Part shown: one piece after another, positions 1 through 36,460 of the stretch | How positions within the stretch are numbered: position 1 is the first letter of the stretch | How the letters are laid out: the number at the start of each line of letters is the position of its first letter | Source of the DNA: Christensenellaceae bacterium | Lineage (GTDB): Bacteria > Bacillota > Clostridia > Christensenellales > Borkfalkiaceae | NCBI GenBank assembly: GCA_022768945.1 | Contig: JALEKY010000006.1 | Span: forward strand, 1 to 36,460 | Length of the DNA: 36,460 nucleotides | Direction of reading: 5' to 3' | Translations under genes and position numbers: made by a program | The notes under the pieces: generated by a model | The model's database searches: none | What the model saw: only the letters and a program-made list of their open reading frames with translations | What the model was told of the DNA's origin: nothing

Positions 1-21
1 GCGGTTTTTTTGTATAAAGAA

Positions 22-44
22 AACCACGCGATAGTCGCGTGGTT
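22..44 (-). terminator. Terminator-like hairpin at window start
   Basis: A perfect 10-bp inverted repeat with a 3-base loop (AACCACGCGA at 22-31, its complement at 35-44). Read on the minus strand it is followed by TTTTCTTT. It could end a minus-strand transcript coming from the tRNA side; with only 21 bases beyond it the context cannot be judged. Confidence 0.4.
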
Positions 45-195
45 CAGTAAAGGTTAACCGATGAAAAGGAATCTCCTTTGTGGTATAATAAATCTGATCT
101 GCCGGTCAGTGACAATTTATCCCGTGTACTTCCGATTTTTACTGTGCTACAACGGGGTAACGAAAGGCAAAAATATGGAGTAATAGAAGATAGTA

Positions 196-227
196 ATAAA
201 AAAGCCGAGCGATCTTATTCGCCCGGC
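196..227 (-). terminator. Rho-independent terminator (minus strand)
   Basis: A 9-bp stem with one mismatch (204-212 with 219-227), GC-rich, followed on the minus strand by six T (plus 198-203). It is a second terminator about 70 bp beyond the one directly after the tRNA. Confidence 0.6.
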
Positions 228-276
228 AATGTGTTTCGTGTGTATTCATTTTTTAATTCTGATACCGAAAAAGTCG

Positions 277-327
277 TTAAAAAAGAATAATACGAACTCC
301 GAATTGTTCTCGGTGTTCGTATTATTC
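277..327 (-). terminator. Terminator of tRNA-Ser
   Basis: An 18-bp stem with one mismatch (285-302 with 310-327), a 7-base loop, then a run of T on the minus strand. It starts 6 bases after the encoded CCA of the tRNA, so it is the likely transcript end of that gene. Confidence 0.75.
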
Positions 328-332
328 ACTCT

Positions 333-421
333 TGGCGGAAGCGGTGGGATTCGAACCCACGATACCTTGCGGTATACCTGATTTCGAGTCAGGGCCGTTA
401 TGACCACTTCGATACACTTCC
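333..421 (-). tRNA. tRNA-Ser (anticodon CGA)
   Basis: On the minus strand an 89-base cloverleaf can be drawn. The acceptor stem is GGAAGTG with CGCTTCC (one G-U pair), then discriminator G and an encoded CCA. The anticodon stem CCTGA/TCAGG holds the loop CTCGAAA, giving anticodon CGA, which reads UCG. The long variable arm (ATACC-GCAA-GGTAT) is typical of class II tRNAs and agrees with serine. The T arm is GTGGG-TTCGAAT-CCCAC. A strong hairpin terminator follows directly, so it is probably transcribed alone; I see no clear sigma-A promoter just upstream. Confidence 0.95.
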
Positions 422-561
422 AATCCGAATGCTAAATTATTTTACCACATTACTCGGAAATATCAAAGCGTTTTTAAGGCGTTTTGCAAAATTTCTTGTA
501 AAAATATAGTATTACGCCCAAACGTTTTTTTGCATGCAGATAAAAAATTCGCTCGTCCTTG

Positions 562-1263
562 TTAAATCGGTTCGCCTATAGCGCAATTTATAGTAGTCCA
601 AATTTCGTCCATTCTGCCTTCCGATCTATAACTGAAAAAAGAATTGTCACCGATAATAAGGTGGTCCTGAAGTCTGACGTTCTGAATGCCCAAACTTATA
701 GCAATCTTTTTAGTCGAAATATCGTCGTATTCGGACGGATAAACCGAGCCGCTCGGGTGATTGTGCGCTATAATCGCGTAGGCAGGGGAGAGCTCGCAAA
801 CTTTCAGCATTATTTCGGACAAATTGATGTTTACCTCCGTCTGTAGATTTTGACTGTAAAGCGTTCTGTCGAGAACTTTTCCGTCCTTTGCGAGAAGAAG
901 CATTGCGAATTTTTCGGTTTTTAAGCCGACGAACATCGTTCTGAAAAAAGCCGCCGCGTCCTGAATGTTCGAAATGGTATAGTAAGTTTCCTTATTCATC
1001 GCGTCGTTCATAATTTTACCGAAAATCTTAAATAAAACGACGCTTTTCTTGCCCATGCCCTTGACGTGCATAAGCGCTGCCGCAGGCGCTTCGATTACGC
1101 CGCGGACGCTGCCGTAAATATCAATCAATTCTTTTGCGATCGGCTTTACGTCCATTCTCGCTATCGAATAACAAAGAAGAAGCTCTACCGTTTCTACGTC
1201 CGTAAGCGTGGGATCGCACTCCAAAAATCGTGTATATAATCTTTCTCTGTGACCTTCGTGCAT
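562..1263 (-). CDS. radC: RadC-family JAB-domain protein
   Basis: RadC (formerly DUF2466) family, about 233 aa from the ATG at 1263. The N-terminal part has a helix-hairpin-helix region (YGSVRGVIEA...VKGMGKKS). The C-terminal JAB/MPN metallopeptidase-like domain carries HNHPSG followed by a downstream Asp, the zinc-ligand pattern of the family, and DHLIIG. The open frame extends upstream to 1347, but conserved RadC sequence starts at MHEGHRERLYTRF and a weak AAGAG lies before it, so I chose 1263. Family members were once linked to recombinational repair, but their cellular role is unsettled; many copies sit on mobile elements. Here it stands alone, minus strand, divergent from the nrdD operon. 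No terminator is obvious downstream. Confidence 0.88.
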   Translation of the reverse strand: MHEGHRERLYTRFLECDPTLTDVETVELLLCYSIARMDVKPIAKELIDIYGSVRGVIEAPAAALMHVKGMGKKSVVLFKIFGKIMNDAMNKETYYTISNIQDAAAFFRTMFVGLKTEKFAMLLLAKDGKVLDRTLYSQNLQTEVNINLSEIMLKVCELSPAYAIIAHNHPSGSVYPSEYDDISTKKIAISLGIQNVRLQDHLIIGDNSFFSYRSEGRMDEIWTTINCAIGEPI

Positions 1264-1500
1264 CTTTTTAGCTCTTGATAAATAAGTTTGTATATATTTT
1301 AGCATATAAAGGGAGAAATACGCAAAGATTTTCGATAATGTTTTCAAAAAAATTATGATTTTTCCGTTTTTAGTCGACGTTTCGGCGTTATGTCGTACGG
1401 TTTTGTCAAAAAAAAATTCCGCGGCAACATTCTAAAACACATATGTTATTTAGATATAAATTTCACTTATTTTTCACACGCGACTTTTAGTCGAAATCGC

Positions 1501-1529
1501 TTGACGAAAGAGCGTTTTTCTAATACAAT
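1501..1529 (+). promoter_or_regulatory. Possible second, distal promoter upstream of nrdD
   Basis: TTGACG (1501-1506), 17-bp spacer, TACAAT (1524-1529): a good sigma-A match about 290 bp before nrdD and upstream of the NrdR boxes. It could give a long nrdD leader or a small RNA. Nothing else I can support lies in 1264-1663. Confidence 0.45.
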
Positions 1530-1663
1530 CATTACAATCGAAAACGGGGAACAACCTGGTTATATTTCGCGACTTCGTTTCCTTAAACAACGAAAAATTC
1601 TTTTAATCGTATGGTTTTTCAACAGAAAACGTCGGTCGTGCGGATTTCTGAAAAAGTTAGATA

Positions 1664-1679
1664 GCTCAATATATTGTGG
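1664..1679 (+). promoter_or_regulatory. NrdR box 1
   Basis: GCTCAATATATTGTGG, with perfect core palindrome CAATATATTG, matches 13 of 16 positions of the NrdR-box consensus ACACWATATATWGTGT. It is paired with a second box whose centre is exactly 31 bp away, the three-turn spacing typical of tandem NrdR sites. NrdR represses ribonucleotide reductase genes in response to nucleotide levels. Confidence 0.8.
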
Positions 1680-1694
1680 TCTGAAAAAAATTTC

Positions 1695-1710
1695 ACACAA
1701 AATGTTGTGC
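1695..1710 (+). promoter_or_regulatory. NrdR box 2
   Basis: ACACAAAATGTTGTGC, containing the dyad CACAA-N4-TTGTG, matches 13 of 16 consensus positions. It ends 7 bp before the -35 of the nrdD promoter, so bound NrdR would sit just upstream of RNA polymerase. Confidence 0.8.
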
Positions 1711-1717
1711 TTTTTTC

Positions 1718-1746
1718 TTGTCAAAAATAAATTGTTGTGTTACAAT
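1718..1746 (+). promoter_or_regulatory. Sigma-A promoter of nrdD-trxB-nrdG
   Basis: TTGTCA (1718-1723), 17-bp spacer, TACAAT (1741-1746). Expected start near 1753, giving a leader of about 60 bases before the AAAGGGAGG ribosome-binding site of nrdD. The leader holds a short hairpin-capable GC stretch near 1764-1782. Confidence 0.75.
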
Positions 1747-1815
1747 ATCTAAGCACACCGAATCGGGCGGAAAACGTCCGGATAAAAAGAATAGATTTTA
1801 AAAGGGAGGCAGTAA

Positions 1816-4191
1816 ATGTATAAAGTAAAGAAAAGGGACGGATCTTCTTCTGAATTCGATTTATCGAAAATCAAACTTGCGATGATAAAAGCGTTTGACG
1901 CGAGCAACGTTCATTATCACAAAGACGTTATAGACGCAATGGCTTTGAAAGTCACAGCCGATTTCGAACCGAAAATCAAAGACGGTTACGTTACCGTAGA
2001 AGACATACAGGACAGCGTTGAAGTTGTTCTCATTCAGTCGGGTTACGTTAACGTTGCGAAAAATTACATTCTTTACAGAAAATCGCACGAAACGATAAGA
2101 GAGATTAAAGAAACCATTCTCGACTACAAACAGGTAGTAGACTCTTACGTTAAGCTCGAAGACTGGAGAGTAAAGGAAAATTCCACCGTTACGTATTCCG
2201 TAGGCGGACTTATTTTGTCCAACTCCGGCGCAATCACTGCTAACTACTGGCTCAGCGAAGTTTACGATGAGGAAATCGCTCAGGCGCATAAGAACGCGGA
2301 TATTCATATTCACGATCTTTCCATGCTTACCGGTTACTGCGCAGGCTGGTCGCTTAAACAACTTATAAAAGAAGGATTGGGCGGAATTCCCGGCAAAATC
2401 ACTTCTTCTCCCGCGGCGCATCTTTCCACGCTCTGCAACCAGATGGTAAACTTCCTCGGAATAATGCAGAACGAATGGGCGGGCGCGCAGGCGTTCTCGT
2501 CTTTCGATACTTATCTCGCGCCTTTCGTTAAGGTCGATCATCTTACTTATAAAGAAGTTAAACAGTGCATTCAGTCGTTCATTTACGGCGTAAACACTCC
2601 GTCGAGATGGGGTACTCAGGCGCCGTTCACGAATATCACTCTCGATTGGGTTGTTCCCGGCGACCTTGCCGAAATCAACGCTATCGTCGGCGGCAAGGAA
2701 ATGGACTTCAAATATAAAGACTGCGTAGAGGAAATGGCTCTCGTAAACAAAGCCTTTATTGAAATAATGATAGAGGGCGACGCTAACGGCAGAGGTTTCC
2801 AATACCCGATTCCTACCTACTCGATTACTAAGAACTTCGATTGGTCGGAAACCGAAAACAATAAACTTCTTTTCGAAATGACCGCTAAATACGGCACTCC
2901 GTATTTCAGCAACTATATAAACAGCGATATGGAACCGAGCGACGTAAGAAGTATGTGCTGCAGACTTCGTCTCGATCTTCGCGAACTCCGTAAAAAGTCC
3001 GGCGGCTTCTTCGGCAGCGGCGAAAGCACCGGTTCTGTCGGCGTTGTAACTATCAATATGCCGAGAATCGCTTATCTTTCCAAGGACGAAAGCGAATTCT
3101 TCCATCGTCTGGACAAGCTTATGGATATTTCCGCGCGTTCTCTTAAAATCAAGAGAAACGTTATAAGCAAACTTCTCGAAGCCGGCTTGTATCCTTATAC
3201 CAAGAGATACCTCGGCACGTTCAACAATCACTTCTCTACCATCGGTCTTGTCGGTATGAACGAAGCGTGCCTCAACGCAGCCTGGATAAGAAAGGACCTC
3301 ACGCAGAAAGAAGCTCAGCAGTTCACTATAAAAGTTCTCAATCATATGAGAAGCCGTCTTTCCGATTATCAGGAACTTTACGGTGACCTTTACAACCTCG
3401 AAGCTACACCCGCCGAATCGACCACTTACAGACTTGCAAAACACGACGTAAAGAAGTATCCCGGAATTATCACGGCGGCTAAAGAGGGACAGGCTCCGTT
3501 CTACACGAACAGCTCGCACCTCCCCGTAGGCTATACGGACGACGTTTTCAGCGCGCTCGATATTCAGGACGAACTTCAGACTCTTTACACATCCGGTACC
3601 GTTTTCCACGCGTTCTTAGGTCAGAAGCTCCCCGATTGGAAGTCGGCGGCTACGCTCGTAAGAAAGATTGCGGAAAACTACAAACTGCCTTATTACACTA
3701 TTTCGCCCACGTACTCGGTATGTCAGGAACACGGATATATCGCCGGCGAGCATTTCACTTGTCCCAAGTGCGGCAGAGCGAGCGAGGTTTACAGCCGTAT
3801 TACCGGATATTACAGACCTGTTCAGAACTGGAACGACGGTAAGACGAGCGAATTCAAGCAGAGAAAGGTTTACGACGTAGCTCATTCGGTTCTTCACGAA
3901 GGCAGAATGAATAAGGAAGAAAAAGCGGAAGTAAAGGAAAATTGCCAGGACAAACCGGCGGAAAATCTTTTATTTACGAGAAAGACTTGCCCGAACTGCA
4001 AGACTTCTAAAATTCTTCTCGATAAGGCAGGTATAAAATACGTTGCGATAGACGCGGAAGAGCAGAAAGACGTAACGCTTAAATACGGCGTAACCAACGC
4101 TCCCACGTTATTGGTACCCACGGGTAGCGGATATGAAGTTTACGATAACGTAAGCAAAATCAAAAAGTACGTAGAGGATCAAAAGAACTGA
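1816..4191 (+). CDS. nrdD: Anaerobic (class III) ribonucleoside-triphosphate reductase with C-terminal redoxin domain
   Basis: 791 aa, start supported by GGGAGG 8 bases upstream. Residues 1-95 form an ATP-cone regulatory domain (YKVKKRDGSSSEFDLSKI). The central part is the 10-stranded glycyl-radical barrel, with a SMCCRL segment. A zinc-site region (C...CPKC near 634-653) precedes the glycyl-radical loop RITGYYRPVQNWN, the radical being on Gly664. Unusually, a thioredoxin/glutaredoxin-like domain follows from about residue 718: active-site CPNC at 725-728 and a cis-proline motif NAPT. The enzyme makes dNTPs from NTPs without oxygen after activation by NrdG. The fused redoxin and the adjacent flavin reductase suggest a thiol reductant rather than formate. 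It heads an operon with the next two genes under NrdR boxes. Confidence 0.96.
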   Translation: MYKVKKRDGSSSEFDLSKIKLAMIKAFDASNVHYHKDVIDAMALKVTADFEPKIKDGYVTVEDIQDSVEVVLIQSGYVNVAKNYILYRKSHETIREIKETILDYKQVVDSYVKLEDWRVKENSTVTYSVGGLILSNSGAITANYWLSEVYDEEIAQAHKNADIHIHDLSMLTGYCAGWSLKQLIKEGLGGIPGKITSSPAAHLSTLCNQMVNFLGIMQNEWAGAQAFSSFDTYLAPFVKVDHLTYKEVKQCIQSFIYGVNTPSRWGTQAPFTNITLDWVVPGDLAEINAIVGGKEMDFKYKDCVEEMALVNKAFIEIMIEGDANGRGFQYPIPTYSITKNFDWSETENNKLLFEMTAKYGTPYFSNYINSDMEPSDVRSMCCRLRLDLRELRKKSGGFFGSGESTGSVGVVTINMPRIAYLSKDESEFFHRLDKLMDISARSLKIKRNVISKLLEAGLYPYTKRYLGTFNNHFSTIGLVGMNEACLNAAWIRKDLTQKEAQQFTIKVLNHMRSRLSDYQELYGDLYNLEATPAESTTYRLAKHDVKKYPGIITAAKEGQAPFYTNSSHLPVGYTDDVFSALDIQDELQTLYTSGTVFHAFLGQKLPDWKSAATLVRKIAENYKLPYYTISPTYSVCQEHGYIAGEHFTCPKCGRASEVYSRITGYYRPVQNWNDGKTSEFKQRKVYDVAHSVLHEGRMNKEEKAEVKENCQDKPAENLLFTRKTCPNCKTSKILLDKAGIKYVAIDAEEQKDVTLKYGVTNAPTLLVPTGSGYEVYDNVSKIKKYVEDQKN

Positions 4192-4192
4192 T

Positions 4193-5104
4193 ATGACCGA
4201 CGTTATAGTTATCGGCGGAGGAATTGCAGGAATGACCGCGGCTCTTAACTGCTTAAGGGGAGGCAAAAGCGTGCTTCTCCTTGAAAAAGAGAGCTTCGGC
4301 GGACAGATAGCAAACTCTCCGAGAGTTGAAAATTATCCTTCGTTCAAACAGATTTCCGGACTCGAACTCGCGGATAAAATCTTCGATCAGATTTCTGAGC
4401 TCGGAGTCGAATTCGATATAGACAAAGTTACCGGGATAGTAAAAAACGGAGAGAAAGACTTTACCGTAAAAACCGAGTATTCCGAACACAAATGCAAAGC
4501 GGTAATCATCGCGTGCGGCGTAAAACATCGCAAGCTGAACGTAGCGGGCGAAGAAAAATTTACGGGTAAAGGCGTTTACTACTGCGCGGTATGCGACGGC
4601 GCGTTCTATAAAGATCAAGAGGTAACGCTCGTAGGCGACGCGAATAGCGCGCTTCAGTACGCGCTTCTCCTTTCAAACTATTGCTCGAAAGTAAAAATGG
4701 TTACCATGTTCGACCGTTTCTTCGGAGATAAGGCGTTACAGGACGCTGTTCTCGCGCGCGACAATATAGAAGTAATTCACGGCTACGTTACGGAAAAGGT
4801 TCTCGGAGACGAGAAATTCGAGGGCGTTTTGCTCAAAGAAACTAAAGGCGAAAACAGACTTGAAATTAAAAATTCGGCTCTGTTCGTGGCAATCGGTCAG
4901 GTTTCGGATAACGAGGTTTTCTCGGGCGTTTGCAAGCTCGACAAAGACGGCTTTATCGTTTCGGGAGAAGAATGCTTCTCGGGGACGGACGGCGTTTTCG
5001 TCGCGGGGGATTGCAGAACAAAGAAAATTCGTTCGCTCTGCACGGCTTCTTCGGACGGTATAATCGCGGCATTGTCGGCGGTAAGCTATCTCGACAGAAA
5101 GTAA
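4193..5104 (+). CDS. trxB: Thioredoxin-reductase-like flavoprotein, atypical cofactor site
   Basis: 303 aa, starting 1 base after the nrdD stop, so translationally linked. N-terminal FAD-binding motif GGGIAG (8-13), redox-active CAVC at 131-134, and the C-terminal FAD motif GVFVAGDCR are intact. The pyridine-nucleotide domain is odd: where TrxB has GGGDSA it has GDANSA (148-153), and the HRR...R patch that binds the NADPH 2'-phosphate is replaced by MFDRFFGDK (172-180). Loss of both motifs is described for ferredoxin-dependent flavin thioredoxin reductases of clostridia. It probably reduces the redoxin domain of the neighbouring NrdD; the electron donor is inferred, not shown. Confidence 0.9.
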   Translation: MTDVIVIGGGIAGMTAALNCLRGGKSVLLLEKESFGGQIANSPRVENYPSFKQISGLELADKIFDQISELGVEFDIDKVTGIVKNGEKDFTVKTEYSEHKCKAVIIACGVKHRKLNVAGEEKFTGKGVYYCAVCDGAFYKDQEVTLVGDANSALQYALLLSNYCSKVKMVTMFDRFFGDKALQDAVLARDNIEVIHGYVTEKVLGDEKFEGVLLKETKGENRLEIKNSALFVAIGQVSDNEVFSGVCKLDKDGFIVSGEECFSGTDGVFVAGDCRTKKIRSLCTASSDGIIAALSAVSYLDRK

Positions 5105-5136
5105 ACTGTCCTAAAAACAAATATATTACAATGCGG

Positions 5137-5158
5137 GCGCGTAAATGTTTTTACGCGC
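5137..5158 (+). other. Hairpin between trxB-like gene and nrdG
   Basis: GCGCGTAAA (5137-5145) and its exact complement (5150-5158) around a 4-base loop, followed by only a weak T stretch. It could trim or attenuate the transcript between trxB and nrdG; it is too weak to call a terminator. Confidence 0.4.
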
Positions 5159-5176
5159 TCGTTTAAACGGAAAAAT

Positions 5177-5869
5177 ATGATTTTCGCAGGAATAGAAAAA
5201 ATATCGCTCGTCGATTATAAAGATTATTTAACGTGCGTGGTTTTTACGCCCGGTTGCAATTTTCGTTGTCCTTTCTGCCAGAATTCCTCGCTCGTGACTT
5301 CCAAAGGTTCGGCGGAAATAGACGAAGAGGAAGTTTTAGAGTATCTCGAAAAGAAGAAAAAACTTCTCGACGCGTTCGGAATTACCGGCGGCGAACCGAC
5401 TTTGCACAAGGGGATAGAGAGGGTTTACGAGAGAGTTAAAGAGCTCGGGTTAAAAACAAAACTCGACACGAACGGAACGAACCCCGAACTCGTAAGAAGG
5501 CTGATAGACAGAAAACTCGTCGATTACGTCGCCATGGACATAAAAAACTCTTTCGACGACTATCTGCCGATAATAGGCATGAAGAATTTCGATTTGACTC
5601 CCGTAAAAGAAACGGCGGCGCTGCTCCTCGAGAATAAAACGGAATATGAATTCCGCACCACTCTCGTTAAGGAATTCCATACGGAAAGAAACATAGAGCA
5701 GATAGGCAAAGACCTTAAAGGGGCGGAAAAATTCTTTTTCCAGAAGTTTGCGGATAAGGGAACGTGTCTCGAAGAAGGCTTGCATGCATGCTCGGACGAG
5801 CAGACCGAAGAGTTTATAAAAATCCTTTCGAAGTACGTAAAGTTCGTTGGGAAAAGAGGTTTCGACTGA
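5177..5869 (+). CDS. nrdG: Anaerobic ribonucleotide reductase activating protein (radical SAM)
   Basis: 230 aa. The radical-SAM [4Fe-4S] motif is CNFRCPFC (CxxxCxxC) near residues 27-34, followed by the SAM-binding GITGGEPT. It uses S-adenosylmethionine to place the glycyl radical on NrdD. The length and the N-terminal FAGIEKISLVDY match the NrdG2 type common in clostridia rather than the shorter E. coli enzyme. It lies 72 bp after trxB with a hairpin between and a weak GGAAAA ribosome-binding site, and a strong terminator follows, so it closes the NrdR-controlled operon. Confidence 0.93.
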   Translation: MIFAGIEKISLVDYKDYLTCVVFTPGCNFRCPFCQNSSLVTSKGSAEIDEEEVLEYLEKKKKLLDAFGITGGEPTLHKGIERVYERVKELGLKTKLDTNGTNPELVRRLIDRKLVDYVAMDIKNSFDDYLPIIGMKNFDLTPVKETAALLLENKTEYEFRTTLVKEFHTERNIEQIGKDLKGAEKFFFQKFADKGTCLEEGLHACSDEQTEEFIKILSKYVKFVGKRGFD

Positions 5870-5912
5870 TTAGATTTATCTCGATTCTTATAATATCAAT
5901 ATTTATAAAGAG

Positions 5913-5960
5913 ATTTACGAGGCGGAAAAGCAACGAATTTTCCCCCTCGTAAATTTTTTT
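5913..5960 (+). terminator. Terminator of the nrd operon
   Basis: A 17-bp stem with one central C-C mismatch (5913-5929 with 5938-5954), 8-base loop, then eight T. Confidence 0.9.
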
Positions 5961-5990
5961 TGAAATTTTTTATTTTTTTGTCAAAAACTC

Positions 5991-6019
5991 TTGACAAGAT
6001 AAAAAACGGGGTGTATAAT
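5991..6019 (+). promoter_or_regulatory. Sigma-A promoter of hrcA operon
   Basis: Full consensus: TTGACA, 17-bp spacer, TATAAT. Expected start near 6026, directly before the CIRCE operator. Confidence 0.92.
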
Positions 6020-6029
6020 TTAGACAAAA

Positions 6030-6056
6030 TTAGCAGTCGAGGTGATTGAGTGCTAA
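6030..6056 (+). promoter_or_regulatory. CIRCE operator (HrcA binding site)
   Basis: TTAGCAGTC-N9-GAGTGCTAA. This differs from the canonical TTAGCACTC-N9-GAGTGCTAA by one base in the left arm. It covers the start of the transcript, where HrcA represses the heat-shock operon. Confidence 0.93.
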
Positions 6057-6099
6057 CAAATAATATCCTGATTTGCTAAACAAGGAGGCGAGGAAAGGT

Positions 6100-7125
6100 A
6101 TGAAACTTTCCGAAAGGAAAAAGAAAATATTGCAGATAGTCGTCGACGACTATATAGACACTGCAATGCCCGTTTCCTCAAGCAGTATAGCGAATAAATA
6201 TCTGACGGATATAAGCTCGGCAACAGTGAGGAGCGAACTCAGCGCGCTCGAAGAACTCGGGTTCCTGACGCAGCTGCACACGTCGAGCGGAAGAATTCCG
6301 TCGCCGGAAGCTTATAAACTTTACGTAAGCGAGCTTATGGTAAAGGATAAACTTTCCGTGAAAGAACTAAACTATATAAAAAGAATATTTACCGAGAAAT
6401 CGGGCAATATAGAACACGTTATCAAGAACGCCGTAAAAGTTATTTCGGAGCTTACGAATTACACGTCGATAGGCGTGCCCGCCACGGGTGCGGACGAAAA
6501 GATAGAGGTAATAAAGCTCGTAAGATTTAAACCTACGGCAACTCTTGTAATAATCGTAACGCAGTCGAGATTGTATAAAGACAACTTTATTCAGATTTCG
6601 GAAGACGTTACGGACAAACAGGTGGAAAGTTATTCGGAGATGCTTTCGAAGATACTCGTAGGAAAAACCCTTAACGAAGTCGCAAACTCGGGCGAAGAGC
6701 TTATAAACGAGTTTAACGATTACAGGGACGTTTTCTATAAGGTTATCGAAGCGCTCAAGGAATATGTATCCGAAAGCGAAGAAGTCGTTATGGAAGGCAA
6801 AGAAAAGATATTGCAGCATCCGGAATATGCGGACGTCGACAATATCAAAAAGTTCTTGTCTGTTGTTTCGAGCAACGACAGAATAGCCGATATAATGACG
6901 AGCGAAAACGGAAAAGAATTGAAGCTTAACGTTCAGATCGGTTCGAAAGAAGAAGGAAGCTGCGTGCCGGACGGTTGTTCGGTAGTTTCAGCGACGTATT
7001 CTGTAAACGGTCAGAAGCTCGGAACATACGGCGTTATAGGTCCTTCGAGAATGGACTATCAAAAAGTCGTATCCGTCCTCGAGAACGTAGGCAAAATTCT
7101 CGAAAGCATACTTTCCGGTAAATAA
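6100..7125 (+). CDS. hrcA: Heat-inducible transcription repressor HrcA
   Basis: 341 aa from the ATG at 6100, chosen because MKLSERKKKILQIVVDDYI is the usual HrcA N-terminus and AAGGAGG lies 11 bases before it; the frame is open 27 bases further up. Residues 1-70 form the winged helix that reads CIRCE (SSATVRSELSALEELGFL...HTSSGRIPS). The rest is a GAF-like and dimerisation region ending in GVIGPSRMDYQKVVSVL. HrcA represses this operon and groESL and is itself kept active by GroEL. It is the first gene of hrcA-grpE-dnaK-dnaJ, with the operator just upstream. Confidence 0.95.
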   Translation: MKLSERKKKILQIVVDDYIDTAMPVSSSSIANKYLTDISSATVRSELSALEELGFLTQLHTSSGRIPSPEAYKLYVSELMVKDKLSVKELNYIKRIFTEKSGNIEHVIKNAVKVISELTNYTSIGVPATGADEKIEVIKLVRFKPTATLVIIVTQSRLYKDNFIQISEDVTDKQVESYSEMLSKILVGKTLNEVANSGEELINEFNDYRDVFYKVIEALKEYVSESEEVVMEGKEKILQHPEYADVDNIKKFLSVVSSNDRIADIMTSENGKELKLNVQIGSKEEGSCVPDGCSVVSATYSVNGQKLGTYGVIGPSRMDYQKVVSVLENVGKILESILSGK

Positions 7126-7139
7126 GCGAGGTGATTTAA

Positions 7140-7730
7140 GTGTCCAAGAACAAACATAACAATGCTTACTTAAACGAGGAAGCGGAAAACGAAAAAACCG
7201 AAAACGAACTCGAGGACGAAACGGTCGACGAGGTTTGCGACGAGTTCGTGAACGAAACTTCGGAGCTTAAGAAAGAAAACGAGGACTTAAAAAAGAAAAT
7301 AGAAGAGCTTACGAAACAGTCGGACGACTACAAAGACAAGTGGTACAGAACGGCTGCGGAGTTCGAAAACTTCAAAAAACGCAATAACGAAACCCGTAAA
7401 AACGCTTACGAAGAGGGCAAAGCCGATACGATAAAAAAGATTTTATTCGTAGGAGATACGGTTGAGCGAGCTCTTTCGTACGGACTTGATGAGAAAACCG
7501 AGGAAGGTATAAAATTGATTCTCCGTCAATACGGCGAAGTTCTTACCAATCTCGGACTTGAAGAAATCAATCCGATAGGCGAAAAATTCGATCCCGCCGT
7601 TTCGGAGGCAATCTTTACAAAAGATGCCGAAGAAGGTCAGGAAAGCGGCACCGTCGAACAGGTTTTCTTAAAAGGCTACAAACTGGGCGGAAAAATCATA
7701 AGATACGCTCAGGTAGTAGTTATCAAATAA
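7140..7730 (+). CDS. grpE: Nucleotide exchange factor GrpE
   Basis: 196 aa with a GTG start at 7140 behind GAGGTGA. The first 40 residues are very acidic and probably disordered, followed by a coiled coil (ELKKENEDLKKKIEELTKQ) and the core WYRTAAEFENFKKR, and the beta domain ending VFLKGYKLGGKIIRYAQVVV. It releases ADP from DnaK. The gene sits 14 bp after hrcA and 32 bp before dnaK. Family assignment is secure from the core motif and operon position. Confidence 0.95.
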   Translation: MSKNKHNNAYLNEEAENEKTENELEDETVDEVCDEFVNETSELKKENEDLKKKIEELTKQSDDYKDKWYRTAAEFENFKKRNNETRKNAYEEGKADTIKKILFVGDTVERALSYGLDEKTEEGIKLILRQYGEVLTNLGLEEINPIGEKFDPAVSEAIFTKDAEEGQESGTVEQVFLKGYKLGGKIIRYAQVVVIK

Positions 7731-7747
7731 AAAAAATTTTTCTATAA

Positions 7748-9568
<1,821 letters not shown>

Positions 9569-9597
9569 TAGGAAATAACTTTTAGTAAAAATATTTC

Positions 9598-9639
9598 GGC
9601 AAGGCGGTAAACCCGCCTTGCCTTAAAAAGTATTAAGGC
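9598..9639 (+). promoter_or_regulatory. Two mutually exclusive hairpins between dnaK and dnaJ
   Basis: First hairpin: 10-bp perfect stem GGCAAGGCGG (9598-9607) with 9613-9622. Second: GCCTTAA (9620-9626) with TTAAGGC (9633-9639). They share 9620-9622, so both cannot form fully together. The second ends 6 bases before the AGAGG of dnaJ. There is no T tract, so attenuation by termination is unlikely; mRNA processing or modulation of dnaJ translation is an inference. Confidence 0.5.
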
Positions 9640-9655
9640 ATAATAAGAGGCTACA

Positions 9656-10789
9656 ATGGCAAATAAGAATTATTACGAAATACTCGGCGTTTCCAAAACA
9701 GCCACGCAGGACGAGATAAAATCCGCTTACAGAAAGCTTGTAAAACAGTATCACCCGGATTTGCACCCGAACGACGAAACCTGCGCGGCAAAGTTTAAGG
9801 AAATAAACGAGGCGAACGAAGTTCTTTCCGATCCGCAAAAACGGCAGCAGTACGATTATGAGCTTGAAAATCCGTATGCAAGCGCGGGCGGCTTCGGCGG
9901 AGCGAGCGGAGGAGATCCGTTCTCAGGCTTCGGAGATATATTCAGCAATATATTCAGCGGCTTCGGCGGGGGCGACGATAGAGCGAGCAGAAAGGGTAAG
10001 GATATAACTTACGAGATAAATCTGAGCTTTCTTGACGCTGCTCTCGGTTGCACGAAAGAATTTTCTTATAACAGAAAAGATAAATGCCCTGACTGTAACG
10101 GCACGGGCGCGAAAGGCGGTACCGCTTTCAAAACCTGTGAAAAGTGTAACGGTATCGGTACGGTTAAAGTTTCTTCCGGTTCGGGATTTTTCAGAACGAT
10201 TACGACGAGAGTCTGCGACGCTTGCGGCGGCGTAGGCAAGATTATTCTCGAAAAATGTCCTACGTGTAACGGTAAAGGCACGTGCAAAAAGAATCAGACC
10301 GTCAAGTTCGACATTCCCGCAGGCGCGGATAACGGAAGTTATATAAGGCGCAAAGGCTACGGCGAAACGCCGGACTACGGCGGTGAACCGGGCGATCTGA
10401 TCGTTATGTTTACCGTTAAAGAGCACAGAATCTTTAAGCGTAAGGATTTCGATTTATACGTTACCGTTCCTATCGACTTTAAAACGGCTTGCATGGGCGG
10501 AAAAGTTCTTATTCCGGCGCTCGATAAACCGTTCGAATACAACGTTCCCGACGGAATTCAGAGCGGTAAAGTAATCGTTATGAGAGGAAAAGGTATAAAG
10601 GGCAGAACCCGCACGGGCGATATGTACGTTACGTTCCAGGTAGAAACGCCCGCAAAACTTACTCTCGAACAAAAAACAGCGCTCGGAGTTTTGTGCGACG
10701 GATTCACTTCGCGCACAAATCCCGCTATGAATACGTTTAAAGAGAATATGGGTAAAGAGTACGGTGTCGATCCGTACATAAAATCCTGA
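9656..10789 (+). CDS. dnaJ: Chaperone DnaJ (type I Hsp40)
   Basis: 377 aa. J domain at 1-70 with HPD at 33-35, a Gly/Phe-rich linker at about 78-106, and four zinc-binding CxxCxGxG repeats with cysteine pairs at 144/147, 161/164, 187/190 and 201/204, then the C-terminal substrate-binding domains. It delivers substrates to DnaK and stimulates its ATPase. It is the last gene of the CIRCE operon, with AGAGG as ribosome-binding site and a strong terminator directly downstream. Confidence 0.97.
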   Translation: MANKNYYEILGVSKTATQDEIKSAYRKLVKQYHPDLHPNDETCAAKFKEINEANEVLSDPQKRQQYDYELENPYASAGGFGGASGGDPFSGFGDIFSNIFSGFGGGDDRASRKGKDITYEINLSFLDAALGCTKEFSYNRKDKCPDCNGTGAKGGTAFKTCEKCNGIGTVKVSSGSGFFRTITTRVCDACGGVGKIILEKCPTCNGKGTCKKNQTVKFDIPAGADNGSYIRRKGYGETPDYGGEPGDLIVMFTVKEHRIFKRKDFDLYVTVPIDFKTACMGGKVLIPALDKPFEYNVPDGIQSGKVIVMRGKGIKGRTRTGDMYVTFQVETPAKLTLEQKTALGVLCDGFTSRTNPAMNTFKENMGKEYGVDPYIKS

Positions 10790-10816
10790 CCGAAAGGAAA
10801 AATAAAACAAAAAAGC

Positions 10817-10853
10817 AAGACCTCGCGAGAGATAATCCCGCGAGGTCTTTTTG
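10817..10853 (+). terminator. Terminator of hrcA-dnaJ operon, possibly bidirectional
   Basis: An 11-bp perfect stem (10817-10827 with 10839-10849) followed by TTTTT. The upstream side is A-rich, so it could also end transcription of the minus-strand HMA gene. Confidence 0.9.
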
Positions 10854-10897
10854 AGTTGAATTAAGTGATGTTTGCCGAAAAACGATAACCGAAACTT

Positions 10898-11158
10898 TTA
10901 CTTTTTAAAGAGTTTTGCAAAAAATCCTTGTTTTTCGTAAGGTTTTTCCGTAACGCTTTCTACTTTGTATCCGCATTCTTTAATAACGTTGGAGACGGCA
11001 TTTACGTCGAAATCGTCTTCCGCAACGATAACCGTTGTCCCCGAAACGTGAGAAGAGGTTACTTTCTTTACTTTGCCGGATTTTCTCACAACGTCGTTAA
11101 CGTGGCTTTCGCACATTCCGCATCTCATTCCGTCAACTTTTAAAGTGAATTGTTTCAT
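10898..11158 (-). CDS. Small HMA-domain metal-binding protein (CopZ-like)
   Basis: 86 aa from the ATG at 11158, preceded by AAAGGAAA; the frame is open further upstream into ung, but family sequence starts at MKQFTLKVDGMRCGMCE. The metal site is C13 and C16 in GMRCGMCESHV, the HMA signature of copper chaperones and P-type ATPase N-termini. The last ~15 residues (YEKQGFFAKLFKK) are a basic, aromatic tail beyond the domain. Copper binding is the usual function; no ATPase or repressor gene is beside it, so the metal and partner are not known. It follows ung by 29 bp and may be co-transcribed with it. Confidence 0.82.
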   Translation of the reverse strand: MKQFTLKVDGMRCGMCESHVNDVVRKSGKVKKVTSSHVSGTTVIVAEDDFDVNAVSNVIKECGYKVESVTEKPYEKQGFFAKLFKK

Positions 11159-11187
11159 ATATATATATATTTCCTTTAATTTATTAC

Positions 11188-11856
11188 TTATAACTGCCAA
11201 TTTATCGGCGCCTGACCGTGTTTTACAAGAAAATCGTTGCACTTGGAAAAATGCCTGCAGCCGAAAAAACCGTTGTACGCCGAAAGAGGCGAGGGGTGAG
11301 CGCATTCCAGAACAAGATGTTTTTTCGTATCGATGAGATTTTTCTTGCTTCTCGCGTTCGCGCCCCAAAGCATAAAAACCATAGGCTCTTCGCGATCGGA
11401 AACGATTTTTATAACTTCGTCCGTAAACTGTTGCCAGCCGCAGTCTTTATGAGAATTCGCAGCTCCCGCTCTTACCGTCAGTACCGTGTTCAAAAGAAGA
11501 ACTCCTTCCTTTGCCCACGCCGTAAGGTCTCCGAAGCCGGCGGGCTCGTCGATACCGAGGTCGTCGTGTATTTCTTTGTAAATATTTTTAAGCGACGGAG
11601 GAAGCTCTACTCCGTTTTTAACCGAAAAACAAAGCCCGTGAGCCTGCCCTTCGTTATGATACGGATCCTGCCCCAAAATCACGCATTTGATTTTATCGTA
11701 AGGCGTTAAGCGAAAACAGTTGTATAAATCGTTCATCGGCGGGTATATGGTTTTCGTGAAATATTCGGTTTTCAAAAATTCGCGTATTTTCTTATAGTTT
11801 TCGCTTTCGAAAACGCTTTTAAGTTTTTCGTCCCAACCGCCACCGAGAGAAATCAT
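11188..11856 (-). CDS. ung: Uracil-DNA glycosylase, family 1
   Basis: 222 aa from the ATG at 11856, which has GGAGG 8 bases upstream; the frame is open 36 bases further but without a better site. The water-activating loop GQDPYH has Asp64, followed by GLCFSV; the uracil-recognition LLLNTVLTV and the leucine loop HPSPLSA with His187 are present. It removes uracil from DNA, starting base-excision repair. Total length and motif order match the Ung family exactly. Confidence 0.96.
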   Translation of the reverse strand: MISLGGGWDEKLKSVFESENYKKIREFLKTEYFTKTIYPPMNDLYNCFRLTPYDKIKCVILGQDPYHNEGQAHGLCFSVKNGVELPPSLKNIYKEIHDDLGIDEPAGFGDLTAWAKEGVLLLNTVLTVRAGAANSHKDCGWQQFTDEVIKIVSDREEPMVFMLWGANARSKKNLIDTKKHLVLECAHPSPLSAYNGFFGCRHFSKCNDFLVKHGQAPINWQL

Positions 11857-11961
11857 AATACTTGCCTCCGTTTTTTGATTAGATTTTAGCACTTTGAAAA
11901 ATATTTGTCAATTTGAATAAACGCAAAAAAATCGGTCAATAACAAAATCGGAGGACAAAAA

Positions 11962-13206
11962 ATGAACCCTTTCGAACAATTTAAAAAGAACTCTAAAACA
12001 AAATACTATTCCTTAAAAAATCTTGCGCTGAAAAGCTATGACAAATACGAACTCAACCCGTATTCGAAAACTCGCATAATTCTCATGAACGGAACCGAAT
12101 TCGAGTCGAACTGGTTTTATCATCAGTTCGCACGCCATTGCCACAACGACGATGTCCGTCGCGAAATCGCGAGAATAAGAAGAGTTGAACAGCAACAGCA
12201 AAAGAGAATTTCGTCGCTTAAACCGATAAACGAAAGCATACTCGAAACCACCCTTTCGTACGAACAACTCGCAGTGGATTTAACCGCGATACTTGCAAAA
12301 GGCGAGACTAACCCGGCAGTAAGAGATCAGCTTAATTTTGCTCTTCTCGAAGATTTCGACCATTTATATCGTTTTACCGATATGCTCGAAATGGAAGAGG
12401 GCGGAAACTATAAAAAACTGATAGGTAATTATACTGAAATTATGCCCGGACGTCCAACTATTGCCGAGCACAGAAATCCGCCGGACGACATAAGAAAATC
12501 TCAGAATTCGTTCTTCCAGAGTCTTCAGACAAAGTTGAACGTCAATATCATTACGGCTGCCGAGCAGCAAACGATGAATTACTATATGAACGTCGGCGCG
12601 TTTTATCACAGCGAAACGGGAAGAAAACTTTATTCGGAAATCGCGATGATAGAAGAACAGCACGTCTCGGGGTATGAAAGCCTGCTCGATACGGAATGCA
12701 CCTGGCTTGAAAATATGGTAATGCACGAATATACGGAATGTTATTTGTATTATTCCTGCTATGAGGACGAAACGGACGAGTATCTGAAATCCGTATGGGA
12801 AAAGCATTACGAAGACGAATTGCATCATCTTTATATGGCGGTGTCGCTTCTTGAAAAATACGAGGGGAAAACCGCTTCGTACCTTTTCCCGGAACAGAAT
12901 TTCCCGAAACTTCTGAAATTTTCCGAAAATAAAAAATATATCAGAGAGGTTTTGAAAAACGTCAGACTTACCTCTCAACTCGATATGTATAAAGAAATAG
13001 ATAAACTTTTGCCGAACAACACGTTTTCGGTTTACCAAAAGGCGGTTGTCGGAGACGTGAATGCTATCCCGAGCCACAAAATAATCGACGAGTATATAAA
13101 GAAAAACTCTACCGATTTGAGATATGAAATCGCGCCGCACCCCGAAAAAGCTCTTCAGGACAGAAAAACGGACAACACCTCCGTAGGAAGACTGAAAAAC
13201 GCGTAA
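11962..13206 (+). CDS. Uncharacterised ferritin-like di-iron protein
   Basis: 414 aa, ribosome-binding site GGAGG. I do not recognise a named family. The second half shows the ferritin-like di-iron constellation on four predicted helices: E201, E231xxH234, E256 (or E259) and E286xxH289, with spacings of 30, 25 and 30 residues. The first half may be a diverged copy, with E101 and E130xxxH134 on similar helices. No signal peptide or membrane segment is seen, so it is probably cytoplasmic. Ferritin-like proteins act in peroxide or oxygen detoxification, iron handling or radical chemistry; which applies is unknown. It stands alone and shares a terminator with spoVG on the other strand. Confidence 0.7.
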   Translation: MNPFEQFKKNSKTKYYSLKNLALKSYDKYELNPYSKTRIILMNGTEFESNWFYHQFARHCHNDDVRREIARIRRVEQQQQKRISSLKPINESILETTLSYEQLAVDLTAILAKGETNPAVRDQLNFALLEDFDHLYRFTDMLEMEEGGNYKKLIGNYTEIMPGRPTIAEHRNPPDDIRKSQNSFFQSLQTKLNVNIITAAEQQTMNYYMNVGAFYHSETGRKLYSEIAMIEEQHVSGYESLLDTECTWLENMVMHEYTECYLYYSCYEDETDEYLKSVWEKHYEDELHHLYMAVSLLEKYEGKTASYLFPEQNFPKLLKFSENKKYIREVLKNVRLTSQLDMYKEIDKLLPNNTFSVYQKAVVGDVNAIPSHKIIDEYIKKNSTDLRYEIAPHPEKALQDRKTDNTSVGRLKNA

Positions 13207-13220
13207 AAAAGCATATAAAA

Positions 13221-13262
13221 ACGGCATATACAAATAAAAGTATATGCCGTGTTTGTTTTTTA
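13221..13262 (+). terminator. Bidirectional terminator (ferritin-like gene and spoVG)
   Basis: An 11-bp perfect stem (13221-13231 with 13240-13250), followed by a T-rich run on the plus strand and by TTTTT on the minus strand. It lies between two convergent genes, touching the stop codon of spoVG. Confidence 0.88.
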
Positions 13263-13526
13263 TAGAGCTTTTGCAAGTTCTTCGTTATAAGCGTTTAATA
13301 CCAAAGAACTGATTTCGTTCCTTACCTCGGGGCGAATGGGGTGCGCGATGTCTTTAAACTCGCCGTCTTTCGTTCTCCTCGAAGGCATAGCCACGAAAAG
13401 TTGTTCGTTACCCTGTATTATTCTCAAATCGTGTACTACAAAGCAATCGTCGATGGTAATTGAAGCAACGCCTTTCAGCTTTTCGTCGCCTTGAACGGTG
13501 CGGACTCTGATGTCAGTGATTTTCAT
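13260..13526 (-). CDS. spoVG: SpoVG family RNA/DNA-binding regulator
   Basis: 88 aa from MKITDIRVRTV, with AGGTAGGGA upstream; a longer open frame starts at 13565 but the promoter overlaps it. Family signatures: ASITIDDCFVVHDLRII, LFVAMPSRRTKDGEFKDIAHPI. SpoVG is a small conserved regulator that binds nucleic acid and influences septation, sporulation and virulence traits in Bacillota. It has its own promoter and shares a terminator with the convergent neighbour. Confidence 0.95.
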   Translation of the reverse strand: MKITDIRVRTVQGDEKLKGVASITIDDCFVVHDLRIIQGNEQLFVAMPSRRTKDGEFKDIAHPIRPEVRNEISSLVLNAYNEELAKAL

Positions 13527-13563
13527 AATTTCCCTACCTTTCACAAATTTTGTTTGCTTTAAC

Positions 13564-13592
13564 ATTGTAACACATGTTTTTTAAATATTCAA
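13564..13592 (-). promoter_or_regulatory. Promoter of spoVG
   Basis: On the minus strand TTGAAT, 17-bp spacer, TACAAT. A plausible sigma-A promoter; a sigma-H site as in Bacillus is not evident. Confidence 0.6.
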
Positions 13593-13717
13593 TATTTTCA
13601 TTCGATTTTTTACAATACTTTCACACAACTTACACATAAGCGATATGTTTTCTTTGCCCGAAAGCAAAAACAAATGAATGAAAGAACGAATCGCGCTGTA
13701 AAATCATACAATGTTGC

Positions 13718-15049
13718 GTGGAAAAGACTTTCAGTTATAAAAAAATACATCTTACGGGCGTAGGCGGCGTAAGTATGTCGTCTATAGCGAAATATTTGCT
13801 CGAGTGCGGATGCGAAGTATCGGGAAGCGATATAAACGAAAACGATTTTACCCGCGAGCTTATTTCGAAGGGGCTTGCTTTTTATAAAGGGCACGGCGAA
13901 TACAACGTCGGAAACGCGGAAGTTCTCGTGTATAACAGCGCGATAAAACCGGATAACGAGGAAATAGTCTTTGCCGAAAGTAAAGGTATTCCCGTTTTAG
14001 GAAGAATGGAATTTCTATCTCTTCTATCGGACGAATTCCGCGTCAAGGCGGGAATAGCCGGCTGCCACGGTAAAACAACATGCACGGGAATGGTTGCAAA
14101 CGTTTTAAAAAATGCAGGTAAAAAAATTTTTGCTCACATCGGGGGGAACGTCATTCCGTTCGGTAATTGTTTGTATACGGGAAAGGATATATTCGTTTCA
14201 GAGATATGCGAATATAAAAAGAACGTCGATCATTTCACTGCGGATATTGCTGCCGTTACAAACGTCGGTTTCGATCACCCCGATTGCTACCGAAACGAAA
14301 ACGATATCGCAAAAACGTACCATTCATTTCTAAAGCGCGCAAAAATTTCGATTATAAACGCCGACGACGAAATACTTTGTAAGTTTAAGGAAAGAACTCT
14401 GTCTTTCGGTGTAAAAAACGGCGACGTCAGAGCAGAGAATATAAAAGAAGTGAAAAACGGGGTTTCGTTTCAACTGATTTTCAACGGCTTACGGCACGAA
14501 GTAAAATTAAACGTTCACGGAAAGTATAACGTATATAACGCTCTGTGCGCTTTTTGCGTGTGTTATGCTCTTGAAATCGACGAAGAACAGATTGTAAAAG
14601 GTCTGAACGATTTTTCAGGCGTAAAGAGGCGTTTTGAGAAGATAGGTGCGTTTAGCGGCGTCCCGGTAATCTGCGACTACGCTCACCACCCGAAGGAAAT
14701 AGAAAATTCGCTTAAAACGGCAAAAGAGATTTTCGGTGAAAATATAGCGGTGATTTTTCAATCGCATACTTATTCGAGAACGAAAGCGCTTTTAACAGAC
14801 TTCGTTTCTGTTTTAAATGAATGTAAAAGTCTTTGTATTTATAAAACGTTTCCCGCGCGCGAAAAATTCGATAAAGAGGGGGACGGTAAAAGAATTTTTG
14901 AAAAAATCGACGGCTCGGTATACGCCGACACGCCGGAAATATTAAAAAAATACCTGCGCGAAACTACGGAAAAAGGAGTAAACCTTATTCTCGCGCTCGG
15001 CGCAGGCGATATATACGATATAATGGTAAAAACGACGGATAATAATTAG
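13718..15049 (+). CDS. murC: UDP-N-acetylmuramate--L-alanine ligase
   Basis: 443 aa with GTG start. It adds the first L-Ala to UDP-MurNAc in peptidoglycan synthesis. The N-terminal Rossmann motif is GVGGVSM (14-20), the ATP loop GCHGKTT (115-121, with Cys in place of the usual Thr), then EICEYK and VTNVGFDHPD in the central domain, and the C-terminal CDYAHHPKEI and FQSHTYSRT. There is no Shine-Dalgarno sequence; a TACAAT box ends 5 bases before the GTG, so the message may be leaderless. It overlaps the convergent dehydrogenase gene by 4 bp at the stop codons. Lone murC away from the dcw cluster is common in Bacillota. Confidence 0.93.
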   Translation: MEKTFSYKKIHLTGVGGVSMSSIAKYLLECGCEVSGSDINENDFTRELISKGLAFYKGHGEYNVGNAEVLVYNSAIKPDNEEIVFAESKGIPVLGRMEFLSLLSDEFRVKAGIAGCHGKTTCTGMVANVLKNAGKKIFAHIGGNVIPFGNCLYTGKDIFVSEICEYKKNVDHFTADIAAVTNVGFDHPDCYRNENDIAKTYHSFLKRAKISIINADDEILCKFKERTLSFGVKNGDVRAENIKEVKNGVSFQLIFNGLRHEVKLNVHGKYNVYNALCAFCVCYALEIDEEQIVKGLNDFSGVKRRFEKIGAFSGVPVICDYAHHPKEIENSLKTAKEIFGENIAVIFQSHTYSRTKALLTDFVSVLNECKSLCIYKTFPAREKFDKEGDGKRIFEKIDGSVYADTPEILKKYLRETTEKGVNLILALGAGDIYDIMVKTTDNN

Positions 15050-16068
15050 TTAAACATATCTATTATCACGTTCGGAACGTCTTGTTCGGCTTTCAATATT
15101 TCGTCGCTTTTTTTGAAAACGTTGCCGAGTTCGCGAAGAGGGGCGTTCTGAATATTGAAGTTGTGCATGTTTATTGCATGGTTTGCGATAAGGTTTATAC
15201 TTGTTTCGGTATTGCCGTACCCGTTCGCTATGCAATAGAAGTGGAGCTGTTTCTGCATTGCCTGAACGAAATTCACTCTCAAATTCGAGTAGTTGAAACC
15301 CGCAAACGCAACGATTGCGTTCGCTCTCGAAATTCTTAAGGCAGCTTCGGTATTTATTCCGCAGTTCGCAACGTAAACGACCTTGGGAGTCATTCTGCCG
15401 CCGGTAAGTTCCGAAACTTCCTTTTCGAGTTTCGCGTCTGCTTTAAGCGTGTAGTAAATACCCGAGCGTTTTGCCGTTTCGAGCGCGTTTTCGTTGTCGT
15501 CGATTATAATCGGAACGGCTTGATAATAAATTATCAGCTGAGCTATAATGTTTCCGAGAACGTTTCCGCCGATTATCGCGACGTGCTCGCCTTTTTGTAT
15601 CTGCAGCTTATCGAGAACGGAAGCTGCAAGGGAGATATATTCGATAAACAATGCCTCGTTATCAGAAACGCTCTTCGGCAGCTGGTAGACGTTTTCAAAC
15701 GGAACTATTGCGAAGTCCTTTAAAAATCCTTCTTCGTTTTTGCCAGCGATGCGGAAGTCCGAACAATCCTTTGGTTGCCCGATTGTGCACGAATAACAAC
15801 GCTTACAGTTCGTGATAGGCTCCAAGTAGACGCGCATGTTTTTATCGTAGCCGTAAGGGTTTTCGCCTACTTCGACGATAAGACCTATCGCGTTTCTGCC
15901 CGGAATAAGCGGGTAATTGCACTTATCGTCGCCGTTATACAGCGTTATATCGTCCTTTGTTATCATAACTTTCGTGACTTTTACTTTGACGGCTTTGGAA
16001 AAATCCACTTCTTCCGTTCTTTTTACGGGTGAAAGCTCGTATGCTCCGTTTAATTGCCAACCTTTCAT
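15046..16068 (-). CDS. Medium-chain dehydrogenase/reductase lacking catalytic zinc ligands
   Basis: 340 aa, MDR (zinc alcohol dehydrogenase) superfamily, start supported by AAGGAAG. The GroES-like domain keeps the structural-zinc cysteines C88, C91, C94 and C102 (CKRCYSCTIGQPKDC). The catalytic zinc site is gone: the Cys position reads MITKDD (Thr37) and the GHE motif reads GRN (Arg58, Asn59). The Rossmann loop is GGNVLG (167-172), close to the usual GxGxxG. It may therefore be a non-zinc reductase or a protein with another role; the substrate is unknown. It has its own promoter and ends tail-to-tail with murC without a terminator between. Confidence 0.82.
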   Translation of the reverse strand: MKGWQLNGAYELSPVKRTEEVDFSKAVKVKVTKVMITKDDITLYNGDDKCNYPLIPGRNAIGLIVEVGENPYGYDKNMRVYLEPITNCKRCYSCTIGQPKDCSDFRIAGKNEEGFLKDFAIVPFENVYQLPKSVSDNEALFIEYISLAASVLDKLQIQKGEHVAIIGGNVLGNIIAQLIIYYQAVPIIIDDNENALETAKRSGIYYTLKADAKLEKEVSELTGGRMTPKVVYVANCGINTEAALRISRANAIVAFAGFNYSNLRVNFVQAMQKQLHFYCIANGYGNTETSINLIANHAINMHNFNIQNAPLRELGNVFKKSDEILKAEQDVPNVIIDMFN

Positions 16069-16097
16069 AAATCAGCTTCCTTGTTTCTTTTTGTACC

Positions 16098-16126
16098 ATT
16101 ATATAACTTTCCCGAAAAATTTGCAA
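16098..16126 (-). promoter_or_regulatory. Promoter of the MDR gene
   Basis: On the minus strand TTGCAA, 17-bp spacer, TATAAT. Confidence 0.72.
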
Positions 16127-16218
16127 GCTAAAATCCCGAAAGTTCGCAGAGTAAAAGACCGAAATAGCGATTATTTGAAAAATTTTTCTTATTAGCGAGA
16201 ATATTTCGGTGAAATCAG

Positions 16219-16247
16219 TTGACTTCGAAAAAGAAATAGAATATAAT
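16219..16247 (+). promoter_or_regulatory. Promoter of rpmE
   Basis: TTGACT, 17-bp spacer, TATAAT; start expected near 16254, 27 bases before the rpmE ATG. Confidence 0.85.
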
Positions 16248-16280
16248 AAACAAGTATTAACGAGAGAGAGGTGATTTCTT

Positions 16281-16484
16281 ATGAAACCTGAAATTCATCC
16301 GAATTATAAGGTAGTGACGGTTCAGTGCGCTTGCGGTGAAACTTTCCAGACCGGAACCACTAAAAACGTCGACGTCATCAAAGTTGATATCTGCAACAAA
16401 TGCCACCCTTATTTCACGGGCAAGCAGAAACTTGTAGATACAGGCGGACGCGTTGACAAATTTAAGAAGAGATACGGAATTTAA
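16281..16484 (+). CDS. rpmE: Ribosomal protein bL31 (zinc-binding form)
   Basis: 67 aa with GAGGTGAT upstream. [12 protein letters not shown] and [22 protein letters not shown] are family signatures. Cysteines 16, 18, 38 and 41 (CAC...CNKC) make it the zinc-containing C+ paralogue rather than the zinc-free one induced in zinc limitation. Part of the large ribosomal subunit. Its neighbours are the prmC fusion and prfA, the usual rpmE-prmC-prfA translation cluster of Bacillota. Confidence 0.97.
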
Positions 16485-16525
16485 TGCGCTTAAATGCGTT
16501 TTAATTGTTTGTTAGCTCAAAACAC

Positions 16526-16560
16526 GGCTCTAAGTGAGAATATTGCTTAGAGCCATTTTA
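16526..16560 (+). terminator. Weak terminator after rpmE
   Basis: A 9-bp stem (16526-16534 with 16546-16554) followed by ATTTTA, a poor T tract; partial read-through into the next gene is likely. Confidence 0.55.
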
Positions 16561-16574
16561 ATATATATATTGAT

Positions 16575-18365
16575 ATGACAAAAGAAAAAAAAGCTAAAAA
16601 AACGTCGATAGGCGGTCAAGCCGTACTCGAAGGCGTAATGATGCGCGGCGAAAAATCCATGGCGACGGCAGTTCGCGATCAGGACGGAATAATCCGCCTC
16701 GAAGCGAAGAGAATCACTCCCGCGACGAAAAAAAACAAGTTTTTCGGGCTGCCGATAATACGCGGAATAGTCAGTTTCGTTTCGTCTATGGTAGGTGGCA
16801 TAAACACGCTTACGCGCTCAGCGGAAGTTTATGGTGAGGGCGAGCCTTCCAAATTCGAAAAATGGATGAGCGAAAAGCTGAAAATCAACGTAATGGATAT
16901 AGTTATAGCCATCGCGATGATTTTAGGTCTCGGACTTGCCATACTTCTTTTTATGGTTGTACCCACTTTTTTAACCGGCTTGATTTTAAACCAGAGCGAA
17001 CACCTCGTATGGTTTACAGTAATCGAAGGGCTTATAAAAATCGCGGTATTTGTAGGTTACATAGGTTTAACTTCACTTTTAAAGGACATAAAAAGAACGT
17101 ATATGTATCACGGAGCGGAACATAAAACCATTTCGTGTTACGAGAAAGGAATGGATTTAACCGTCGAAAACGTCAGAAAATGCCCGAGAGTGCACGACAG
17201 ATGCGGAACGACTTTTATGTTTTTCGTTATTTTCGTGAGTATTGTCGTATTTATCGCGTTCAACGCGATTTTCCCGAATCTTTTCGTAAACGACGGATTT
17301 ACGGGTAAACTTTTGAGAGTTTTGATTAAAATCGCTCTTCTTCCTTTGGTTGCGGGGCTTTCTTACGAGCTTTTAAGAGGACTTTCCAAAACGAATTTTT
17401 TCCTTGTCTATCCGTTAAAATTGCCCGGACTTCTTCTGCAAAGGCTTACTACGAGGGAACCCGACGACGGCATGATAGAAGTTGCAATAACGGCTTTCAA
17501 TAAAGTTCTCGCGATGGACGCGGATCCGAACGAACCCGAGACTAGATTCGTCACCGCAAAAAAACTTTCCGCAGTGCTTGCCGACGTAAAAAATCGCTTT
17601 GCAAAGAAAGGAATCGACGAAAGCGACGGCGAGTGGATAGTTTCCATTGCCGCAAGTATAAAACGCTCCGATTTAAAAGAAGAGCGAATGCTTTCGCCTA
17701 AACAGGTTGAAACTATTTCTAAGTGGGTTAAAGAGAGGGAAAGAGGTAAGCCGCTTGCTTATATTCTCGGCAATTCGGACTTTTACGGCTACATAATCGA
17801 CGTAAACGAAAACGTACTGATACCTCGTCCCGAAACGGAAGAACTCGTCATGCACGCGATAAAGGAAATTAAACCTGAGAGCAAAGTGCTTGATTTATGC
17901 ACGGGCAGCGGCGCGATTGCGGTTGCCGTTCAAAAGAAAACGAACGCGAATGTATTCGCTTCGGATATAAGCGAAAAAGCCCTTTGTATCGCGCGTAAAA
18001 ACGCTGAAACGAACAAAGCTGCGATTACGTTCGTTCAAAGCGACTTATTTGAGAATATAGACGATACTTTTGATTTCATACTGACGAATCCGCCGTATAT
18101 ACTTTCGGACGAAATTGATAACCTTCAGCCGGAAGTAAAGAATTTCGAACCGAGAATAGCTCTCGACGGAGGGCGTGACGGGCTTGATTTTTATCGCAAA
18201 ATCGCTTCGGAAGCTAAGGAAAAACTCAACGAAAACGGCGTAATTTTCGCTGAATTCGGAATAGGTCAGGCTGAAGGTCTGCGCAAAATTTTCGATGGCT
18301 ACTCTTCGGTTGAAATCATCAAAGATATTAACGGAACAGAAAGAATACTCAAGGCGGTTAAATAA
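16575..18365 (+). CDS. prmC: DUF1385 membrane protein fused to PrmC release-factor methyltransferase
   Basis: 596 aa, two proteins in one uninterrupted frame. Residues 1-315 are a DUF1385 (YqhQ-type) membrane protein: SIGGQAVLEGVMMRG, the HGAEHKTISCYE motif at 179-190, RVHDRCGT and about four hydrophobic segments (105-135, 146-168, 213-235, 247-263), ending LTTREPDDGMIEVAI. Residues from about 325 are PrmC: a helical N-terminal domain, GKPLAYILG, IPRPETEEL, SAM loop LDLCTGSGAIAVAV and NPPY at 505-508. PrmC methylates the GGQ glutamine of release factors, and its substrate RF1 is the next gene, overlapping by one base. No Shine-Dalgarno sequence is visible. In many clostridia these two domains are adjacent genes; here no stop separates them. 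Confidence 0.9.
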   Translation: MTKEKKAKKTSIGGQAVLEGVMMRGEKSMATAVRDQDGIIRLEAKRITPATKKNKFFGLPIIRGIVSFVSSMVGGINTLTRSAEVYGEGEPSKFEKWMSEKLKINVMDIVIAIAMILGLGLAILLFMVVPTFLTGLILNQSEHLVWFTVIEGLIKIAVFVGYIGLTSLLKDIKRTYMYHGAEHKTISCYEKGMDLTVENVRKCPRVHDRCGTTFMFFVIFVSIVVFIAFNAIFPNLFVNDGFTGKLLRVLIKIALLPLVAGLSYELLRGLSKTNFFLVYPLKLPGLLLQRLTTREPDDGMIEVAITAFNKVLAMDADPNEPETRFVTAKKLSAVLADVKNRFAKKGIDESDGEWIVSIAASIKRSDLKEERMLSPKQVETISKWVKERERGKPLAYILGNSDFYGYIIDVNENVLIPRPETEELVMHAIKEIKPESKVLDLCTGSGAIAVAVQKKTNANVFASDISEKALCIARKNAETNKAAITFVQSDLFENIDDTFDFILTNPPYILSDEIDNLQPEVKNFEPRIALDGGRDGLDFYRKIASEAKEKLNENGVIFAEFGIGQAEGLRKIFDGYSSVEIIKDINGTERILKAVK

Positions 18366-19435
18366 TGATTAGTAAACTTGAAGCTATACTTCAAAGATAT
18401 TTAAAATTGCAGGAGCTCGTTGCCGATCCTCAGGTTATTTCCAACATGGACGAATGGAAAAAGTACACGAAAGAAATGTCCGACATGGAGGAAACGGTCA
18501 ACAAGTATCTCGAATACAAAAAAATCGAAACCGAGCTGAACGACGCAAAATCGGCTTTGGAAACCGAAACAGACAAAGATATGAAGGACATGCTCGAAGA
18601 AGAAGTATATTTCTGCAAGGACAAACTTTCCGCTATAACGGACGAGCTTAAAATTCTTCTTTTGCCTAAAGATCCGAACGACGACAAGAACGTCATTTTC
18701 GAAATTCGAGCGGGAGCCGGAGGCGAAGAAGCCGCACTTTTCGCATACGAACTATATAAAATGTATCTGAAATTCGCAGAGGATAACAGATGGAAAACGG
18801 AAGAAATCGACTCAAACGAAACGGAACTCGGAGGGATTAAAGAAGTCGTTTTTTCCGTAAGCGGAAAAGGCGTTTACAGCAAAATGAAGTACGAAAGCGG
18901 CGTTCACAGAGTTCAAAGAGTGCCTGAAACGGAGTCTCAGGGCAGAATACACACTTCCACCGTCACGGTTGCGGTTTTACCCGAAGTCGAAGATATAGAA
19001 ATAAACATTGACGAGAAAGATCTGAGAGTCGATACACTTCGAAGCAGCGGCGCGGGCGGTCAGCACATCAACAAAACCGAAAGTTGCATAAGGCTTACGC
19101 ACCTGCCCACGGGCATTGTGGTTACCTGTCAGGACGAGCGTTCTCAGATAAAGAACAGAGAAAAGGCGATGAAAGTGCTTAAAAGCCGCCTTTACGACTA
19201 TTACAACTCCAAGTACGAAAAAGAATACGCCGACAACAGAAAAAGCCTTATAGGTACCGGTGACAGGTCGGAACGAATTCGCACTTATAATTTCCCGCAA
19301 GGCAGAGTAACCGATCACAGAATCGGTCTTACGATGTATAATCTCGAAGAGTTCATGGCGGGAGATATTTCCGAAATGCTCGAAGCTCTCGCGATAGCGG
19401 ACAGAGAGGCTAAGCTTTCTTCGTCCGAAGACTAA
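18365..19435 (+). CDS. prfA: Peptide chain release factor 1
   Basis: 356 aa; its ATG overlaps the prmC stop (TAATG). The stop-codon-recognition tripeptide is PET at 187-189, the PxT motif of RF1, and the peptidyl-transfer motif GGQ is at 231-233 (SSGAGGQHINKTES). The N-terminal third is a coiled coil. It ends translation at UAA and UAG, and its GGQ glutamine is the target of the fused PrmC just upstream. No clear T-tract terminator follows, only palindromic GC-rich sequence at 19435-19471. Confidence 0.97.
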   Translation: MISKLEAILQRYLKLQELVADPQVISNMDEWKKYTKEMSDMEETVNKYLEYKKIETELNDAKSALETETDKDMKDMLEEEVYFCKDKLSAITDELKILLLPKDPNDDKNVIFEIRAGAGGEEAALFAYELYKMYLKFAEDNRWKTEEIDSNETELGGIKEVVFSVSGKGVYSKMKYESGVHRVQRVPETESQGRIHTSTVTVAVLPEVEDIEINIDEKDLRVDTLRSSGAGGQHINKTESCIRLTHLPTGIVVTCQDERSQIKNREKAMKVLKSRLYDYYNSKYEKEYADNRKSLIGTGDRSERIRTYNFPQGRVTDHRIGLTMYNLEEFMAGDISEMLEALAIADREAKLSSSED

Positions 19436-19490
19436 TCGCGATTTATCGCGCGGCGCGACGCTCGGTCGCCCGAAAAAAACGAAAAAATAT

Positions 19491-19520
19491 TTGATAATCA
19501 ATTAAATCGAATAGCATAAT
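19491..19520 (+). promoter_or_regulatory. Possible promoter of aminotransferase gene
   Basis: TTGATA, 18-bp spacer, CATAAT, 22 bases before the chosen ATG. Confidence 0.5.
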
Positions 19521-19542
19521 TCATTTGGGGGAAACGAATGAG

Positions 19543-20739
19543 ATGAAGAACAACTATTCAATAAAGGCGGAAAGTATTAAGCCTTCCGCTACGCTTGTCA
19601 TATCGAATATGGCTAACGAGCTTAAGGAGAGGGGAGCCGACATAATTTCGCTGTCCATAGGCGAACCGGACTTTTCTACGCCCGAATACATAATCGACAG
19701 AACAAAAGAGGCTCTTAGCGAAGGGAAAACAAAATATTCTCCCGTTTCCGGAGTTTCCGATCTTAAAAAAGCAATAGCATGGAAATTTCTGACGGAAAAC
19801 AATCTCAAATACGATTTAAACCGTATTGTAGTTTCTTCCGGCGCGAAATCATCTCTTTTTCACGTTTTTTACGCGCTTTTAAACGATGGAGACGAAGTTA
19901 TAATTCCGTCGCCTTACTGGCTTTCTTACCCCGAAATGGTCGAGCTTTGCGGAGGTAAAAGCGTTTTTGTAAGGACTCTGCCCGAAAACTCGTATAAAAT
20001 AACGGCAAAGCAGCTTTCTTCCGCGATAACGCCGAAAACGAAGTGTTTTGTCCTGAATTCTCCGAACAACCCGACGGGCGTGGTTTATTCAAAAGAAGAA
20101 CTCGAAGCGATTGCGAGAGTTGTCGTCGAGAACGATATTTTCGTGGTTTCGGACGAAGTGTACGAAAAATTTGTTTTTAACGGCAAAAAGCACATTTCGA
20201 TAGCGTCGTTAAACGACGATATTTATAAGAAAACGATTACGGTTAACGCGGTTTCGAAGACGTATGCGATGACCGGTTTCAGGGTGGGGTACATAGGCGC
20301 AAGCGAAGAGATCGCGAAAATAGTGACAAACGTTCAAAGCCACACGACGAGCGGCGCAACGACTTTTTCTCAATTCGCGGCGGCTGCGGCAATTAAAGAG
20401 AACAATTCGGAAGACAAAAAAATCATAGAGGAATACTCCGAAAGAAGAACCGCTTTGCTTTGCGCGCTTTCCGCTCTCGACGGAGTATCGTTCGTCGAGC
20501 CTGACGGAGCTTTTTACGTCATGCTTAACGTAAGCGGTTACTACGGGAAAAAATACGACGGTCGGGTTATAGCGGACTCTGTCGATTTTTGCAAGGAATT
20601 ATTAAACGAAGGCGTTGCCGTCGTCCCGGGAAGACCGTTCGGGTGCGACGAGGCTGTAAGACTCGCTTATACGGTAGAAAAAAGCAAAATAGAATCTGCG
20701 GTAAGAAGAATCGGCGCGTTTTTAAAAAAATTATCGTAA
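19543..20739 (+). CDS. Class I/II pyridoxal-phosphate aminotransferase (aspartate type)
   Basis: 398 aa from the ATG at 19543, which is preceded by GGGGGAAA; the frame is open from a TTG 18 bases earlier. It has SIGEPDFSTP at the N-terminus, NSPNNPTG (NNPTG at 175-179), SDEVYEKF and the PLP lysine K239 in AVSKTYAMTGFRVGY, then the C-terminal arginine of VRLAYT. This is the aspartate aminotransferase subgroup I-gamma pattern of Bacillota. It probably transfers amino groups between aspartate and glutamate; related enzymes act on other amino acids, so specificity is uncertain. Confidence 0.9.
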   Translation: MKNNYSIKAESIKPSATLVISNMANELKERGADIISLSIGEPDFSTPEYIIDRTKEALSEGKTKYSPVSGVSDLKKAIAWKFLTENNLKYDLNRIVVSSGAKSSLFHVFYALLNDGDEVIIPSPYWLSYPEMVELCGGKSVFVRTLPENSYKITAKQLSSAITPKTKCFVLNSPNNPTGVVYSKEELEAIARVVVENDIFVVSDEVYEKFVFNGKKHISIASLNDDIYKKTITVNAVSKTYAMTGFRVGYIGASEEIAKIVTNVQSHTTSGATTFSQFAAAAAIKENNSEDKKIIEEYSERRTALLCALSALDGVSFVEPDGAFYVMLNVSGYYGKKYDGRVIADSVDFCKELLNEGVAVVPGRPFGCDEAVRLAYTVEKSKIESAVRRIGAFLKKLS

Positions 20740-20765
20740 AAAGAGAAAAAATTTTCAAAAACCTC

Positions 20766-20794
20766 TTGAAATATTTAAAAAAATGCAGTAATAT
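20766..20794 (+). promoter_or_regulatory. Promoter of the small P-loop gene
   Basis: TTGAAA, 17-bp spacer, TAATAT; start expected near 20801, followed by CGGAGG. Confidence 0.65.
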
Positions 20795-20825
20795 ATATAT
20801 AGAATTATACGGAGGTATAACATAA

Positions 20826-21224
20826 ATGCTTAAACTAATTTACGGCCCTAAAGGCTCCGGCAAAACAAAACAAATTATCGATCAAGCTAATTCCGCTGCT
20901 AAAAACGCAAAAGGCAACGTTTTATTTGTAACAAAGTCTAAAACATATTCGGTTAATATTGATTTTTCCGTTAAATGCGTTTACACGGACGATTATAACA
21001 TTAACTCCGCCGAGAGCTTACGCGGTTTCATAAACGGTCTTGCGGCTGCTAATTATGATACGCAGTACGTATTTATCGACGGTATTGCAAGAATTACCAA
21101 ATCCGATCTCGGAGAACTTGAATCCGTTTTCGAATCTGCTGCGCGTCTTACCGATATAACGTTTGTGTTTACCGTAAGTTCAACCGTAGAAGATATGCCC
21201 GAATTCCTCAAAAAATATATGTAA
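20826..21224 (+). CDS. Small P-loop NTPase-like protein, unknown function
   Basis: 132 aa with GGAGG upstream. Walker A is GPKGSGKT at 7-14 and a Walker-B-like strand is YVFIDGI near 81-87. The protein is only large enough for one minimal nucleotide-binding fold, with no further domain or membrane segment. I cannot name the family. It has its own promoter and a strong terminator, so it is transcribed alone. Adenylate-kinase-like or AAA-like fragments look similar; a kinase lid or sensor motifs are not visible. Confidence 0.75.
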   Translation: MLKLIYGPKGSGKTKQIIDQANSAAKNAKGNVLFVTKSKTYSVNIDFSVKCVYTDDYNINSAESLRGFINGLAAANYDTQYVFIDGIARITKSDLGELESVFESAARLTDITFVFTVSSTVEDMPEFLKKYM

Positions 21225-21240
21225 TTCTGTTAAAAAAATT

Positions 21241-21268
21241 AACCGCGGAATTTTCTCCGCGGTTTTTT
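21241..21268 (+). terminator. Bidirectional terminator
   Basis: A 9-bp perfect stem (21241-21249 with 21256-21264) flanked by T on the plus side and by AAAAAAATT on the other, between convergent genes. Confidence 0.9.
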
Positions 21269-21311
21269 CATGTTTTTTTCGTATCGAACGAACGATAAAT
21301 ATAGCATGAAA

Positions 21312-22406
21312 TTAAATATAAATTTTATCTTCGGTTTCTTTTCCCGTAATTTTTTTATAAAGCATCTCGGTGGCTATTTGCCCGAGTTTAAATCCGTCCT
21401 GCCTGATCGATTTGAACGGAACGCCGAGCAGATCCGAAATATCGTCGAAATCGTCGTCGAAAACGGTAATTTCCGGTACTTTTATATTTCTTTCTTTAAG
21501 TTCTTTTTCTGCTTTTAAAAGAGAAATAAAACTCATTCCGTTTACGGTAATTATTGCGTCCGTTTCCGGATAATCGTCGAAAAATTTCAGATAATATTCT
21601 TTTAATTTATCCATATATTCCGTATTTAAAGGGAAAGTTTCGCTTGTTTTTGCCAAATTTTTCCCGCCGGGGGCGCAACTGTCGATGAAAAGATTTTTGT
21701 CCGGTTTAACCCCGTTTGTAACGTGCGCGTCGAGATAGCCCCGAAAGCGTTCGTTCATAGTAGAAACGGAAATGGACATCGGAATACTTATAGCTATATG
21801 TTTTTTCCCTTCTTTTATAAGTTTATCCGTGGCGTTGAACGTAGCTTTGTAATGGTCTGTGGAAACAAAACTGCAGCCTACTTCTTTTACCGTTCTGTCA
21901 ATTACAACGACCGGAAAAGCTTTTTTGTTCAGCTCTTCGAGCGCGGAATTTTTGTAGTTTGCGTCAGACGGATAAATTATCGCGCCGTTTACGCCTGCCG
22001 TTTTGATTCTTTCTAAAAAGTCCGTCTCTTTTTTCTCGTCGTTATCGCTGTAAAAAAAGAGGGGAAACATACCGAGTTTCTCGGCTTCTTTAATTGCTCC
22101 GCGCTGAATCGCGTTTGAAAAACGCGTTATAGATGAAATCATACATACGGCAAAAACAAGCGAGCTTTTATTGACGTTTAACTGTTTTCCCGCAGTATCG
22201 GAAACAAATAATCCAACGCCCTTTTTGCCGTATACAAGCCCTTCTTTTTTTAAATCCGAGATAGCTTTTTTCACCGTAAATGAGCTTACCCCAAGTTTGA
22301 CCTGAAGCTGTTTTTCGCTCGGCAAAAGGTAATTTTTCTCGTCTGTATGCGTTTTTATTAAGTTTGTAACGTAATCTTTGACGTCCTGATATTTGTAACT
22401 TTTCAT
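21312..22406 (-). CDS. GntR-type regulator with LacI-like sensor domain
   Basis: 364 aa. Residues 1-70 are a GntR winged helix (LLPSEKQLQVKLGVSSFTVKKAISDLKKEGLVYGKKGVGLFV). The rest resembles a periplasmic-binding-protein/LacI sensor domain (SSLVFAVCMISS, RIKTAGVNGAIIYPS, VVVIDRT), the AraR arrangement, which usually binds a sugar. No sugar genes lie next to it, so the ligand and regulon are unknown. The promoter sits so close that the transcript probably starts at the ATG, and a dyad at 22478-22495 may be its own operator. Confidence 0.87.
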   Translation of the reverse strand: MKSYKYQDVKDYVTNLIKTHTDEKNYLLPSEKQLQVKLGVSSFTVKKAISDLKKEGLVYGKKGVGLFVSDTAGKQLNVNKSSLVFAVCMISSITRFSNAIQRGAIKEAEKLGMFPLFFYSDNDEKKETDFLERIKTAGVNGAIIYPSDANYKNSALEELNKKAFPVVVIDRTVKEVGCSFVSTDHYKATFNATDKLIKEGKKHIAISIPMSISVSTMNERFRGYLDAHVTNGVKPDKNLFIDSCAPGGKNLAKTSETFPLNTEYMDKLKEYYLKFFDDYPETDAIITVNGMSFISLLKAEKELKERNIKVPEITVFDDDFDDISDLLGVPFKSIRQDGFKLGQIATEMLYKKITGKETEDKIYI

Positions 22407-22412
22407 ATTTAT

Positions 22413-22441
22413 ATAATATTATTTTTCGGCAGATTTGTCAA
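22413..22441 (-). promoter_or_regulatory. Promoter of GntR-type regulator, apparently leaderless
   Basis: On the minus strand TTGACA (22441-22436), 17-bp spacer, TATTAT (22418-22413), then only 6 bases to the ATG at 22406. The expected start is the A of the ATG, and no Shine-Dalgarno sequence fits. Confidence 0.75.
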
Positions 22442-22477
22442 GTCGTTTTTTATCACAAAGCACTCTTTATAGTCTAT

Positions 22478-22495
22478 TTAGTAAATTTACACTAA
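22478..22495. promoter_or_regulatory. Dyad, candidate operator
   Basis: A perfect palindrome GTAAATTTAC (22481-22490) with partly symmetric flanks (TTA on one side, ACTAA on the other), about 40 bp upstream of the -35 of the regulator gene. GntR-family operators are often short AT-rich dyads of this kind. Binding is inferred. Confidence 0.35.
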
Positions 22496-22522
22496 GCAAA
22501 CTAAAAAGAGTTTTGATAATCA

Positions 22523-22554
22523 AAAAAATAAGGCCGCGCCCTTTCGGCGCGACC
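22523..22554 (-). terminator. Terminator of groESL
   Basis: A 9-bp GC-rich stem with one G-T pair (22532-22540 with 22546-22554), followed on the minus strand by TTATTTTTTT. Confidence 0.9.
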
Positions 22555-22593
22555 TGAAAAATAATTTTTTCGTTTATGGGTTTTGCGATTATC

Positions 22594-24240
<1,647 letters not shown>

Positions 24241-24525
24241 TTATTCTACAACGGCAAGAATGTCGCTTTGTTTGATAATCGTAAATTCTTCGCCGTCAAC
24301 TTTAAAGTCGCTACCCGCGTATTTGGAATACAAAACGACGTCGCCTACTTTAACCTGCATGGTTACCTCTTTTCCGTCGATAACTCCGCCGGGGCCTACA
24401 GCAACGACTTCTGCAGTCTGCTGTTTTTCCTGCGAAGAAGAGGGAAGAATAAACCCGCTTTTCGTCGTTTCTTCTTTTTCTGTAGCCTTAACTACAACCT
24501 TATCGAATAAAGGTTTAATTTTCAT
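24241..24525 (-). CDS. groES: Co-chaperonin GroES (Hsp10)
   Basis: 94 aa, CGGAGG upstream. It begins MKIKPLFDKVVVKATEKEE, has the mobile loop around TTKSGFILPSSSQEK that touches GroEL, and ends VVLYSKYAGSDFKVDGEEFTIIKQSDILAV. It caps the GroEL ring. First gene of the CIRCE-controlled groESL operon. Confidence 0.97.
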   Translation of the reverse strand: MKIKPLFDKVVVKATEKEETTKSGFILPSSSQEKQQTAEVVAVGPGGVIDGKEVTMQVKVGDVVLYSKYAGSDFKVDGEEFTIIKQSDILAVVE

Positions 24526-24556
24526 ATAAATCGCCTCCGATTAAAATCTTGTTTTA

Positions 24557-24583
24557 TTAGCACTCTTACCTTTAGACTGCTAA
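24557..24583 (-). promoter_or_regulatory. CIRCE operator of groESL
   Basis: In the direction of transcription it reads TTAGCAGTC-N9-GAGTGCTAA, the same one-base departure from consensus as the site upstream of hrcA. It covers the first bases of the message. Confidence 0.93.
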
Positions 24584-24591
24584 CAGTTATA

Positions 24592-24619
24592 ATTATAGCC
24601 TGATAATTTTATTTGTCAA
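24592..24619 (-). promoter_or_regulatory. Sigma-A promoter of groESL
   Basis: On the minus strand TTGACA, 16-bp spacer, TATAAT; start expected at the upstream edge of the CIRCE element. Confidence 0.85.
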
Positions 24620-24797
24620 TGGTTTTATTGAAATTTTCAAAATTTTTTTTGTCGAAAATGTTTTTTAATCGCCACGTCTTTTCTTAGAATTACACAAAAA
24701 AAGAAACACACGATGAAATTCCATGCTAAAATCGAACCGAAATATGCGAAAAGAAATATTAAACAGATAAAAATTCGATTAACGACGCGTTTTGCGA
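24620..24797. other. AT-rich spacer between divergent promoters
   Basis: Between the groES and dCMP deaminase promoters. I see no open frame, hairpin or repeat of note. Confidence 0.5.
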
Positions 24798-24826
24798 TTG
24801 CAAAAAACGTTTAAATGTTATATAAT
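24798..24826 (+). promoter_or_regulatory. Promoter of dCMP deaminase gene
   Basis: TTGCAA, 17-bp spacer, TATAAT; start expected near 24833, about 23 bases before the chosen ATG. Confidence 0.75.
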
Positions 24827-24855
24827 CATTTTAACAAAAGAAAAAGGTGAACGTT

Positions 24856-25314
24856 ATGGATAAATGGGATAAAAGATTTATGGAAATGGCGGAAGTCGTG
24901 GCGAGCTGGTCGAGTTGCTTTCAGGAAAACCGTCACGTAGGCGCGGTTATCGTAAAAGAAAAGAGAATTCTCACCACCGGATACAACGGCGCGCCGAGCG
25001 GCATCGAAAGCTGTGCGGAAAAAGGCGAATGCCTCCGCAGAAAACTTAACATTCCGAGCGGAACGAAACACGAACTTTGTTACGCCGTTCATGCGGAACA
25101 AAACGCAATCGCACAAGCTGCTAAACTCGGCATAAGCGTTGAGGGGGCGACTCTTTACTGCACGCATCAGCCATGCGTAATCTGCGCGAAGATAATAATT
25201 AATTCCGGCATAAAAAAAGTCATTTACAAATACGGATACCCGGACGATTTTTCGCTCGAGTTATTTAAAGAAGCGGGAGTGGAAGTATTAAACTTCACCG
25301 AAGAAAATCAATAA
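24856..25314 (+). CDS. Deoxycytidylate (dCMP) deaminase
   Basis: 152 aa from the ATG at 24856 (AAAAGGTGA upstream; a GTG 9 bases earlier overlaps that site). Catalytic zinc motif HAE at 79-81 and PCVIC with Cys107 and Cys110. The inserted C-rich segment SCAEKGEC...NIPSGTKHELC is typical of the dCMP deaminase branch and can hold a second zinc. It converts dCMP to dUMP for thymidylate synthesis, so it works downstream of the anaerobic reductase in this window. A ComE operon protein 2 label is often given to such proteins. Confidence 0.9.
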   Translation: MDKWDKRFMEMAEVVASWSSCFQENRHVGAVIVKEKRILTTGYNGAPSGIESCAEKGECLRRKLNIPSGTKHELCYAVHAEQNAIAQAAKLGISVEGATLYCTHQPCVICAKIIINSGIKKVIYKYGYPDDFSLELFKEAGVEVLNFTEENQ

Positions 25315-25354
25315 AATTTATTATGCGGTTCAACCAAGCCGCAAAGGAGATAAA

Positions 25355-25876
25355 ATGGCTAATCCGATAGTAACGATAACTATGGGGAACGGAAAAATCA
25401 TAAAAGCCGAACTATACCCCGAAATCGCGCCGAATACGGTCAACAACTTTATATCGCTCGTCAAAGACGGTTTTTACGACGGAGTGATTTTCCATCGCGT
25501 AATACCCGGATTTATGATCCAGGGCGGAGATCCTACCGGAACGGGTTCGGGCGGCCCCGGCTATACGATTAAAGGAGAATTCACGAAAAACGGCTTTAAA
25601 AACAATTTGAAGCACGAGAGGGGAGTTCTTTCGATGGCGCGCACAATGATGCCGAACAGCGCGGGTTCTCAGTTCTTTATCATGCACGAGGACAGTCCTC
25701 ATCTCGACGGACAATACGCTTCTTTCGGTAAAGTAATAGAGGGAATGGAAGTCGTCGACGAAATCGCAAACACCGAAACAGACTATAGCGACAGACCGCT
25801 TAAGCAGCAGAAAATCGTTAAAGCTGAAATCGAAACTTTCGGAAAGGAATATCCCGCTCCCGAAAAGTATATGTAA
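25355..25876 (+). CDS. ppiB: Cyclophilin-type peptidyl-prolyl isomerase
   Basis: 173 aa with AAAGGAG upstream. Cyclophilin signatures: FHRVIPGFMIQGGDPTGTGSGGPGY, the active-site Arg in FHRV, MARTMMPNSAGSQFFIM and HLDGQYASFGKV. No signal peptide, so cytoplasmic. It speeds proline cis-trans isomerisation during folding. It follows the dCMP deaminase by 40 bp and is probably co-transcribed; the long terminator after it ends the unit. Confidence 0.95.
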   Translation: MANPIVTITMGNGKIIKAELYPEIAPNTVNNFISLVKDGFYDGVIFHRVIPGFMIQGGDPTGTGSGGPGYTIKGEFTKNGFKNNLKHERGVLSMARTMMPNSAGSQFFIMHEDSPHLDGQYASFGKVIEGMEVVDEIANTETDYSDRPLKQQKIVKAEIETFGKEYPAPEKYM

Positions 25877-25904
25877 AAAAATCCGCCGACTAGTATAAAT
25901 CATT

Positions 25905-25976
25905 AAGCCGACCGAATAAATTTTCAACAGAAAATCATTATGATTCTTGTCGAAATTTTTTCGGAACGGCTTTTTT
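25905..25976 (+). terminator. Long terminator after ppiB
   Basis: An imperfect outer stem of about 20 bp (from 25905 and up to 25972) with an inner AATCAT/ATGATT hairpin, followed by TTTTTT. Longer than most terminators here. Confidence 0.75.
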
Positions 25977-26133
25977 ATTGCTATAAAGTATTTTTTATAA
26001 ATCGTTTAATTTATAAGAGGTTTTATCGGATATTATTTCAGACGTAAAGACGCAAAAAGTAGATGTCGCGTATAAATTAAAATAAAATCGCGCAAGTTGT
26101 TTGTACGGGTTTGAACCGTAACAGGAGTTTGAA

Positions 26134-27129
26134 GTGACGAAGAAACTTTACAGAGCATTGACTATAATTCTCATAATCGTTTCGCTGTATTCTTTCGGAT
26201 GGGTAAAAGGATATTCGGAAGAAAGAGAGGTTTATCTCGGCGGAATGACGGCGGGATTCGTAATAGATAACGAAGGAGCGACGATAATCGGCGTAAACGA
26301 AATAACGACGATAAACGGAATGAGGGCGCCGGCGGGTGATGCCGGAATAAAAACAGGCGATATATTGATTTCTCTCGACGGAAAAACGGTAAACACGGCA
26401 AAAGACATTGCTTCCGTTCTTTCGGTTTACGACGGAAACGGTATTACGGCAGTTCTCGAGAGGGACGGAGAAATCATTCTTAAGATAGTATATCCCGAAA
26501 AAGATATATCCGGCGAGTATAAACTCGGGCTGTTTATACGCGACGAATTTACGGGAATCGGAACAATTACTTATATCGAAGAAGACGGAACTTTCGGTGC
26601 GCTCGGTCATCCCGTTTCAGACAAAGGAAAGGGCAAACCTATAAAAATCAACAGCGGCAAAATGTATCTCTGCACCGTTATGGGAGTAACGAAAGGGGTT
26701 CGCGGCAAAGCCGGAGAGATACGCGGATTGTTCGATGGAAACGAGATTATAGGAAATGTAAAATCTAATACAGTAAAAGGAATTTTTGGAAAAATTGTGC
26801 CTAATATAAAAACCTCGTTAACAAAAAAAGCAACTATCGGCGATCCCACCCCCGGAAACGCCCAAATACTTTGCACGATTGAAGGAAACACTGTAGAATG
26901 TTTTTCGGCAAGCATAATAAAAGCGGCTTCGTCCGCTGCAGACAATAAGGATATCGTTATAAAAATAACAGACAAAGAGCTTATAGAAAAGACGGGCGGA
27001 ATACTTCAGGGAATGAGCGGAAGCCCCATTCTTCAAGACGGCAAGCTTGTCGGCGCAATCACTCACGTTTTTTTAAACGATCCCGAAAAAGGGTTCGGCA
27101 TATCAATAAAAAATATGATGGCGGGTTGA
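26134..27129 (+). CDS. spoIVB: SpoIVB-type serine protease (S55), short form
   Basis: 331 aa, GTG start with AACAGGAG upstream. One N-terminal membrane segment (residues 5-24), then a PDZ domain at about 35-118 (GIKTGDILISLDGK), then the S55 peptidase domain with GALGHP (His159) and QGMSGSPI (Ser in 295-297). In Bacillus SpoIVB cleaves SpoIVFA across the forespore membrane and so triggers pro-sigma-K processing. The protein is clearly shorter than the roughly 425-aa Bacillus enzyme. It leads a sporulation-related group with the next two genes. Confidence 0.9.
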   Translation: MTKKLYRALTIILIIVSLYSFGWVKGYSEEREVYLGGMTAGFVIDNEGATIIGVNEITTINGMRAPAGDAGIKTGDILISLDGKTVNTAKDIASVLSVYDGNGITAVLERDGEIILKIVYPEKDISGEYKLGLFIRDEFTGIGTITYIEEDGTFGALGHPVSDKGKGKPIKINSGKMYLCTVMGVTKGVRGKAGEIRGLFDGNEIIGNVKSNTVKGIFGKIVPNIKTSLTKKATIGDPTPGNAQILCTIEGNTVECFSASIIKAASSAADNKDIVIKITDKELIEKTGGILQGMSGSPILQDGKLVGAITHVFLNDPEKGFGISIKNMMAG

Positions 27130-27234
27130 TTTTTCAAAAACAAGCAAAAACTTCTCAACGGAAACGCAATGCTTAGGAACGAAATCCTTGACAGCAAAAG
27201 AATAAAACGTTTTTATCGCTCATAGATTAGCTCT

Positions 27235-27846
27235 ATGGGCGATATTTTTATAAAACGGGTAAAGTTTTTCCCGTCAACGATTAAATCCTGCGCGGAAAAG
27301 AAGTTCGTTCTTCTTTTAGTTTCCTCGATAGCTTTTATTGCGGGTGTTGTCGTCGGCTTATTTATAGACAAAAACAGTTCTCTTTTCGGTTACTGTACAT
27401 ACAACGCGGAGAACTATTATTGTCTTATAATGTTTAAAGAAAACAGCGCGGCGACGACTTTTTTCATTCATGCGCTTTCGGGCTTCGGATATTTTGCGAT
27501 ATTCTTCGTTTTCGGAACGACTATTTTTTTATTTCCTCTGTCCGTTGCGGTAACGGCATACAGGGGATATATATTCGGGGGGGCGCTCGTCGCTTTCGCT
27601 TCCATTTACGGCGCGCAGGGAGTAATTATATTTTTATTTACGCTCTTTCCTCAGAATATAATTCTGACTCTTGCGTTGATTTTCGTTTCTCCGTGTGCGG
27701 AATTATTTAAATGCTCAGGCAAGAAAAAATTCTTTATAAATCATTCGATTAACACGCTGATTCTGTTTGTCGTAAGCATACTCGGAGGATTAGTAGAGCT
27801 GTTATTACTCGTTTTGCTTCTTCGGCCGATGAATTTTCTTTTCTGA
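27235..27846 (+). CDS. SpoIIM-like multipass membrane protein
   Basis: 203 aa with four or five hydrophobic segments (about 23-45, 75-110, 117-150, 170-200). The segment RGYIFGGALVAFASIYGAQGVIIFLFTLFPQN resembles the stage II sporulation protein M/DUF95 family, whose members have a glycine-rich membrane region followed by a PHG-type turn (here FPQN). SpoIIM works with SpoIID and SpoIIP in peptidoglycan remodelling during engulfment. Position between spoIVB and dacF supports this. No Shine-Dalgarno sequence; TAGATT lies 6 bases before the ATG. Confidence 0.65.
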   Translation: MGDIFIKRVKFFPSTIKSCAEKKFVLLLVSSIAFIAGVVVGLFIDKNSSLFGYCTYNAENYYCLIMFKENSAATTFFIHALSGFGYFAIFFVFGTTIFLFPLSVAVTAYRGYIFGGALVAFASIYGAQGVIIFLFTLFPQNIILTLALIFVSPCAELFKCSGKKKFFINHSINTLILFVVSILGGLVELLLLVLLLRPMNFLF

Positions 27847-27926
27847 AAAAGTTTGTAGCTTTCTTCCGAATAATCTCGGTTTTTTTGCGGAAAATAATTA
27901 CAGAAATATTTTTCGGAGAAAAAACA

Positions 27927-29084
27927 ATGAAGAAAATTATATTATCGTTAATGATTTTTCTGTCGGTTTTCGGCGTCACGGTTTTATTCCGCAACGTTTA
28001 CGTAAGCCGGGCGGAAGTGAGAGCGAAAAGCTGCATTCTGATGGATTACGACAGCAAAACGGTCGTATACAAACAAAATGAAAAAGAACGCCGCCCCATA
28101 GCGAGCATGTGTAAAATAATGACTTTGCTTTTGATTTTCGAGGAAATCGATAACGGAAATATTTCTCTCGACGAAACGATGACGATAAGCGAAACCGCGG
28201 CGGGGATGGGGGGAAGCCAGGCTTTCCTCGAAGCAGGCGGAGAATACCCCGTAAAAGAGCTTATAAAAAGCATAGTTATCGCTTCGGCAAACGACTCGTG
28301 CGTTGCTTTTGCCGAGAGAATTTCCGGCAGCGAGGATCAATTCGTCGAAAAAATGAATTCGAGAGCGAAAGAACTCGGAATGAACGACACTCTGTTTTCC
28401 AACTGCACGGGACTTCCTAAGCCCACACAGTACTCTACGGCGGAAGACGCGGCAAAAATGTTTTCGGAACTGATAAAACACGAAACCTATTTCGAGTTTA
28501 CTAAAATTTGGACGGACGCGATAAATCACCCGAAAGGGAGAATAACAGAACTTACGAACACAAATAAAATGGTTCGCTTTTATAACGGCTGCGACGGCGG
28601 CAAAACGGGATATACGGCAGAGGCAGGGCATTGTCTGTCCGTAACGGCAAAAAGGGGGAATATGCGCCTCGTGGCGGTTGTAATCGGCGCGCCGGACAGT
28701 AAAACGAGATTCGCCGCGGCAAGCGAACTGTTAAACAAGGGATTTAACGAATACGAAAATAAAACTATACTGAATTCAACAGAAGCAATGGATTTTACCG
28801 TTTACGTTCACGGCGGCGTTAAAAAGAACGTTCTCGTAAAGCCCGAAAAAGACTGTTATTTCTTCTGTAAAAAGGGAACTCAGACAGACTTTCGAGTAGA
28901 CGCGGAACAAGACTTCGGAGTAAAAGCTCCGCTAAAAGAGGGCGACAGAGTAGGCGTTCTGAAAGTATACAAGGACAATGCCGAATACGACGAAGTATCT
29001 CTCGTAGCGGCGGAAAACATAGACGAAATTTCATATTTCGGATATATCCGCGACGTTATGAGGAACTGGTCTTTGTGCAGCTGA
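27927..29084 (+). CDS. dacF: D-alanyl-D-alanine carboxypeptidase (DacF type, S11)
   Basis: 385 aa from the ATG at 27927 (CGGAGA upstream; an earlier in-frame ATG at 27885 has none). N-terminal signal peptide of about 29 residues. Penicillin-binding motifs: SMCK (Ser60, Lys63), SAN (120-122) and KTG (226-228). After the catalytic domain comes a beta-rich C-terminal domain and the membrane-associating tail FGYIRDVMRNWSL. It trims the terminal D-Ala of peptidoglycan stem peptides; DacF-type enzymes act in spore cortex formation. It fits the neighbouring sporulation genes. Confidence 0.9.
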   Translation: MKKIILSLMIFLSVFGVTVLFRNVYVSRAEVRAKSCILMDYDSKTVVYKQNEKERRPIASMCKIMTLLLIFEEIDNGNISLDETMTISETAAGMGGSQAFLEAGGEYPVKELIKSIVIASANDSCVAFAERISGSEDQFVEKMNSRAKELGMNDTLFSNCTGLPKPTQYSTAEDAAKMFSELIKHETYFEFTKIWTDAINHPKGRITELTNTNKMVRFYNGCDGGKTGYTAEAGHCLSVTAKRGNMRLVAVVIGAPDSKTRFAAASELLNKGFNEYENKTILNSTEAMDFTVYVHGGVKKNVLVKPEKDCYFFCKKGTQTDFRVDAEQDFGVKAPLKEGDRVGVLKVYKDNAEYDEVSLVAAENIDEISYFGYIRDVMRNWSLCS

Positions 29085-29160
29085 ACTAATAATAGCTTCT
29101 TTCTCTGTTAACACAATATTAAATCGGTTATAACTGAATATTAACTTTTCCCGAATTGGG

Positions 29161-29201
29161 GCGGACGACTCAAAAAAAACAACGCGTCCGCTCTTTTTTT
29201 T
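29161..29201 (+). terminator. Terminator after dacF
   Basis: A 7-bp GC stem (29161-29167 with 29185-29191), large A-rich loop, then TCTTTTTTTT. Confidence 0.8.
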
Positions 29202-29223
29202 GTAAAATATTTGCTGAAATTTA

Positions 29224-29252
29224 TTGCCAAAACCGCGTTTTTATTATATAAT
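29224..29252 (+). promoter_or_regulatory. Promoter of M50 protease-scpAB unit, near-leaderless
   Basis: TTGCCA, 17-bp spacer, TATAAT, then 9 bases to the ATG at 29262. The predicted 5' leader is only 2-3 bases and no ribosome-binding site is present. Confidence 0.72.
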
Positions 29253-29261
29253 ATACGCAAG

Positions 29262-30068
29262 ATGACATTCGAAAACGTTATTGCGACGATCGCGTCGATA
29301 ATAGTAATTCTGATTGCGCTTCCGCTGCATGAGTTCGCTCATGCGTTCGCGGCGGTAAAGGCGGGCGATCCGACGCCGAAGCTGGAAGGCAGATATACGA
29401 TAAATCCGCTGAAACATTTCGATCCCATAGGGCTTCTGATGCTTGTCGTTTTAAGGTTCGGCTGGGCAAAACCCGTACCTATAAATCCTTATAATTTCAG
29501 GCATTTGAGAAGGGATTACTTCTGGGTATCATTTGCCGGTATTCTGTGTAATATCGTAATGGCTTTCCTGTCGTCGTTTCTGCTCGTTTTATTCGGTATA
29601 ATCACTTACTCGGTTTTCGGCAGCGAGATAGCGAGCGCGGGTTTATCCGCTTATACGAGTTCTAAGACGACGTTCGCACTGCTCGAATTCCGCATTCTCG
29701 AAATTCTTTTCGACTCAGGATATATAAGTTCGGGCATATACATCGTTTTCGGCTTAATCTACTACGTTCTGTATTTAGGCGTGATCATAAACATAAACCT
29801 TGCGGTATTCAACCTTATTCCGGTTTACCCGCTCGACGGTTTCAGAATTCTCGATTGCGCTTTAAAGAAGAAGGGGAAAGTATTCGAGTTCCTCGGAACG
29901 AAAGGCTATTACGTGCTTCTCGGGCTTATACTTTGGGGAGCGCTGTGCGACCTTATCGGAAACTATATTCCCTTTGCAGGAATGCTTGACGTGCTCGGGC
30001 TGGCTCTCGGGTATGCAAATAATTTTATCAGTAACTTATTCTTCGGACTGTGGGGGCTTTTCTTATGA
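29262..30068 (+). CDS. Site-2 protease family (M50) membrane metalloprotease
   Basis: 268 aa from the ATG at 29262; a longer frame from 29211 would include the promoter. The zinc motif is HEFAH (His23, Glu24, His27) inside the first membrane helix, and the third ligand is in NLIPVYPLDG near the centre. About five to six hydrophobic segments. It is the short family lacking a PDZ domain, widespread in Bacillota next to scpA, and its substrates are not generally known. Its stop overlaps the scpA start (ATGA). Confidence 0.87.
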   Translation: MTFENVIATIASIIVILIALPLHEFAHAFAAVKAGDPTPKLEGRYTINPLKHFDPIGLLMLVVLRFGWAKPVPINPYNFRHLRRDYFWVSFAGILCNIVMAFLSSFLLVLFGIITYSVFGSEIASAGLSAYTSSKTTFALLEFRILEILFDSGYISSGIYIVFGLIYYVLYLGVIININLAVFNLIPVYPLDGFRILDCALKKKGKVFEFLGTKGYYVLLGLILWGALCDLIGNYIPFAGMLDVLGLALGYANNFISNLFFGLWGLFL

Positions 30069-30868
30069 CAACTTATAACGACGTAAAATTCGAATCCAAC
30101 GTGGACTATACCACGAGCCTCGATAACTTCGAAGGTCCTTTGGATTTATTGTTATATCTTGTAAAAGAAGCGAAAATCGAAATAAGGGAGATATTCGTTT
30201 CCAAAGTCACCGAACAATACCTCGAGTACATAAAACTCGCCAAAGACCTCGATATGGAAAAGGCTGCGGAGTACCTGAATATGGCGGCTACGCTCGTAGA
30301 GCTTAAGTCGAAATCTCTGCTCCCGCCGGACGTTCCCATGTACGACGATTTCGACGGACCCGAAGAATGGATCGATCCGCAGGAAGAATTCTTCCGCAAG
30401 GTCGAAGAATACAAGCTTTACAAGGAAATGAGCCAACAGCTCAAAGAGCAGGAAACTACGCAGATTTTCTTCAAACCGCCCGAAAAATCGAGTAAAGAGG
30501 TAAAAATTCAATACACCGATTTTACTTTGGACGGACTTGTGGACGCGTTCAGCAAACTGCTTTTAAAGATAGGCAAAGATCCGAACGCGAAAAAAGAAGC
30601 TAAAACAATTCAAAAGGAAATATATACCGTAGCGGGAAAAATCAATCACATAAGGCATATTTTGCTTGAAAGGCACGAATGCGAGTTCGAGGATCTGTTC
30701 CCTGAAGAAACAAACCTTTCGGAAGTTATAACAACGTTTCAGGCTCTTTTGGAGCTTCTGAAACTTCAGTATTTATCCGCAGAACAACAAACGGCTTATT
30801 CAAACATCAAAATATCTTTAAGAGATGACAGGAGTGAAGACCTTGGAGAAATTGACGAATATAATTGA
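30065..30868 (+). CDS. scpA: Segregation and condensation protein A
   Basis: 267 aa from the ATG at 30065, which overlaps the previous stop by 4 bases and follows GGGGG. Kleisin family: FEGPLDLLLYLVKEAKIEIREI at the N-terminus binds the SMC neck, AATLVELKSKSLLP follows, and a C-terminal winged helix (FQALLELLKLQYL) binds the SMC head. With ScpB it forms the condensin that folds and separates chromosomes. It overlaps scpB. Confidence 0.95.
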   Translation: MTTYNDVKFESNVDYTTSLDNFEGPLDLLLYLVKEAKIEIREIFVSKVTEQYLEYIKLAKDLDMEKAAEYLNMAATLVELKSKSLLPPDVPMYDDFDGPEEWIDPQEEFFRKVEEYKLYKEMSQQLKEQETTQIFFKPPEKSSKEVKIQYTDFTLDGLVDAFSKLLLKIGKDPNAKKEAKTIQKEIYTVAGKINHIRHILLERHECEFEDLFPEETNLSEVITTFQALLELLKLQYLSAEQQTAYSNIKISLRDDRSEDLGEIDEYN

Positions 30869-31772
30869 GTCCTTACTGTTTGTATCGGGCAAGGAAATTT
30901 CATTAAACGATATATGCGAGAAACTTAACGTTTCCATCAACGAAGCGCGCCTTGCGGCTTTGGAACTTCAAAAGAAATACTCGGGCGAAAGCGGACTGCT
31001 TTTCCTTTATTTCAACGATAAAATTCAATTCGGCAGCAACCCCGTTTACGGCGAGCAGGTAGAAGCCGTTCTGAACCCCATAAGAGAAAGGGAACTTTCG
31101 CGCAGCATGCTCGAAACCGCGGCTATCATAGCGTATAAGCAACCTATAACGAGGGGAGAAATAGAGGAGCTTCGCGGCAACAGCGACTATGCCATCGCCA
31201 ACCTGCAAAAACTCGGAATTATAGAGATTATCGGAAAAAAAGACGCCGTCGGCAGACCGAGTCTTTTCGCTACGACCGACAAATTTCTTAAACGCTTCCA
31301 GATTTCTTCGCTTGAAGATTTGCCGTCGTACGACGATATTATGGCTCAGGTGAAAGTGCTTAACGACGAGAGCGAGGATACGTATCTTTATAAGAAAGAC
31401 GTTTACGTCGATAACGGCGAAGAAGACGTTATGCCTCCTCAGCGCGAATTCGTTCCCAAGCAGAAGGCAGAGGAAGAAGAATCCGACGATGATAAGCCGC
31501 AGGAAACAGAGATTAAAGACGAAGAAATTCCCGATTATCTCAAAGGCGACGACGTCGAAGTAATTTCCGCAGACGAGGACTACGAGGAAGACGAAGAGGA
31601 AGACTCGGGAGAAGAAACCGACGACGAAGATTCTTCGGACGAAGACGAAGAATTCGCTCAGTATTCCATAGACGATATGGAGTATGAAGACGAAGAAGAG
31701 GAGTCCGAAGAAGACGAGGACTACGAGGAAGACGAAGAGGAAGAGGGAGATTACGAGGAAGACGACGTATAA
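30843..31772 (+). CDS. scpB: Segregation and condensation protein B with long acidic tail
   Basis: About 309 aa. I chose the TTG at 30843 because AGGAG lies 8 bases before it; an in-frame ATG at 30825 has a poorer site. Residues 1-185 are the two winged-helix domains (ESLLFVSGKEISLNDICEKLNVS, RSMLETAAIIAYKQPITRGEIEELRG, GRPSLFATTDKFLKRF). ScpB proteins are usually about 190 residues; here some 110 extra residues follow that are mostly Glu and Asp, including two 33-bp identical DNA segments (31571-31603 and 31712-31744). The tail is probably disordered. Confidence 0.93.
   Translation: MEKLTNIIESLLFVSGKEISLNDICEKLNVSINEARLAALELQKKYSGESGLLFLYFNDKIQFGSNPVYGEQVEAVLNPIRERELSRSMLETAAIIAYKQPITRGEIEELRGNSDYAIANLQKLGIIEIIGKKDAVGRPSLFATTDKFLKRFQISSLEDLPSYDDIMAQVKVLNDESEDTYLYKKDVYVDNGEEDVMPPQREFVPKQKAEEEESDDDKPQETEIKDEEIPDYLKGDDVEVISADEDYEEDEEEDSGEETDDEDSSDEDEEFAQYSIDDMEYEDEEEESEEDEDYEEDEEEEGDYEEDDV
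31571..31744 (+). repeat. 33-bp direct repeat inside scpB acidic tail
   Basis: 31571-31603 and 31712-31744 are identical, 141 bp (47 codons) apart and in frame. They encode an Asp/Glu/Tyr-rich segment, which points to recent internal duplication or conversion. Confidence 0.85.
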
Positions 31773-31816
31773 GTTTCTCCCTAAATTATCGAACACCCTG
31801 CGATAATATAATAAAC

Positions 31817-32011
31817 ATGAAAGAAACGGAAATAAAACGCTGCGTACTGTACGACCGCGACTGCATCGGCTGCAACGAATGTTTGTTTTGCGATCTCGAT
31901 CCTACAAAGATTTGCGACAACTGCGGTAAGTGCCTCGAAGACGGCGATAAAGAGTACAACAGCATACAAATTTCGGGTATAAGAGGAAACAAAGAGGACG
32001 ATGACGACTAA
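31817..32011 (+). CDS. Cys-rich 64-aa protein
   Basis: Six cysteines in two CxxCxxC groups (CIGCNECLFC... and ICDNCGKC) within residues 16-39, and an acidic C-terminus (KEDDDD). The spacing could hold one or two zinc ions or an iron-sulfur cluster. I do not know a named family. There is no ribosome-binding site; TATAAT ends 4 bases before the ATG. It overlaps the PHP gene by 11 bases and follows scpB by 44 bp, so it is probably real and co-expressed with the PHP protein. Confidence 0.7.
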   Translation: MKETEIKRCVLYDRDCIGCNECLFCDLDPTKICDNCGKCLEDGDKEYNSIQISGIRGNKEDDDD

Positions 32012-32792
32012 AAACTCCTTCGGGCGCACGTTGCCCGAAATACCCGTAAACTATATAAAAATCGATACGCACTGCCACACGAAACCGTCAAGCTTATGCT
32101 CGGAAATTTCGCCCGAAAGACTTGTAGATTTATATGTAACTCACGGTTACGACGCTGTAGTTCTGACAAATCACTATCAGAAAAGCCATTTAGCTCAATT
32201 CGGAGATAAACCGAAAGATATTATTGACGGCTTCCTTGCGGATTATTACGCTACGGTTAAAGCGGCAAAGGGAACACGACTGAAAGTATTCCTCGGGGCG
32301 GAAGTAAATTTCTTAAATACGGAAACTTTCGAACTACCGGGCGGAGAAAAAGTGCTTGTTCACGGCGAATTTTTACTTTTCGGCGTTAGCGAGAATTTCC
32401 TTAAAAACACTTACGATCTGTGCGATTTAACGCAGAAAGAACTTTTCGAACTGTGCGACGGCGAAAATATTTTGTGCTATCAGTCGCACCCTTTAAGGAC
32501 GATGCACCACTGTAAACCGCTCGATCCGAAATACATGCACGGCGCCGAGGTATTTAACCCGCACTTTTATCAGGACAATCGAAAAGCACTTGAATTTGCC
32601 AAGGAGAACAATCTTTTAATATCGGGCGGCAGCGATTTTCATTACGAAAGCGACGCGGGCAACGCGGCTATGTACGTTCCGAAAGATGTTTCCGACCAAT
32701 TCGAACTTAGAGATTATCTTAAAACGGGTGAAAGCTTAATTGCCGACAAAAACGGTCTTATACTAAAAAACGGCTTATTTTTAACAGAATAA
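32001..32792 (+). CDS. PHP-domain metal-dependent hydrolase
   Basis: 263 aa with AGAGG upstream. PHP motifs in order: DTHCHT (first metal ligands), VLTNHY, GAEVNF, CYQSHPLR and SGGSDFHYES. These are the trinuclear-metal ligands of polymerase-and-histidinol-phosphatase-type phosphoesterases. The protein is the free-standing form, related to YciV/TrpH-type and histidinol-phosphatase-like enzymes; its substrate cannot be read from sequence. It shares 11 bases with the Cys-rich gene upstream. Confidence 0.87.
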   Translation: MTTKNSFGRTLPEIPVNYIKIDTHCHTKPSSLCSEISPERLVDLYVTHGYDAVVLTNHYQKSHLAQFGDKPKDIIDGFLADYYATVKAAKGTRLKVFLGAEVNFLNTETFELPGGEKVLVHGEFLLFGVSENFLKNTYDLCDLTQKELFELCDGENILCYQSHPLRTMHHCKPLDPKYMHGAEVFNPHFYQDNRKALEFAKENNLLISGGSDFHYESDAGNAAMYVPKDVSDQFELRDYLKTGESLIADKNGLILKNGLFLTE

Positions 32793-32813
32793 GCTTTGAT
32801 ACGTCAAAATAAA

Positions 32814-32860
32814 AACGCACCGAAGAACATTAAATCTGTTCGTTTCGGCGCGTTATTTTT
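32814..32860 (+). terminator. Bidirectional terminator (PHP gene and hflX)
   Basis: A 16-bp imperfect stem (32814-32829 with 32837-32854) followed by TTTTT after one A on the plus strand, and by TTTTTATTTT on the minus strand, between convergent genes. Confidence 0.8.
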
Positions 32861-32914
32861 ATAATTTAGGAATGAAAAATGGAATTTATAAGATACTTTT
32901 TTCCGGGGTAAATT

Positions 32915-34138
32915 TTATTTAAGATACTTTTCGAATTTTCCGAGATAAATTTTCCTTACGCAGAGAGTAACCGAAACGATATCTTCTTTATAGTCGTATT
33001 CCGCGCTTTCGGATAGTTTCGCTAAAGATGTAAATTCGGGCATATCCGCATAGGAAATTTCAAGCGATAAAATCGAATAGAGGTCGGAAAAAGCTTCGTT
33101 GATTCTGTCTTTCAGCTTGTCAAGGCCGACGCGGTTTTTAGCTGAAATAAACACGGCGTTTTGAGGAAAACAGGTAAAATCTTCGACTTTGTCGCATTTA
33201 TTGATTACGGTAACGACCGGCGGAAGGTCTTTAAACTCCGCAAGCGTTTCTTCGGTGGTTTTTAGCTGATTTACCCAATCGCCGCTTCCGTCTGCAACGT
33301 TAAGTATAAGATCTGCGTTTGCGGCAAACTCGAGAGTGGACTTGAAAGCTTCGATAATGTGGTGGGGAATATTTTTGATAAAACCGACGGTATCTACTAC
33401 AACCACCTCGAAATTCTTTAATTTCAGCTTTCTCATCGTCGGATCGAGAGTGGCAAAAAGTTTATCTTTGCAGTAGGTATCCGCACCGGTAAGCGCGTTT
33501 AAAAGCGTGCTTTTGCCCGTGTTCGTGTACCCGACGAGCGCAACCGTTTTGCATTCGTTCTTTTCTCGTCTCACCGTCTGAACGCTTCGCCTCGTTTTGA
33601 GTTCGTCAAGCTTTTTTTCGAGGTTTTTAATGCGAAGTCTTATGTGTCGTCTGTCCGTTTCCAGCCTGCTTTCGCCCGGACCTCTCGTCCCGATACCTCC
33701 GCCAAGCCTTGAAAGGCCTTGTCCTTTGCCTTTAAGTCGAGGGTAAATATATTTAAGCTGAGCAAGTTCAATCTGCATTTTTCCTTCGCTCGTAACGGCG
33801 TTAGACGCGAAAATGTCGAGTATAAGCGTCGTGCGGTCGATTACCTTTACGTCATCGAGCGCAGCTGAAATATTCAGAGTTTGAGAGGGAGAAAGCTCCC
33901 CGTCGAAAATCACGAGATTAACTATGTCGAAATCGATAGAAGTCTTAATTTCTTCTATCTTGCCGGAGGTTATAAAAGTTGCCGCAGAAATTTCGCGAAC
34001 GTAGTATGGAAAAATTTCGTCTATTTCTGCGCCGGCGGAGAGGGTAAGCTCTTTAATTTCTTCGCATTTCTCTGTTTTGTCGTCGCCGGACGATAACGGA
34101 ACGATTATAAACGCTACTTCTTGTTTTTTATTATCCAT
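32915..34138 (-). CDS. hflX: Ribosome-associated GTPase HflX
   Basis: 407 aa. HflX N-terminal domain (SPSQTLNISAALDDVKVIDRTTLILDIFA), then the glycine-rich GLSRLGGGIGTRGPGESRLETDRR and a coiled coil, then the GTPase domain with GYTNTGKST (G1), DPTMRK (G2), DTVGF (G3) and NKCD (G4). HflX splits stalled or hibernating 70S ribosomes under stress. Its ATG starts one base after the stop of the recombinase gene, so the two are co-transcribed. Confidence 0.95.
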   Translation of the reverse strand: MDNKKQEVAFIIVPLSSGDDKTEKCEEIKELTLSAGAEIDEIFPYYVREISAATFITSGKIEEIKTSIDFDIVNLVIFDGELSPSQTLNISAALDDVKVIDRTTLILDIFASNAVTSEGKMQIELAQLKYIYPRLKGKGQGLSRLGGGIGTRGPGESRLETDRRHIRLRIKNLEKKLDELKTRRSVQTVRREKNECKTVALVGYTNTGKSTLLNALTGADTYCKDKLFATLDPTMRKLKLKNFEVVVVDTVGFIKNIPHHIIEAFKSTLEFAANADLILNVADGSGDWVNQLKTTEETLAEFKDLPPVVTVINKCDKVEDFTCFPQNAVFISAKNRVGLDKLKDRINEAFSDLYSILSLEISYADMPEFTSLAKLSESAEYDYKEDIVSVTLCVRKIYLGKFEKYLK

Positions 34139-34139
34139 T

Positions 34140-35183
34140 TCAATCTTTTCTCAGCTTAATCACGCTTGCTGATTTTCTTCTGCTTTCTTCGGAAATAGCC
34201 GCGTAATGCTTTCTCGTCGTGTTTACGTCTTTATGCCCGAGGCAGTCCGCAACCTGATAAATATCGCCCGTTTCGCGATATAAATTCGTGCCGTAAGTGC
34301 TTCTCAGTTTGTGCGGCGTAATATGTTTAAGCGGCGTAACTATGCTCGCATACTTTTTTACTAAATTCTCTACCGCACGCACGCTCATTCGCCTGTTTTG
34401 GAGAGATAAAAACAAAGCTTTTTCGTCTTCGGGAACGTCCTTGTTTTTTTTGCGCTCGGAAACGTACTTAAAAAGGCATTCTCCTACCTCGTCGGGGAAA
34501 TACAAAATAGTTCTGTTTCCGCCCTTTCTCGTAACGATGAACCCGTTTGTCATAAAGTCTATATCGTCCACGTTAAGACCTACAAGCTCGCTTATACGAA
34601 TGCCCGTTCCGAGGAAGAGGGAGAGAAGAGCAACGTCGCGCAGCTTTGTGTTTTCGTGGTATTTTTTCATATGAGGAGTGAGTTCTTCTCCGTATTCCGC
34701 TTCGTTTAGAATATCCACGACTTCGTTTACTTCCAGCCTGACTATTTCTTTATCGTGAATTTTCGGCAGAGAAATTTTTGCCGCTTCGTTAGAATCGAGC
34801 AGCCCTTTATTGAAAAAATATCTGAAAAAAGAACGAACGGACGCGAGTTTGCGTTTTTTCGCCTGCTCGTTGCACGACCGCGTTTTTCCTTCGGGATCAA
34901 CGTAATTTCCGAGATACGAAAGGAATTTTTCAAAATCGAAAGACTCGATTTCCTCCAATTTTTCAAGCGTGATTTCGTTTGGGGTAAGAGGGGAAAACCT
35001 CTCTTTTGAAAGGTAATCGAAAAACACCCTTAAATCGTACGCGTAATTTAGCCTCGTAAGCGTAGAAGTTCTCGGCTCTATACCGACGAAGTAATCCTCG
35101 ACGTAAGGGGGAAGAGACTGAATTATTTTTTTAATTTTAATGATATTTGCGCGATTTCTGTCAGCGTAAAAATCTTTTCCCAT
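34140..35183 (-). CDS. Tyrosine recombinase, Xer family (XerS-like)
   Basis: 347 aa with CGGAG upstream. Catalytic residues: R196 (GTGIRISEL), K220, H291 and R294 (HKLRST), H317 (GHKDVNTT) and nucleophile Y327 (KHYA). The N-terminal domain begins with about 25 extra residues (IKKIIQSLPPYVEDYF), resembling XerS of streptococci rather than XerC/XerD of about 300 aa. The likely job is resolving chromosome dimers, which fits scpAB nearby. An integrase of a mobile element is the alternative, but operon linkage to hflX argues for a housekeeping gene. Confidence 0.88.
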   Translation of the reverse strand: MGKDFYADRNRANIIKIKKIIQSLPPYVEDYFVGIEPRTSTLTRLNYAYDLRVFFDYLSKERFSPLTPNEITLEKLEEIESFDFEKFLSYLGNYVDPEGKTRSCNEQAKKRKLASVRSFFRYFFNKGLLDSNEAAKISLPKIHDKEIVRLEVNEVVDILNEAEYGEELTPHMKKYHENTKLRDVALLSLFLGTGIRISELVGLNVDDIDFMTNGFIVTRKGGNRTILYFPDEVGECLFKYVSERKKNKDVPEDEKALFLSLQNRRMSVRAVENLVKKYASIVTPLKHITPHKLRSTYGTNLYRETGDIYQVADCLGHKDVNTTRKHYAAISEESRRKSASVIKLRKD

Positions 35184-35246
35184 AAAATCAACTCCGTTTT
35201 TACTTTATCATAATTTCTCAAAAAAAGCAATTAAACAATAATAAAT

Positions 35247-35297
35247 CTGCCATCGTCGTTAAATTTTTTTGCTAACGGCACAACATTCTTATGGCAG
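35247..35297. repeat. Nested inverted repeats upstream of recombinase gene
   Basis: An outer perfect CTGCCAT (35247-35253) / ATGGCAG (35291-35297) encloses CGTTA (35257-35261) / TAACG (35273-35277). It lies 64 bp upstream of the recombinase gene. It may be a binding or recombination site, or the leader of the small frame downstream; none is proven. Confidence 0.45.
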
Positions 35298-35328
35298 GCG
35301 GTTAAAGGATTATAGAGGGGGAACGGGT

Positions 35329-35409
35329 TTGAAAACAATAAACTTCCGGGGTTACAAAAAAATTTTCGTTTTTATCTCTTTTGCGTATAGTCACATCTGC
35401 TTTGCTTAA
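35329..35409 (+). CDS. Possible 26-aa hydrophobic peptide
   Basis: TTG start 7 bases after AGAGGGGG; 26 codons beginning MKTINFRGYKK followed by a hydrophobic stretch IFVFISFAY and a stop. A weak hairpin with seven T follows at 35420-35450. The size and shape recall small membrane peptides, but no similarity can be claimed and the frame could be chance. Confidence 0.25.
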   Translation: MKTINFRGYKKIFVFISFAYSHICFA

Positions 35410-35419
35410 AATTACTTTC

Positions 35420-35450
35420 CGATAGTATCCGATTAACGGACGGTTTTTTT
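35420..35450 (+). terminator. Weak terminator-like element
   Basis: Short GC stems (CCG/CGG, TCCG/CGGA) around 35420-35443 followed by TTTTTTT. Confidence 0.35.
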
Positions 35451-35615
35451 CGCATCAAAAAAAACCAAACCTCATAGTTTTCCGCTCGCACATAACTTTT
35501 TAGATCTAACGACTAACGATAAAATAGTTTAAACAACTTAATATCAATTTTTTAATAACAAGATAAGTCTAAAAGTACGGGGAAGAGAGAAACAAAACCG
35601 CTTCAAACACTTATA

Positions 35616-35655
35616 TACAACTCTGCGTAAAACCCTTGTTTTACGCAGAGTTGTA
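35616..35655. repeat. Perfect 17-bp inverted repeat
   Basis: TACAACTCTGCGTAAAA (35616-35632) and its exact complement (35639-35655) around the 6-base loop CCCTTG; pairing can extend with TTATA/TATAA into the -10 box at 35657. The right arm belongs to the direct repeat; the left arm is missing at the second copy. Confidence 0.9.
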
Positions 35656-35693
35656 CTATAATCTTTGATAAAATAACATAAAAATTTAAACTT
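35632..35693 (+). repeat. Direct repeat copy 1 (promoter-like)
   Basis: 62 bp matching 36399-36460 with one mismatch (first 44 bases identical). Contains TATAAT at 35657-35662 and a weak TTGTTT at 35636 with 15-bp spacing. Sequence to the left differs between the copies, so the left boundary is sharp at 35632. Confidence 0.92.
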
Positions 35694-36235
35694 GTCAAGT
35701 AAAATTACAAACTTTTTAAAAATTACTCAAATTTTTACACACGCATTGACGCAGTAGTGCGTGTGTCATAAGCGCCTGAAGCGCTGTTCCTGTATAAGGG
35801 CGAACATCTTCGTACACATTCCATTTAATCAGAAAGAGCCTGCTCAATCACTTGAACAGGCTCCGTATACATTTAACGGCGTATAAGCCTTTGAAAAGGC
35901 TTGCGAAACTTTTAATGCGCGGACAAGTCGCGAGGGTTATCCGTCCCCTCTACACGCGGAAGTTGCCGTTAAATTCGATATTGTGTTTGCTTACGTGAAA
36001 ATTGCCGAGGTTAACCATAACGTGCCGTGTTGGTGTAGTTACGGGCTGAAAGTAACTCTTTCCGAGGTACGCAGAGGGCGAGCTCGGGGGGCACAACCAT
36101 TCCCCCACTACTCGCCCCCCAAAAAAACAAACTCGCGTACGCTCGACAAGGGCAAACACCTTAACCCGGACTTGTGACGTATAATTGCGCAAAGTTGAGT
36201 TGAGTTCGGAGGAGTTCCGAATTCTATACTTTTTA
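35669..36235 (+). ncRNA. Candidate large structured RNA (about 570 nt)
   Basis: No plausible protein frame, but many inverted repeats in a nested order: 35737-35745/35758-35766 (9 bp), 35771-35775/35781-35785, 35836-35842/35857-35863 with inner TCAA/TTGA, a long-range 10-bp perfect helix 35871-35880/35965-35974 enclosing 35885-35891/35896-35902 and GAGGG/CCCTC (35932-35950), 36037-36042/36052-36057, a stacked set CGAG, GTACGC, GGGCGAG, GGGGG pairing outward from 36063-36090 to 36102-36145, ACAAG/CTTGT (36146-36175), and 36202-36210/36216-36224 followed by TATACTTTTT, a possible terminator. A TATAAT box lies just upstream. Size and style recall large ornate RNAs such as ROOL, GOLLD or OLE, but I cannot match any. 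Strand is favoured by the promoter, the T run and one G-U pair; another pair favours the minus strand. Confidence 0.45.
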
Positions 36236-36398
36236 CCCCTTGAAACTGTAACACGGATAAGTCGAAACAGTTTACACGTAATTCGAAAGAGTTCACTTTT
36301 GGCTTATTTAAATGGCTCAAAAATTGTACGGGCACAAGCACCATACTATTGTCGGGAATTTCGACTTTGACCATAAAAAAGCCTTTTAATTTCGTTAC

Positions 36399-36460
36399 AC
36401 CCTTGTTTTACGCAGAGTTGTACTATAATCTTTGATAAAATACCATAAAAATTTAAACTT
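36399..36460 (+). repeat. Direct repeat copy 2, cut by window end
   Basis: Same 62 bp as 35632-35693 with one mismatch, 767 bp downstream in the same orientation, running off the window. A second copy of the RNA unit may begin here. The left arm of the inverted repeat is absent. Confidence 0.92.

Follow-up and report, generated by a model that had tools for sequence, protein, structure and literature searches.

A probable IMEX-like element of 767 bp at the predicted dif site of a Christensenellaceae bacterium

The right edge of the window (the whole stretch of DNA analysed, 36,460 nucleotides, which is the entire contig C16) carries a 767-bp unit that is probably a nearly gene-less IMEX-like element at dif, or the remnant of a once larger IMEX. 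The features on which this reading is built, all present in the sequence, are dif, its conserved linkage to xer, an empty site, the unit itself, the degenerate dif that ends it and the first bases of a second unit; the geometry of an IMEX is suggested by the pairing of an intact with a degenerate dif across the unit, followed by a restart of the unit, when set against the empty site on contig C9. Insertion at dif is supported by this sequence evidence; catalysis of the integration by Xer would be expected from the nature of the site. The assembly is a draft of 1.66 Mb in 76 contigs, ~80% complete and probably a mixture of strains. The feature sits at the extreme right edge of contig C16, with sequence known up to 36460, and the 767-bp unit is known as a single case from this one incomplete assembly.

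The xer gene (34140–35183, minus strand) encodes a tyrosine recombinase of 347 aa that matches Pfam Phage_integrase at E 2e-30; it is the sole tyrosine recombinase detected in this genome (G000), being the only PF00589 match in a genome that is ~80% complete. The best NCBIfam match of xer is XerS, at 202.4 bits against a cut-off of 267 and therefore below it; the single recombinase and the XerS match below cut-off together suggest a single-recombinase Xer system in this genome, a reading qualified by the missing fifth of the sequence. Orthologues in genomes of the same genus are 72–77% identical. Adjoining xer is a perfect 28-bp palindrome of 11-6-11 form, TCTGCGTAAAA-CCCTTG-TTTTACGCAGA (35622–35649), which makes up the left junction of the insert; such a palindrome linked to a Xer recombinase has the typical look of dif (PMC5357621, PMC3091885). 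The site is predicted to be the dif of the chromosome, at which contig C16 ends and where the host Xer would resolve chromosome dimers, and xer is presumed to act on it. Other explanations considered for a recombinase gene near a palindrome were integron attC sites and an invertible promoter; dif linkage and conservation are the better explanation.

Other genomes of the genus have related palindromes upstream of the corresponding xer gene, and xer lies alongside in five of the five same-genus genomes in which a dif was found (this genome counted). A dif pattern search that allowed three mismatches was run on 301 genomes of the family, with the reversed pattern as a control; the pattern is present in 156 of the 301 and in 100 of the 173 good ones, mostly at one place per genome, while the reversed control gave few matches. 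Outside the genus, xer lies within ~0.8 kb of dif at 23 of the 27 true-palindrome loci that were fetched and is 56–63% identical there to the xer of the window; two of the four palindromic loci with no xer alongside run off contig ends. The symmetric, xer-linked dif recurs across the family with a consensus near TATTCGTAAAA-NNNNNN-TTTTACGAATA or its TATGCG variant (loci L019–L048 and L012–L015); the neighbor is xer at most of these loci, the status of a single tyrosine recombinase having been checked in G000 only. One genome of another genus, G271, displays two dif palindromes (C5:6690–6717 and C73:10746–10773), perhaps through contamination.

The dif pattern also detected a second dif in the same assembly, which lies at one end of contig C9. 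From this end inward, C9 features the xer-side flank of the window, dif, and then directly a PadR-family gene; the flank and dif common to the two contigs (35583–35650 in the window) are equal at 67 of 68 bases. The order PadR-dif-xer is also seen in G001, G002 and G004, as well as in G271. From the empty site on C9 and the order in these relatives, PadR-dif-xer is taken to be the native arrangement and the window, which has other sequence after dif, the occupied one. The presence of both an occupied and an empty site within one assembly is most simply read as a strain mixture. The one mismatch, T at 35628 where C9 has C, counts against the IMEX reading, as simple recombination offers no explanation for it; no contig joining the end of the unit to the PadR side was found in the assembly, and the far end of the array is unseen.

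The unit extends from 35651, the point where the window departs from the empty site, to 36417, and consists of an AT-rich left end and a hairpin-rich middle with no recognized protein. Near its far end is a degenerate dif, ATTTCGTTACA-CCCTTG-TTTTACGCAGA (36389–36416), in which the core and right arm are those of dif and the left arm has diverged; this would be an attP-type junction. The unit restarts at 36418 and is cut off by the contig end at 36460; the 43 bases of this second start equal 35651–35693 at 42 positions, the one difference being A at 35676 and C in the second copy. Also counting against the IMEX reading are the short view of the second copy, of which the contig shows 43 bases, the lack of another example of the unit in the collections searched, and the draft, probably mixed state of the assembly. 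An earlier sequence-only reading of this DNA had noted a repeat at 767-bp spacing up to the window edge, which is borne out by a direct repeat of 68 nt, 96% identical and 767 bp apart, whose second copy reaches the contig end. The same reading described a 62-bp segment of it as a repeated promoter region; the repetition stands, and the segment comprises the dif core, the right arm and the left end of the unit. The TATAAT within it is present (~35655) and lacks a good −35 box. Its suggestion of tandem units was right in kind, as a second unit begins at 36418; a restart at this point is compatible with either a circle or a tandem array.

For an IMEX-like element, the proposed mechanism is that the unit has at its end a dif core flanked by one good and one degenerate half-site, and that the host Xer would recombine this site with the chromosomal dif beside xer. 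After recombination, the intact dif would lie towards xer and the degenerate one at the opposite end of the unit, behind which further units or a helper element may lie in tandem. The unit is further proposed to be able to move or form a circle, with its replication and spread supplied by a helper; the hairpins may act as single-strand origin or packaging signals, or be part of a transcript.

A degenerate half-site has been reported for TLCphi and the gonococcal island (PMC5357621), and tandem arrays at dif have been described in Vibrio (PMC4246890). The unit resembles TLCphi/GGI-type IMEX in its position at the host dif, which is xer-linked as in relatives, beside an intact core and half-site; in the dif-like sites at both ends, the intact one at 35622 and the far copy at 36389 with one degenerate arm; in the existence of an empty dif without the element (the C9 end, one mismatch from the window, and the PadR-dif-xer order of relatives); in its tandem copies; and in having no integrase of its own, the unit being without a recombinase and G000 having only the one chromosomal xer. 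It differs in that it is 767 bp long with no recognizable gene, whereas known IMEX carry phage, conjugation or accessory genes; furthermore, its degenerate arm is not attributable to XerC or XerD, as only one recombinase is seen. The Legionella element LME-1, which has an intact dif on one side and a modified dif on the other (PMC9765430), shares with the unit this arrangement and a single Xer recombinase; however, it belongs to the system of a different phylum, and the unit is distinguished from it by its length of 767 bp, the lack of a recognized gene and the apparent tandem order. XerS/difSL of streptococci and lactococci is similar in that one recombinase is genetically linked to its dif, and XerS is the best NCBIfam match; however, the xer of the window falls below the XerS cut-off, and the site here is a symmetric 28 bp while difSL is an atypical 31 bp.

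The unit may instead be the decayed end, or an internal deletion derivative, of a larger phage or island integrated at dif, of which an intact copy would begin at 36418; this is possible and, on balance, unlikely. The second copy does open with the same 43 bases apart from one change, and in Vibrio related elements are known to form tandem arrays at dif (PMC4246890), but the unit contains no phage-like gene or remnant of one, and its similarity to phage records does not go beyond a dif-like stretch. The phage record MT838598 was rejected as a relative, since it shares only a dif-like stretch of 36 bases at E 0.3. This stretch, at L049:4157–4192 of the record (MT838598.1, 5080 bp, unannotated), agrees with the window in the right arm and GTTG. 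The viral contigs L059, L060, L065, L069, L070, L072–L074 and L079, in which AACTATTCGTAAAAC-NNNN-GTTTTACGAATAGTT or a close variant occurs as a full palindrome, are possible dif-integrating phages.

No second example of the unit was found in phage or plasmid records, viral contigs or species genomes, and a DNA search of 396 genomes of the order found no homologue of it; the pattern scans for the unit were for exact matches and the RNA model described below was built from one sequence, so that diverged relatives may escape both. DNA matches to the AT-rich 35673–35736 were rejected as homologues because this stretch occurs in unrelated intergenic DNA. Within it, TTGTCAAGTAAAATTACAAA.TTTTTAAAAA (window 35692–35736; L052:1501–1531) is met again in intergenic positions of other, unrelated members of the order.

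Doubtful, though compatible with the IMEX reading, is the proposal that the unit encodes a large structured non-coding RNA belonging to a new family, here borne by a mobile element; the predicted transcript would run on the plus strand from ~35669 to a terminator-like hairpin at 36202–36235, or else the other way round. The evidence lies chiefly in the hairpin-rich core (35740–36240), a candidate for structured RNA or single-stranded-DNA signals, which contains nested helices. Two of these had been pointed out from the sequence beforehand and are confirmed: the 10-bp perfect closing helix ATTTAACGGC is present at 35871–35880/35965–35974, and the stem at 36063–36145 appears in predicted folds. 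As to the accompanying claim that such nesting is hard to get by chance, the folding as a whole exceeds chance; a single perfect 10-bp stem is not rare. Folded as RNA, the plus strand of 35740–36240 reaches z −3.6, better than all 100 shuffles, and perfect stems of 8 and 9 bp number 11 and 5 versus 3.3 and 0.9 in shuffles, an excess matched by ~2% of them; for perfect 10-bp stems 0.27 are expected by chance, and at least one is seen in 16% of shuffles.

The minus strand of the same region folds with z −3.0, and the whole unit folded as single-stranded DNA gives z −4.7 on the plus strand and −4.5 on the minus strand; of 14 control windows of 500 nt taken elsewhere in contig C16, two give z −3.0 and −3.5. 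The strongest local folding signal (35526–35750) is largely the dif palindrome. The unit is rich in inverted repeats, and with much the same folding excess on either strand, neither is marked out as RNA. An RNA gene would also agree with the absence of a conserved protein in the unit and with the suitable placement of the terminator-like hairpin (36202–36224, plus strand), which is not above shuffle expectation. Against it are a structure excess that is nearly equal on the two strands and not far beyond the control windows, the lack of a homologue and thus of covariation, and the lack of an Rfam family at gathering score.

The size range, predicted many-helix fold, bacterial host and possibly mobile setting are reminiscent of ROOL, GOLLD, OLE and raiA, all of which had been put forward as candidates; however, the unit is without a match to their covariance models, either at gathering score or at E up to 10. 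The Rfam search of the unit as a whole gave nothing credible, its weak matches at E up to 10 falling far below gathering score. An RNA model of 35834–35977, built from this single sequence and run on 301 genomes of the family, recovered only itself besides one hit at E 0.015 per genome; this hit was rejected, as it is the chance expectation over 301 genomes. The fuller combination, in which a mobile element of 767 bp free of protein genes spreads by presenting a half-degenerate dif to the single-recombinase Xer system of its host and has a large structured RNA of a new family as its sole product, is considered distinctly unlikely.

It is improbable that the junctions are an assembly artefact in which shared sequence led a separate replicon with a dif-like site to be fused to the chromosome. 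The unit begins again before the contig end, as expected of a circle, and the assembly is a draft and probably mixed; however, the exact stretch common to the degenerate dif and the empty site is 18–19 bases, which is short for a k-mer join, and there is a one-base difference between the two starts of the unit. Moreover, a circular replicon with a dif would itself represent such an element in a free form.

Pfam and NCBIfam gave no match for any ORF in the unit, in agreement with the initial judgment that it has no credible protein. The longest (36108–36374, minus strand) is an 88-aa ORF with its ATG at 36374 and a possible ribosome-binding site, AAAAGG, upstream. Searches by tblastn and against protein families returned no convincing relative; two matches in genome contigs, in unrelated bacteria, are short or 35% identical, and the ORF is probably not a conserved gene. 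A sigma-70-like promoter, TTGACA-17-TATTTT with TG (35670–35698, minus strand), has 10 of 12 consensus positions and reads outward over dif; transcription from it would enter the unit only if this were circular or arranged in tandem, and promoter-like sites are no commoner in the unit than in shuffles. That the unit encodes this 88-aa protein, the hairpins being incidental, is very improbable: the start codon with its AAAAGG, and a promoter that would reach the ORF in a circle or array, are set against the failure of tblastn and family searches to find relatives beyond those short or 35% identical matches.

If real, the IMEX-like unit would be unusually small for an element that uses the dimer-resolution site, and would illustrate the minimal needs of a Xer hitchhiker. 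With an apparently single-recombinase Xer system and a symmetric, xer-linked dif across the family, other dif-borne elements in this group should be easy to find. The case is also a caution for RNA claims, as attachment sites and small hairpin-rich elements can mimic ornate RNA genes.

Extra dif half-sites are seen between dif and xer at loci L019, L030, L033, L039, L040 and L048. They were considered as small inserts and rejected as such on account of this position; together with L101, where an extra half-site (1703–1740) lies right at the xer promoter, the position makes it more likely that they are Xer binding sites, through which Xer perhaps regulates its own gene.
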